From NCBI GenBank assembly GCA_902789435.1, contig CADAOA010000004.1, positions 1-54,185 of the forward strand: DNA of 54,185 bases, written 5' to 3'. Position numbers and translations under genes: made by a program. How positions within the stretch are numbered: position 1 is the first letter of the stretch; the number at the start of each line of letters is the position of its first letter. Under the pieces are notes generated by a model. The model was not told the DNA's origin and searched no databases. It saw nothing but the letters and a program-made list of their open reading frames with translations. Positions 1 to 54,185 of the stretch are shown here, in pieces. The DNA comes from an uncultured Bacteroidia bacterium. Its GTDB lineage: Bacteria; Bacteroidota; Bacteroidia; Bacteroidales; UBA932.

Positions 1-2603
1 ATAGCCTTTATCCTTCTCTTGGCATCTTCGCTCAGCGACGACATAGGAGGCACTATCATGTAGCAGTAAGCTTTGACCGTACTTCTTCCCACCCTTCCGC
101 GAAGCTGATGCAGATCGCTCAGGCCAAACATTTGTGCCTGGTTGATTATCATAGTGTTGGCGTTTGGAATATCTATGCCGTTTTCTATGATTGTGGTGGA
201 TATCAGAACGTCGTAGTCCCCGCGGATGAAATCCAGCATCCTCTCTTCCAGCTTTGACGGTTCCATCTGTCCATGTCCAGTAACCGTACGCACCTGAGGA
301 CATATCCTGTGTACCATCTGTTCCACCGCAGCTATGTCTTCCACCCTGTTGTGCACGAAAAATACCTGGCCTCCGCGACGGACTTCATTCATTATGGCAT
401 CCCGGATAAGGTCTTCGTTGAAATCAATTATTTCCGTCTGTACCGGAAGGCGGTTAGGTGGAGGGGTGTTTATGATGGAAAGGTCTCTCGCACCCAGAAG
501 CGAGAACTGGAGCGTGCGTGGAATAGGAGTAGCTGTAAGTGTCAGTGTATCAACCTCTACCTTTAATTGGCGAAGACGTTCCTTGGCTGCCACTCCAAAT
601 TTCTGTTCCTCGTCTATTATAAGAAGTCCAAGATCCTTGAACTCTATTTTCTTGTTCAGAAGCCGGTGGGTTCCGATAACAATGTCCGTGCGGCCTTCTT
701 TCAGCGACTGGGTGATTTCCCTGATTTCCTTAGCCGTGCGAAGACGGCTGATATAATCTATCCTTACCGGGAATTTCTCAAGCCTTTCCGTAAATGTCTT
801 GTAATGCTGAAGGGCAAGTATGGTAGTCGGAACCAGGACGCATACCTGTTTGCTGTCGCATACTGCCTTGAAGGCGGCCCTGATGGCAACTTCTGTCTTT
901 CCGAATCCTACATCTCCGCAGATCAGGCGGTCCATAGGATTAAGGCTTTCCATATCCGCCTTGACTGCCTTTGTCGCGGAAACCTGGTCCGGAGTATCCT
1001 CGAACATGAACGAAGCTTCCAGCTCGCTTTGCATATAGGTATCGGCTGAGAACGCAAATCCGCGGCTTTGTTTTCTCTCTGAGTACAAGGCTATGAGTTC
1101 TTTTGCTATATCCTTGATCTTAGCCTTGGTAGAAGTCTTGAGCTTGTTCCAGGCGCCACTTCCCAGCTTATATATTTTTGGAGGAACACCGTCTTTGGAT
1201 TTATACTTGGAAATCTTGTGCAGACTGTGTACGGAAACAAATATCACATCTCCGTCACGATACATTATCTTCACCGCTTCCTGTACTTTTCCCCCTATAT
1301 TGGTTTTGACAAGTCCTCCGAAAACTCCGACTCCGTGATCTATATGCACGATGTAATCTCCCACATGATAACCGTTGAGGTCTTCTATGGCGAGCCTTTC
1401 GCTACGTTCTACCTGACGACGGAGTTTTACCCTGTGGAATCTTTCGAAAATCTGATGGTCGGTGTAAAGGCAGATCTTTGCATCGGGACAGATGAATCCC
1501 TGGCAAGGAGAACATTCCAGATGCTCGAAATGAGGGTATTCTCCTTTGGAAATCCTGGAGGAATCCCGGAAAATATTCCTGAGCCTTTCCGCCTGATCTT
1601 GGCTGCGGGAAGATATGTAAACTTTATAACCTTCTGAATTCCTCTTTCTTATATCATCTGCCAGAAGTTCGAAGTTCTTATTGAAAGAAGGTTGTGGAAG
1701 ACACTGTACATTAACGGTCTCTTCAGAAACCGGAGACACTCTCTTAATGCTTCTTCCATTCAGCGATATTACCCTGAATCCTTCCCACATCGCCGAGAAA
1801 TCTTCAAATGTATCCGACCAGATAATGCAACTGTCCTTACCTATGTAGTCCGGCAGGGTCTGACCGCCAAGGGCCATTACGGAAGACGGTTTCTGCATAT
1901 CCGGAAATATCTCCACTTTTCCTACCCTTTCCGTGGATCGCTGACTGGATATATCGAACTTGCTTATAGATTCCGCCTGGTTGCCGAAGAAATCTATCCT
2001 GTATGGCACATTGTCGGAATATGAGAATATATCCACGATTCCTCCGCGAATGGCAAACTGCCCGGGTTCAGATACAAAATCCACTCTCTCGAATCCGGCA
2101 CCGAAAAGTTTGTCTTTCAACTCCTCGAAATCCGTTTCTTCTCCTTCCTTCAGGCAAAGTATGCTTTCTGTCACCGCCTGCCTGGCCACACACAGTTCCT
2201 TAACTGCATCCGGATATGTAACTATCACAATATCACCGTTCTCAGGATTAAAACCGTTTATAGCGCTGAGTGTTATACTTCTCTGCACCTTGTTGGAAGA
2301 ATCCTTTATGGTAACTATCTTTGAGGTGGAAGAAGAGCTGCAGGGGAAATACAGAACCTGACCGGAAAAAACGGAATAAAGATCGCTGCACATGTTTTCA
2401 GCACCTTCCTTGGTGTCTGAAATCACAAGGTGGATAAAGGAAGAACAGCACAACTCCATCGCGGAAGACAACAGTATCCCCTTGGAAGATCCGAAAAGTC
2501 CCTTTATGCAAAGCGAGGAATCTTTCCCGCCTATAAAGGAAGAAACTTTGCGGACAGCTTCCAGGCTACTGAATTTTGCCGTTATGCCCTCCATCTTTCC
2601 CAT
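1..2603 (-). CDS. mfd: Transcription-repair coupling factor Mfd (C-terminus beyond window)
   Basis: Mfd removes RNA polymerase stalled at DNA lesions and recruits UvrA for nucleotide excision repair. About 867 codons are visible; roughly the last 250 to 300 residues lie outside the window. The N-terminal UvrB-like part is readable (for example QFAIRGGIVDIFSY near residue 190). Then come the RNA-polymerase-interacting region (HVDHGVGVFGGLV, near bases 1310-1355), the Walker A motif GDVGFGKTEVA (bases about 886-922) and the DEEQKFGV helicase box (bases about 591-617). The start is the ATG at 2603: no in-frame ATG lies close upstream, and a TAAATTTG promoter element ends 8 bases before it. An ATG three codons later is the only near alternative. 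The gene diverges from ruvB. Confidence 0.95.
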   Translation of the reverse strand, partial: MGKMEGITAKFSSLEAVRKVSSFIGGKDSSLCIKGLFGSSKGILLSSAMELCCSSFIHLVISDTKEGAENMCSDLYSVFSGQVLYFPCSSSSTSKIVTIKDSSNKVQRSITLSAINGFNPENGDIVIVTYPDAVKELCVARQAVTESILCLKEGEETDFEELKDKLFGAGFERVDFVSEPGQFAIRGGIVDIFSYSDNVPYRIDFFGNQAESISKFDISSQRSTERVGKVEIFPDMQKPSSVMALGGQTLPDYIGKDSCIIWSDTFEDFSAMWEGFRVISLNGRSIKRVSPVSEETVNVQCLPQPSFNKNFELLADDIRKRNSEGYKVYISSRSQDQAERLRNIFRDSSRISKGEYPHFEHLECSPCQGFICPDAKICLYTDHQIFERFHRVKLRRQVERSERLAIEDLNGYHVGDYIVHIDHGVGVFGGLVKTNIGGKVQEAVKIMYRDGDVIFVSVHSLHKISKYKSKDGVPPKIYKLGSGAWNKLKTSTKAKIKDIAKELIALYSERKQSRGFAFSADTYMQSELEASFMFEDTPDQVSATKAVKADMESLNPMDRLICGDVGFGKTEVAIRAAFKAVCDSKQVCVLVPTTILALQHYKTFTERLEKFPVRIDYISRLRTAKEIREITQSLKEGRTDIVIGTHRLLNKKIEFKDLGLLIIDEEQKFGVAAKERLRQLKVEVDTLTLTATPIPRTLQFSLLGARDLSIINTPPPNRLPVQTEIIDFNEDLIRDAIMNEVRRGGQVFFVHNRVEDIAAVEQMVHRICPQVRTVTGHGQMEPSKLEERMLDFIRGDYDVLISTTIIENGIDIPNANTMIINQAQMFGLSDLHQLRGRVGRSTVKAYCYMIVPPMSSLSEDAKRRIKA

Positions 2604-2611
2604 CAGGACTG

Positions 2612-2619
2612 CAAATTTA
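2612..2619 (-). promoter_or_regulatory. Bacteroidota -7 element of mfd
   Basis: TAAATTTG on the minus strand fits TAnnTTTG and is followed by CAG, as at several other promoters here. Only 8 bases separate it from the mfd ATG, so the transcript would have almost no leader. No clear -33 TTTG was found. Confidence 0.5.
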
Positions 2620-2648
2620 GTTTTTTGCCTGGAATATGTTCCTAAACA

Positions 2649-2876
2649 TGTTGATAACTTTGTTAAAAATCCGAGGATAAAAATTCCGGTGGAAAACCTG
2701 GCTTTTATCCAACAGGCTTATCAAAATCCTATCAACAGTATTTGAAGCGGAAAATCCTATTCAGAATATGCTCCAGACAACATTTTACAAGGTTATCAAC
2801 AATTTCCACAGGATATAAAAAACAACAAAGATTCTTTTTAAAATTTAATAGTTGTTATAGTATAGCTTGTGTAAAA
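2649..2876. other. Cluster of DnaA-box-like 9-mers, candidate oriC
   Basis: The 292-bp spacer between divergent mfd and ruvB has no gene. It holds many sequences close to the DnaA box TTWTNCACA. TTATCAACA occurs exactly twice, at 2649-2657 (minus) and 2793-2801 (plus). TTTTACACA (minus, 2868-2876) fits the relaxed consensus fully. One- or two-mismatch forms are TTTTCCACC (minus, 2688-2696), CTATCAACA (2729-2737), TTATCAAAA (2718-2726) and ATTTCCACA (2802-2810); TTATCCAACA (2705-2714) has an extra A. A strongly AT-rich stretch at about 2813-2865 could be an unwinding element. Origin function is an inference; the boxes are seen directly. Confidence 0.5.
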
Positions 2877-2880
2877 AAGG

Positions 2881-2888
2881 TATCTTTG
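2881..2888 (+). promoter_or_regulatory. Bacteroidota -7 element of ruvB
   Basis: TATCTTTG fits TAnnTTTG and ends 7 bases before the ruvB ATG, predicting a leader of only a few bases. No convincing -33 TTTG at 19-21 bases upstream. Confidence 0.5.
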
Positions 2889-2895
2889 CCTAACC

Positions 2896-3918
2896 ATGAC
2901 AGAAGAAACATTCAATCCGAGGGAAATCGAACCCGCATCCGACAGGGAAGTGGAGTCTTTGGTGCGGCCTAAGGAATTCCAGGATTTTTCCGGCCAGGAG
3001 AAAGTGGTGGAGAATCTGAAGGTATTTGTAAAGGCTGCCAAGATGAGGGGGGAGAGTCTGGACCATACACTGCTTTTCGGGCCTCCGGGTCTCGGAAAGA
3101 CAACCCTTGCGAACATAATCGCCAATGAGATGGGCGTGGACATGAAAGTGACTTCCGGTCCTATCCTGGACAAACCGGGAGATCTTGCCGGCCTTCTGAC
3201 ATCCCTGGAAACCGGAGATGTGCTTTTCATAGACGAGATCCACCGCCTTCCTAAGATCGTTGAGGAATATCTTTACTCCGCGATGGAGGATTTCCGCATA
3301 GACATTATGATAGACAAGGGTCCGGGAGCAAGAAGCGTGCAGATCACCCTCAATCCGTTTACCCTTGTCGGAGCCACCACAAGAAGCGGCCTTCTGTCTT
3401 CACCTCTCAGGGCAAGGTTCGGAATAAACTGTCACCTTGAATATTACAACACTGAAACACTGAAGAAAATAGTCAAGCGTTCCGCAGGTATCCTGGATAT
3501 AGACATTGATGACCAGGCTGCAAAGGAAATAGCCTGCCGTAGCCGTGGAACTCCAAGAATCGCGAACTCCCTTCTGAGAAGAGTCAGGGACTTTGCCCAG
3601 GTAAAAGGTAACGGAGACGTGGATCTTGAGATCACCAGATATTCCCTGGATGCCCTTAACATAGACAAGCGTGGCCTTGACCAGATGGACAACAAGATCC
3701 TTTCCACCATCATATCCAAATTCAAGGGCGGTCCTGTCGGCATAACCACAATCGCAACTGCAGTGGGTGAAGATGCCGGTACCATAGAAGAAGTATATGA
3801 ACCATTCCTTATCCAGGAAGGTTTCATCAGGAGAACTCCGAGAGGAAGGGAAGTAACCGAACTCAGTTACAAACATCTTGGAATATCAAAATACAGAAAC
3901 GACCTTTCACTTTTCTAG
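2896..3918 (+). CDS. ruvB: Holliday junction branch-migration ATPase RuvB
   Basis: RuvB is the hexameric AAA+ motor that, with RuvA, drives branch migration of Holliday junctions in recombination repair. The protein has 340 residues, normal for the family. Walker [10 protein letters not shown] is at residues 62-70, Walker B FIDEIH at about 111-116, and the sensor region [18 protein letters not shown] follows; the C-terminal winged-helix domain ([20 protein letters not shown]) is intact. The ATG at 2896 sits 7 bases after a TAnnTTTG element, so it is the first usable start. Its partner ruvA lies 18 kb away on the other strand (21766-22353), so the two are not in one operon here. Confidence 0.97.
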
Positions 3919-3944
3919 AAACAGAATCATCAATAAATAAAATT

Positions 3945-5177
3945 ATGAAAAAGCTCCTTGCAATAATTCTGATATCTATGCTCAGCATAGATGTATTTGC
4001 CTGCACCTCAGCGATATTCACCGGCAAATGCACAAAAGACGGAAGACCTCTGATGTGGAAAAACCGCGATACCGGAGAACTCAACAACCGTCTTGAACAT
4101 TTCAAGGGAAAGAAATACGATTTCGTAGGGCTTGTCAATTCTCCAAGCAAAGGCGGAGAAGTCTGGGCAGGCAGCAATGAAGCCGGATTCTGCATAATGA
4201 ATACAGCCAGCTATAATCTTGCCATTCCTGAGGAAAAGGATCTTCAGGATGGAGAAGGTGCTGTAATGTTCAAGGCTCTTGGCATATGCCGCACACTCAA
4301 GGATTTTGAAAAATTCCTGGATACCATAAAGAAGCCTCTGGCAGTTGAAGCCAACTTCGGAGTCATCGACGCTGAAGGCGGTGCCGCATACTATGAAGTC
4401 AATACCAGGACCTGGAAAAAGTTTGACGCCAACGACTCAAAGCTCGCTCCTGAAGGATATCTTATCTGGACCAACTATTCCAGAAGCGGAAAGGTTGACC
4501 AGGGTATGGGATATGTAAGATGGGGCAATGCCACAGACATCGTTGAAAAGGCTTACAAGGAAGGAGTGAAATTCACTCCTGAATGGATAATGGAAAACCT
4601 TTCAAGGTCATTCTATCATTCTATCCTCAAGACGGACCTCAGAAACTCTGATATTGCAGAGAAAACCAACGGATGGTTCATAGACCAGGACTTCATTCCG
4701 AGAAAATCCACCTCAGCGATCTCTATTTTCCAGGGTGTTGCAAAGGGAGAAAAGGCAAAGCACACAATCTTCTGGTGCGGAATGGGTTATGGTCCTCTTG
4801 CAGTTCTTGTTCCTGTTATTATGACACACACCAAACTTATTCCTGCAACCCTTGCAAAAGGTTCTTCAGTAGGAAAGGACAAGAAAAAAGGTAACCCAAA
4901 CAACTGCTTCGTATGTGACCAGGTACTAAACCTGAAGAAAAAAATCTTCCCTATAAAGAGAGGAAACGGCAACAAGTACTTCAATTTTCACAAACTCTAC
5001 AACCCTCAAGGAACAGGTTACAGCCAGCAGCTGAAGAAGACCGAAGAGGCCATACTTGAGAAATCAGCAGAGGCTATTGAAATCCTGAGAAACGGAGACC
5101 TTGACGAAAAGAAACACAAGCGTTTCAACAGCGAGATTGACGAAATCCTCACTGCTGCATACAACAACCTTAAGTAA
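3945..5177 (+). CDS. Secreted Ntn hydrolase of the C45 / linear amide C-N hydrolase group
   Basis: Exported hydrolase of the N-terminal nucleophile superfamily, related to acyl-CoA:6-aminopenicillanate acyltransferase-like (C45) and choloylglycine hydrolase proteins, which cleave linear amide bonds. Residues 1-19 form a signal peptide ending VFA. The next residue, Cys20, begins CTSAIFTG and would become the N-terminal nucleophile directly on signal cleavage. DGRPLMWKNRDTG carries the conserved Arg-Asp pair of the family. The 410-residue length fits Bacteroidota members. It follows ruvB by 26 bases with no visible terminator. Substrate cannot be told from sequence: bile-salt conjugates, N-acyl amides or peptides are all possible. 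Cys20 could instead be read as a lipoprotein site, but Phe at position -2 makes that unlikely. Confidence 0.8.
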   Translation: MKKLLAIILISMLSIDVFACTSAIFTGKCTKDGRPLMWKNRDTGELNNRLEHFKGKKYDFVGLVNSPSKGGEVWAGSNEAGFCIMNTASYNLAIPEEKDLQDGEGAVMFKALGICRTLKDFEKFLDTIKKPLAVEANFGVIDAEGGAAYYEVNTRTWKKFDANDSKLAPEGYLIWTNYSRSGKVDQGMGYVRWGNATDIVEKAYKEGVKFTPEWIMENLSRSFYHSILKTDLRNSDIAEKTNGWFIDQDFIPRKSTSAISIFQGVAKGEKAKHTIFWCGMGYGPLAVLVPVIMTHTKLIPATLAKGSSVGKDKKKGNPNNCFVCDQVLNLKKKIFPIKRGNGNKYFNFHKLYNPQGTGYSQQLKKTEEAILEKSAEAIEILRNGDLDEKKHKRFNSEIDEILTAAYNNLK

Positions 5178-5192
5178 AACCCAAATAGATTT

Positions 5193-7597
5193 CTAATAAA
5201 TCCTAAGCGGCGGCAGGAAGAAATTCTGGCCGTCGCTTTCTCCTGTTACAGTGATTCTTACACTCTTGACTTTAGTGTCTGGAGTAAGCACTATGCGGCT
5301 GCAGTCAACCTCTTTTCTGCCCCACCGTCTTCAGAATACTCAGCATAGCCTTCGGTGAGTCCGTAGAAATCCACGTTTGCCCTTCCGGTAACAATGTCGA
5401 TTACAGAGCATTTTATAGGTTCGTCAAAGACAAATGTGATGTAGTCTCCTGCCTTTGCCCTGCCCTCAAATCTGCAATATGCTTTTTCCTTATATTCCTT
5501 GAGGATGCTGAGGTTTTTCTCCGATGCCCTCATATTGGTCTCGATTTCAAAATGAGGCACCATGCGGACGGTTTGCAGAGGCATGTTTGAAACAGCGACT
5601 CCAACGGAATGAAGGGTGTCAGAAACAAATGTGGCAAACCTGTAATTTGCAATGTCTCTGGTAATTATAGGCTCAGTATAGACATACTTGTAATTAGTGG
5701 TGTCTTTCTGGCCTCTTATATTTCCGATCTCGGTCTGAGGAGAAACTATAGCATATTTTACCACGGCTCCCTCATACGGAGGAGTAACCGTAATCTTGTA
5801 AGGCCGCATATAGGATTCGCTTATCAGAACATCTGTTTTTGTAAAAGCGACAGGCTCTGCCTTTACTTCAGGATATGGTACCCTGAATCTTATTCCCATA
5901 TTCTCAAGCCTCGCAAAATGAGCCTGTGTCAGACGGTCATAGAAATACTTGTAATTGGCAGCACTGTCTGCGATAGTCCTGGAAGTTCCCCATCCTGTTT
6001 CCGCCAGGGCACAGAGTCTTGGGAACATCTGATATTCCACAAAATTCTCAGGTCTGTTTCCAAGTTCTTCCCAAAGTCCGGCCTGCACTCCAACCACGTG
6101 TTTACGTGCAAGTTCCAGATTTGAAGCGGCCTTGCCTGCATCTTTTCCGGCAGATGCAAGCTTTATAGGATCGTATGAATAGGTTATCTCCAGCGGAATC
6201 ACCCTTGCCCAGTTATGTCCTCTTTCAATAGGAGACTGCTGCATATCCAGATAGACATATTCAGCAGCCTGCATCACACAGTCAAATCCGTTCTGCACAG
6301 CCATCGGACCCCACTTCTTGCTGTGCCATACATAAATCAGAGAATTGTCCTTGATGTCATCGGCATACATTATCTCTTCCCATCCTGCAATCTTCTTTCC
6401 GTACTTCTTTGCAATCTGGTTAACCCTTGAAACAAAATAGAAATGCAGTTGCTCGGAATTTGTCATTCCCATCTTCTTCATCAGAGCCTGGCAATCCGGG
6501 CATTTCTCCCAGTTGAAACGGTTGACTTCGTCTCCTCCCATATTGATGATGCCGGAAGGAAACATCTCTGCCATCTCCTTTATGATTTTCTCGATAATCT
6601 CATAGTTACTCTCCTTTGCCACGCACCAGATTTCACGGCTGAATCCGGTCTCGTTGATAGATGTGTCTTCAGGAAATTCGCATAGTATTTCAGGATAGCT
6701 GCCGGCTATCGCGGCGCTGTGCCCCGGAGTTTCGATCTCTGGAATAATTTCTATTCCCCTGTCAGCGGCATACTTTACTATATCCTTGATCTGCTGCTGG
6801 GTATAGTATCCTCCATATCTCTTGTTCCCCGATCCGAAACTTGACGGAATCACTTCATCCGGTCCTCTCCACGCTCCCTTTTCGGTAAGCAATGGAAGAG
6901 ACTTTATCTCCACTCTCCATCCCTGGTCATCCGTAAGATGCCAGTGGAACTTGTTCAGCTTGTGATATGCCATCCAGTCCAGCACCTTGTAAACATCCTC
7001 GGCCGGCCTCCAGGTCCTGGAAACATCCAGTTCAAAACCTCTGTATCTGAAAGAAGGAGAGTCTTCTATCCTTCCTTGGGGAATAATGATTAAATTTGAA
7101 AAATCTCTGTTGTTGAAATTATATGTCTGGGGAGGTAATAGCTGAAGAAGGGTTTGGATTCCGCTCATGGCTCCTTCGTAGCCGTTACTGAAAATGAATA
7201 TGGCGTTTTCCTGAACTTCAAGGCTGTATTCGCGGCCTTCCGGTGCGGCATTGTCTGCTATCAGAATGCTGATAACAGGATGCTCTCTCTTTATTGTTTT
7301 TTTGGCGGACTTCCATTTTTCCCACCTGATGATTTCCACTTTTTCTCCTGTCAGGTTCTTGATATGTCCGGCAAGATAATCAGACAGGAACGGATCATTA
7401 GATACAACCCTGACATCTTTTTTAAGAACGAAACAAGGGGAATTCAGATCGTAATAAACATCCTTTGGCTGAGGTATCAGCTGGGTATAAGGGTTGTTGC
7501 CGTCAAATTTGTTTTCGTTTGTCTGGGCATAAACAAAACGGGGAGCCGCCAAAGCGGCGGCAAAGGCGATTATTGTCAGGAACCGTCTGATATTCAT
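5193..7597 (-). CDS. Beta-N-acetylhexosaminidase (GH20), frame broken near the 3' end
   Basis: Exported exo-glycosidase releasing terminal GlcNAc or GalNAc from glycans. A signal peptide (about residues 1-24, ending VYA) precedes the GH20 N-terminal domain. The TIM barrel shows HWHLTDDQGWR (near 218-228), PEIETPGHS and the catalytic pair GGDEVN (Asp and Glu near 356-357). The main frame runs from 7597 and stops at 5291 after a garbled tail. One base shift at the G-run complementary to 5320-5323 opens a frame to a TAG at 5193-5195. That tail reads EVDCSRIVLTPDTKVKSVRI and ends FLPPLRIY, a sensible beta-rich C-terminus. The break is either a one-base error or a real slippage at G4/G5. The catalytic domain is unaffected. 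It probably shares a transcript with the two DUF4251 genes upstream. Confidence 0.9.
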
Positions 7598-7626
7598 AAA
7601 TATATCGCGATGAATAAATTAATTGT

Positions 7627-8157
7627 TTACTTCTTTTCTTTCTTTACTGGCCTTTCTTCAAAATGACCGGTATAGTTGATGAAGTCCCTGTATTGGCTAT
7701 CCACCTTCACATAGGCGATGCCGTTGTGGTAAACCTCTATCGTTATATAGAATGTCTCCGAATTGTAGCGGTTCGGGAAGTTGAATTCCAGTAAAGCATA
7801 ACAGTTCCTTCTTGAAGGATTCATCGTGGTCTTTACGTTAACCGGAACATTATCGGCATCAACTGCTATAGCGTCTTCGTTCGGGAAGGAAAAATTAGCT
7901 CGCCCTACGTAAGGAAGATAGCATTTGAGGATACCGTCCTTGATAGATATGCTGTATCCGTCCATCGTTTCCTTCTGAGGGAATGCCCTAGGCTGGATAC
8001 GGTCTATCACGATGTATATATCTCCATCCTGAATAGCGTTGGAGACAAGGGCAGCGGTTTGCTCCTTTTCCTGAGGAGTTTGGGTGAAAGCTCCACAACC
8101 AGCAAAAACAAAGGCGGTTGCGATCAGAGCCAGAACAGTTGTCTTGAAAGTTTTCAT
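7627..8157 (-). CDS. DUF4251 lipoprotein
   Basis: Probable lipoprotein of the DUF4251 family, which is found mainly in Bacteroidota and has no known function. The signal peptide ends FVFAGC, giving Cys21 as the likely lipid-anchored residue. The body has the family pattern: YSISIKDGILKCYLPYVGRANF in its middle, then alternating beta strands with FYITIEVYHNGIAYVKVDS near the end. At 176 residues it is typical in size. It lies 12 bases after a second DUF4251 gene and 29 bases before the hexosaminidase, so the three are probably one transcript. Family placement rests on remembered family features and not on a search. Confidence 0.75.
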   Translation of the reverse strand: MKTFKTTVLALIATAFVFAGCGAFTQTPQEKEQTAALVSNAIQDGDIYIVIDRIQPRAFPQKETMDGYSISIKDGILKCYLPYVGRANFSFPNEDAIAVDADNVPVNVKTTMNPSRRNCYALLEFNFPNRYNSETFYITIEVYHNGIAYVKVDSQYRDFINYTGHFEERPVKKEKK

Positions 8158-8169
8158 ATGTTTTACTAT

Positions 8170-8769
8170 TTATTCTGTCAATGGATTAGGATCTTCCGGA
8201 TAAGGCCTTGAGTCAACTTCTCCCTCATAGGATACGGACTCGAATCCCGGAACTTCAACCATAATGTAACACTTGCCGGAAGGATATACCTGAAGGGTCA
8301 TTGTTACCTGGATGGCCTGGGTATCTGTATCGGAGTCGTTATTCCAGAAAATTGATTGGAACATATAGCTTTTCTGCTTTTCGCTCCATCCGCCGAATAT
8401 GGTGGTGATCTGATTGTTGGCTATGATGCTGATATCTGTGTTGGCCAGACTGTATGCCTGTCTTGCCTTGGTCTCTGCAAGTCCGGTGAAAGGAAGGCAG
8501 CAGGAAATACGGTCTCTTTTCAGGTCGATATAATATTCGGCCGTACTTGCATTTATGGTGTTGTAGTTGAAATTGAAATTGTTGTTCTTGTTGAAGCTTC
8601 TGGTGATGAAGATGAAAAGATCTTTTTTGGCGGCGCCGTCATTGGTAATCTTGGCGATACGCTCTTTTCTTTCCTTATTGGATTCTTTCTTTTTCTTCTG
8701 CGAATAGGAAGGAACACAGATTAGAACAGCGGCCAGAAGGCACATTGTAATGGTAAAAATCTTTTTCAT
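8170..8769 (-). CDS. DUF4251-like exported protein
   Basis: Exported protein that looks like a diverged tandem paralogue of the next gene. The signal peptide (MKKIFTITMCLLAAVLICV, ending SYSQ) has no lipobox, so it is probably soluble in the periplasm. A lysine-rich stretch (KKKKESNKERKERIAK) follows. The core keeps the shared order: AEYYIDLKRDRISCCLPFTGLA matches the paralogue's ISIKDGILKCYLPYVGRA region, and QVTMTLQVYPSGKCYIMVEV matches its C-terminal strands. Two asparagine-rich patches (NKNNNFNFNYN; WNNDSD) set it apart. It is the first gene of a likely three-gene transcript ending in the hexosaminidase. Function unknown. Confidence 0.65.
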   Translation of the reverse strand: MKKIFTITMCLLAAVLICVPSYSQKKKKESNKERKERIAKITNDGAAKKDLFIFITRSFNKNNNFNFNYNTINASTAEYYIDLKRDRISCCLPFTGLAETKARQAYSLANTDISIIANNQITTIFGGWSEKQKSYMFQSIFWNNDSDTDTQAIQVTMTLQVYPSGKCYIMVEVPGFESVSYEGEVDSRPYPEDPNPLTE

Positions 8770-8851
8770 ATCTGAAATTGGTTTATTTCTTTGTTATTAA
8801 TAGTTTCCTTTGGTTTAATGCCAATTTGAGTTGCAAAAACTGCTCCCGAAA

Positions 8852-8859
8852 CAAATATA
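8852..8859 (-). promoter_or_regulatory. Possible -7 element for the DUF4251 / hexosaminidase run
   Basis: TATATTTG on the minus strand fits TAnnTTTG, about 80 bases upstream of the DUF4251 start at 8769. No -33 partner at the right spacing. The 172-bp spacer 8770-8941 shows no convincing promoter for frdA on the plus strand. Confidence 0.35.
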
Positions 8860-8941
8860 GCGATTAAACTTTTGAAATAGCGGAAAAAATGGTTAAAATT
8901 GTAGATGTTTTCAAAGATTGTAAATAATTAATCTAAAACAA

Positions 8942-10891
8942 ATGTCAGATACAAAACTTATATCCAATATTCCTGACGGTCCGCTGTCGGAAAAATGGAA
9001 AAAGCGTAAGGCAGAAATTAAGGTTGTGAGTCCTGCAAACAAGAGAAAACTGGAAGTTATCGTTGTGGGAACCGGCCTTGCAGGAGCGTCTGCCGCAGCC
9101 TCTCTCGGAGAGATGGGCTACAATGTAAAGATCTTCTGCATCAGCGATTCTCCAAGAAGAGCCCACTCTATTGCAGCTCAGGGAGGTATCAATGCAGCAA
9201 AGAACTATCAGAACGACAATGACTCCATCTATCGCCTGTTCGTTGATACTGTAAAGGGAGGAGACTTCCGCAGCCGCGAGGCAAACGTTTACCGCCTTGC
9301 CGAGGTTAGCAACCTCATCATAGACCATTGTGTTGCACAGGGAGTTCCTTTCGCAAGGGAATACGGCGGACTGCTGGCCAACCGTTCATTCGGAGGTGCT
9401 CAGGTTAGCCGTACATTCTATGCAAGGGGCCAGACCGGACAGCAGCTGCTTCTGGGTGCATACGCATCCCTGAACAAGGAAATCAAGAACGGTACGGTAA
9501 AGAGCTATCCAAGACACGAGATGCTGGACCTGGTTCTGATCAACGGCCAGGCAAAGGGTATCATCGCCCGTAACATTGCAACCGGAGAAATCGAGAGATT
9601 CGGAGCTCACGCAGTCGTTATCGCAACCGGCGGTTACGGAAACGTTTACTTCCTGTCCACCAACGCCATGAACTCCAACGGAAGTGCCGCTTGGCAGTGC
9701 TACAAGAAGGGCGCTTTCTTCGGAAACCCTTGCTTCGCGCAGATCCACCCTACCTGTATTCCGGTTCACGGAACCCAGCAGTGCAAGCTTACCCTTATGA
9801 GCGAGTCGCTGAGAAACGACGGAAGAATTTGGGTTCCTAAAAAGATGGAAGACGTGCTCAAACTCCGCAAGGGAGAGATCAAGGCTTCCCAGATTCCTGA
9901 AGAAGACCGCGACTACTATCTGGAAAGAAGATATCCAGCATTCGGAAACCTTGTTCCTCGTGATATCGCTTCACGTGCGGCAAAGGAAAGATGCGATGCC
10001 GGATACGGCGTGAACGAGACCGGAAAGGCAGTGTTCCTGGACTTCAAGACCGCCATCGAAAGGCTCGGCGAAGACAAGATCCGCGAGCGTTACGGCAACC
10101 TCTTCCAGATGTATGAGGAAATCACGGACGTGAATGCTTACAAAGAACCGATGATGATTTACCCTGCTATCCACTACACGATGGGAGGTCTCTGGGTTGA
10201 CTATGACCTTCAGACTACCATCCCTGGACTGTTTGCAATCGGCGAGGCCAACTTCTCAGACCACGGCGGAAACCGTCTTGGAGCATCCGCTCTGATGCAG
10301 GGTCTGGCAGACGGATATTTCATACTGCCTTACACTATCGGCGGATATCTTGCCAAGAAGATCCAGGAGCCTAAGACAGATATCAACGCTCCTGAGTTTG
10401 ACGAGGCCGAGAAGGCTGTCAAGGAACGTATTGCAAAACTGTTTGCAATCAAGGGAAAGAAATCTCCTGACGAAATCCACAAGGAACTTGGAAACATCAT
10501 GTGGGAATATGTCGGAATGGGACGTACAGAAGAGGGCCTGAAGAAGGCTATCGTTGAAATCAAGCGCCTGAAGGAAGAGTTCTGGAAGAACGTTTATGTT
10601 TCCGGAGAAAACGGAGAGTTCAACCAGGAGCTCGAGAAGGCCATGAGGCTTGCAGACTTCTTCGAGATCGGCGACCTTATGGCTCGCGACGCTCTCAACA
10701 GAAGGGAAAGCTGCGGCGGACACTTCAGAGAGGAGATGCAGACCGAAGAGGGTGAGGCAAAGCGTGACGACGAGAACTTCATGTATGTTTCAGCCTGGGA
10801 ATACAAGGGTGAGGACAAGGAGCCTGAACTCCACAAGGAACCTCTTGTATATGAAGGAATTAAAGTAGCAACCAGAAATTATAAAGACTAG
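8942..10891 (+). CDS. frdA: Fumarate reductase / succinate dehydrogenase flavoprotein subunit
   Basis: Catalytic subunit of complex II, interconverting fumarate and succinate at a covalently bound FAD on the cytoplasmic face of the membrane. The 649-residue length is normal for the Bacteroidota type. The dinucleotide fold [15 protein letters not shown] is at about residues 43-57. [11 protein letters not shown] follows, with His75 as the expected FAD attachment site. The substrate region HPTCIP and the capping-domain sequence [13 protein letters not shown] are present. frdB follows after three bases. In anaerobic Bacteroidales the enzyme runs as a menaquinone-dependent fumarate reductase; direction cannot be told from sequence. 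The cytochrome b subunit gene normally just upstream is absent: the preceding gene is an unrelated DUF4251 protein on the other strand. Confidence 0.95.
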
Positions 10892-10894
10892 TCT

Positions 10895-11725
10895 ATGAAA
10901 TTCACTATAAAAGTTTGGAGACAGAAAAATGCCAAGACAAAAGGGCATTTTGAGACTTATAAGGTTGACAACATAAGTCCTGATTCTTCCTTCCTTGAGA
11001 TGCTTGACATTCTCAACGACCAGCTGGTTCACCAGAACTCCGATCCTGTTGCTTTCAGCAAAGGATGCGAAGGTGGCGAGGCTTGCTCAGGCGAGAAATA
11101 CAAACAGGCCAAGGCAGCCGGCAAGGCTCTTCCTATCAGCTTTGACCACGACTGCCGTGAGGGTATCTGCGGAGCTTGCTCCCTGTACATCAACGGAAGG
11201 GCCCACGGTCCTGAGAACGAGGTAACAACCTGCCAGCTGTTCATGCGCAAGTTCAAGGACGGCAGCACCATCACCATCGAACCTTGGAGAAGTGCAGCTT
11301 TCCCTGTAATCAAGGACCTTGTAGTAGACCGCAGCGCCCTTGACAAGATCATGCAGGCCGGCGGTTTCGTGGATGTAAGGACCGGAAGCGCCCAGGATGC
11401 CAACAGCATCCTCATTCCTAAGGAAAAGGCAGACGAGAGTATGGACGCTGCAAGCTGCATCGGATGCGGTGCCTGCGTTGCAACCTGCAAGAACGGTTCT
11501 GCAATGCTGTTCATCGGCGCAAGGGTCAGCTCCCTGGCTCTCCTTCCTCAGGGAAAGGTAGAGAGCACCAGAAGGGCCATCAACATGATCGCCAAGATGG
11601 ACGAACTCGGATTCGGTAACTGCACCAACACCAGGGCTTGCGAAATGGAGTGCCCTAAGCATGTGACTATCAGCCATATTGCAAGGCTTAACCGCGAGTT
11701 CCTGAAAGGCTACCTGAAAAAGTAA
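10895..11725 (+). CDS. frdB: Fumarate reductase / succinate dehydrogenase iron-sulfur subunit
   Basis: Electron-transfer subunit linking FrdA's flavin to the membrane quinone site. Three cluster motifs are visible in the 276 residues. CREGICGAC with a later Cys113 (Cys87, 92, 95, 113) binds the [2Fe-2S] cluster. [11 protein letters not shown] (Cys188, 191, 194, 198) is the first half of the C-terminal ferredoxin-like domain, and [11 protein letters not shown] (Cys243, 249, 253) completes the [4Fe-4S] and [3Fe-4S] sites. The ATG is three bases after the frdA stop, so the two are translated from one message. The bidirectional terminator at 11746-11772 ends the transcript. No membrane-anchor gene follows. 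Confidence 0.95.
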
Positions 11726-11745
11726 AGACCGCGTTGTCAAAATGA

Positions 11746-11772
11746 AATAGCCGCTGAATCCCAGCGGCTATT
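11746..11772. terminator. Bidirectional rho-independent terminator, frdB / hflX
   Basis: AATAGCCGCTG (11746-11756) and CAGCGGCTATT (11762-11772) form a perfect 11-bp stem with loop AATCC, followed by a T-run; A residues on the other side serve hflX. Confidence 0.9.
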
Positions 11773-11775
11773 TTT

Positions 11776-12969
11776 TTATTCAAACTCAAGCTCGTCAAAG
11801 TTCTGCCAGAGAAAGCCGGTGAAAGGATATCTGCCCCTTATGGTTTCACCGACCATATTATAGAGGTCGTTTCTTAATTTGTCTATCCCGATCTTTTCCT
11901 TGGCGGAGATGAAGATTGCAGGAGAGTTTTCCTTTGCAACCCAGGATTCTTCGAGCTGACGGAGCGAGATGTTGCCGGGGCGGTCCTCACTGAGGTCGAA
12001 TTCGCTCTTTGGCTTGAACTTATATGCGTCTATCTTGTTGAAAACCATAAAGACAGGCTTGTTGGCCGCACCTATTTCCTCGAGGGTTTTCTTTACCACC
12101 TTTATCTGGTCTTCAAAGTTCGGATGGCTTACGTCCACCACGTGAAGCAGGAGGTCTGCTTCCCTGACTTCATCAAGGGTGCTTTTGAAAGATTCCACAA
12201 GCTGGTGAGGAAGTTTTCTGATGAAGCCTACGGTATCGCTGAGGAGGAAAGGAGTGTTGTCTATAACCACCTTTCTTACGGTTGTGTCCAGGGTGGCGAA
12301 GAGCTTGTTTTCCGCAAAGACCTGGCTCTTGGAAAGAAGGTTCATTATGGTGCTCTTTCCAACATTGGTATAGCCTACAAGCGAGACTCTTACCATGCTT
12401 CCGCGATGGCTTCTCTGGGTTGCCATCTGGCGGTCTATCTTCTTGAGCTGGTCTTTGAGCTGAGAGATCTTGTCCATTACTATACGGCGGTCTGTCTCCA
12501 GCTGTTTTTCACCGGCTCCGCCTCTTGTTCCGCGACCTCCACGCTGCCTTTCCAGGTGGCTCCACATACCGGTAAGCCTCGGGAGAATATACTGGTATCT
12601 TGCAAGCTGGACCTGGGTTTTGGCATAAGCAGTCTGGGCCCTCATCGCGAAAATATCCAGAATCAAAGACGTGCGGTCCAGAATGGAGCAGTTAAGCTCT
12701 TTTTCAAGATTTCTCACCTGGGCGCCGGAAAGCTCATCGTCGAACACGGCCAGAGGTATCTCGTTCTGGGCGATGTATTCCTTTATCTCCTGAAGCTTGC
12801 CCTTGCCCACGTATGTGCTGGAATTCGGCTTGTCTATTCTCTGCAAAAACCTCTTGACACCTTCTATAGAAGCTGTCATGGCCAGAAACTCCAGCTCGTC
12901 CAGATATTCGTTTGCCTGAAACTCCGTGATATCAGGAGTCACAGCGCTTATCAAAATAGCTTTCTCCAT
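11776..12969 (-). CDS. hflX: Ribosome-associated GTPase HflX
   Basis: HflX is a GTPase that binds the 50S subunit and splits stalled or hibernating ribosomes, for instance after heat stress. The 397 residues carry the glycine-rich HflX domain (THR..YVGKGKL region; here SSTYVGKGKLQEIKEY). A coiled linker with RGGRGTRGGAGEKQLETDRR, a family hallmark, follows. The G domain has G1 GYTNVGKST, G3 DTVGFIRKLP and G4 NKID. The stop codon lies directly beside the shared terminator with frdB. The gene diverges from the P1-family peptidase. A TAnnTTTG element for hflX itself was not found in the 50-bp spacer. Confidence 0.96.
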   Translation of the reverse strand: MEKAILISAVTPDITEFQANEYLDELEFLAMTASIEGVKRFLQRIDKPNSSTYVGKGKLQEIKEYIAQNEIPLAVFDDELSGAQVRNLEKELNCSILDRTSLILDIFAMRAQTAYAKTQVQLARYQYILPRLTGMWSHLERQRGGRGTRGGAGEKQLETDRRIVMDKISQLKDQLKKIDRQMATQRSHRGSMVRVSLVGYTNVGKSTIMNLLSKSQVFAENKLFATLDTTVRKVVIDNTPFLLSDTVGFIRKLPHQLVESFKSTLDEVREADLLLHVVDVSHPNFEDQIKVVKKTLEEIGAANKPVFMVFNKIDAYKFKPKSEFDLSEDRPGNISLRQLEESWVAKENSPAIFISAKEKIGIDKLRNDLYNMVGETIRGRYPFTGFLWQNFDELEFE

Positions 12970-12999
12970 AAACCGGGTGCAAGTTACTTATTTTTAAAC

Positions 13000-13007
13000 T
13001 AAATTTG
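13000..13007 (+). promoter_or_regulatory. -7 element of the P1-family peptidase gene
   Basis: TAAATTTG overlaps the GTG at 13007 that would open the longest frame, which rules that GTG out as the start and favours an ATG at 13022 or 13031. Confidence 0.45.
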
Positions 13008-13030
13008 TGTTAACAATTCAAATGCTTGTT

Positions 13031-14191
13031 ATGTTGAAAAAATCATTGTTTTTGTTTTTAGTTTTAGCTGTCGTTATGGGAAGCGTAACTGAATCATCTG
13101 CACAGAAAAAGAGAATGAGAGACTATGGTCTTTCATACGGAGTGTTCAAAACCGGACAATATAATGCCATCACCGATGTAGCGGGAGTTACCGTAGGCCA
13201 GGTAACACTGAATCAGGGAGAGGATATGCGAACCGGCGTAACCGCGATACTTCCACATCAGGGAAATATCTTCCGCAAGAAGGTTCCGGCAGCCATCTAT
13301 CTGGGCAACGGTTTCGGAAAACTTGCCGGCTACAGCCAGGTAAAAGAACTCGGAAACATAGAAACCCCTATCATATTGACAAATACGCTTAGCATTGCGG
13401 CGGGTCTTGACGGTATCATAACCCATACCATCAACCAGCCAGGCAACGAGAACGTCAGAAGCGTGAACGGAGTCGTGGGAGAAACTAACGACGGCGGCCT
13501 GAACAACATCAGGGCAAGATATGTGAAGCCTGAGCACGTGCTCCAGGCAATCGCCCAGGCAAAGGGCGGCCCTATGGAAGAAGGCTGCGTTGGAGCCGGA
13601 ACGGGCACGATCTGCTTCAGCTGGAAAGGCGGAATAGGCACCTCGTCAAGAGTGCTTCCGGCAGACCTTGGCGGATATACGGTCGGTGTTCTGGTACAGA
13701 CCAACTATGGCGGAATCCTGGAAATCTGCGGAGTGGAAGTAGGAAGAAAACTCAAGGACTATTCTTTCCGCAAGAGTGTAGAGGCTGAGGCTAAAAAGGA
13801 AGAGGCCAAGAAAGGCGACGGCTCCTGCATGATAGTGGTTGCAACGGATGCGCCCGTTGATGCCCGCCAGCTTGAAAGGATGGCAAAAAGAGCCTTCATG
13901 GCACTGGCCAAGACCGGAAGCTTTGCTTCCAACGGAAGCGGAGATTATGTTATAGCTTTCTCTGTCTGCCCGGAGAACCTCATAGAAGGAGAAGAGACCC
14001 ACACATTCAAGGTTCTGGACAATGACCAGATGTCCCCGATGTTCGAGGCGACAATTGAGGCAACTGCAGAGGCTCTGTGGAACAGCCTGTTTGCCGCAGA
14101 AACCACCAAAGGATACAACGGAAAGGTTATAGAGGCCCTGCCTGTGGAAAAGGTGGTGAAGATGATAAAGAAGGAAAAAGGCATCAAATAG
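13031..14191 (+). CDS. P1-family (S58, DmpA-like) peptidase, exported
   Basis: Exported member of the DmpA / L-aminopeptidase-D-esterase family, self-processing Ntn-type enzymes that remove N-terminal residues from peptides or act on amides and esters. A signal peptide (MLKKSLFLFLVLAVVMG, ending SSAQ) precedes the mature protein. The domain starts with GQYNAITDVAGVTVGQVTL, and the processing/nucleophile region SNGSGDYVIAFS is near residue 300. About 386 residues is normal. The start was taken at the ATG 13031, giving a typical signal peptide and a short leader after TAAATTTG; the ATG at 13022 is equally allowed. A strong terminator follows. Substrate is unknown. Confidence 0.85.
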   Translation: MLKKSLFLFLVLAVVMGSVTESSAQKKRMRDYGLSYGVFKTGQYNAITDVAGVTVGQVTLNQGEDMRTGVTAILPHQGNIFRKKVPAAIYLGNGFGKLAGYSQVKELGNIETPIILTNTLSIAAGLDGIITHTINQPGNENVRSVNGVVGETNDGGLNNIRARYVKPEHVLQAIAQAKGGPMEEGCVGAGTGTICFSWKGGIGTSSRVLPADLGGYTVGVLVQTNYGGILEICGVEVGRKLKDYSFRKSVEAEAKKEEAKKGDGSCMIVVATDAPVDARQLERMAKRAFMALAKTGSFASNGSGDYVIAFSVCPENLIEGEETHTFKVLDNDQMSPMFEATIEATAEALWNSLFAAETTKGYNGKVIEALPVEKVVKMIKKEKGIK

Positions 14192-14210
14192 TATCGCTTT
14201 TGTAAATAAA

Positions 14211-14244
14211 AAAATCGGGGGTGGTGTTTTCCATCCCCGATTTT
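14211..14244. terminator. Bidirectional rho-independent terminator
   Basis: AAAATCGGGGGTGG (14211-14224) pairs with CCATCCCCGATTTT (14231-14244) through one G-T wobble, loop TGTTTT. It ends the P1 peptidase gene and the minus-strand lipoprotein gene. Confidence 0.9.
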
Positions 14245-14261
14245 CTTTTAGGTTGCAGTAG

Positions 14262-14675
14262 TTATTCCGTAACTTTTTCTGCAGCCTGTTCTACAGCCTC
14301 GGCAGCATTCTCTACTGCTTCTTCTGCTTTCTCTCCAGCATCGTCGAACCAGCCCTTGATGTCGTTTACAACACCCTCAGCAGCTTCGTTGGCGAGCTTG
14401 CCGTAAATTTCGTCAAACTTTGCCTTGTTCTCGGTGTTCTTTGCATAGAAATCCTGGAACTCCTTGCTTACTTTCTCCATTTCCTTGCCGATTTCTCCAG
14501 CCTTGGAAAGCTTGAGGTGAGAAAGAGCGTCGGTCATTTCCTTTGTCTTCTGGGTCTGGAAATCCATGAGAGCCTTTGCGTCCTTCTCAGGATCACCGGT
14601 TGGCTTTACTCCACCGGAGGAGCAAGATGCCAGCAGGAAGCAGCAAGCAGCTGCGAGTAACAAAAATCTTTTCAT
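14262..14675 (-). CDS. Small helical lipoprotein, function unknown
   Basis: 137-residue lipoprotein of unrecognised family. The signal peptide (MKRFLLLAAACCFLLASC) ends in a clear lipobox, LASC, so Cys18 is the likely anchored residue. A short Ser-Gly-rich spacer follows. The rest is charged and mainly alpha-helical, with the alanine- and glutamate-rich C-terminus EKAEEAVENAAEAVEQAAEK likely to form an amphipathic helix or coiled coil. It lies downstream of tonB on the same strand (33 bases) and ends at the shared terminator. It may associate with the envelope or TonB machinery, but nothing beyond position supports that. Confidence 0.75.
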   Translation of the reverse strand: MKRFLLLAAACCFLLASCSSGGVKPTGDPEKDAKALMDFQTQKTKEMTDALSHLKLSKAGEIGKEMEKVSKEFQDFYAKNTENKAKFDEIYGKLANEAAEGVVNDIKGWFDDAGEKAEEAVENAAEAVEQAAEKVTE

Positions 14676-14708
14676 CGCGATAAAATATTAAGTTAAACAA
14701 CAATATAA

Positions 14709-15401
14709 CTATCTGAGCTGGAAGATGATAGGGAAGGTGTACTTAACCTTTACAGGTTTGTTCCTCTGCTTTCCAGGGCTCCATTTAGGAGACTTCTGGA
14801 TAACCCTTACGGCTTCCTTGTCCAATGAAGAGTCAACACCTCTGAGCACCTTGACATCCTTTACGCTACCGTCCTTGTCTATGGTGAACTGAACGGTTAC
14901 ACGACCCTGGATACCATTTTCCTTGGCGATTTCAGGATACTCGATATTGTCGTAAACCCATTTTGTAAACTCGTTAGCGTCTTTGCCCTGGAATGTAGGC
15001 TTGTCCTCTACGATTGCGAAAGGAATTTCTTCCTCAACCTCGACTTCCTCCTCTACTGGCTTTGCTTCAACGTAAGGCTTGATTTCAATCTTCTGGTCAG
15101 AGTCATCTGTACTGATGAAGTCAGTCTCAACCTTTACGTCGTTCTCCACGATCTGGAGTTCCTCTGTCATAACAGGCTCCTTGATCTGCTCTGGAGGTGG
15201 TGGAGGGGTTTCCTGGGTAATAGGAGCCTGCTCCTCGTCCGTGATGACGGTAGTGTTTGCAGCAAGGGAGCTGACTTCCTTGTCTGTGGTGCTCCACTCG
15301 AAAACGAGAAGAACCAGTGCAAGAGCGGCGATCAGACCAATCTCGCGGAACAGGGTTTTCTTGTTCTCAAGATTTGCTTTAGGGGATTTTTTGATTTCCA
15401 T
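14709..15401 (-). CDS. tonB: Energy transducer TonB
   Basis: TonB couples the inner-membrane proton motive force to outer-membrane receptors. The 230 residues show the expected plan. A short cytoplasmic N-terminus leads into a single membrane segment (about 22-39, IGLIAALALVLLVFEW). A proline- and glutamate-rich periplasm-spanning region follows (TQETPPPPPEQIKEP, then KPVEEEVEVEEE). The C-terminal TonB domain has VQFTIDKDGSVKDVKVLRG and the closing KWSPGKQRNKPVKVKYTFPI. No exbB/exbD genes are in the window. It starts 14 bases after the mdh stop codon, on the same strand, so read-through from mdh is likely. Confidence 0.92.
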   Translation of the reverse strand: MEIKKSPKANLENKKTLFREIGLIAALALVLLVFEWSTTDKEVSSLAANTTVITDEEQAPITQETPPPPPEQIKEPVMTEELQIVENDVKVETDFISTDDSDQKIEIKPYVEAKPVEEEVEVEEEIPFAIVEDKPTFQGKDANEFTKWVYDNIEYPEIAKENGIQGRVTVQFTIDKDGSVKDVKVLRGVDSSLDKEAVRVIQKSPKWSPGKQRNKPVKVKYTFPIIFQLR

Positions 15402-15415
15402 ATAACTAGTTGTTT

Positions 15416-16357
15416 TTAGATAATATTCTGTTCCTTAAGTACGTTTGCAGTGTTGCGGGTTGCATCTGCGCTGGCCTTGAAGAGAGCCTTTTCCTCATCG
15501 TTGAGTTCAAGTTCAACGATCTTTTCCCATCCGCCCTTTCCTACGATTGCAGGAACGCCGATGCAGAGGTCGTTCTCTCCATATTCGCCCTCGAGATAGC
15601 AGCAGCAAGGAATCATCTTCCTCTCGTTCATCACGATGGATTTGGCCATTGTGGCAGCACTCATTCCAGGAGCATACCATGCGCTGGTTCCCAGAAGTTT
15701 GGTAAGGGTTGCACCGCCAACCATTGTGTCAGAAACGACCTTGTCGCAAACCTCCTTGCTCAGAAGCTTGGTTACTGGGATTCCCTTGTAGGTTGCAAAA
15801 CGGATCAGAGGGATCATGGTCTTGTCTCCGTGTCCGCCGATAACCATACAGTCGATATCGCTTACAGGAACGTTCAGTGCCTGTGCAAGATAATAGGTGA
15901 AACGGCTGCTGTCCAGCTGTCCACCCATTCCTACGACCTGATGCTTAGGAAGGTTGTTCTTCTTCAGTGTAAGGTAAGTCATCGGATCCATAGGGTTTGC
16001 GATAACCATGATCACAGCCTTAGGAGAGTACTTGAGCACGTTCTCGGTAACGCTTGAAACGATCTTTGAATTGACTCCGATAAGTTCCTCTCTTGTCATA
16101 CCAGGTTTTCTAGGAATACCTGAAGTGATGATAACTACATCAGAATCTGCGGTTTTGGAATAATCATTCGTTACTCCGGTTATTTGTGTGTTTGTTCCGT
16201 ACTGCTTAGCGGCCTGCATCATATCCATAGCCTTTCCTTCGGAGATACCCTCTTTGATATCCAGAAGCACGATCTCAGAGCAGAAATTCAGGTGAAGCAT
16301 TGCCTCTACGCATGAAGCGCCAACATTACCGGCGCCAATAACAGATACTTTAGCCAT
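15416..16357 (-). CDS. mdh: Malate dehydrogenase
   Basis: NAD-dependent malate dehydrogenase of the lactate-dehydrogenase-like type, interconverting oxaloacetate and malate. In anaerobic Bacteroidales it works on the reductive branch leading to fumarate, which FrdAB then reduces. The N-terminal Rossmann motif VIGAGNVGASC is at residues 5-15. ITSGIPRKPGMTREELIGVN carries the substrate-binding arginines, and GGHGDKTMIPL holds the catalytic histidine. The length of 313 residues is standard. A TAACTTTG element at 16388-16395 lies about 30 bases upstream and overlaps an 8-bp inverted repeat, suggesting regulated transcription. Confidence 0.95.
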   Translation of the reverse strand: MAKVSVIGAGNVGASCVEAMLHLNFCSEIVLLDIKEGISEGKAMDMMQAAKQYGTNTQITGVTNDYSKTADSDVVIITSGIPRKPGMTREELIGVNSKIVSSVTENVLKYSPKAVIMVIANPMDPMTYLTLKKNNLPKHQVVGMGGQLDSSRFTYYLAQALNVPVSDIDCMVIGGHGDKTMIPLIRFATYKGIPVTKLLSKEVCDKVVSDTMVGGATLTKLLGTSAWYAPGMSAATMAKSIVMNERKMIPCCCYLEGEYGENDLCIGVPAIVGKGGWEKIVELELNDEEKALFKASADATRNTANVLKEQNII

Positions 16358-16374
16358 AAACTCTATTTTTTAGA

Positions 16375-16382
16375 TAAATTTG
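16375..16382 (+). promoter_or_regulatory. Possible -7 element of ybeY-mnmG
   Basis: TAAATTTG followed by CAG fits the extended element seen elsewhere in the window; the ybeY ATG is 59 bases downstream. Confidence 0.4.
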
Positions 16383-16387
16383 CAGCA

Positions 16388-16395
16388 CAAAGTTA
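16388..16395 (-). promoter_or_regulatory. -7 element of mdh
   Basis: TAACTTTG on the minus strand fits TAnnTTTG, 30 bases upstream of the mdh ATG. Its first bases are shared with the adjoining inverted repeat. Confidence 0.45.
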
Positions 16396-16410
16396 TCTGT
16401 TTACAGATAA
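16393..16410. repeat. Perfect 8-bp inverted repeat, operator-like
   Basis: TTATCTGT-TT-ACAGATAA lies between divergent mdh and ybeY. It overlaps the mdh -7 element by three bases and covers the upstream promoter side, where a dimeric repressor would act. It is too short in loop and has no T-run, so it is not a terminator. Confidence 0.5.
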
Positions 16411-16441
16411 AAGAGAAAAAGACAATATCAATAAAATATCA

Positions 16442-16909
16442 ATGTTGCGTTTCACAGACAACGATGTAAAAAGCCGGCTTAAGGGCAAGGCTGAGATAAA
16501 AAAGTGGATTGGCCGCATCCTCAGCGACAGGGATTATGTCCAGGGAGAGATAAATGTCATACTCTGCTCGGACAAATTCATCCTGGACCTGAACAAAAGC
16601 TCGCTCGGGCACGATTATTACACGGACATCATCACCTTCGACTATTGTCAGGGCAATGTCGTCAGCGGGGATCTGTATATAAGCCTGGACACAGTTCTGG
16701 CAAATTCCGGAACCTACCGCCAGATGTTCTCCCCTGCTTTCAAGTGTGAACTTCTAAGGGTAATCATTCACGGAATACTCCACCTTAGCGGGGAAGACGA
16801 CGTTACTCCTTACCGTCAGAAAAAGATGAGAAGCGCTGAAAACGCAGCTCTGAAACTTCTGGTTTCGGAGTTCGATGTTGATAAGATAGAAGTCGGATAC
16901 AAAGGTTAG
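16442..16909 (+). CDS. ybeY: Endoribonuclease YbeY (rRNA maturation)
   Basis: YbeY is a metal-dependent RNase involved in 16S rRNA 3'-end maturation and ribosome quality control. The 155 residues include FDYCQGNVVSGDLYIS and the zinc-site region IIHGILHLSGEDD. His110 and His114 of the HGxLH motif are present, but the third position, usually His in GYDH, is Asp120 here. As far as I recall, Bacteroidota YbeY proteins commonly lack that third His, so this need not mean loss of function. The gene lies six bases before mnmG and both are probably one transcript. Confidence 0.88.
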   Translation: MLRFTDNDVKSRLKGKAEIKKWIGRILSDRDYVQGEINVILCSDKFILDLNKSSLGHDYYTDIITFDYCQGNVVSGDLYISLDTVLANSGTYRQMFSPAFKCELLRVIIHGILHLSGEDDVTPYRQKKMRSAENAALKLLVSEFDVDKIEVGYKG

Positions 16910-16915
16910 GATTCC

Positions 16916-18919
16916 ATGGGCATAAGCAGAAAATACGATGTGATTGTAGTTGGTGCCGGTCACGCTGGATGCGAAGCCGCATTCTCGGCCGCTCGTATGG
17001 GCTGTCAGGTTCTGCTTGTGACAATGGATATGAACAAGATAGCCCAGATGTCTTGCAATCCGGCCGTGGGTGGAATAGCTAAGGGTCAGATAGTCAGAGA
17101 GATAGATGCCTTGGGTGGGGGAATGGGCTTGGTTACAGACGCTTCTACCATCCAGTTCCGGATGCTCAACAGCTCCAAAGGACCCGCTGTATGGAGTCCC
17201 AGGGCCCAGTGTGACCGCCAGTTCTTCATACTTAACTGGAGGTACCTTCTGGAACACACTCCAGGACTTCACATATGGCAGGACACAGTCACCGATCTTG
17301 TCATCGATACTTTCAAACGGAAAACAAAAGGTTATGACCATATAGTCCGCGGAGTTGTTACTGCGATGGGAGCTGAATTTTCCGCTTCCAAAGTCATTCT
17401 TACCGCAGGGACTTTTTTGAACGGCCGCCTTTTTATCGGCAGGAATTCTGCGGAAGGCGGAAGGATCGGCGAACCACCGTCTTTGAGCCTTACGGAAAAG
17501 CTGGCCCTCTTCGGAATAGAATCCGGCAGGATGAAAACCGGAACACCTCCAAGGATTGACATTAAATCCATCGATACCTCCAGGCTTGAAATCCAACCCG
17601 GAGACGAAAATCCCGGGCGCTTCTCTTTCCTGAATGTTCCTTCTTCTGTGCAGACCAACATCGCACAAAGATGCTGCTATCTTGTCCACACAAACAATAA
17701 GGTTCATTCTATCCTGAAAAGAGGTTTCAAAGACTCGCCTCTTTTCTCCGGAAAGATAACCGGACTCGGACCGAGATACTGCCCGAGCATCGAGGATAAG
17801 CTTCGCACATTTGCCGATAAAGACCAGCACCTTCTTTTCCTGGAGCCGGAAGGCTGGAATACCAACGAATATTATTTGCAGGGATTCTCTTCTTCTCTGC
17901 CGATGGATATACAGATAGAGGCCGTGCGTCATATAGAGGGTTTGGAAACGGCGGAAATATTCCGTCCGGCTTACGCCGTGGAATACGATTATTTTCCACC
18001 AACCCAGCTAAGCCATACTTTGGAATCCAAGCGTGTTTCTGGTCTTTATTTTGCCGGACAGGTCAACGGAACCACCGGTTACGAAGAAGCAGCCGCCCAG
18101 GGTTTGATGGCCGGTATAAATGCAAGCCTTTCCATCCAAAAACGCCAACCTCTGATTTTTGCCCGCAACCAGTCTTACATAGGCGTTTTGATTGATGATC
18201 TTGTCACGAAAGGAGTAGATGAACCTTACCGTATGTTTACCTCCAGGGCAGAGTACAGAATACTTCTCAGGCAAGATAACGCCGATTGCAGGCTGACGGA
18301 AATCGGATACAATATAGGCCTTGCTTCTAAAGACAGGCTGGAGCTGATGAAAGATAAATATTCCAGCATCGGCAATATCGTTTCCATTCTGGATGAAGAC
18401 ACGATCTCCCCTAAAGCGTTCAATACTGCAAATACTGCTGAAAAGATTTCTGAAGGAAAAAAAGCCTCGGCGCTTCTTATGCGTCCGGATGTGGCGCTTA
18501 AGGACATAATGGGAATTGTTCCCCGTGGAACATCGATCAGAAAATCTCTTTCCGCAGTTGAGAAGAAGCATCCGGTAACTGATGTGGCTGACGGAATCAG
18601 GCTTCCGTTCCGCCCTTATGGTTTTTCTGTAGACGGAGTTTTCAAGGATACTTTAAGTTCTGAAATCCTTTCTTCCGTTGAAACATCGGTAAAATACCGC
18701 GGATATGTTCAGAGAGAACAAAGCGCTGCGGACAGGATGGCCCGCCTTGAAGCCTTGAAAATTCCTCAGGACTTTGATTATATGAAAGTTACATCTCTAT
18801 CTATGGAAGGCAGGATGAAGCTTCTCAGATACCGTCCTCAAACCATTGCACAAGCTTCCAGGATTTCAGGAGTTAGTCCTGCGGATATATCCGTACTTTT
18901 AGTCTATTTCGGGCGCTGA
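16916..18919 (+). CDS. mnmG: tRNA uridine-34 modification enzyme MnmG (GidA)
   Basis: MnmG, with MnmE, adds the carboxymethylaminomethyl group to wobble uridine of several tRNAs; it is an FAD enzyme. The FAD motif [17 protein letters not shown] is at residues about 12-28. The signatures [12 protein letters not shown] and [15 protein letters not shown] follow, and the second signature [16 protein letters not shown] is near 377-392. The C-terminal helical domain ends [19 protein letters not shown]. At 667 residues it is somewhat longer than the usual 620-630. The coding sequence contains the first of two identical parS-like 16-mers (18517-18532). mnmG/gidA is a classic origin-proximal gene in many bacteria. 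Confidence 0.97.
18517..18532. promoter_or_regulatory. parS-like 16-mer, copy 1 (inside mnmG)
   Basis: TGTTCCCCGTGGAACA. It is one base from the perfect palindrome TGTTCCACGTGGAACA and two bases from the widespread ParB site consensus TGTTTCACGTGAAACA family at its variable centre/arms. Identical to the copy at 19114-19129. Confidence 0.55.
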
Positions 18920-19113
18920 AAATTCTTCAAGCAAAAGATTTGTTAGCGCAAGTTACTTTGCGTATTAATAGGCTATTATAATAAATTACCTAAAGTTTTA
19001 CTTTATTGTATTTTTGGAGCATTATTTAACCATGTCGAAACGCCCGTTATTTTAATGCGATACTTTAAGTAAGATGTTTTAAATAACTTATAACAAGCAA
19101 AATAATCTTAAAA

Positions 19114-19129
19114 TGTTCCCCGTGGAACA
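19114..19129. promoter_or_regulatory. parS-like 16-mer, copy 2 (intergenic)
   Basis: TGTTCCCCGTGGAACA, exact repeat of 18517-18532 at 597 bp distance, here outside any coding sequence. A likely ParB-binding centromere site; function inferred. Confidence 0.6.
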
Positions 19130-19205
19130 CTCCAAAAAACGGCCTTCAGAAACACCCCTATTTTAAGAGTTCAGCCCCAAAGACGGGTTCTGACCCATCT
19201 GAAAC

Positions 19206-19234
19206 AAAAATAGCCCGAAAATCGGGCTATTTTT
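19206..19234. terminator. Bidirectional rho-independent terminator
   Basis: AAAAATAGCCCGA (19206-19218) and TCGGGCTATTTTT (19222-19234) form a perfect stem with loop AAA. It serves ybeY-mnmG on one side and gcvH-threonine aldolase on the other. Confidence 0.9.
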
Positions 19235-19251
19235 ACGTTTAGAGCTTTATT

Positions 19252-20313
19252 TTACGCTAAAAGATTCTCCAAATCGGAGATAAAACTGTCTATATCCTCT
19301 TCGGTTGTCCTGAAAGAACACATCAGACGCACCTCCTTTATGTTTTCTCTCCAGAAATAGAAAATGTACTTTTCCTGAAGGAAGGCCATTTGCTTGTCCG
19401 AAAGCGGAGCAAGAGAAATATATACCCCGTTTGTTTCCACTTTCTGGGTAAAGTACACGCCCTTCTGCATCGCTGAGGATTCTCTGAGTTTTTTCTCCAG
19501 ATATTTTGCCATGGCGTTGGAATGAGATGCCATCTTCAGGTACAGGTCGTCTTTCAGATAGGCTTCAAACTGTGCGGCGATAAAGCGGTTCTTGGAGTAA
19601 AGCTGGGTGGCCTGCTTACGGATATAGGCGAGATTCTCCGCCATTTCGCGATTCTTTTCCAGGTTGAAAATGACCACGGCCTCCCCTATCAGAAGCCCGT
19701 TCTTGGTGCCGCCGAAACTCAGCACATCCACGCCGGTGTCGGCGATCATTTCCTTAATAGAAATGTTCATTGCCGCTGCTGCGTTGGATATTCTGGAGCC
19801 ATCCACGTGGATATAGCCCCCTACCGAATGCATCAGGTCTGCCAGGGCCCTGATTTCTTCTACCGTATACAGGGTTTCAAATTCCGTCGGCTGGGAAATT
19901 GAAAGGATTGCCGGCTGGACCTTGTGCTGGTCTCCGAACTTAAGGCATTCCTTGACAGTTTCCGGCTTCACCTTTCCGCCTTCCTGGTAAAGCGGGGTTA
20001 TCCTGCAGGACGAGAATCTTTCTACCGCGCCGCATTCATCTTCGATTATGTGGGCGCAGGATGGAGCGAGTATGGTGCTGAAAGGTTTCAGGAAAGATGC
20101 CAGGGAAACTACGTTTGCACCGGTTCCGTTGAGCACAAAAAGGGCCTTGCAGTCATTACCCAGCAAGGCCTCGATTTGTCTCAGAACCCCTTCTGTGTAT
20201 TCATCTTCTCCATAGCCGAAGCAATAGCCCTCGTTCACACGCTCTATTGCCTGAAGAATGGAAGGATGGATACCGGAGTGGTTGTCACTCCCGAAAGAGC
20301 ATTTTTTCATCAA
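19252..20313 (-). CDS. ltaE: Low-specificity L-threonine aldolase
   Basis: PLP enzyme of the beta-eliminating-lyase fold that cleaves L-threonine or L-allo-threonine to glycine and acetaldehyde. It opens with the family pattern FGSDNHSGIHP. HVDGSRISNAAAAM carries Asp171, the expected partner of the PLP nitrogen, and SFGGTKNG carries Lys204, the expected Schiff-base lysine. Length 353 is normal. It starts six bases after the gcvH stop, so both are co-transcribed. The pairing makes sense: one enzyme produces glycine and GcvH serves its oxidative cleavage. The gene symbol follows the E. coli enzyme; exact substrate preference is not determined. Confidence 0.88.
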   Translation of the reverse strand: MMKKCSFGSDNHSGIHPSILQAIERVNEGYCFGYGEDEYTEGVLRQIEALLGNDCKALFVLNGTGANVVSLASFLKPFSTILAPSCAHIIEDECGAVERFSSCRITPLYQEGGKVKPETVKECLKFGDQHKVQPAILSISQPTEFETLYTVEEIRALADLMHSVGGYIHVDGSRISNAAAAMNISIKEMIADTGVDVLSFGGTKNGLLIGEAVVIFNLEKNREMAENLAYIRKQATQLYSKNRFIAAQFEAYLKDDLYLKMASHSNAMAKYLEKKLRESSAMQKGVYFTQKVETNGVYISLAPLSDKQMAFLQEKYIFYFWRENIKEVRLMCSFRTTEEDIDSFISDLENLLA

Positions 20314-20319
20314 GTGAAA

Positions 20320-20703
20320 TTATTTGCAGATGCCCTCGTAAGCGGCAGCGTCAAGCAGAGAATCAACCTCTGAAGGGTTGGTCATCTCGACCTTAATCAG
20401 CCAGCCGGCTCCGTAAGGATCCTTGTTTACGCTTTCCGGAGCGCTTTCCAGGTCCGGGTTGATTTCAATAACCTTTCCGCTTACAGGCATCAGAGCGTCA
20501 GCCACGGTCTTTACGGCCTCGATGCTTCCGAACTGGTCTCCTGCTGCAAGAGTTTCACCCTCGCAGGTGATGTCGAGGAAGACGATGTCTCCCAGCTCGC
20601 TCTGAGCGAAATCTGTAATACCTACAGTTGCAATGTTGCCCTCTACGCTAACCCACTCGTGGTCGTTAGAGTACTTGAGATTTGAAGGAATATTCATATT
20701 CAA
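20320..20703 (-). CDS. gcvH: Glycine cleavage system H protein
   Basis: GcvH is the lipoylated carrier that shuttles the aminomethyl group between the P, T and L proteins of glycine cleavage. The 127 residues start [15 protein letters not shown], and the lipoyl-lysine motif [12 protein letters not shown] places the attachment site at Lys65. The C-terminal [19 protein letters not shown] is typical. The P and T genes are not in the window. It has its own well-formed promoter within the end of menA and is followed six bases later by the threonine aldolase gene. Confidence 0.96.
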
Positions 20704-20741
20704 AGTTTTTATGTGATTATCAAATATTTGTTTGCAAAAGT

Positions 20742-20773
20742 CAAAAGTATGAAATCTCAGCGACTATACCAAA
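20742..20773 (-). promoter_or_regulatory. Promoter of gcvH (TTTG N20 TACTTTTG)
   Basis: On the minus strand TTTG (20770-20773) and TACTTTTG (20742-20749) are 20 bases apart, matching the Bacteroidota -33/-7 pattern. The -33 box lies inside the 3' end of menA; the gcvH ATG is 38 bases downstream. Confidence 0.65.
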
Positions 20774-21761
20774 CCGGAAGCACTGCCAGTGCAATGGTGA
20801 TGGTAAATAACAAGCTATATATCAATATATTCCGCGATGTTTGCCCAAGCACGGCATTGAGTTCTTTTCCGTGGTTGATCCTTACCATATTCCTGTGGGC
20901 GAGGAAAAGGAACGGCAAAAAGAAAAGCGGAATCACAAGGTTGAACGGGAATCCGGCCCTGACAAACCGTCCGCAGACCACCATCGCCCCTATCGTTGCA
21001 ACGCATCCGTTCAAAAGATAAAGCCATTCCGAAGTCTTGGACCCGAGTCTTACGACCAGGGTTTTCTTTCCGTTCTTGAGATCCTGCTCCCTGTCGCGAT
21101 AATTGTTTATAATCAGAAGGTTGTTCACGACAATCCCAACGCAGAACCCCGCCAGGACCACGAGCATTACCATACCCCAAGAAACGGAAGAGCCTATTTC
21201 AACCACATCGCCCCCCAGGCCAGACGGGGAGATAAAGATGTTGTTCGGGGATATGACGTGGAAGGTGAAAAACACGGGGATGATTCCAAAAAATATCACG
21301 ACCATGACATCACCAAGCCCCAGATACGAGAATTTTGTCGTGTAGAGGAAAGCTCCAAGGATGCAGAACAAGCCGACGGCCAGCATCCACCATCCTCCAA
21401 AATAAACCAGAGGAAGTCCTATAAGCAATGATATTATGGTTGTTATTACAATTCCCGTTTTCATTGCAGATGGAGTTATCCACCCTTTTGAACACGCCCT
21501 TTCCGGACCCAGCCTTTCTTCGGAATCCGCCCCCTTCTTGAAATCGAAGTAATCGTTGATGAAATTGGCGTCTATCTGCATTGCCAGCGCAAACAGAACG
21601 CAAAGGCCAAAAGGAATGACCCCTGTTGTCCATCTTCCATAAGTCAAGAGAACAGCAAATCCCAGGGCCGCTCCCACCAGAACAGGAGCAACAGCACCGG
21701 CCAGTGTCTTTGGGCGGGCGGCTAATATCCAGGCTTTTAAAGAGTTGGTCTTTGCCAGCAT
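20757..21761 (-). CDS. menA: 1,4-dihydroxy-2-naphthoate prenyltransferase MenA
   Basis: Integral-membrane UbiA-family enzyme that attaches the polyprenyl tail to 1,4-dihydroxy-2-naphthoate, the step before the final methylation to menaquinone. The 334 residues are strongly hydrophobic with eight or nine membrane segments. [21 protein letters not shown] carries the aspartate-rich prenyl-diphosphate/Mg site. The second Asp site is [15 protein letters not shown], and the following [10 protein letters not shown] is typical of MenA. Menaquinone is the likely electron carrier for FrdAB in the same window. The gene starts four bases after the ruvA stop codon, so both are transcribed together. Confidence 0.95.
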
Positions 21762-21765
21762 GGGG

Positions 21766-22353
21766 CTAGAGTCTCTTCAGGGCGAGTTTGATGATTTGCT
21801 CTACGGAAGCGGATGGATTCTGGCGGAGGATGTCCCCTATCACCTTTTCAGAATCCGGTTTCTTGAACCCGAGCATTACGAGAGCTCCGAGAGCCTCCTC
21901 GGCGACAGGACTCTTGGCGGCTGAACCGAGTGGGAGGGTGGATGTGTCTGAACCCTTGGAAATCTTGTCTTTCAGCTCGATGATAACCTTCTGGGCGGTC
22001 TTCAGGCCTATTCCCTTGACGGCTTTTATCTTGTTGACATCATCCGAGGCGATGGCTGTTTTCAGCTCATCAGTGCTCAAGGAAGAAAGAATCATCCTGG
22101 CAGTGTTCGGGCCCACTCCGTTGACGTTTATCAGCAGGGTAAACATATATCTTTCCTCCTTGCTGGCAAAGCCGTACCACATCGCAATATCCTCTTTCAC
22201 GTAGTAGTAGATATAAAGCTTGACTTCCTTGAGATTCTGGATGTCCGTGAAAGTCTGAAGTGAGATTTCCAGTTTATAGCCGATACCTCCGGCCTCTACG
22301 ATCGCCTGGGTAGGGGTGGTCTCCACCAGCAGTCCTTTTATGTAATCGTACAT
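21766..22353 (-). CDS. ruvA: Holliday junction DNA-binding protein RuvA
   Basis: RuvA forms the tetramer that holds a four-way junction open and loads RuvB. The 195 residues start MYDYIKGLLVETTPTQAIVEAGGIGYKLEIS, an OB fold. The two helix-hairpin-helix motifs follow: LLINVNGVGPNTARMILS and IKAVKGIGLKTAQKVIIELKD. The flexible domain III, which contacts RuvB, ends LKRL. It sits between an SDR gene (26 bases upstream) and menA (four bases downstream), far from ruvB at 2896, so stoichiometry must be set by separate promoters. Confidence 0.96.
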   Translation of the reverse strand: MYDYIKGLLVETTPTQAIVEAGGIGYKLEISLQTFTDIQNLKEVKLYIYYYVKEDIAMWYGFASKEERYMFTLLINVNGVGPNTARMILSSLSTDELKTAIASDDVNKIKAVKGIGLKTAQKVIIELKDKISKGSDTSTLPLGSAAKSPVAEEALGALVMLGFKKPDSEKVIGDILRQNPSASVEQIIKLALKRL

Positions 22354-22378
22354 ATATCGGTTCTTGAAATAAATTATT

Positions 22379-23152
22379 CTAAGAGTCTAATTCTTCGCGG
22401 AATATAACACTTCCGCTGGCCTGGTGGGTTGCCAGGATAAGCACCTCTGCTATCTGCACGTGGGCTGGTGCGCTGGCAGCATAGAACGCCACGTCTGCGA
22501 TATCCGCTCCGCTGAGAGGCTTGATGCCTTTGTAAACCTTGTCCGCACGGGCGTTGTCTCCGTGGAAACGGGTGGTGGAGAAATTTGTCTCGACCAGTCC
22601 CGGCTTCAGGTTGGTTACGCGTAATGGCGTGTGGGCCAGGTCTATGCGGAGGCCGTCGCTGAGAGCCTTCACGGCAGCTTTGGTTGCACAGTAAACGTTT
22701 CCGTTGGCATAGGCGGCATCTCCGGCCACGCTTCCGATGTTTATGATATGCCCCTTGTTCCTTCTTACCATTCCCGGAACAATGAGCCTTGTCATATACA
22801 GAAGACCCTTGATATTGGTATCTATCATCGTCTCCCAGTCGTCAATGTCGCCTTCGTATTCAGCCTCCAGCCCGAGGGCCAAACCGGCGTTGTTGATCAA
22901 TACGTCTATATCAGCCCAGTCATTTGGAAGTGAAAGTATTGCCTTCTGGACGGCTTCCTTGTCGCGGACATCAAAAACAAGCGGGAACGTCTCAACGTTC
23001 GGGCAAAGGGAGAGGATTTCCTTTTCTGCCGCGCCTACTTTTTCCTTGGTTCTTCCGGTGAGGATAATATCATATCCTCCCTGTGCAAACTTAACGGCGC
23101 AGGCCTTTCCTATGCCGCTGGTTGCTCCGGTAATCAAAACTGTCTTGTTCAT
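22379..23152 (-). CDS. Short-chain dehydrogenase/reductase (YdfG-like)
   Basis: NAD(P)-dependent oxidoreductase of the classical SDR family, close to the YdfG / serine-3-dehydrogenase-like group. The 257 residues start MNKTVLITGATSGIGKA with the cofactor motif TGxxxGIG at about residues 8-14. NNAGLALG follows, then the catalytic Ser in INIGSVAGD and Tyr-Lys in YCATKAAV. The longer frame back to 23275 was rejected, because it adds 41 residues without homology and overlaps the start of sufS and its promoter. The gene is divergent from sufS and leads into ruvA-menA. Substrate is not determinable; hydroxy-amino acids such as serine or threonine are plausible for this group. Confidence 0.9.
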   Translation of the reverse strand: MNKTVLITGATSGIGKACAVKFAQGGYDIILTGRTKEKVGAAEKEILSLCPNVETFPLVFDVRDKEAVQKAILSLPNDWADIDVLINNAGLALGLEAEYEGDIDDWETMIDTNIKGLLYMTRLIVPGMVRRNKGHIINIGSVAGDAAYANGNVYCATKAAVKALSDGLRIDLAHTPLRVTNLKPGLVETNFSTTRFHGDNARADKVYKGIKPLSGADIADVAFYAASAPAHVQIAEVLILATHQASGSVIFREELDS

Positions 23153-23180
23153 ATTGAGCAAATTTATGAAAAAATCGTTG

Positions 23181-23188
23181 TATTTTTG
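23181..23188 (+). promoter_or_regulatory. -7 element of sufS operon
   Basis: TATTTTTG fits TAnnTTTG, 22 bases before the sufS ATG; no clear -33 box at the expected spacing. Confidence 0.4.
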
Positions 23189-23210
23189 TCTTTTGCTCTG
23201 ATTAGGCAAT

Positions 23211-24470
23211 ATGGAAGACATTCGAAGCAAAATATTATCTGAGGTCAGGGGTATGGTACCTGCCCTTTCCGGCAAGATGAGCGGGGAGGCTTTGGTTTAC
23301 CTGGACAATGCCGCCACTTCCCAGAAACCGAGACAAGTGCTTGATTTTCTCGGCGATGCAATGGTGCAATCCAATGCCAACGTGCATCGCTCGATGTATG
23401 AGCTCAGCGACAGGTCCACTTCACTGTACGAAAATGCAAGAGAGGCGGTAAGGTCTTTCATAAACGCCCCGGGTAGGGAAAACATCATCTTCACAAGCGG
23501 CACCACCTCTTCCATAAACCTTGTTGCAGATACTTTCTGCCGCCGCCTGGCTCCGGGAGACGAGATATTGATAGAAGGGGATTCGCATCATTCCAACATA
23601 GTTCCATGGCAGCTTGCCGCAGAAAGGAACGGTGCGGTTGTGAAAGTTATTCCTACGGATGTGATGTTGGGGATTGGAAGAAGCGGAAGGGTGGTCTTTG
23701 AAGAGCTGGAATCCATGCTTACAGACCGGGTCAAGATACTGGCCCTGACGCACATATCCAACATAACGGGGCTTGTGAATCCGGTAGGGGAAACGATAGC
23801 CAAGGCTCACGCCAGGGGAATACCCGTTCTTGTAGACGGAGCACAGGGCATCGTTCACCAGAAGGTAGACGTGCAGGAGATGGACTGCGATTTCTACGCT
23901 TTTTCCGCACACAAGATCTATGGAGCGACGGGAGTGGGAATCCTGTACGGAAAAACACAAATACTGGAAACCCTTCCTCCTTATATGGGAGGTGGCGACA
24001 TGGTGGAAACCGTCACTTACGGTAAGACAACCTATGCTCCTCTGCCTCTGAGGTTTGAGGCCGGAACCCCAAATTTCACCGGAGCTGCGTCCCTGACCCC
24101 GGCGCTGGAATTTGCAGAATTCCTGAGGAGCGGCCAGACCGGGAAGGTTCTCAAGGAAGAAGAGTGCAGGATTATGTCATATATGGCGGAGGCACTTGCT
24201 TCAGATCCGGATGTGGAAGTTTATGGAACGGGCGTGAACAAGACTCCGATATTCACTTTCAACATAAAGGGTATCAATGCCGGAGATCTTGCCCAACTTC
24301 TTGACAAGATGGGTGTTGCCGTTCGTTCCGGATTGATGTGTGCCGAGCCTCTCATCAACAGTTTCGGGGCGAATTCCGTACTCCGGGCATCTTTTGCTCC
24401 GTACAATACGCTCGACGAAGCGCAAACTTTCATCAAATGCCTTCACAGGGCAAAGAATATGCTTTTGTAA
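23211..24470 (+). CDS. sufS: Cysteine desulfurase SufS
   Basis: PLP enzyme that takes sulfur from cysteine as a persulfide for iron-sulfur cluster assembly. The 419 residues include YLDNAATSQKP, HRSMYELS and the PLP lysine in FSAHKIYGATG (Lys235). The persulfide-forming Cys377 lies in RSGLMCAEP, the group II (SufS/CsdA) pattern. The next gene, a SufE-DUF59 fusion, starts one base after the stop codon, so sulfur would pass straight to its partner. The scaffold genes sufB, sufC and sufD are 20 kb away. This is the first gene of a likely four-gene transcript through folK and perhaps glyS. Confidence 0.95.
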   Translation: MEDIRSKILSEVRGMVPALSGKMSGEALVYLDNAATSQKPRQVLDFLGDAMVQSNANVHRSMYELSDRSTSLYENAREAVRSFINAPGRENIIFTSGTTSSINLVADTFCRRLAPGDEILIEGDSHHSNIVPWQLAAERNGAVVKVIPTDVMLGIGRSGRVVFEELESMLTDRVKILALTHISNITGLVNPVGETIAKAHARGIPVLVDGAQGIVHQKVDVQEMDCDFYAFSAHKIYGATGVGILYGKTQILETLPPYMGGGDMVETVTYGKTTYAPLPLRFEAGTPNFTGAASLTPALEFAEFLRSGQTGKVLKEEECRIMSYMAEALASDPDVEVYGTGVNKTPIFTFNIKGINAGDLAQLLDKMGVAVRSGLMCAEPLINSFGANSVLRASFAPYNTLDEAQTFIKCLHRAKNMLL

Positions 24471-24471
24471 A

Positions 24472-25233
24472 ATGACAATAAAGGAAATAGAACAGCAGAT
24501 CGTTGAAGAGTTCTCCATCTTTGATAACTGGATGGACAAATACCAGTATATCATAGACTTGGGAAAATCAATGCCGGTTATCGCGGAGGACGCGAAAAAA
24601 GACGAGAACCTGATCAAGGGATGTCAGAGCCGCGTGTGGCTGGACTGCCGCCAGGAAAACGGGAAGCTTTATTTTTCCGCTGATAGTGACGCAATAATCA
24701 CCAAGGGTATCATTTCCCTTCTGATAAGGGTTTATGACGGGCATACCCCACAGGAAATCATAGACTCGGAAATAGACTTCATAGACACAATCGGCCTGAG
24801 ACAAAACCTTTCCCCGACACGAGCCAACGGACTTGTATCGATGCTTAAGCAGATTAAGCTTTATGCCCTGGCTTTCAAAGAAAAAGATGAAGAGAAATCT
24901 GCCGCCAAAGACAAGGGTAAATACTCCATAGAAGATGTTCAGAAGAACGTTATCCGAGCCCTCAAACAGGTGTTTGACCCGGAGATACCAGTCAATGTGT
25001 ATGACCTGGGCCTGATCTATGAGGTGAAAGTAGGGGAAGACCGCAGCGTTTTCATAAAGATGACTATGACATCACCGACCTGTCCTATGGCGGACGATGT
25101 TGTAAATGACGTTAACAACGCAGTTTCAGATGCTCCGGGTGTAAATGGAGTGCAGATAGAACTGACATTCGATCCGGAGTGGGACGAGAGCCGGATGAGC
25201 GAGGAGGCCAGGCTTGAATTAGGTTTGATGTAA
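24472..25233 (+). CDS. sufE: SufE fused to a DUF59/MIP18-type (SufT-like) domain
   Basis: Two Fe-S assembly functions are joined in one 253-residue protein. Residues 1 to about 136 are SufE: IVEEFSIFDNWMDKYQYIIDLG at the start, the sulfur acceptor Cys51 in IKGCQSRVWL, and the RANGLVSML helix. A charged linker (about 136-150) follows. Residues 151-253 are a MIP18/DUF59 domain: ALKQVFDPEIPVNVYDLGLIYEV and MTSPTCPMADD with Cys204. DUF59 proteins assist maturation of Fe-S proteins. The frame is open further upstream inside sufS, but SufE homology starts at the ATG 24472. folK overlaps the stop codon by one base. Usually these are two separate genes. Confidence 0.92.
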   Translation: MTIKEIEQQIVEEFSIFDNWMDKYQYIIDLGKSMPVIAEDAKKDENLIKGCQSRVWLDCRQENGKLYFSADSDAIITKGIISLLIRVYDGHTPQEIIDSEIDFIDTIGLRQNLSPTRANGLVSMLKQIKLYALAFKEKDEEKSAAKDKGKYSIEDVQKNVIRALKQVFDPEIPVNVYDLGLIYEVKVGEDRSVFIKMTMTSPTCPMADDVVNDVNNAVSDAPGVNGVQIELTFDPEWDESRMSEEARLELGLM

Positions 25234-25781
25234 TGGAGGAAAAGGGTCTGTTTAAGGTGGTGCTTCTTCTGGGCAGCAATCTTCCGTTGGGAAGACTGTC
25301 CCCGGAGCAGATAATCGCCGAGGCGGATAAGGAAATAATCGACGCTTTGCTTCCGGATTACCTGGAGGTAGAGGCTTTGGAAGATGCTGTTTCCGCAACC
25401 GAAATCACGGTTACCGACCCGTGCGGGAAATTTGAGGAAAAGGATCCTCCGAAATTTTACAACCAGGTGCTTTCCTGCATTACCGACAAGACCCCGGAAG
25501 ATGTGTTGGTACAGACCCAGAGGATAGAAAAACTCTTCGGCCGAATGCGGACATATAAGGAAAAAGGGGAGATTTACCAAAGCCGTACGCTGGACATAGA
25601 TATATTAAGGGCATATCGGAGGAACGTGGCGGACAACAAGGCGGACAAAGGGGCGGACAAAAAGGCTTATTGGATTGAAATAAAGTCAGATAACCCCAAA
25701 CTCATCCTCCCGCATCCTCAGATAGGGACGAGGGCTTTCGTAAAGCCTTTAATGGCATCGCTGAACAAAAAGAAAAAATAG
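25233..25781 (+). CDS. folK: Hydroxymethyldihydropterin pyrophosphokinase (HPPK)
   Basis: FolK transfers pyrophosphate from ATP to 6-hydroxymethyl-7,8-dihydropterin in folate synthesis. The 182 residues contain LLLGSNLPLG at the N-terminus, FYNQVLSC, RIEKLFGR and the metal-binding pair in SRTLDIDIL; LPHPQIGTRAFVKPL closes the domain. The stretch between DIDIL and LPHP carries an insertion, NVADNKADKGADKKA, encoded by three 12-bp tandem repeats. The start codon overlaps the stop of the SufE fusion (TAATG), indicating translational coupling. folK is otherwise unrelated to Fe-S assembly, so this is an operon of convenience. Confidence 0.9.
   Translation: MEEKGLFKVVLLLGSNLPLGRLSPEQIIAEADKEIIDALLPDYLEVEALEDAVSATEITVTDPCGKFEEKDPPKFYNQVLSCITDKTPEDVLVQTQRIEKLFGRMRTYKEKGEIYQSRTLDIDILRAYRRNVADNKADKGADKKAYWIEIKSDNPKLILPHPQIGTRAFVKPLMASLNKKKK
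25628..25663 (+). repeat. Three tandem 12-bp repeats within folK
   Basis: GGCGGACAA begins at 25628, 25640 and 25652, exactly 12 bases apart, each followed by three variable bases. The repeats keep the folK frame and encode a four-residue ADNK / ADKG / ADKK series in a loop region. Confidence 0.8.
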
Positions 25782-25796
25782 TAAAATAGTGTAAAT

Positions 25797-27335
25797 ATGA
25801 CACAAGAAGAAATTTTCAAGAATCTGATTTCCCACACCAAGGAATATGGGTTTATTTTCCCGTCAAGCGAAATTTATGACGGATTGAGCGCCGTGTATGA
25901 TTACGGCCAGATGGGAAGCGAACTGAAGAGTAACATCAAGAAATATTGGTGGGATTCAATGGTCAAACTCAACGAGAATATCGTTGGTATTGACTCCTGC
26001 ATTTTCATGCATCCTAAGATATGGAAGGCTTCCGGTCACGTGGACGCGTTCAACGATCCTCTGATAGACAACAAGGACTCCAAGAAGAGGTATCGTGCGG
26101 ACGTTCTTCTGGAAGATTATATCGCCAAGATCGAGGGCAAGATTGAGAAGGAGGTGGCAAAGGGAAAGAAGAGATTCGGCGACGCTTTTGACGAGGCTCA
26201 GTTCCGTGCGACAAATCCTAATGTCCTCCGCGAACAGAAAAAGGCAGACGAGGTAAGGGAGAAGATGGCAAAGGCGCTTAACGATAACGACCTTGTCGCA
26301 CTTAGGCAGCTGATCATAGACTGTGAAATCGTCGACCCAATTTCCGGCACACGTAACTGGACCGATGTAAGGCAGTTCAACCTGATGTTCTCCACCCAGC
26401 TGGGAAACATATCGGGAGAGGATGGAACCCTATATCTCCGTCCGGAGACCGCCCAGGGAATCTTCGTGAATTTCCTTAATGTCCAGAAGAGCGGAAGGAT
26501 GAAGATTCCGTTCGGAATAGCCCAGATTGGAAAGGCTTTCAGAAACGAAATAGTCGCACGCCAGTTCATCTTCAGGATGAGGGAGTTCGAGCAGATGGAG
26601 ATGCAGTTCTTCGTTCGCCCGGGCCAGGAACTGGAATGGTTCCGCCACTGGAAGCAGAAGAGGCTCGCCTGGCATCTTGCAATCGGAATGGGTGAGGAGA
26701 ATTACCGCTTCCACGACCACGAGAAACTGGCTCACTATGCTAATGCTGCAACCGATATCGAATTCAACTTCCCGTTCGGCTTCAAGGAGCTTGAAGGTAT
26801 CCATTCAAGAACCGACTTTGACCTTAGCCGCCACCAGGAATTCAGCGGAAGGAAAATCCAGTATTTCGATCCGGAAACAAACGCCAGCTACGTGCCTTAT
26901 GTCATAGAGACTTCTATAGGAGTTGACCGCACCGTGCTTGCCGTGCTGAGCGCCGCTTACCGTCAGGAGAAACTGGAAAACGGAGAGGAAAGGGTTGTGA
27001 TGAAATTCCATCCGGCACTGGCTCCGGTGAAGGTTGCCGTTCTGCCTTTGGTTAAGAAGGAAGAATTAAGCAATCTTGCCCAAAAGATTATGGACGACCT
27101 CAAGTTCGACTTTAACTGCCAGTACGAGGAGAAGGACACCATCGGAAGGCGCTACCGCCGCCAGGACGCCATTGGAACGCCTTATTGTGTTACGGTTGAC
27201 TTCGATTCCATCGAGGACGGAAAGGTTACCCTGAGAGACCGCGACACAATGTCCCAGGATAGGGTTCCAATCGCCGAACTGCACTCAATAGTGGAGAAAA
27301 AAGTTTCCATGAAGAGGCTTCTCGAGAAGATTTGA
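25797..27335 (+). CDS. glyS: Glycyl-tRNA synthetase, homodimeric type
   Basis: Class II enzyme charging tRNA-Gly. It is the single-chain homodimeric form (about 512 residues) found in Bacteroidota, Gram-positives and eukaryotes, not the alpha/beta type of E. coli. The N-terminus IFPSSEIYDGLSAVYDYGQMG, motif 2 region GIAQIGKAFRNEI...FRMREFEQMEMQFF and motif 3 region ETSIGVDRT are present. The C-terminal anticodon-binding domain (APVKVAVLPLV) is complete. It starts 15 bases after folK. The tRNA-Pro promoter begins only ten bases after its stop codon. The gene name for this form varies (glyS or glyQS). Confidence 0.96.
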   Translation: MTQEEIFKNLISHTKEYGFIFPSSEIYDGLSAVYDYGQMGSELKSNIKKYWWDSMVKLNENIVGIDSCIFMHPKIWKASGHVDAFNDPLIDNKDSKKRYRADVLLEDYIAKIEGKIEKEVAKGKKRFGDAFDEAQFRATNPNVLREQKKADEVREKMAKALNDNDLVALRQLIIDCEIVDPISGTRNWTDVRQFNLMFSTQLGNISGEDGTLYLRPETAQGIFVNFLNVQKSGRMKIPFGIAQIGKAFRNEIVARQFIFRMREFEQMEMQFFVRPGQELEWFRHWKQKRLAWHLAIGMGEENYRFHDHEKLAHYANAATDIEFNFPFGFKELEGIHSRTDFDLSRHQEFSGRKIQYFDPETNASYVPYVIETSIGVDRTVLAVLSAAYRQEKLENGEERVVMKFHPALAPVKVAVLPLVKKEELSNLAQKIMDDLKFDFNCQYEEKDTIGRRYRRQDAIGTPYCVTVDFDSIEDGKVTLRDRDTMSQDRVPIAELHSIVEKKVSMKRLLEKI

Positions 27336-27344
27336 GTGAAAAAT

Positions 27345-27375
27345 TTTGGAAATTCAAAAAATACTCATACTTTTG
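27345..27375 (+). promoter_or_regulatory. Promoter of tRNA-Pro (TTTG N19 TACTTTTG)
   Basis: TTTG (27345-27348) and TACTTTTG (27368-27375) are 19 bases apart, a textbook Bacteroidota promoter. Transcription would begin about ten bases before the tRNA. Confidence 0.8.
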
Positions 27376-27392
27376 CAGCCCCAATAGGGAAT

Positions 27393-27470
27393 CGGGGTGT
27401 GGCGCAGTTGGCTTAGCGCACCTGCTTTGGGAGCAGGGGGTCCTCCGTTCGAGTCGGAGTACCCCGACCA
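27393..27470 (+). tRNA. tRNA-Pro (TGG)
   Basis: Full cloverleaf: acceptor CGGGGTG (27393-27399) pairs with TACCCCG; D-arm GCGC...GCGC; anticodon stem CCTGC/GCAGG around loop TTTGGGA, giving anticodon TGG; T-arm CTCCG-TTCGAGT-CGGAG. Discriminator A and an encoded CCA end at 27470. A promoter and a terminator flank it, so it is transcribed alone. Confidence 0.95.
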
Positions 27471-27498
27471 CAAGATCGTTTTCATACTATGTTTTTTT

Positions 27499-27526
27499 GA
27501 CCAATTGCGGGTTCCCGCAGTTGGTC
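27499..27526 (+). terminator. Terminator after tRNA-Pro
   Basis: GACCAATTGCGG pairs with CCGCAGTTGGTC (one G-T wobble), small loop, then a run of seven T. The A-rich reverse side may also help end the minus-strand regulator gene. Confidence 0.85.
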
Positions 27527-27536
27527 TTTTTTTCTT

Positions 27537-29246
27537 TTACATTCTTGAAATCAGCTCTTTGAGATCTTCCTGGGTTTCGCATCCGAGGGTCTCGCGGATA
27601 CGTCTCTTGGTACGCGCGACACTGTCTTTGCTTATGCAGATGGCATTGCCGATCTGTTTGTTGTCCAACCCAAGATAAATCAGAGCGGCTACCTTTTCAA
27701 ACGCGGTTGTGGCACGTTTTCCGAGCGCCTTGTCAAGATTGGTGAAGAAATTCGGGTAGGCTGTGGAGAATTTATCCCGGAAAGCCGCCCAATCTTTTTC
27801 TGAAACCAGAGAACCTATGGCATCCCGGATTTCTTCCGGAGCCGTCGGTTTGAGCCTTGTGGTTATTTCATCTATTTCCGATACGGCTTTCTGGGCTGTT
27901 TTCTGCTCGTGCTGCTGACGTATGCGCCTGTGGATTTTTGTTCTCCATTTTTTTCTGCCCAGAATCAGGAATACGATCACGGATACAAGTGCTATGATAA
28001 GAATAACCAGCCAGAGCCAGCTGCGTTTGCTGACTTTTTCGTGACGGACTGTTTCTATGGTATTCTGGAGTTGCTGGAGTTCCAGTTCGGTCTTGGTCCT
28101 GAGATGATCGGCCTGCTGACGGCTTTCCTGGATCCTTTCTTCCAGTTTTTGGATTTTATGGCTGAGAGCCCTTGCGCTGTCTTCCTGCCCATTGGCTTCA
28201 AACGCCTGAGAGAGCTTGTCATATACCTTTTTCTGAAGGGATGCGAACCTTTTTGTAACCGCATACCGGCGAGCTTGCTTCAGGTCCGAAATGGCGCCTC
28301 TTACGTCTCCCGTATTGATCTGGAGGTCACCAAGTCCGGTAAGGGCATATATTATATTTGCAGTATCCTTGCTCTTGGTGGAAATGTCCAAAAGATATTC
28401 AAGGTTTTCCTCTGCGACTGAATACTGCTGCCACCTTGTCTGGACGATGCCCAGCTTTCCCAGAGCGATGTCCTTGATCCTGTTTGTCTGCGCTCCCTCC
28501 GGAGCTTCCTGTCCCAGTATGTTTTCAAACACGGTGCTGCAGCTGTCCCATTGGTTTATTTCCATATAGGATGTGCCAACAAGATCCATTGTGGAAAGAT
28601 AGGGAACCCAAAGTGTAGAATCTTTCATGGGATTTGCGGCAGCAAGGTACATGTTGCCGAATTTTATGGCGTCTTTATAATCGTCTGCCTTGAAGAACAC
28701 CTTGGAAAGTTCCTCGAATTTGTCGGTTTCATAGAAGTCTGAAACCTTGTCTTTTTTCTCCAGCAGGGAAATGGCCTCTGAGTCATAAATAGCGCTTCTG
28801 AGCGGCTCTTCCTTTGTAAGGTCGGCCATCATTTTGTAGAGTTCCGCCAAAAGGGTTTCGTCGTTGAGCTGGACGGCTTTCTGCAGGGCTTCTATTCCCA
28901 GTCCCTCCAGATATTCTTTCTTGTCCGATCCATACAGCATCTTGCCGTAAACCTCATAGAGGGTATTACGGATTTCCACCCTTGAGGATGGATTTTTCTT
29001 GGCATAGTCCCTAAGTCCGTTGAGGGTTTCCAGAAAATCCAGATAGGATTGCTGCCGGTCCTGCGTCGTATCCGCCTCCATCCTGGCCTGAAGGTCTGTG
29101 GTATAGATAGGGCGGCAGACCTGCGTCTGGCTCTGATCGCTGGTTTTCCAGGCTTCTATATAGGCTGAAATATCTTTGTCCGCCCTTCCTCCTCCGCAAG
29201 CGGACAGGATGGAAATAAGGGCGGACAAAAGTAAAAATCTTCTCAT
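27537..29246 (-). CDS. Membrane-spanning TPR regulator with C-terminal HTH
   Basis: A one-component transmembrane regulator of the kind common in Bacteroidota. Residues 1-17 form a signal peptide ending LSAC, a possible lipoprotein site at Cys17. Residues about 60-365 are helical TPR-like repeats (KFGNMYLAAAN; AISDLKQARRYAVTKRFASLQ) that would lie in the periplasm. A coiled coil (about 362-405) leads to one membrane segment (about 409-430). The cytoplasmic part ends in a LuxR/GerE-like helix-turn-helix (about 520-560, YLGLDNKQIGNAICISKDSVARTKRRI). Targets and signal are unknown. The leader carries a perfect inverted repeat between promoter and start, hinting at autoregulation. It is 569 residues long. 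Confidence 0.8.
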   Translation of the reverse strand: MRRFLLLSALISILSACGGGRADKDISAYIEAWKTSDQSQTQVCRPIYTTDLQARMEADTTQDRQQSYLDFLETLNGLRDYAKKNPSSRVEIRNTLYEVYGKMLYGSDKKEYLEGLGIEALQKAVQLNDETLLAELYKMMADLTKEEPLRSAIYDSEAISLLEKKDKVSDFYETDKFEELSKVFFKADDYKDAIKFGNMYLAAANPMKDSTLWVPYLSTMDLVGTSYMEINQWDSCSTVFENILGQEAPEGAQTNRIKDIALGKLGIVQTRWQQYSVAEENLEYLLDISTKSKDTANIIYALTGLGDLQINTGDVRGAISDLKQARRYAVTKRFASLQKKVYDKLSQAFEANGQEDSARALSHKIQKLEERIQESRQQADHLRTKTELELQQLQNTIETVRHEKVSKRSWLWLVILIIALVSVIVFLILGRKKWRTKIHRRIRQQHEQKTAQKAVSEIDEITTRLKPTAPEEIRDAIGSLVSEKDWAAFRDKFSTAYPNFFTNLDKALGKRATTAFEKVAALIYLGLDNKQIGNAICISKDSVARTKRRIRETLGCETQEDLKELISRM

Positions 29247-29275
29247 AATACTCTGAGCAACCAGTTTTTAGTTAT

Positions 29276-29293
29276 GCGGACAACTTTGTCCGC
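29276..29293. repeat. Perfect 8-bp inverted repeat in the regulator's leader
   Basis: GCGGACAA-CT-TTGTCCGC sits between the -7 element (29310-29317) and the start codon (29246) of the TPR-HTH gene. Further copies of the half-site lie just inside the gene at 29176-29184 and 29220-29228. Possible operator. Confidence 0.5.
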
Positions 29294-29309
29294 CAATGGT
29301 TGCGGAGAG

Positions 29310-29317
29310 CAAAGATA
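29310..29317 (-). promoter_or_regulatory. -7 element of the TPR-HTH regulator gene
   Basis: TATCTTTG on the minus strand fits TAnnTTTG and is followed by C; it is 63 bases upstream of the ATG, leaving room for the inverted repeat in the leader. Confidence 0.5.
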
Positions 29318-29329
29318 CAAAAATAATGC

Positions 29330-29986
29330 CTACTCGGCCGGGAAGTACTTGATGGTTCTCTTTTCAACAGTGCCGTTGCTTGTCTTCCTTTCTGTCCAGT
29401 TGCCCATCTCGTCAACGGCGGTGTATTCATAGGAAATGGAGTAGTTCTGGGTAACCGTCTTGCCCTCGTTCTCATAGTCCGGATGAACCTCCCTTACATC
29501 CACCTTTATAGGATTCCTGTCTTTTCCGTAGGTAAATGTATAGTGGTATTCGGATTCTATGCCCATCATTCCATAGGCGGAAAAACTTACGACCCTATCC
29601 TGATCGTCATATTTAATGTCGCTGAAACTGGACTCCCAGAATCCCACATAAACAAGTCTTCCCTTAGTGTCATACTTGCATTCAACATATTCTTCTCCCC
29701 CCCCGTCTTCATCATCCGTGTCCAGCTTGAGAACCCGGAGATCTCCCTCCTTCTCCTCCTTGTACTTGATACCGTTGACAAAAAACAGTCCTTCCTTGTT
29801 AAACTCAGGCTTCTGTCCGAGGTAGATGAATTCCTGATAGACATCTTCCAGATCTACGCACTCCACATTTCCGGCAACTTCATAGAATGCGCGGTCTCCT
29901 ATCGGATAGGTCTGTTCCGCTTTTTTGTTTTCCGTGCATGCTGCCACCAGAACAATGGCCAGAGCAGCAACAATTATTCTTTTCAT
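29330..29986 (-). CDS. Lipoprotein with YD-repeat-like strands, function unknown
   Basis: 218-residue lipoprotein of no family I can name with certainty. The signal peptide MKRIIVAALAIVLVAAC ends in the lipobox LVAAC pattern with Cys17. The mature part alternates short beta strands: YVECKYDTKGRLVYVGFW, IKYDDQDRVVSFSAYG, YHYTFTYGKDRNPIKVD and ISYEYTAVDEMGNWTER. The pattern Y-D-x-x-G/D-R-V/L resembles YD/RHS-type repeats seen in many Bacteroidota lipoproteins. There is a run of acidic residues (DTDDEDGGGEE). It is upstream of the TPR-HTH regulator on the same strand, but the regulator has its own promoter between them. Confidence 0.7.
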   Translation of the reverse strand: MKRIIVAALAIVLVAACTENKKAEQTYPIGDRAFYEVAGNVECVDLEDVYQEFIYLGQKPEFNKEGLFFVNGIKYKEEKEGDLRVLKLDTDDEDGGGEEYVECKYDTKGRLVYVGFWESSFSDIKYDDQDRVVSFSAYGMMGIESEYHYTFTYGKDRNPIKVDVREVHPDYENEGKTVTQNYSISYEYTAVDEMGNWTERKTSNGTVEKRTIKYFPAE

Positions 29987-30031
29987 AATTCAAAGTATTG
30001 ATTAGTGACAAAAACAAAGATACAAAAAAGA

Positions 30032-30059
30032 AAAACGCACACCAAGCGGTATGCGTTTT
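30032..30059 (-). terminator. Terminator after tRNA-Ser
   Basis: On the plus strand AAAACGCACACC and GGTATGCGTTTT (loop AAGC, one mismatch) form the stem; on the minus strand it is followed by a T-rich run, six bases past the tRNA 3' end. Confidence 0.8.
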
Positions 30060-30064
30060 AAATG

Positions 30065-30153
30065 CGGTGAGGGCGAGATTCGAACTCGCGGAACCGTTAA
30101 ACCGGTTCGGCAGTTTAGCAAACTGCTGGATTCAGCCACTCTCCCACCTCACC
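30065..30153 (-). tRNA. tRNA-Ser (GCT)
   Basis: Minus-strand cloverleaf with acceptor GGTGAGG/CCTCACC and discriminator G. Anticodon stem GCAGT/ACTGC encloses loop TTGCTAA, anticodon GCT. The long variable arm GAACCGGTTTAACGGTTCC and T-arm GCGAG-TTCGAAT-CTCGC fit a class II serine tRNA. CCA is not encoded. Confidence 0.95.
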
Positions 30154-30190
30154 GGGTTTTGTGCTGAAAGCGTTTCAGTCAAATGGACTG

Positions 30191-30198
30191 CAAATATA
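30191..30198 (-). promoter_or_regulatory. -7 element of tRNA-Ser
   Basis: TATATTTG followed by CAG on the minus strand, 37 bases before the tRNA. A TTG lies 22 bases further upstream inside the end of the neighbouring gene, slightly too far for an ideal -33 box. Confidence 0.5.
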
Positions 30199-30206
30199 AC
30201 ATTTTT

Positions 30207-32225
30207 TTAATTAACTGCTTCAACGGAGATCTTTTTGTCTGAAACAGCCCGGAGCTTTACAGAAAGTTCGTCCGCTTCCTTTTGGGATGAAAATGGTCCG
30301 CAGATGAACCTGAAGCTTCCTCCATCGGGGGTTTTGGCAATATCTTTTCCGGAAGACTGGACAAGTTTCATAACATCGGGATCGAGACTGGATTCATCGC
30401 TGAGGATCACTACATTATATGAACCCTTCTTACCCTTCTGGCCGGCTGTTTTTGGGGTTGGGGCTTCTTTCTTTCTGGCAACTTCCAGAGGAATAGCCTC
30501 TCCGTTTTCAAAGGCTACTATCGTCGCCGATGAGAACCCTGCTTTCTTTACCCGTGAGAGTTGGCGGTATGCGTCTGAATAACTGTGGAAGGCGCCGGCG
30601 GCATATGTGTAGCGGCCGTTGGCCTGCCTTTCAAATACCGGAGAGAGACCCTTGAAGGAAGTTTCCGTGAGTTTCTTTAAGGAAGACAGGAAACGAATCT
30701 GGTAAATCAGGCCGTCCGGGAAATCTTCGAGGTCCACAAGCATTCCTTTTTTCTGGACTTTGAAGGTAAGGTCCACCTTAGGGCGGATTCTTTCAACCTT
30801 GAAATCTTCATTGTTTTCAACCTGGGACTTGTTGGAGAGCATATTCGCGATGTTCTCCTCTTCTTCCTGGGCCACTCCCGTTTCCGCCTCGGCTTTCAGC
30901 TGCTCGGCGCTTTTGAAGGCATTGCTGGATGGAACCACAACTCCGGTGGACATGAAAATGGATTCTATCGCGTGGATTTCATTTTCAACTTCCCGGATTT
31001 GCTGGCTTACGGCATAGGCTGCCGTCTCGGACTGTGCGATCAGGTCGCTTATGGCCTGGAGGGAATCTCTCTTGAGAGAGGCTTCTTCTTCGCTGAGGTT
31101 TTGAGACATCCTTGCGGTCAGGTCAGAATAAAGGTCTCTGTATGCAGCCTGGCTGCTCTGGAGTTTTTCCTGGCTGGATTTCAGAGCGCGGTATTTCTGG
31201 GTTGCCGCAGTATATCTCTCCGTGGTCTTGCGGGCGGTAGAGTCCATTTCGGCAAGTCCGCTCTTTCTCTCAACCCCCTCAAGGGCCTTGGCTACTTCTG
31301 CGTTGTTGATGGAATCCCTTTGTTTTTGGGTCAATACATTTCCGCTTCTGAGACGGGAAAGTTCATATGCCTCTTCAGACGTAGCTATGTGCTTGACGGG
31401 CTCTTCCTCGTAATCCACCACATAGCTGATGATCCTTGAGGGGCTATAAAGCCTTGAATTGGGATCGTCCAGGGAACGGGTGGAAGAGAAGGCGGCATAT
31501 TTTCCGTCCGGGGTTACATAGAAGAACAGATCGTCGCCCGGGGAGGAATAAGGGAAGCCCATATTCTGGGCAAGACCCCATTTCTGGTCGGCTTCGTCCC
31601 ATACGCTTACATAAAGGTCATATCCGCCAGCCCCATAATGGCCGTTGGAGGAGAAGTAGAGACGCTTTCCGTCCGGAGAAAGGAACGGGAATATCTCGTT
31701 GCCTTTGCTGTTGACAGTATTTCCAAGGGCTTCAGGAGCGCTCCAGGTTCCGTCATCCTGCTTACGCGTAATAAATATGTCCCAGTCTCCGTAATTGTTC
31801 TTTGTACTATAGTAAAGAGTATTCTTGTCCTCCGGCAGGTAAAGTGTGTCGCTGGTGGAAGGAAGTCCCTGGGGTGCGTGGATAAAATGGCCCACGCTGC
31901 TGATTTTAGGATAATAGAGATAGAAGTCCTTTTTGTCCTGGATCTTGCGGGTCACGATGGTAGGAGACGAAACATATTGCAACATCGCCTGGCCGTTCTG
32001 GCAGGCTATTGATTTGAGTTCCAGGCGGTTTTTGTCCTGGCCCTCGGCTGTTTGGGCCATCTGGGCGTAAATGTCACGCGCCCGGGCAAACTCGTATCTG
32101 CGGTATAGAGAGTCAGCCCGCCGCTCATTTTTCTGCGCTCCGTCACTCAGGTTTTGGGCGGGTGTTTTGTCGCAGAGAAATAGACAGCCCAACAGCAATA
32201 TGGTCAGCGATATGGTTTTCTTCAT
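30207..32225 (-). CDS. Exported PD40 beta-propeller protein with SPOR-like C-terminus
   Basis: Envelope protein of about 672 residues. A signal peptide (MKKTISLTILLLGCLFLC, then DKTPAQ) precedes a short TPR-like helical part (ADSLYRRYEFARARDIYAQMA). PD40/WD40-like propeller repeats follow: NTLYYSTKNNYGDWDIFIT, FLSPDGKRLYFSSNGH, GGYDLYVS and YVTPDGKYAAFSSTR. A long coiled coil rich in Gln and Ser comes next. The C-terminus has two SPOR-like units: RYTYAAGAFHSYSDAYRQLSRVKKAGF and FRFICGPFSSQKEADELSVKL. SPOR domains bind peptidoglycan. The start at 32225 was chosen because TACCTTTG (32230-32237) lies in the longer frame's extension. The role is probably structural or in cell-envelope organisation; the exact function is unknown. 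Confidence 0.8.
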   Translation of the reverse strand: MKKTISLTILLLGCLFLCDKTPAQNLSDGAQKNERRADSLYRRYEFARARDIYAQMAQTAEGQDKNRLELKSIACQNGQAMLQYVSSPTIVTRKIQDKKDFYLYYPKISSVGHFIHAPQGLPSTSDTLYLPEDKNTLYYSTKNNYGDWDIFITRKQDDGTWSAPEALGNTVNSKGNEIFPFLSPDGKRLYFSSNGHYGAGGYDLYVSVWDEADQKWGLAQNMGFPYSSPGDDLFFYVTPDGKYAAFSSTRSLDDPNSRLYSPSRIISYVVDYEEEPVKHIATSEEAYELSRLRSGNVLTQKQRDSINNAEVAKALEGVERKSGLAEMDSTARKTTERYTAATQKYRALKSSQEKLQSSQAAYRDLYSDLTARMSQNLSEEEASLKRDSLQAISDLIAQSETAAYAVSQQIREVENEIHAIESIFMSTGVVVPSSNAFKSAEQLKAEAETGVAQEEEENIANMLSNKSQVENNEDFKVERIRPKVDLTFKVQKKGMLVDLEDFPDGLIYQIRFLSSLKKLTETSFKGLSPVFERQANGRYTYAAGAFHSYSDAYRQLSRVKKAGFSSATIVAFENGEAIPLEVARKKEAPTPKTAGQKGKKGSYNVVILSDESSLDPDVMKLVQSSGKDIAKTPDGGSFRFICGPFSSQKEADELSVKLRAVSDKKISVEAVN

Positions 32226-32229
32226 CTTG

Positions 32230-32237
32230 GCAAAGGT
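32230..32237 (-). promoter_or_regulatory. -7 element of the PD40-SPOR gene
   Basis: TACCTTTG on the minus strand ends four bases before the ATG at 32225, so the mRNA is expected to be leaderless. It also excludes the upstream in-frame ATG at 32273. Confidence 0.5.
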
Positions 32238-32268
32238 ACGGAAATACTTTTTTTTAACGAAAAAATTG

Positions 32269-32276
32269 TACATTTG
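32269..32276 (+). promoter_or_regulatory. -7 element of secDF
   Basis: TACATTTG followed by CAG, 29 bases before the secDF ATG. It diverges from the PD40-SPOR promoter 31 bases away, so the two promoters overlap. Confidence 0.5.
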
Positions 32277-32305
32277 CAGCCTATTATCAAAAATGAGTTT
32301 TAAAA

Positions 32306-35300
32306 ATGCAAAACAAAGGGCTTTTTAGAGTATTGGCAATCCTGATATTGTTGGCCTGTCTGTACCAGCTGTCGTTCACCTGGGCTACAAGACATCAGGA
32401 GAAGAAGGCGGAAGAATACGCAGCCAAAGCCATTGAGACAGAGAAAGCCAAGCCGGAATTCGCAATGGTCTCCGATGATGACCAGGCTTACTACTTGGAC
32501 TCTGTAAATAAAGTAAAGAACAGATATTACCTGGATTCCATAGCAGACCAGAAAGTATTCTTGAACAACACCTACAAGGAGGTCAAGGAGAAGGAGATCA
32601 AGCTGGGACTTGACCTGAAGGGCGGTATGAACGTCATGATGCAGGTGCAGTTGAAGGATCTGGTAAAGGCGCTGAGCAACAACAACCAGTCTGAGGAATT
32701 TGTTAAGGCCCTTGAGAAGGCCACCAAGGATGAGGTTGAGAAACGCCAGGATTTCATAACCCTGTTTGCACAGGCTTGGAAAGAGCTTGGCGGCGGAAAG
32801 AAACTGTCCTCCATCTTCTCCACCTATGAGATGAGAGATAAGATCAAGACAGAAAGCACAGACGATCAGGTTATTGACGTTATCCGTCAGGAAGCCGAGA
32901 GTGCAATTTCCAACTCCTTCCAGGTGCTCCGCAGCCGTATCGACCGTTTCGGAGTAACCGCTCCTAACATCCAGAGACTGGGAAGTTCCGGAAGAATTCT
33001 GGTAGAGCTTCCTGGCGTTAAGGAGCCGGAGCGTGTAAGAAAGCTCCTCCAGGGAACAGCATCCCTTGAGTTCTGGCCTACTTACGAACTTTCCGAGGTT
33101 AGCAGCTCCATCAACGAGGCTGACGCCATCCTGAGAGACCTTCTCGCCGAGGAGGCTCAGAATGAGGTGGCTGACACCACAGCTTCAGAAAAGGCTGAGG
33201 GTGGACTGGCAGAGGCTGTAAAGAAGGAAATCGGTTCTGCTGATTCCCTCGCAAACGAGGCCGCTTTGGCAAAGAGCCATCCGCTTCTTGCCATTCTTCG
33301 TCCAAGCCCTTATCAGAGAGGTGCTTGTCTGGGAGTTGTACACTACAAGGATACCGCAATGGTTAACAAATATCTGAGCATGCCTCAGGTAAAGGCCGTC
33401 CTTCCGGCTGACCTGGTTCCTATGTGGAGCGTAAAACCAACGGACAATGCAGAGACTTACTTTGAACTCGTTGCCATCAAGAACTCCCAGAGAGACGGAA
33501 AGGCTCCTCTGGACGGAAGCTGCATCACCGATGCAAGCATCTCCTACAGGGAGCAGGGCGGTTATCCTTCCGTAAGCATGGCAATGAACCCGGATGGTGC
33601 AAGAACCTGGGCAAGAATTACCGCAGACAACGTCGGCAGAAGCGTAGCCGTTGTCCTGGACGGAATGGTTTATTCCTATCCTAACGTAAACGAGCCAATT
33701 GAAGGAGGTAGAAGTGAAATCTCCGGAAAATTCTCTTTCGAAGAGGCCACAGACCTTTCCAACGTGCTCAAGTCCGGTAAGCTTCCGGCACCTGCAACAA
33801 TTCTTCAGGAGCAGGTAGTTGGACCTTCCCTCGGTAAGGAATCCATCAACGCCGGTATGTTCTCGTTCCTGATCGCGTTCATTCTTGTACTGCTGTACAT
33901 GCTGTTCTTCTACAGAGGAGCCGGTGTTGCAGCCTGCATCGCACTGATCTGCAACGTGATCTTCCTGATTGGAGCACTTATCTCCATCGGAGCGGTTCTG
34001 ACACTTCCTGGTATAGCCGGTTTGATTCTGACCTTGGGTATGGCGGTGGACTCCAACGTCATCATCTATGAGAGAATCAAGGAGGAACTCCGCAGCGGAA
34101 AGCAGCTTCGCCTTGCTATCAAGGATGGTTACAGCAACGCTTACTCCGCAATCCTCGACGGTAATATCACGACCATCATCGTAGGTATCGTTCTGGCTGT
34201 ATTCGGAACAGGTCCTATCCAGGGATTCGCAACAACCCTGATCATAGGTATCATTACCTCCCTGATAACCTCCATCTTCATTACCAGACTGTACTTCGAG
34301 GGTCGCCTTGCAAAGAACAAGAAGATCTCCTTTGAGGGTAAGCTCACACGCAACTTCCTCACCAACACACATTTCGATTTCATCGGAATGAGGAAGTTCA
34401 CCTATGTTCTTGCAGCTGCTGTGATTGCAATCTGCCTGTTCTTCATCTTCGGAAGAGGATTCTCATACGGAGTTGACTTTACAGGAGGCCGCACCTACGT
34501 TCTCAGATTCGACAAGATGGTTTCTGCCGAGCAGGTTAGAAAAGCCGTCGAGGCCGAATTCGGAGAGAGCGTCGAGGTTAAGCAGTTTGGTTCAGGAAGC
34601 CAGATGAAGGTTACCACCAAGTACAAGATCAACGACAATTCACAGGAAGTAGACCAGGAGGTTGAGTCAAAGATCTACAACGCCCTCAACGGAAGCGAGT
34701 TCTTTGACAAGCACCTCAGCCAGGAGCAGTTCACGACAACGGTGGACAATCCTAACGGAATCGTAAGTTCCGACAAGGTTGGTCCTACCATCGCGAACGA
34801 TATGAAACGTAAGGGTACTTACGCCGTTATCATCGCGCTGGTGGCTATCTTCCTCTACATTGCCGCAAGATTCTCTAACTGGTCTTGGGGAGCCGGCGGT
34901 GTTGCCGCCCTTGCTCACGACTCCATCATCGTGATCGGTTTCTACTCAATCTTTAGCGGAGTGCTGCCGTTCACCCTGGACGTTGACCAGACATTTATTG
35001 CAGCAGTGCTGACAATCATCGGTTACTCTATCAACGATACCGTGGTTATCTTCGACCGTATCCGTGAGTACAAGAAACTCTATCCTAAGAGAACTCTCAA
35101 GGATAATGTCAACGGTGCGGTTAACAGCACTCTTGCAAGAACCTTTAACACCTCAGGTACAACCCTGGTTGTATTGCTGGCAATCGCAATCTTCGGCGGA
35201 GATACAATCCGTGGATTTGCAGTAGCCCTGGCAATCGGTGTTATCGTAGGTACATTCTCATCCGTATTCATTGCAACTCCTGTTATGTACGACCTTAACG

Positions 35301-35332
35301 CCAAGAAACAGGATAAGCTTGCAAAGAAGTAA
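32306..35332 (+). CDS. secDF: Protein translocase subunit SecDF (fused)
   Basis: SecDF uses the proton gradient to pull proteins through SecYEG on the outer face of the inner membrane. SecD and SecF are fused in one 1008-residue chain, as usual in Bacteroidota. The SecD half has an N-terminal membrane helix, the P1 domain with LGLDLKGGMNVMMQV, and LPGVKEPERVRKLLQGTASLEF. Its membrane bundle ends in LTLGMAVDSNVIIYERIKEE. The SecF half begins near residue 690 (FDFIGMRKFTYVLA), with YGVDFTGGRTYVLRF and TIIGYSINDTVVIFDRIRE. An extended, low-complexity charged segment in P1 (about residues 270-320) is typical of the group. A terminator follows directly. Confidence 0.97.
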   Translation: MQNKGLFRVLAILILLACLYQLSFTWATRHQEKKAEEYAAKAIETEKAKPEFAMVSDDDQAYYLDSVNKVKNRYYLDSIADQKVFLNNTYKEVKEKEIKLGLDLKGGMNVMMQVQLKDLVKALSNNNQSEEFVKALEKATKDEVEKRQDFITLFAQAWKELGGGKKLSSIFSTYEMRDKIKTESTDDQVIDVIRQEAESAISNSFQVLRSRIDRFGVTAPNIQRLGSSGRILVELPGVKEPERVRKLLQGTASLEFWPTYELSEVSSSINEADAILRDLLAEEAQNEVADTTASEKAEGGLAEAVKKEIGSADSLANEAALAKSHPLLAILRPSPYQRGACLGVVHYKDTAMVNKYLSMPQVKAVLPADLVPMWSVKPTDNAETYFELVAIKNSQRDGKAPLDGSCITDASISYREQGGYPSVSMAMNPDGARTWARITADNVGRSVAVVLDGMVYSYPNVNEPIEGGRSEISGKFSFEEATDLSNVLKSGKLPAPATILQEQVVGPSLGKESINAGMFSFLIAFILVLLYMLFFYRGAGVAACIALICNVIFLIGALISIGAVLTLPGIAGLILTLGMAVDSNVIIYERIKEELRSGKQLRLAIKDGYSNAYSAILDGNITTIIVGIVLAVFGTGPIQGFATTLIIGIITSLITSIFITRLYFEGRLAKNKKISFEGKLTRNFLTNTHFDFIGMRKFTYVLAAAVIAICLFFIFGRGFSYGVDFTGGRTYVLRFDKMVSAEQVRKAVEAEFGESVEVKQFGSGSQMKVTTKYKINDNSQEVDQEVESKIYNALNGSEFFDKHLSQEQFTTTVDNPNGIVSSDKVGPTIANDMKRKGTYAVIIALVAIFLYIAARFSNWSWGAGGVAALAHDSIIVIGFYSIFSGVLPFTLDVDQTFIAAVLTIIGYSINDTVVIFDRIREYKKLYPKRTLKDNVNGAVNSTLARTFNTSGTTLVVLLAIAIFGGDTIRGFAVALAIGVIVGTFSSVFIATPVMYDLNAKKQDKLAKK

Positions 35333-35358
35333 GAATCAACGAGTTGAGAATTATTTTC

Positions 35359-35387
35359 AGAAAAGGGGAAGATTCTTCCCCTTTTCT
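35359..35387 (+). terminator. Terminator after secDF
   Basis: AGAAAAGGGGAA (35359-35370) pairs perfectly with TTCCCCTTTTCT (35376-35387), loop GATTC, followed by a T-run. Confidence 0.9.
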
Positions 35388-35399
35388 TTTTTTAATTCT

Positions 35400-35407
35400 T
35401 AAATTTG
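35400..35407 (+). promoter_or_regulatory. -7 element of rnr
   Basis: TAAATTTG directly after the secDF terminator and 31 bases before the rnr ATG; -33 region is only T-rich. Confidence 0.45.
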
Positions 35408-35438
35408 TGGTTGCACATATAAAAACCAACACAAGGAA

Positions 35439-37655
35439 ATGAGCAAGAGAAACAGAAAAGGCAATGCTGTATCTTCCAGAAAGAAATCAGCGGTTTACGG
35501 GATGAAGAAGTCCCGCCGCCGCTCCGGAATGACAATGGGAAGGGATGCAGAGAGAAGGGCAGCGGGCCTGCATCCGCACGGAAAGCGGGCAATAGAAGAA
35601 ATAGAAGGAATTCTTGAAATAGCTTCCGGAGGATACGGTTTCGTACGTATGGCTCCGAAGGAGGACGCGCGACCGGGCGCAAAGAGAGACCAGAGAGAGG
35701 ATGTATTCATTCCAATAGGGAAGATGAGGGGCGCCCTGAACAACGACAAGGTGAGGGTTGCCATCCTCAAGAAAAACGAAGAGAAAGGAAATGAGGGTGA
35801 GGTTATTTGTGTTGTCGAGCGTTCTACACGACCTTGGGTTGGGCTTTTGCAGATTACCGGGAAGCACGCTTGGGTGATTATCGAGAACAAGAGCATGCCT
35901 TATGACGTGGAGGTTCCTTACGACTCTGTCCAGAAGGAATGGCAGGGTATGAAGGTAGCCGTTCTGGTAAAGGAATTCCCGAGAGGATTCCAGACTCCGG
36001 TGGGGGAGATTGTGGACGTTCTCGGAAAGCCTGGGGATAACGATACGGAAATGCACGCCATTCTCTCAGAATACGGTCTTCCGTACAAGTTCCCGGCCGA
36101 GGTGGAGGCTGAGGCGGAAAAGATTCCAAAGAAAATCACAGCCAAGGATCTGGAGGGAAGGAAAGACTTGCGCAAGGAATGCATATTCACCATAGACCCG
36201 GCGGACGCCAAGGATTTCGACGATGCGGTTTCCTACAAGGTTCTGCCGAACGGTCATCTTGAAATAGGAATCCACATTGCGGATGTGTCGTATTACGTCA
36301 GGCCGCAGTCCGTCCTGGACAAGGAAGCCTATGCCAGAGCTACCTCCGTCTATCTGGTAGACAGGACCATACCTATGCTGCCGGAGGCCCTGTCAAACAA
36401 TCTCTGTTCTCTGAGGCCGGATGAGGACAAGCTTTGTTTCTCGGCGATTTTCGAGATGGATGCCGCGGGTAAGGTTTACAGCCAATGGTTCGGCAGAAGC
36501 GTTATTTGCTCTGCGTTCCGGTTTGCTTATGAGGAAGCCCAGCAGATCATAGACAACAGTGGGGATATGACATCTTATACTCCGGTGATGCCGGAAGGGA
36601 AGATTCCGTCCCAGGAAGTGATAACCGCTGTGCTGGAACTCCATAAACTGGCTTCCGTGCTCAGGAAGAAGAGATTCCAGGAAGGCTCAATCAGTTTCGA
36701 ACGGCCGGAGATGAAGGTCCTCGTGGATGAAACCGGAAAACCGGTAGACGTTGTGCAGAAAATCACCAAGTCCGCCAACTGGCTCATCGAGGAATATATG
36801 CTTCTTGCCAACAAGGCAGTTGCTACTTATGTTGCCACAGCCATCCGTAAGCAGGCTCCTACATTCGTTTACCGTATCCACGACGAGCCTAACATGGAGA
36901 AGGTGGCCGAACTCAAGACCTTTGTCAAGTATTTCGGATACAAGCTGGAGGCCGAAACTCCGGGCCAACTGGCCAAAAGCCTTAACAAACTCGTTGAGCA
37001 GGTTCACGGAAAACCGGAATGCGACACCATAGAACTGCTTGCTCTCCGTTGCATGGCAAGGGCGCAGTACTCTACAGACAACATAGGACACTATGGTCTG
37101 GGATTCAGGTACTACACACACTTTACCTCTCCTATCAGAAGATATCCGGACATGATGGTTCACCGCCTTCTTTCCCGCTATCTTGCTGGCGAAAAGAGCG
37201 CGGACAAGCAGGCCTTCGAGGAATACTGCCAGCACTCTTCGCAGAGGGAGCAGATAGCCACGGAGGCAGAACGTTCCAGCGTCAAGTACAAGATGGCCGA
37301 GTATATGAAAGACCGCATTGGGCAGGTATATGATGGCACCGTAAGCGGCGTTACCGAATGGGGAATATATGTCCAGGTAGAGCCTACCCATATCGAGGGA
37401 ATGGTTGCCCTTAGGGAACTTACGGACGACTATTACCAGTTTGACGAAAAGAATTTCTGCGTTTATGGAAAGTCTTCCGGAAGAAAGTTTATGCTCGGCG
37501 ACAAGGTTAAGGTCAAGGTAGAGCGTGCCTCCCTCGAGCAGAAGAACATAGATTTCTCCCTGGTGATTCCGGAGGAAGATAAAATGGAAAACTACGGAGT
37601 ATTCTCCGAAGAAGTTCCGGCTAAAAAGAAGAAAACAAAGAAGTCAAAGAAATAG
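35439..37655 (+). CDS. rnr: Ribonuclease R
   Basis: RNase R is a processive 3'-5' exoribonuclease that degrades structured RNA and takes part in mRNA and rRNA turnover. The 738 residues have a very basic N-terminus (MSKRNRKGNAVSSRKKSAVYG), then cold-shock-like domains with GYGFVRM. The RNB catalytic domain contains IDPADAKDFDDAV (252-264) with the metal-binding aspartates, and HFTSPIRRYPDMMVHRLL. The S1 domain (GTVSGVTEWGIYVQVEPTHIEGMV) is followed by a lysine-rich tail (KKKKTKKSKK). gpmI follows after three bases, so rnr-gpmI-dnaE probably form one transcript. Confidence 0.96.
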   Translation: MSKRNRKGNAVSSRKKSAVYGMKKSRRRSGMTMGRDAERRAAGLHPHGKRAIEEIEGILEIASGGYGFVRMAPKEDARPGAKRDQREDVFIPIGKMRGALNNDKVRVAILKKNEEKGNEGEVICVVERSTRPWVGLLQITGKHAWVIIENKSMPYDVEVPYDSVQKEWQGMKVAVLVKEFPRGFQTPVGEIVDVLGKPGDNDTEMHAILSEYGLPYKFPAEVEAEAEKIPKKITAKDLEGRKDLRKECIFTIDPADAKDFDDAVSYKVLPNGHLEIGIHIADVSYYVRPQSVLDKEAYARATSVYLVDRTIPMLPEALSNNLCSLRPDEDKLCFSAIFEMDAAGKVYSQWFGRSVICSAFRFAYEEAQQIIDNSGDMTSYTPVMPEGKIPSQEVITAVLELHKLASVLRKKRFQEGSISFERPEMKVLVDETGKPVDVVQKITKSANWLIEEYMLLANKAVATYVATAIRKQAPTFVYRIHDEPNMEKVAELKTFVKYFGYKLEAETPGQLAKSLNKLVEQVHGKPECDTIELLALRCMARAQYSTDNIGHYGLGFRYYTHFTSPIRRYPDMMVHRLLSRYLAGEKSADKQAFEEYCQHSSQREQIATEAERSSVKYKMAEYMKDRIGQVYDGTVSGVTEWGIYVQVEPTHIEGMVALRELTDDYYQFDEKNFCVYGKSSGRKFMLGDKVKVKVERASLEQKNIDFSLVIPEEDKMENYGVFSEEVPAKKKKTKKSKK

Positions 37656-37658
37656 AAT

Positions 37659-39176
37659 ATGGGAAAGAAAGTTTTGCTTATGATCCTCGATGGATGGGGA
37701 TTGGGAAGATGTGACAAGTCTAACGCTATATATACCCAGGGACAGCCGAATATTGACGCCTTGAGGGAAAAATACCCACACTCGCAGCTAATGGCCTGCG
37801 GAGAGGATGTGGGCCTTCCGGACGGCCAGATGGGAAACTCCGAAGTAGGGCACCTGAATATCGGCGCAGGAAGGGTTGTATATCAGGACCTGGTGAAGAT
37901 CAATAAAGTTTGCCGTGAGCACAAGATGCTGGAAAACAAGGAGATCAAAGCTGTGATGGAATATGCCAAAGAAGGCCACGCCCTGCATTTCCTGGGTCTG
38001 GTTTCAAGAGGCGGAGTCCACAGTTCGCTGGAGCATCTTTTCGGCTTTCTGGATACAGCAAAGGAGTGCGGCCTGGAGAAGGTTTATGTCCACTGCTTCA
38101 TGGACGGAAGAGACACCGACCCCAGAAGCGGAAAAGGTTTTGTCGCCGAGCTGGAAGAGCACATGAAGGAAAGCTGCGGCAAGGTGGCTTCCGTGTGCGG
38201 AAGATTCTATGCGATGGACCGCGACAAGAGATGGAACAGGATCAAGGAAGCCTACGACCTTCTGACCGAAGGCAAGGGAGCGGTTTTCACTTCCGCGCAG
38301 GAAGGTATCCAGGCATCTTATGACCAGGAAGTTACAGACGAGTTTATAAAGCCGATATGCATTGTGGAAAACGGCAAGCCTGTTGCCACCATCAAGGAAA
38401 ATGACGCTGTCATCTTCTTCAACTTCCGTAACGACCGCGCTCGTGAAATGACCTCTGTTTTAACTCAGAAAGACATGCCGGAAGAGGGAATGCACACCAT
38501 TCCGCTCTACTACTGCTGCCTCACTCCATACGACGACCAGTTCAAGGGCCTTCACATACTTTTTGACAAGGAAAATGTGCATAAGACTCTGGGAGAAGTT
38601 GTCGCCGAGGCCGGAAAGAGACAGCTGCGCATCGCTGAGACAGAAAAATACGCCCACGTTACTTTCTTCTTCAACGGCGGAAGGGAAGAGCCTTTTGAAA
38701 ACGAGGACAGGATTCTGGTTGCTTCCCCGAAGGTTGCGACCTACGACCTTCAGCCGGAAATGAGCGCTCCGGAAGTCGCCGAGAAACTCATTGAGGCAAT
38801 CCGCACCGGCAAGGAAGATATGATAATCCTCAACTTCGCCAACGGAGACATGGTGGGCCATACCGGAGTTTATCCTGCAATCTGCAAGGCTGTTGAGACC
38901 ATAGACAATCTGGTCGGAAAGGTTGTGAAAGAGGCGCGCAAGATGGATTATTCCGTACTCATTACCGCAGACCACGGCAATGCAGACTACGCCATAAACG
39001 AAGACGGCACTCCGAACACCGCCCACTCCCTGAACCCTGTCCAGTTTGTTGTCGTGGACAATGATGTAAAGACGGTGGAAGACGGAAGGCTCTGCGATAT
39101 AGCCCCGACCATCCTTCACTTTATGGGAATACCACAGCCAGAGGAAATGACCGGAAAAGTGTTGGTAAAAGAATAA
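37659..39176 (+). CDS. gpmI: 2,3-bisphosphoglycerate-independent phosphoglycerate mutase
   Basis: Glycolytic enzyme interconverting 3- and 2-phosphoglycerate through a phosphoserine intermediate at a two-metal site of the alkaline-phosphatase superfamily. The 505 residues start [13 protein letters not shown] with metal ligand Asp11. The nucleophile is Ser61 in [52 protein letters not shown] and [12 protein letters not shown] complete the substrate and metal sites. It begins three bases after rnr and is followed 21 bases later by dnaE. The grouping with RNA decay and replication genes has no evident functional logic. Confidence 0.97.
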
Positions 39177-39197
39177 CCTGAAAACTGAAAACGATCG

Positions 39198-42100
39198 ATG
39201 AGCACTCCTTTTGTTCACCTGCACCTTCACAGCCACTATTCCATTCTGGACGGAATGGGAAAGATAGAGGATTATATAGACCGGGCGATGGAGCTGGACA
39301 TGCCGGCGATGGCCCTTACGGACCACGGCGTGATGTATGGAGTCAAGGATTTCCTGGATGCCGTAAAGAAAGCCGAGAAGAAGACCGGCAAAACTCTCAA
39401 GCCCATAGTGGGATGTGAGGTGTATGTAGCTCCTGAAAGCCGTTTTGTCAAGAAAGCTTATACGGACAAGAGAAGTGCCTATCACCTTATTCTTCTTGCA
39501 AAGAACATTACCGGCTATCATAATCTGATGAGGCTGTCGTCCCTGGGATTTACGGAGGGTTTCTACAACCGTCCCAGGGTGGACCGGGAACTTCTCCAGA
39601 AGTATCACGAGGGGCTGATCTGCTGCAGCGCCTGCCTGGCCGGAGAGGTGCCGCAGGCAATCCTTAGGGGAAACCTGCAGGAGGCAATGGACGTAGCCCT
39701 GTGGTACAGGAATATCTTCGGCGAGGATTATTACTTTGAAATCCAGAACCATAACTGCAAGGTTCCGGGGCAGAGCAACATAGTGTTCGAGGAACAGCAG
39801 AAGGTGAATCCGGTTCTGTATTCAATGGCGGCGCAGCTTGGGATAAAGTGCGTTGCCACCAACGACTGCCACTTTGTAAAGAAGGAAGACGGCCCGGCCC
39901 ACGACCTTTTCATCTGCATAAATACGGCCAGCAAGCTCACCGATCCCGGAAGGCTCCACTATACCCAGGAAGAGTATATGAAAAGCGGAGACGAGATGGC
40001 CGAGATCAACTGGGGACATCCGGAGGTTATCTCCAACACTCTGGAGGTGGCAGACAAGGTGGAGAGGTATGAGATAGACATTCCGCACATTCTTCCGCAC
40101 TTTGACATTCCGGCAGAATTTGAAGATTCTAACGCCTATCTGCGCCACCTGGTTATGGAAGGAGCCGCAAAGCGTTACGGAAACATTCTTCCGAGCATTC
40201 AGGAAAGGATAGACTTTGAGCTGGACACCATCCGCGGAATGGGATTCCCGGACTACTTCCTCATCGTCCACGACTTTATCAACCACGCCAGGTCCAAGGG
40301 TATCTGGGTAGGGCCGGGAAGAGGTTCGGCTGCCGGCAGTGTCGTGGCTTACTGCCTGGGAATCACCAACATGGACCCGATTAAGTATGACCTCCTGTTT
40401 GAGCGTTTCCTTAATCCCGACAGAATATCGATGCCGGATATAGACATAGACTTCGAGGAGGAAAGAAGGGGTGAGGTGTACGAATATGTGGAGGAAAAAT
40501 ACGGTAAGGATCACGTGAGCCACGTGGTGACATTCGGAACGATGGCTACCAAACAGGCCATAAAGGATGTGGCCAGGATAGAGGACCTTCCTCTTCCGAT
40601 CTCAAACAAGCTTGCCGCAATGGTGCCGACCAGGGCATTCCAGGAAGGAGATAAGGACTACAAGCCGAACTTCGAGAACTGTCTGAAATTCGTGGAGGAT
40701 TTCCGCAAGGAATACGAATCTTCCTCCGACCCTAAGGTTAGGGAAACCCTCCATTTTGCCAGGGAGCTGGAAGGAACCATCCGCCAGACCGGAGTACATG
40801 CCTGTGCCGTGATCATAGGTCCGCATAATCTTATGGAGCATATACCGGTAGCCATGGCAAGGGGTGTGGAAGGATGGATTTCACAGTATGAAGGAACCAG
40901 GATAGAAGATGTGGGAATGCTCAAGATGGACTTCCTGGGGCTGAGGACCCTGTCCATCCTCAAGGAAACCTTGGCAAACATAAAGAAACACAGAGGAATA
41001 GATATCGACATAAATTCCGTGCCGCTGGATGACAAGGCTACATTCCGGCTGTTTGGAAGGGGAGATACCGTAGCCACTTTCCAGTTTGAAAGCCCGGGAA
41101 TGCAGAAATGGCTGAGGGAACTTCATCCTTCAAGGTTTGAGGATCTGATAGCGATGAACGCCCTATATCGTCCGGGGCCAATGCAGTATATCCCGAATTT
41201 CGTCGCCAGGAAAAACGGCAAGGAGCCAATCACCTACGAGCTCCCGGAAATGGAGGAGATCCTTTCAGACACATATGGAGTTACCGTTTATCAGGAGCAG
41301 GTGATGCTGCTTTCCCAGAAACTCTCCAAGTTTACCAAAGGTCAGGCCGATACCTTGAGAAAGGCGATGGGAAAGAAAGACCTGAAGAAAATGGAGGTCC
41401 TGGAGGAGAAATTCCTCACCAACGGAGTTGAGAACGGATTCTCGAAGGAGATTCTCCAGAAAATATGGAATGACTGGAAGGAATTTGCAAAGTACGCATT
41501 CAATAAATCACACTCTACGTGCTATGCTTGGATAGGCTATCTGACAGCCTATATGAAAGCCCACTATCCGTCAGAATTCATGGCCGCCAACCTTACCAAG
41601 AATTCCGCTGACACCAAGGAGATAACGGTCCTTATGGACGAATGCAAGAGAATGGGGCTGAATGTTTTGGGGCCGGATGTGAATGAGGGAGGCGTTAACG
41701 CTACCGTAACCGGAGACAACGAAATAAGATTCGGTCTTGCCGCCATCAAGGGCCTGGGCTCCCAGATCGCTGAGGATATTGTCTCACATGCTCCGTACAA
41801 GGATGTCTTTGATTTTGTGGAAAGGGCCTGCCCGAAGAGCATCAACCGCAAGACCATGGAGAATCTGGCTTATGCCGGGGCTTTTGATTCATCCTTCCCT
41901 GATATCCGCAGGGACCAGTACTTTATGGAAAACCGCAAAGGCGAGATTTTCCTTGATTCCCTGATGAGATATGTCCAGGACTATAACTCCATGGACAGCA
42001 GCATAGACTCTCTGTTCGGCGACCAGGATGAGGGATTCCAGCTTACAAAACCGGAGATTCCGCCGAGAGCGGGAGAGATGAACCTGATGGAATTCCTGAA

Positions 42101-42785
42101 AAAGGAAAGGGAGCTTGTGGGTATGTACATCTCATCCCATCCTCTGGACGTTTTTAAGTTTGAACTGGAAAATTTCTGCACTGCGACTCCTGGGGAAATA
42201 TCAGAAAGACTCAAGCTCGGTTCCGATTATCAGATAGATGAAAACCAGGATTATTTCATAGGAGGACTCGTTACCAACGTCAACGAGAGGGTGTCAAAGT
42301 CCGGAAGTCCTTTCTGCAGCTTTACCCTGGAAGATTTCTCGTCGAGTGTTAATATCACCCTTTTCGGCAAGGCTTACGAGAGCAACATGAATTACATCAA
42401 GGACGGGAATGCCGTTTTCATAAAGCTGAAAATCAGAAGGCGCGGCCCTCAGGATCCGTCTCCTTCGCCTAAGATCGAGTCCATCCGCCTGCTTGCCAAC
42501 GTGAAGGCAAGCGGACTGCAGTCTCTGGAAATCATCATTCCGGCCAATCTGATAGACAAGCAGTTCCGCACAGATCTCATAAAGCTTATCAAGGAGCATC
42601 ACACCAAGGCAAACACCGAAGGTGTGGGCAAGACTCCGGTCAAGATGAAAATCGTTGAGAAGGAAAAAGGATTCAGCCTGGACTATGACACAAAATTCCT
42701 TGTGGAAGTGGACAATGCCCTTCTCAAGGAATTTGACAAGATGGGTCTGAAATACAAAGGTAACGTTAACCTGTCCCTGTTCTAG
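39198..42785 (+). CDS. dnaE: DNA polymerase III alpha subunit
   Basis: Main replicative polymerase, family C. The 1195 residues contain all domains in order. The PHP domain opens with HLHLHSHYS (residues 7-15). The polymerase core has VGPGRGSAAGSVVAYCLGIT and the catalytic PDIDIDFEEERRGEVYEYV. The fingers carry GVHACAVIIGP and MNALYRPGPMQYIPNFV. The helix-hairpin-helix region (IRFGLAAIKGLGSQIAEDIV) leads to the OB-fold (FIGGLVTNVNERVSKSG). The C-terminal tail is short. The start codon lies 21 bases after gpmI. It converges with the thiL-like gene, with only four bases between stop codons and no visible terminator. Confidence 0.97.
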   Translation: MSTPFVHLHLHSHYSILDGMGKIEDYIDRAMELDMPAMALTDHGVMYGVKDFLDAVKKAEKKTGKTLKPIVGCEVYVAPESRFVKKAYTDKRSAYHLILLAKNITGYHNLMRLSSLGFTEGFYNRPRVDRELLQKYHEGLICCSACLAGEVPQAILRGNLQEAMDVALWYRNIFGEDYYFEIQNHNCKVPGQSNIVFEEQQKVNPVLYSMAAQLGIKCVATNDCHFVKKEDGPAHDLFICINTASKLTDPGRLHYTQEEYMKSGDEMAEINWGHPEVISNTLEVADKVERYEIDIPHILPHFDIPAEFEDSNAYLRHLVMEGAAKRYGNILPSIQERIDFELDTIRGMGFPDYFLIVHDFINHARSKGIWVGPGRGSAAGSVVAYCLGITNMDPIKYDLLFERFLNPDRISMPDIDIDFEEERRGEVYEYVEEKYGKDHVSHVVTFGTMATKQAIKDVARIEDLPLPISNKLAAMVPTRAFQEGDKDYKPNFENCLKFVEDFRKEYESSSDPKVRETLHFARELEGTIRQTGVHACAVIIGPHNLMEHIPVAMARGVEGWISQYEGTRIEDVGMLKMDFLGLRTLSILKETLANIKKHRGIDIDINSVPLDDKATFRLFGRGDTVATFQFESPGMQKWLRELHPSRFEDLIAMNALYRPGPMQYIPNFVARKNGKEPITYELPEMEEILSDTYGVTVYQEQVMLLSQKLSKFTKGQADTLRKAMGKKDLKKMEVLEEKFLTNGVENGFSKEILQKIWNDWKEFAKYAFNKSHSTCYAWIGYLTAYMKAHYPSEFMAANLTKNSADTKEITVLMDECKRMGLNVLGPDVNEGGVNATVTGDNEIRFGLAAIKGLGSQIAEDIVSHAPYKDVFDFVERACPKSINRKTMENLAYAGAFDSSFPDIRRDQYFMENRKGEIFLDSLMRYVQDYNSMDSSIDSLFGDQDEGFQLTKPEIPPRAGEMNLMEFLKKERELVGMYISSHPLDVFKFELENFCTATPGEISERLKLGSDYQIDENQDYFIGGLVTNVNERVSKSGSPFCSFTLEDFSSSVNITLFGKAYESNMNYIKDGNAVFIKLKIRRRGPQDPSPSPKIESIRLLANVKASGLQSLEIIIPANLIDKQFRTDLIKLIKEHHTKANTEGVGKTPVKMKIVEKEKGFSLDYDTKFLVEVDNALLKEFDKMGLKYKGNVNLSLF

Positions 42786-42789
42786 GGGG

Positions 42790-43788
42790 TTAGTCCCAAC
42801 CCTGGGCTTTGATTTCAAGATAGTTGCCATCTGGACTTACCAGGTGGCAGCCTTCTTTTGCGGTATGGCCGATAACTTCCAGCCAAGGCAGTTCCTTGCG
42901 TATGGCCTCGTGAGCTTCCAGAGGGAAGACATACATCAGACGGTAATCGTCACCGCCGTTTATAATTGCTGTAGCCATATCTATTCCGATTTCCTCGCTC
43001 ACCATCCTGGCTTCCGGGGCTACCGGAATCTTGTCCAAAAAGATATTGGCCCCACAAGAGTGGTCACGGGTAAGCTGCTTTACGGCATCGCCGAGACCCC
43101 TGGTCAGAAAATATCCGGCAGTGGGCCAGATGCCCGTCTCCTTGAAACTGTCCAGGACGGATGGCTCGATATCGGGTGTAAGATACTGCCCCAGAGGATA
43201 TTTATACTTTTCAAGCTGAGGCTGGGTTCCGGTGAATGCCGCCTTCTCCCTTTCCAGGACATAGAATCCCATACAGGCGCTGCCAAGGTTTCCGCTGATG
43301 CATATAAGGGAATTCGGAGCTGTTTCCTTTGTGTTCTCCGGCGACAGAAGATTTCCAGTCGCGCCACAGCTGATCATAAGTCCGCTCATGCTCGGAACCA
43401 GATCCAGGGTAAGGTTTTCCACAGAATGGAGTTTTGCCGCAGCCTGGATACCGGCCCAGAGCCAGTCAATATGCTCAAAACTGAACTTTGAAGAAACCCC
43501 GATGGAAAAATTCAGGGCACAAGGCTTGGCGCAACGGGCATAGAGATAGCCCATGGCGTGGACGGCCGCCTTGTATCCGAGATATTTTACCGGAGTGTAG
43601 GTAAGGTCGAAGTCCACTCCCTCCAGCATGAGGGAGTTTACGGTAACTACACCACCGCCGCCCTTGACGGGAGGGATGAATGTGGTTCTGGAATTCTTGA
43701 AGCTGCTTTTTTCAAAGAGCCGGTCCAGAGTCTTGATCCTTCCGAGCTCCTTAATTTCCGTACGGGTGATTTCTTTCTTCTTTGCCAT
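42790..43788 (-). CDS. ThiL-like (AIR synthase fold) protein lacking the kinase aspartates
   Basis: 332-residue protein clearly related to Bacteroidota thiamine-monophosphate kinase: [62 protein letters not shown] and [13 protein letters not shown] follow ThiL closely. Yet the nucleotide and Mg sites are rewritten. The N-terminal GDDAA is replaced by VKGGGGVV (41-48), the SD(I/L)YAM motif by HAMGYLYAR (77-85), GGDTT by LDLVPSMS, and DISDGL by FLTRGLGD. Such a protein should not work as ThiL, so it is probably a pseudoenzyme or has a new ligand. The start at 43788 follows TATATTTG by four bases; the 88-residue extension to 44052 overlaps sufB and was rejected. Confidence 0.8.
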
Positions 43789-43792
43789 AAGA

Positions 43793-43800
43793 CAAATATA
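43793..43800 (-). promoter_or_regulatory. -7 element of the ThiL-like gene
   Basis: TATATTTG on the minus strand ends four bases before the ATG at 43788, predicting a leaderless transcript. It diverges from the sufB element 21 bases away. Confidence 0.5.
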
Positions 43801-43821
43801 GTGCAAATCGTGCGAAAATAC

Positions 43822-43829
43822 TATCTTTG
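43822..43829 (+). promoter_or_regulatory. -7 element of the sufB operon
   Basis: TATCTTTG ends seven bases before the sufB ATG, again nearly leaderless. It lies within the longer upstream frame and so supports the inner start. Confidence 0.5.
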
Positions 43830-43836
43830 TGACCCT

Positions 43837-45270
43837 ATGGGCAGTCAGAAGGAAATATTGAAGGCAGTAGCCTCGTCGGAATACAAGGAAGGCTTCGTCA
43901 CCGATGTGGAGCAGGAATTTGCTCCAAAGGGTTTGAACGAAGATATTATCCGTCATATTTCTCAGCGAAAGGGGGAGCCGGAGTGGATGCTGGAATTCCG
44001 CCTGAAGGCTTTCCGCAAATGGCTCACGATGGAAACTCCTTCCTGGGGTCATCTCAAGCTTCCTCAGATTAATTATCAGGATATAATCTATTTCGCCGCT
44101 CCCAAGAAGAAAACGGCTGACAAGCTGGATCCGGAGCTGGAAGCCACGTTCGAGAAACTAGGCATTCCGCTCAAGGAGAGAAATGTGCTGGGTGGCGTGG
44201 CGGTCGATGCCGTATTCGACTCCGTATCAGTAAAGACCACATTCCGCGAAACCCTCGCCGAGAAGGGCATAATCTTCTGCTCCTTCTCAGAGGCGGTAAG
44301 GGATTATCCGGACCTTGTCCGCAAATATCTGGCAAGCGTTGTTCCTGTCGGTGACAATTATTTTTCCGCCTTGAATTCCGCCGTTTTCTCAGACGGAAGT
44401 TTCTGCTACATTCCAAAGAACACCCGCTGTCCGATGGAGCTTTCCAGCTATTTCCGCATAAACGCTCTTGGAACGGGCCAGTTCGAAAGGACACTCATTG
44501 TCGCCGACGAGGGTAGTTACGTAAGCTATCTTGAAGGCTGTACGGCTCCTCAGAGAGACGAAAGCCAGCTTCACGCGGCTGTGGTGGAGATTGTGGTAAA
44601 ACAGGATGCCGAAGTTAAATATTCCACGGTCCAGAACTGGTATCCGGGAAACAAGAACGGAGACGGTGGAATCTATAACCTGGTAACCAAGAGGGGTTTG
44701 TGCGAAGGCTCTAATTCCCGTCTCTTCTGGGCTCAGGTGGAAACCGGCTCGGCGATAACATGGAAATATCCGAGCACCATACTCAAGGGAGACAATTCCG
44801 TCAGCGAGTTTTACAGCGTGGCGGTAACCAACAATTACCAGCAGGCCGATACCGGAACAAAGATGATTCACATCGGGAAGAACACCCGCAGCCGTATAGT
44901 GAGCAAGGGTATTTCCGCGGGTTGCAGCGAGAACAGTTACCGCGGTATGGTGAAAGTTCTGCCTGGAGCAACCGGAGCCAGGAACCATTCCCAGTGCGAC
45001 AGCCTTCTGCTGGGTTCCAAATGTGGAGCCCACACCTTCCCGCATATAGAAAGCGCAAATCCTACGGCTATCATAGAACACGAGGCCACAACCTCCAAGA
45101 TCGGTGAAGACCAGCTGTTTTACTGTCTGCAAAGAGGTATCACACAAGAAGATGCCGTGGGGCTTATTGTTAACGGATATGCACGTGATGTGCTAAACAA
45201 GTTGCCGATGGAGTTTGCCGTGGAGGCTCAGAAGCTTCTCCAGGTTTCTCTTGAGGGCAGCATAGGATGA
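43837..45270 (+). CDS. sufB: Fe-S cluster assembly scaffold SufB
   Basis: SufB is the core scaffold of the SufBCD complex, on which Fe-S clusters are built using sulfur from SufS-SufE. About 477 residues. The N-terminal helical part has [16 protein letters not shown], then the beta-helix core with [22 protein letters not shown] and [22 protein letters not shown]. The C-terminal domain has [23 protein letters not shown] and [16 protein letters not shown]. The open frame extends upstream to 43558, but SufB homology begins at [20 protein letters not shown] and the promoter lies just before it. pnuC overlaps the stop codon by four bases. Confidence 0.96.
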
Positions 45271-46007
45271 TTGTTATGATAGAAGAATATCTGCAGATGT
45301 TAGTCAACTGGTTCAGCATAGATAACGTGCTGTTCGAGTTTTTAGGCCAGCGGATCAGCTCCCTGGAAGTTACAAGTACGGTTTGCGGACTGCTATGCGT
45401 CCTGCTTGCCGTCAAGGGCAAGGTGGCTAATTTTTGGGTGGGATACATTTACAACATTGTACTGTTCCTGATGTTTTACCAGACACGGGCTTACTCCAGC
45501 ATGATGCTCCAGCCCGTTTCCCTGGCCATTAACTTTTTCGGGCATTACAGATGGACCCATCCTCACGATGACGAAAAGGATGAGAAATCCAGACTCAAGG
45601 TAACCACCTTCAATTTCGGCCAGAGAAGCGTGGTGGCTGCCATCATTCTCATATTCACATTTGTGTGGGGATATATCCTCTCAAGGGTGGATGTCTGGAT
45701 CCCGTCCCTGTTCCCGGCTCCGGCAAAGATGCCATACTTCGATGCGTTCATTTTGGGAACGGTGCTTATGGCACAGCTTCTGAGCGCACAGAAAAAACTG
45801 GACTGCTGGGTGTGCTGGCTGGTCGCCAACAGTTTAAATATCATCCTTTGCTACCGTCTGGGATTGAGTCTTATGACGCTTGTTTACGCCCTGTACTTCC
45901 TGTTGGCCATCGGAGGTTTCCTCACCTGGCTGAAGATGTATCGGAAGCAGCATTACATTGACCTGAGGCGGCAGGTTGAGGAAAAATGGGCCAAAGAAAA
46001 AAAATAG
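45267..46007 (+). CDS. pnuC: PnuC-family vitamin (nicotinamide riboside-type) transporter
   Basis: Integral-membrane facilitator of the PnuC family; members carry nicotinamide riboside, thiamine (PnuT) or riboflavin (PnuX), trapped afterwards by a cytoplasmic kinase. The 246 residues have about seven membrane segments, the conserved NFFGHYRW motif and the closing helix pair [34 protein letters not shown] (shown here only as family-like region near residues 175-210). The start ATGA overlaps the sufB stop and sufC begins six bases after its end, so it is translated within the suf operon. The substrate cannot be assigned. The thiamine-kinase-like gene across the promoter is suggestive but that protein looks inactive. 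Confidence 0.85.
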
Positions 46008-46013
46008 ACAGAA

Positions 46014-46760
46014 ATGGAAAATCTTCTTGAAATAAAAAATCTGCACGCCCGCATCGGCGACAAGGAAATTCTCAAAGGGATAAACCTTGTCATAAGACCA
46101 GGCGAGGTGCATGCGATAATGGGAAGGAACGGCAGCGGAAAAAGTACCCTCAGCGCGGTGCTTGCGGGTAACTCCAACTACACCGTTACAGAGGGCAGCG
46201 TAACATATCTCGGGCAGGATCTTCTGAAGATGAGTCCGGAAGAAAGAAGTTGGGCCGGAATCTTCCTTGGATTCCAATATCCTGTTGAAATACCGGGAGT
46301 TACCAATGTCAACTTTATGAAGACAGCGGTAAATGAACATCGCCGCCAGAAAAACCTTCCGCCTCTGAGCGCGGCTGAATACCTGAAGATGATGAGGGAG
46401 AAAATGGCTTATGTGGAGATGGATCCTTCCTTCTCGTCCAGAGGTGTGAACGTGGGCTTTTCCGGAGGAGAGAAAAAGCGTAACGAAGTTTTCCAGATGG
46501 CTATGCTTTCACCGAGGCTTGCTATTCTTGACGAAACGGACAGCGGCCTCGACGTAGATGCCCTCCGCATAGTTGCAAACGGGGTCAACCGGCTCAAGAC
46601 GGCAGAAAATGCATTTGTGGTGATAACTCATTACCAGAGGCTTCTGGATTATATAGTTCCCGATGTGGTACATGTACTCTATAAGGGACGGATTGTAAAG
46701 ACAGCGGGCAAGGAACTTGCCGCCGAGGTAGAGGCCCACGGCTACGAGGAATTTGAATAA
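46014..46760 (+). CDS. sufC: Fe-S assembly ATPase SufC
   Basis: ABC-type ATPase that drives conformational change in the SufBCD scaffold; it is cytosolic and not a transporter. The 248 residues show Walker A GRNGSGKST (about 38-46), the SufC-typical Q-loop region FLGFQYPVEIPGVTN, the signature FSGGEKKRNE and Walker B LAILDETDSGLDVDALR. A switch His is present in VITHYQRLLDYI. The gene sits between pnuC and sufD with six-base gaps on both sides. Confidence 0.97.
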   Translation: MENLLEIKNLHARIGDKEILKGINLVIRPGEVHAIMGRNGSGKSTLSAVLAGNSNYTVTEGSVTYLGQDLLKMSPEERSWAGIFLGFQYPVEIPGVTNVNFMKTAVNEHRRQKNLPPLSAAEYLKMMREKMAYVEMDPSFSSRGVNVGFSGGEKKRNEVFQMAMLSPRLAILDETDSGLDVDALRIVANGVNRLKTAENAFVVITHYQRLLDYIVPDVVHVLYKGRIVKTAGKELAAEVEAHGYEEFE

Positions 46761-46766
46761 AGACAG

Positions 46767-47843
46767 ATGGAAGGATTCAGGTACATACCAAAGAAACAGC
46801 TTTTCGATTGCAGCGTTCCCCTGACAGGAGCCCGCAAGTTCTTTGTCTGGGACGGTGTTCCGGAAGGCCTTCCTTTTGAAAACGTCTCTTCTCTGGACTG
46901 TTCCGCGGATTTCGGAATCAGCACCAGGGTGGAAAGGATCCACTATGCCCCGAGGGATGCGGAATCCTCTCTGAAGGCCACAATCATCAAACCGAATGGA
47001 GAAGAAATCACCCAGGTTATATCCGTCCGGGTGTCTCCTTCCCCGCTTTCGGAAAGAACTGTGATAGAATGCTCTCCGGAAGGCAAATACAATGTGGTTC
47101 TGTGTTCCCACACCGTCGGTCAGGAAAGATTTTCCACAAAGGGACAGATAGAAATCCACGTTTGCCGGGGAGCGAGTCTGGACCTTGTGGTGATGCAGAA
47201 CGAGAATTCGCTTTCAAGGCACGAATCGAACTACAGGATAAGACTGGAAGAAGAAGCGTCGCTGAGCCTGAATATTGTCACGCTCCACGCCGGAAATGTT
47301 ACCAACAGGATACATTCCCTGATTGCAGGGAAAAAGGCCACGTGCAATCTTAACGGGTTGTATCTTGCAGATGGACAACAGATTGTAGATACAGATGTGG
47401 TGCTTGTCCACAACGCCGGGGAGAGCGTCAGCAGCCAGCTTTTCAAAGGAATCCTTGATGGCAATTCAAGGTCCAGGTTTGAGGGAGAGGTGGTTGTCAG
47501 CCCGGCTGCCCAGAAGACGGAAGCATATCAGGCAAACAACAACCTCCTGATATCCGAGAGCGCCAGGGCTTCCAGCGATCCCCATCTGGTCATATATGCA
47601 GATGATGTAAAATGCTCTCACGGCAGTACGGCAGGAAGTGTCGGCGACGAGGAACTTTTCTATATGCGCAGCCGTGGAATCAGCGAAAAGGAAGCCAGAA
47701 TCCTGCAGCAGCAGGCCTTTGCCGGTACGGTGCTCGAAAAAGTGGCCCATCCGGAGCTTCGGGAGAGGCTTTCCCATCTGGTGGAGAAAAGGCTGAGGGG
47801 AGAAGATACCCTTTGTGCCGGCTGCTCAAAAAGATGTTGCTAA
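46767..47843 (+). CDS. sufD: Fe-S assembly protein SufD
   Basis: SufD pairs with SufB in the SufBC2D scaffold and is needed for iron acquisition. The 358 residues keep the beta-helix core (LEEEASLSLNIVTLHAGNVTNR, FKGILDGNSRSRFEGEVVVSP) and the C-terminal signature HLVIYADDVKCSHGSTAGSVGDEELFYMRSRGI (region near residues 275-307). It is shorter than the usual 420 or more, because the N-terminal helical domain is reduced. The protein ends in a cysteine-rich tail, CAGCSKRCC. It is the last suf gene; ugd starts 15 bases later with no terminator between, so read-through into the polysaccharide genes is possible. Confidence 0.94.
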   Translation: MEGFRYIPKKQLFDCSVPLTGARKFFVWDGVPEGLPFENVSSLDCSADFGISTRVERIHYAPRDAESSLKATIIKPNGEEITQVISVRVSPSPLSERTVIECSPEGKYNVVLCSHTVGQERFSTKGQIEIHVCRGASLDLVVMQNENSLSRHESNYRIRLEEEASLSLNIVTLHAGNVTNRIHSLIAGKKATCNLNGLYLADGQQIVDTDVVLVHNAGESVSSQLFKGILDGNSRSRFEGEVVVSPAAQKTEAYQANNNLLISESARASSDPHLVIYADDVKCSHGSTAGSVGDEELFYMRSRGISEKEARILQQQAFAGTVLEKVAHPELRERLSHLVEKRLRGEDTLCAGCSKRCC

Positions 47844-47858
47844 AAACAGATAAAAGAT

Positions 47859-49172
47859 ATGAATGTCGGAATAGTAGGAACCGGTTATGTCGGGCTTGTT
47901 ACGGGAGCCTGTTTCTCTGAAATGGGAATGAACGTAACCTGCATAGACATAGACAAGAAGAAAATAGAAAAGCTTCAGAACGGCCAGATTCCAATCTATG
48001 AACCTGGACTTCAGGAAATTGTCCAGAGAAATTCAAAGAAGGGAAGATTGCACTTCGCAACAGACCTGGCAAGTGTGCTGGATAGTCTGAGCGTTGTATT
48101 CGTAGCCGTAGGAACTCCTCCGGGAGAAGACGGAAGCGCGGATCTCAGCTATGTTCTGAACGTGGCTTCCGAGTTCGGAAAGAACATAAAGAAATATACG
48201 CTTCTTGTAGTTAAAAGCACCGTTCCTGTCGGTACCAGCGTCAAGGTGCGCCGCAAGGTTGAGGAGGAACTGGAAAAGAGAGGCGCAAAGGTTGAATTCG
48301 ACGTCGCCTCCAATCCCGAGTTTCTGAAAGAAGGCGCTGCGATAAAGGACTTCATGTCTCCAGACAGGGTTGTGGTCGGAGTTTCATCGGAGAAGGCCCG
48401 TCATCTTATGGAGAAGATTTACAAGCCGTTCCAGATGTCCAAATACAGGATAATCTTCATGGACATCATGAGTGCCGAGATGACCAAATATGCCTCAAAC
48501 TCGATGCTTGCAACCCGCATCAGTTTCATGAACGAGATAGCTCGCCTGTGCGAGATCACCGGAGCCGATGTCCAGAAAGTAAGAGCCGGAATGGCGGCTG
48601 ATACCCGTATCGGCAGCAAGTTCCTGTACCCTGGATGCGGTTATGGCGGAAGCTGCTTCCCTAAAGATGTTAAGGCCCTAATACGCACGGGAAAGGATAA
48701 TGGCTACAAGATGAAGATTATCAGCGCTGTGGAAGAAGTGAACCAGCAGCAGAAAAAGATAGTTTTCGCCAAGCTCAAGAAGGCCTTGGGAACCCTCAAG
48801 GGAAAAACCGTGGCCCTATGGGGACTTTCTTTCAAGCCGGAAACCGATGATTTGAGAGAGGCCCCTTCCGTGGTTACGGCAGAACTTCTGCTGGAAGCCG
48901 GAGCAACCGTCAAGGTTTATGATCCTATAGCGATGGACGAGTGCCGCAACCGCCACCTCGGAGACAGGGTCATCTATGCAAAAGACATTTACGACTGCGT
49001 TCAGGACGCTGATGCCGTGGCTCTTGTCACCGAGTGGAAAGAATTCAGGGTTCCAGCCTGGGACCGTATCCGCAAGGCTATGAAAGGCAATGTGGTCGTA
49101 GACGGCAGGGATATTTACACCCCTTCAGAAATCCAGTCTCTCGGATTCGATTATTACAGTATCGGAAGATGA
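47859..49172 (+). CDS. ugd: UDP-glucose 6-dehydrogenase
   Basis: Cytosolic enzyme oxidising UDP-glucose to UDP-glucuronate with two NAD, supplying uronic acid for surface polysaccharide. The 437 residues start with the Rossmann motif VGIVGTGYVGLVTGACF. KSTVPVGTS and NPEFLKEGAAIKDF follow. The catalytic cysteine lies in YPGCGYGGSCFPKDVKAL, and GLSFKPETDDLREAPS is the UDP-binding signature. The stop codon overlaps the next gene's start (ATGA). It opens the polysaccharide block that runs to the window's end. Confidence 0.96.
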   Translation: MNVGIVGTGYVGLVTGACFSEMGMNVTCIDIDKKKIEKLQNGQIPIYEPGLQEIVQRNSKKGRLHFATDLASVLDSLSVVFVAVGTPPGEDGSADLSYVLNVASEFGKNIKKYTLLVVKSTVPVGTSVKVRRKVEEELEKRGAKVEFDVASNPEFLKEGAAIKDFMSPDRVVVGVSSEKARHLMEKIYKPFQMSKYRIIFMDIMSAEMTKYASNSMLATRISFMNEIARLCEITGADVQKVRAGMAADTRIGSKFLYPGCGYGGSCFPKDVKALIRTGKDNGYKMKIISAVEEVNQQQKKIVFAKLKKALGTLKGKTVALWGLSFKPETDDLREAPSVVTAELLLEAGATVKVYDPIAMDECRNRHLGDRVIYAKDIYDCVQDADAVALVTEWKEFRVPAWDRIRKAMKGNVVVDGRDIYTPSEIQSLGFDYYSIGR

Positions 49173-50053
49173 AGCAGTTCCTGAGAAAGTGCCAGTCAAA
49201 TCTTATAGATGCCAGATGGAACATCGGCATCGCCGAGACTGATGATGACTTCAGTATCAGGAACATCCATTATGTCAAACACAATCACTGCTTTAGGAAA
49301 TCCTGGTTTGCCGATCCATTTGTGATAGAGGAAACAGACAGGGATTACATCATTCTGGCAGAGGAGATGCTGGTTGACAAGTCGAGAGGCCGTATCGTGA
49401 GACTTACGGTTAATAAAACCGATATGGTGCTCAGCGACTTAGAGGTGCTGCTGGATTTGGACACCCACCTGTCTTTTCCTAACCACATAAAGACGGAAGA
49501 CGGGATTTTCCTGTATCCTGAAAACGGAGCGTCCGGTGAGCTTTCCTTCTACAGATATGGCAAAACTCTGGAAAAGTGTGGAACCGTTCTCAAGGAGACA
49601 GTATTTGATTCAACGATTTTCTCTCTGGAAGGATCCTATTATCTTTTGGCCACCGAGGCGGCGAATCCGAACGGCAATGTGCTGAGCGTTTTCTCCAGCG
49701 ACAAGCCGCTCTCAGGATATCGGAAGATTCAGGAATTTACTTTTTCGGACAACATAGCAAGACGTGCCGGGAATGTCTTTATGAACCGAGGCCGGCTCAT
49801 ATCGCCCGCCCAGGTGTGCAACAAATATTACGGTGAAGGACTTTCCCTCCAGCAAATTGAATTGAAAGACGGAAAATTATCCCTCAGGGAAGTCAAGCGA
49901 ATATATCCAAGGGGAAAGATGCTGTCTACTGGTTTTCACACGTGGAATTACCTTCCCGTTTCCGGGAACAAGGTAGTGGTTGACGGATACAGGTTCGGCA
50001 GTAAGGTTTTCCACGATATCTATTTCAAAATCAAGGGACTTGAAGAAATGTAG
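49169..50053 (+). CDS. Five-bladed-propeller glycan enzyme (GH43-like / GINT1 N-domain-like)
   Basis: 294-residue cytosolic protein predicted as a beta-propeller related to GH43-like folds and to the N-terminal domain of glucosamine inositolphosphorylceramide transferases. The WFADPFVIEETDRDYIILAEEM segment near residues 46-67 is the clearest marker: Asp in ADPF and Glu in AEE are the pair conserved in that fold. Further blades: FPNHIKTEDGIFLYPEN, TIFSLEGSYYLLATEAAN and GRLISPAQVCNKYYGEGLSL. Such proteins sit in capsule and O-antigen loci, where they probably build or trim a glycan; the exact reaction is unknown. The start overlaps the ugd stop by four bases, and homology starts at MKQFLRKC, not in the longer frame. 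Confidence 0.65.
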   Translation: MKQFLRKCQSNLIDARWNIGIAETDDDFSIRNIHYVKHNHCFRKSWFADPFVIEETDRDYIILAEEMLVDKSRGRIVRLTVNKTDMVLSDLEVLLDLDTHLSFPNHIKTEDGIFLYPENGASGELSFYRYGKTLEKCGTVLKETVFDSTIFSLEGSYYLLATEAANPNGNVLSVFSSDKPLSGYRKIQEFTFSDNIARRAGNVFMNRGRLISPAQVCNKYYGEGLSLQQIELKDGKLSLREVKRIYPRGKMLSTGFHTWNYLPVSGNKVVVDGYRFGSKVFHDIYFKIKGLEEM

Positions 50054-50055
50054 TT

Positions 50056-50820
50056 ATGGAATTTGTTTTTGATTGCCGATGGACCGACTCTCTTTCCGCA
50101 TCCGACAAATATGTGGAAGACTTCCTGTATGTTCTAGCTACAACCTGGAATGTCGCCGACACCGCAGAACTTAAAAGGAATTTCGAAAACCGCTATTTCC
50201 ATAACATCTACGGACCGTCTCTGCTGACTGTGATTTATTGCGAGGAAAAACCTGCCGGCTCAGGGGCAATGTGGAGAAACGATATTGGGGGGCGTGTTGC
50301 ATTTCAGCGTATAGATACCTGCACCCTTGAGGCTTACAGAGGTCACGGCCTGTTCCGCAAGGCAATAGAAAAAGAACTTTCCCTGATCGGTGAAGACACC
50401 CTTTCCTATGGATTTGCAAACCCGAGCAGCCTCGCCGGATATCTTAAGTTCGGATGGAAAGTCCTGAAGGCAGACCGTGTGAAAATAATGTTCAGTCCCA
50501 AGAATTATCTTAAGCGGAATCCTTCTGTGATAGACGCTTCCTATGCCCGGTGGTATCTTGTGACATTCCGCGAAAAGATTTTCAGAATCAAAAGAGGTGG
50601 ATTGGATTTCCTGGTTATGCCGACCAGCCGTCCGAGAATTTATCAGATTATTGGAGTCGCTGAAAAAGAGGCCGTCAAATTCTTTGATCCAGCTCCATCT
50701 TTGAGCGTTTTGGTTTACAGTTCAATCCCTACGGATACAGATCCTTCAAATCAGGGAAACATTGTGGTTACCCGTTTCAGGGGAGACGTTATTCCACTAT
50801 GGAAATGCGATGCACTGTAA
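50056..50820 (+). CDS. GNAT-family N-acetyltransferase
   Basis: 254-residue protein with a GNAT core at about residues 60-140. VAFQRIDTCTLEAYRGHGLFRKAIEKEL carries the acetyl-CoA loop R-G-H-G-L; SYGFANPSSLAGYLKFGWK is the usual follow-on strand and helix. The C-terminal 110 residues resemble no domain I recognise. Position between a propeller glycan enzyme and a sugar dehydratase suggests that it acetylates a nucleotide-sugar or a sugar residue of the surface polysaccharide. It starts three bases after the preceding gene and is closed by a strong terminator. Confidence 0.75.
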   Translation: MEFVFDCRWTDSLSASDKYVEDFLYVLATTWNVADTAELKRNFENRYFHNIYGPSLLTVIYCEEKPAGSGAMWRNDIGGRVAFQRIDTCTLEAYRGHGLFRKAIEKELSLIGEDTLSYGFANPSSLAGYLKFGWKVLKADRVKIMFSPKNYLKRNPSVIDASYARWYLVTFREKIFRIKRGGLDFLVMPTSRPRIYQIIGVAEKEAVKFFDPAPSLSVLVYSSIPTDTDPSNQGNIVVTRFRGDVIPLWKCDAL

Positions 50821-50830
50821 GAAAAAAACT

Positions 50831-50862
50831 AAAAAGCCGCACTCCGAAGAGGGCGGCTTTTT
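50831..50862 (+). terminator. Terminator after the GNAT gene
   Basis: AAAAAGCCGC (50831-50840) pairs with GCGGCTTTTT (50853-50862); an inner CTC/GAG pair closes loop CGAA. It separates the ugd block from the dehydratase gene. Confidence 0.9.
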
Positions 50863-50914
50863 AAATACTAAAACCTAAACCTACATCTTAAAGATGCCAT
50901 TATTGGCGAATTCG

Positions 50915-50945
50915 TTGCATCAAGGGCAAAAAATTCTTAAATTTG
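50915..50945 (+). promoter_or_regulatory. Promoter of the CapD-type gene (TTG N20 TAAATTTG)
   Basis: TTG (50915-50917) and TAAATTTG (50938-50945) are 20 bases apart. The ATG at 50969 is 23 bases downstream. Confidence 0.6.
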
Positions 50946-50968
50946 AGAGTTAAAGCAATTTGAAATCA

Positions 50969-52990
50969 ATGAGTATAGATAAAGATACGGGTATAAGGCA
51001 AAGATTCATGAAGAAACTGTCGTCGTCGATAGTTAATTTCAAGTTTCTGAACAGGTGGCTTGTGCTTTTGATGGATCTTATCCTGGCCACGGGAGCGGCT
51101 TTGCTGGCTTTTGTGATTGTGGGATATCTGATAGACCAGTATCACTTTGTCCAGATAGGGGCCAGGGCTGCGATTCTTTCTGTTGTTTCCAGTTTGCTGG
51201 CTTTTCTGCTTACGGGAACCTACAAGGGAATATTGCGTTACACCACATCCCAGGAGGTATGGAAGCTTTGTTATGCCATTATCGTCAAGATGGCTATAGA
51301 GGTTCCCCTTGTCCTTCTTTTCAGAAGGCATCTTGGATTCGGTCCGGAAACGTCCAATGCGAAAATACTGCTCATAGAGTTTCTGAATCTGGGAACCTCC
51401 CTCTCTTTCCTGGCCTTCTCCAGAGCCTTTCTGGTCGCCCTGTTCAGATACAGTTCAAGTATCCAGCATTCAGAAATAAGCAATATTCTTGTTTATGGCA
51501 CTGGCGAAAGCAGTATTTCCTGCATACAATACCTGGAAAACATACATAATGCAGCTTACAATGTGGTTGGTCTCATCCAGCTTTCAGATAAAATAAGATA
51601 TCATAATATCGCCGGGAAGAAAGTCTTCTATGTCAAGGACTTGAAGTATCTGGAGGAGATAATGGGCAAGAAAGACATAAAGGCAATAGTATTCCCTTCC
51701 CAGATATCTGCGGTAAACCAGAAGGATAATCTGGTTCCGTTTGCACTCAGACACGGAATAAGGCTTTTCGCGGTGCCGGATACGAATGAGATAGCTTCCG
51801 GAGGATCATCCATGACGGCCCCTCTGAAGGAAATCAGGATTGAGGACCTGCTCGGAAGGGAAGAGGTTGAAATAGATGAAACGGCCGTGTCTGCGTTTCT
51901 GAAAGGCAAGAGGGTTATGGTTACCGGTGCCGCCGGAAGTATAGGTAGTGAACTGTGCCGGCTGATCAGCGGATATGGAGTTGAGAGACTGGTTATGCTC
52001 GACAGTGCTGAAACCCCGATGCACAACCTGACCCTTGAACTTAACGGGGGAACGGAGGAGTCTGACAAGTTTGAGTTTTTCATCTGCGACGTCAGGAACG
52101 AGGTTCGTCTTGAAAGGGCCTTCAATCTCTGGCATCCGCAGATAATCTTCCATGCCGCAGCGTACAAGCACGTACCTATGATGGAGCTGAACCCTACGGA
52201 AGCTGTAAGGGTAAATGTTTTGGGAACCAGAAATATAGCCCGGCTGGCCGTTCAGTATGGGGTGGAGAAGATGATAATGATTTCCACGGACAAGGCCGTT
52301 AATCCGACCAATGTGATGGGTGCCAGCAAGAGAATCGCCGAGATATATACCCAATCCCTTTCCAGGGCTATCATAAACAAGGAAATCGAAGGTACAACCA
52401 AGTTCATAACCACCAGATTCGGCAACGTGCTTGGCAGCAACGGAAGTGTTATCCCTCGCTTCAAGGAGCAGATTGCGGCCGGCGGTCCGGTGACCGTAAC
52501 ACACAAGGACATAGTACGTTACTTTATGTCCATACCGGAAGCGTGCCGTCTTGTGCTTGAAGCCGCAACTCTGGGACAGGGATACGAGATCTTTGTGTTT
52601 GACATGGGCAAACCCGTGAAGATCTCAGACCTGGCGGAGAATATGATCAGACTTGCCGGATATACTCCAGGCGTGGATATAAAAATTGAATACACAGGCC
52701 TCCGTCCGGGAGAAAAGCTGTACGAAGAGCTTTTGAACACCAAGGAGAACACCCTTCCTACAACCAACAAGAAAATATTCCTTGCCAAGGTAAGGGAATT
52801 CCCGTATGCGGAAGTGGACAGGGATGTCCAGGATCTCATCGATATGGCTTCCAGGGTGGATATAATTTCCACCGTGAGGAAGATGAAGAAGATGGTTCCG
52901 GAGTACAAGTCCAAGAATTCCGTTTTCGAACAGCTGGACAAGATGATAATGGAAGCCGCTAAGGCCGATGGGCCGCAACCAACCGAATAA
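50969..52990 (+). CDS. Membrane-bound nucleotide-sugar 4,6-dehydratase (CapD/FlaA1/WbpM type)
   Basis: Membrane-anchored UDP-sugar dehydratase making a 4-keto-6-deoxy sugar for capsule or O-antigen. About 673 residues. Four or five N-terminal membrane helices (about 15-145) precede a first Rossmann-like domain (ISNILVYGTGESSISCIQYL). The catalytic SDR domain has VTGAAGSIGSELCR (near 317-330), VFHAAAYKHVPMME-type motif IFHAAAYKHVPMME, and STDKAVNPTNVMGASKR (near 440), in which Met replaces the usual SDR tyrosine, the mark of this dehydratase class. PVKISDLAENMIRLAG closes it. The start was taken at ATG 50969 and not the TTG three codons earlier. The flippase gene follows after 11 bases. Confidence 0.93.
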   Translation: MSIDKDTGIRQRFMKKLSSSIVNFKFLNRWLVLLMDLILATGAALLAFVIVGYLIDQYHFVQIGARAAILSVVSSLLAFLLTGTYKGILRYTTSQEVWKLCYAIIVKMAIEVPLVLLFRRHLGFGPETSNAKILLIEFLNLGTSLSFLAFSRAFLVALFRYSSSIQHSEISNILVYGTGESSISCIQYLENIHNAAYNVVGLIQLSDKIRYHNIAGKKVFYVKDLKYLEEIMGKKDIKAIVFPSQISAVNQKDNLVPFALRHGIRLFAVPDTNEIASGGSSMTAPLKEIRIEDLLGREEVEIDETAVSAFLKGKRVMVTGAAGSIGSELCRLISGYGVERLVMLDSAETPMHNLTLELNGGTEESDKFEFFICDVRNEVRLERAFNLWHPQIIFHAAAYKHVPMMELNPTEAVRVNVLGTRNIARLAVQYGVEKMIMISTDKAVNPTNVMGASKRIAEIYTQSLSRAIINKEIEGTTKFITTRFGNVLGSNGSVIPRFKEQIAAGGPVTVTHKDIVRYFMSIPEACRLVLEAATLGQGYEIFVFDMGKPVKISDLAENMIRLAGYTPGVDIKIEYTGLRPGEKLYEELLNTKENTLPTTNKKIFLAKVREFPYAEVDRDVQDLIDMASRVDIISTVRKMKKMVPEYKSKNSVFEQLDKMIMEAAKADGPQPTE

Positions 52991-53001
52991 CTATTGACTG
53001 A

Positions 53002-54185
53002 ATGCTACAGGATTCTGACAACAAACGGGTGGCCAAAAACTCCATAATGCTGTATCTGAGGATGCTGGTAACTATGGTTGTGGGTTTCTACACATCCAGG
53101 GTTGTCCTGCAGGTACTCGGAGAAGAAGATTTTGGTGTCTACGGTCTGGTTGGCGGAATCGTCGGAATGCTGGCTTTCCTGAATTCCACGATGAGCGGTG
53201 CTACTTCCCGTTTCCTTACATTTGAACTGGGAAGAGGAGACAAGGAAAGCCTGAACTCCACTTTCGATTCGGCACTGATAGTTCACATCTGGATAGCCCT
53301 GATCGTTTTCGTGATTGCTGAAACCGGCGGCCTTTGGTTTGTCAACCACAAGCTGGTGATTCCGGCAGAGAGGATGATGGCGGCCAACTGGGTTTACCAG
53401 TGTGCCATCATTTCGGTTGTCATCAGCATAATCCAGGTTCCTTACGTTGCCAGTATAGTGGCTCACGAGAAGATGGGAGTCTATGCATATGTGGACATCA
53501 TAAACGTGACGATGAAATTGGCCATCGTCTTTATCCTGATGCATTCCACCTGGGATAACCTCATTCTCTATGCGGTTCTGATGATGGTCATAACATTGCT
53601 GACAGGTCTTATCTACCGCAGATATTCGGTCCGCCATTTCGAGGAGTGCAGTTACACCCACAAGAACACGAAGGAAATGTCCAAGGACATAGTATCATTC
53701 TTCGGATACAATATGTTCGGAAACTTTGGTGTAATTTTCAACATGCAGGTTACCAACATATTGATTAACAACTTTTTCGGTCTTGTTTACAATGCGGCGT
53801 CCAGCATATCTGCCACGGTCAGCAACGTGGTCAGCTCCTTTTCCAACAACACCATCATAGCCTTCCGTCCGCCTATCACCAAGTCTTATGCGGCAAAGGA
53901 GATGGATAAGTCGGAGGATTTCATGATTCTCGGAATGCAGATGTGCCTTTTCTTCTTTGCGCTTTTTGCCATTCCGGTTATAGTTGAGGTGAAAACCCTC
54001 CTGAGGCTTTGGCTGGAGAAGGTTCCGGACCAGAGCGACGTATTCTGTCGCCTGATGATAACCGGTCTTTTGTTTGAAACCATAAGAAGGGTTTGCCTTA
54101 TAAGCATACACGCAACGGGAAGGGTCAAGATAGTCAGCCTCTGCATAGGAATTTTGCTGACCCTCAATCCTTTCATCGTTTATCT
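53002..54185 (+). CDS. Polysaccharide flippase, Wzx/MATE-like (3' end beyond window)
   Basis: Membrane protein of the polysaccharide-exporter branch of the MOP superfamily, which flips lipid-linked oligosaccharide across the inner membrane. About 394 residues are visible before the window ends. The N-terminus RVAKNSIMLYLRMLVTMVVGFYTSRVVLQVLGEEDFGVYGLVGGIV (residues 9 to about 54) is typical of the family, and about ten hydrophobic helices follow. The start ATG at 53002 is 11 bases after the dehydratase stop. Together with the upstream genes it marks a Wzx/Wzy-type surface-polysaccharide locus continuing to the right. Confidence 0.9.
   Translation, partial: MLQDSDNKRVAKNSIMLYLRMLVTMVVGFYTSRVVLQVLGEEDFGVYGLVGGIVGMLAFLNSTMSGATSRFLTFELGRGDKESLNSTFDSALIVHIWIALIVFVIAETGGLWFVNHKLVIPAERMMAANWVYQCAIISVVISIIQVPYVASIVAHEKMGVYAYVDIINVTMKLAIVFILMHSTWDNLILYAVLMMVITLLTGLIYRRYSVRHFEECSYTHKNTKEMSKDIVSFFGYNMFGNFGVIFNMQVTNILINNFFGLVYNAASSISATVSNVVSSFSNNTIIAFRPPITKSYAAKEMDKSEDFMILGMQMCLFFFALFAIPVIVEVKTLLRLWLEKVPDQSDVFCRLMITGLLFETIRRVCLISIHATGRVKIVSLCIGILLTLNPFIVY

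Follow-up and report, generated by a model that had tools for sequence, protein, structure and literature searches.

The two identical 16-mers that lie in and just after the mnmG gene of this Bacteroidales genome are very probably chromosomal parS sites, with the C at position 7 of each being a tolerated change in one arm. This reading draws on their sequence, location and conservation, on the skew minimum in relatives and on the presence of parA and parB in the genome. The window, meaning the whole 54,185-nt stretch of DNA that was analysed, holds the following features.

16916-18919, + strand: mnmG (gidA), host gene of site A (TIGR00136, 793.5 bits, cut-off 524.85)
18517-18532: putative parS site A, TGTTCCCCGTGGAACA, inside mnmG, coding, in the V-P-R-G-T codons
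19114-19129: putative parS site B, a 16-mer identical to site A (TGTTCCCCGTGGAACA), same strand, intergenic, between mnmG and the convergent gene

The host gene encodes the enzyme of tRNA uridine-5-carboxymethylaminomethyl(34) synthesis. Past site B, at 19206-19234, an AT-flanked inverted repeat (agcccg...cgggct) was spotted by eye; it was not returned by the terminator search, and it looks like a terminator common to both convergent genes.

The two 16-mers as candidate parS sites

The coordinates and identity of the two copies, 597 bp apart, were as given in the preliminary description, as was the C at position 7 of both. Its remark that the window holds no further copy is confirmed even when mismatches are allowed: apart from sites A and B nothing lies within 3 mismatches of TGTTCCCCGTGGAACA, the four matches at this level being the two sites read on both strands, against a shuffle mean of 0.35. 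The same description took two exact 16-mers to be very unlikely by chance, which is wrong as worded. Chance alone would give 0.35 same-strand pairs in 54 kb, and two other unrelated exact 16-mer repeats are present in the window (5364/47149 and 35619/51791), so the repeat alone is little proof. The case for parS is carried instead by proximity, by the match to parS and by conservation. The 0.35 expected pairs are what speaks for a chance repeat, but the expectation in the window falls to 0.009 for an identical pair no more than 700 bp apart, and given also the parS match and the conservation in relatives this explanation is hardly conceivable.

The genome (G000) is available as a 90% complete draft of 1,973,497 bases (1.97 Mb) in 95 contigs, and in this draft sites A and B are the only matches to TGTTCCCCGTGGAACA at up to 2 mismatches. 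Chromosomal parS of the ParABS system has the consensus TGTTNCACGTGAAACA. A search of the draft with the common parS form TGTTYCACGTGRAACA, allowing up to 2 mismatches, returned sites A and B, with 1 mismatch each, and 2 weak 2-mismatch matches, while its reversed control gave 3 matches. Both copies are thus 16-bp near-palindromes 1 mismatch from TGTTYCACGTGRAACA, and there are few of them, clustered, with their position relative to the skew read in relatives. The CACGTG core is not intact in both arms and reads CCCGTG in both copies. An intact core is usual for parS and does not define it, because T. thermophilus parSc is reported without such a core in the available part of its description (PMC4409726). 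The preliminary description had named scattered copies, or a canonical parS set elsewhere, as what would count against parS. The genome scan at up to 2 mismatches found no scatter, and no canonical set was found in the available 90% of the genome, which supports the parS reading.

Conservation and selection on the DNA

Within the genus, 35 of 39 genomes match TGTTCCNCGNGGAACA with at most 1 mismatch, including all 12 of the 12 good-quality genomes. The reversed control also gives scattered matches at this level, and therefore the positions of the matches were checked. The four genomes outside this count (G014, G018, G025 and G029) have poorer sites in the same places. With 38 usable mnmG ends, a downstream limit of 800 bases and up to 2 mismatches tolerated outside positions 7 and 10, a site lies inside the 3' part of mnmG in 31/38, downstream in 29/38 and in both places in 23/38. 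Rows for this recount were not selected for the presence of a site, and it leaves out two second mnmG contigs (G028b, G031b) and G008, all three of which are still included in some other genus counts. In G008 mnmG is cut, and a site elsewhere counted as downstream really lies in the front part of mnmG. Six genus genomes without the inside copy have a perfect palindrome 7-11 bases past the last aligned codon, and the missing site A of G023 is not a loss since a contig end cuts its mnmG.

Second, diverged mnmG copies occur in two bins (G028:C26; G031:C36 and C112) and are likely contamination. Additionally, two genomes carry a perfect TGTTCCACGTGGAACA in the first part of mnmG (G035:C79:333-348 and G008:C143:5329-5344).

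The non-coding copy is conserved as well. In a 333-column intergenic alignment of the six genomes of the window's own clade, 46% of the columns are invariant, and a stretch of 16 columns with 15 or more invariant is found only at site B, whose one varying column is position 7. The intergenic alignment of a second clade likewise has one such stretch, at the columns expected for the site from its offset.

Beyond the genus, we took the nearest relatives found (56-73% identity), removing 6 of 80 initial loci that were the same DNA as genus genomes; on the genus side of this comparison G008 was excluded as too short. In the resulting 74 non-genus Bacteroidales mnmG loci the inside copy is present in 72/74 and a site no more than 3 kb downstream in 60/74. 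Six loci have a further site after mnmG: TGTTCCTCGTGGAACA at +1.7 to +1.9 kb in L148, L150, L151, L154 and L159, and TGTTCCCCGTGGAACA, the window's own form, at +1710 in L147; the core of site A is strict in these groups. Among 24 more distant families, represented by one genome each, 11 match TGTTCCMCGTGGAACA at up to 1 mismatch, and mnmG lies alongside the match in 10 of those 11 loci. Exact TGTTCCNCGNGGAACA occurs in 124/393 genomes of the order and its reversed control in 2 genomes; the other 269 may use other forms or places. The arrangement of mnmG with parS is widespread, and the claim does not extend to the whole order.

Site A lies in coding sequence, and the silent third codon bases at its positions 4, 7, 10, 13 and 16 allow selection on the DNA to be separated from selection on the codons. 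At position 7 the silent base belongs to a Pro codon. In rows with a matching codon family position 4 is T in 31/31 genus and 72/72 other rows, and position 13 is A in 31/31 and 67/69. One tabulation of genus and non-genus loci chose rows that retain site A, which favours conserved outer positions, and a recount was made without that choice; the rows for positions 4 and 13 were not selected for the site, and changes were counted on the MnmG tree. Position 4 changed 0 times in the genus and 0 times in the others, and position 13 changed 0 times and 1 time, compared with 9-18 changes (median 15) in the genus and 22-37 (median 31) in the others at four-fold reference positions. Together with intergenic site B these silent positions point to selection on the site as DNA and not only as codons, and in the non-genus Bacteroidales loci the parS carried in mnmG fixes silent codon bases. 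Position 16, the reverse of position 7 in its behaviour, shows 2 changes in the genus (neutral 9-18) and 19 in the others (neutral 22-37).

Position 7 itself is strict outside the genus, where it is A in 70/73 rows with 2 changes (reference 22-37). The genus rows (n=34) have A 14, T 10, C 6 and G 4 times, with 9 changes (reference 9-18). This is not fully neutral, as only 1 of 26 reference positions has as few changes, and we regard position 7 as largely freed in the genus, at a rate somewhat over half the neutral silent median and at the low end of neutral. Its partner in the palindrome, position 10, changed 3 times in the genus and 6 times in the others. At least one intact GTTYCAC arm is kept in 63/66 genus sites, and in all three genomes where a site has both arms changed the other site is a perfect palindrome. 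Changes at both 7 and 10 are found in 3 of the 66 genus sites against 7.09 expected (P 0.011), and in 3 of all 179 sites pooled against 5.53 expected (P 0.14), by a shuffling that ignores shared descent and on sites chosen by matching outer arms, which favours intact arms. A fixed orientation of the changed arm was considered as well. Departures at 7 outnumber those at 10 in the downstream site (16 vs 3 in the genus, 16 vs 4 outside), whereas in non-genus loci site A is changed mainly at position 10 (7 times, against 1 at position 7), and so no such rule is claimed.

These patterns also bear on two other explanations. The first is that the sites are decaying, with weaker selection on segregation in the genus and parS being lost. 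Sites with 2-3 mismatches in G014, G018, G025, G029 and G061, second sites with both arms changed in G006 and G007, and the missing ParB match in 2 of 39 genus genomes could all be read this way. However, the genus shows no variation at positions 4 and 13 and just two changes at position 16, ParB is found in 37 of 39 genomes that are drafts, and the sites with both arms off have perfect-palindrome partners (3/3), which makes decay quite improbable. The second is that the 16-mer acts as an RNA hairpin or terminator and not as a protein site. Its sequence allows a 6-bp stem closed by a 4-base loop, and on the minus strand a terminator-like match runs across site B. Against this, folding of the region shows no gain over shuffles (z -0.52), changes at stem pairs 6-11 and 1-16, the two of six pairs tabulated, are uncompensated, site B conserves loop bases 8 and 9 although it is non-coding, and site A is within coding sequence. 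Neither the stable hairpin nor the compensating changes of an intrinsic terminator were found in the fold test and at these two stem pairs, and we consider a role in RNA very improbable.

ParB, the proposed tolerance at position 7 and the position of the origin

One ParB, of 302 aa, scores over the cut-off in the window's own genome (G000:C77, TIGR00180, 183.2 bits), with a ParA-type gene just upstream of it. Matches to ParB were found in 37 of the 39 draft genomes of the genus, with none in G005 and G017. Residue numbers follow a Caulobacter ParB stretch that agrees with the residues named in PMC7383237. In this numbering the window's own ParB has N172, R173, Y179, K184, G201 and K204, of which R173 and G201 are of the parS type. 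G201 is present in 64/64 ParBs read, these being 35 of the 37 genus ParBs (one was truncated and one not extracted) and the best 29 from the 29 other genomes with a match among 30 searched; R173 was part of the residue search pattern and G201 was not.

In the available part of PMC7383237, parS and the Noc-binding site NBS are described as differing at the position-7 base, where Arg201 reads the C of NBS, while Gly201 of Caulobacter ParB cannot contact the base specifically and an RTKG variant is promiscuous, with several sites bound. The window's own ParB should therefore tolerate C7, given Gly201, which makes no specific base contact in the Caulobacter structure, and Lys184. Both the G201 and the RTKG observations would fit tolerance, not a specificity switch. 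The C at position 7 does raise the question of NBS, since it is the NBS base (PMC7383237). Yet NBS has it in both arms and the window's sites in one only, and NBS has A where parS has its first G (PMC7383237) while position 2 here is G as in parS. The sole ParB/Noc-type protein scores 241.3 against a Noc cut-off of 315 bits and carries the ParB residues R173 and G201, no Noc (Q173 and R201) was found in the genome, and the sites are not scattered in it. A Noc-binding site is thus a highly improbable explanation.

A further explanation, which we consider unlikely, is that the clade's ParB has shifted in specificity, perhaps by way of residue 200 or 172, and now prefers C or T at position 7 or reads them equally well, instead of only tolerating them. 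Met200 adjoins Gly201, and a site departing at 7 or 10 within 800 bp of the mnmG end occurs in 37/42 genomes with M200 and in 1/21 without; the window's own clade also has Asn172 where most others have Lys. However, M200 changed twice on the tree; supported branches yield a single independent pair, where site departure failed to follow the residue, and the table can thus be explained by descent alone. Genus members with the same ParB residues keep perfect CACGTG sites, and B. subtilis ParB likewise has Met200. PDB chain 1vz0, which we take to be T. thermophilus ParB, has Ala200 and Gln184, yet the parS of that species has C7. Since many relatives with strict sites also carry K184 and K172 in their ParBs, and Gln184 is found in the chain from a species with C7, no single residue explains the relaxation.

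Under the tolerance reading, ParB dimers would load on sites A and B, clamp and slide onto the adjoining DNA, and ParA would move the ParB-DNA complex so that newly copied origins separate. C7 would be a tolerated change in one arm, with the opposite arm holding a full half-site GTTCCAC. More tentatively, the ParB of the genus may read parS as one strict and one relaxed arm, position 7 being mostly without a role, and in some species, the present one included, only asymmetric parS was found. If true, nature would here supply a graded set of sites with A, C, G or T that ParBs of almost the same sequence recognise. The single-base parS variants of the genus, paired with near-identical ParBs, in any case offer a natural test of the tolerance of ParB to an imperfect arm.

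The position relative to the origin was assessed in relatives, as the window's own genome, in 95 contigs, is too fragmented to place the pair; the skew profile of the window has no single clean flip. In a one-contig genus genome of 2.229 Mb (G034), with the skew read from 40 segments of 20 kb each (about 36% of the sequence), the cumulative GC skew is lowest at 666-690 kb and the parS sites lie at 687,267 and 688,425. There dnaA (76 kb) and parB (202 kb) are separated by hundreds of kb from both the skew minimum and the parS sites. A 782-kb contig of G011 has its minimum at 345-370 kb and its sites at 366 kb, and G020 has a broad minimum, lowest at 324-351 kb, with its sites at 298 kb. The concentration at the skew minimum that had been proposed as a check is thus seen in G034 and G011 and only broadly in G020. 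A DnaA-box scan for an origin adjoining mnmG was set aside: the window has 7 matches where 3.84 would be expected, and not one of them comes within 4 kb of either site. In gut bacteria parS is reported to cluster at the skew flip and origins are not always with dnaA (PMC10197239, in the part available). With parS located both within and downstream of mnmG here and in related groups, the pair is suggested as an origin marker for draft genomes where dnaA is no guide.

The bacterial SMC model gave no match over its cut-off in 5/5 genus genomes (G000, G034, G011, G020 and G015), with weak partial matches only. The usual condensin loaded at parS seems to be missing in these genomes, and its absence is likewise described in two other Bacteroidetes in the available part of PMC10197239.

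Comparison with known systems

Chromosome segregation in Bacteroidota seems to be little studied. Among the matches listed in the open-licence literature we recognised no ParB-binding study in this phylum, no report of freedom at a position of one arm across a genus, and no report of parS inside mnmG in related Bacteroidales. Predicted parS sites are given for two gut Bacteroidetes in the part of PMC10197239 available. Of the exact C7 16-mer and five forms related to it, we found one of the six in print, TGTTTCCCGTGAAACA, in the accessible portions of the literature (PMC4409726, review PMC7022226).

The two sites resemble chromosomal parS in being 16-bp near-palindromes present in few copies, in clustering at the skew minimum in relatives and in going with a ParB that has R173 and G201. 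They are unlike it in that they depart at position 7 in one arm (CCCGTG), and the relative G034 is unlike it in having dnaA and parB far from parS. The departure itself is not unprecedented, because the parS of T. thermophilus carries the same C. Its parSc, TGTTTCCCGTGAAACA, has C7 in one arm, lies inside the gidB coding sequence and is bound by its own ParB in EMSA, and it thus shares with site A both the changed base and the place inside a coding gene (PMC4409726, as far as available). Unlike the pair described here it is a single site adjoining parAB, some 6 kb from oriC, and it has T and A at positions 5 and 12, unlike our sites, and comes from a different phylum (same portion of PMC4409726). 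This also limits the idea of a lineage-specific variant put forward in the preliminary description. That idea agrees with how freely position 7 varies in the genus, whereas the exact C7 is only one of the genus states, near relatives too have sites departing at 7 or 10, and C7 is found in T. thermophilus (PMC4409726).

The second comparison is with P. aeruginosa, where parS2 and parS3 are TGTTCCACGTGGAACA, a familiar parS, and parS7 is TGTTCCACGAGGAACG (PMC4368675, in part). The outer arms of these sites are as in ours, and parS7 departs in one arm at the partner position 10. Single arms GTTCCAC are bound by P. aeruginosa ParB in the part of PMC10419367 available. In the accessible part of PMC4368675 sites with a changed core bind more weakly and cannot replace the four near oriC. 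Sites departing at position 10 are weaker and accessory in P. aeruginosa, whereas here departing sites are the only ones found in the genome.
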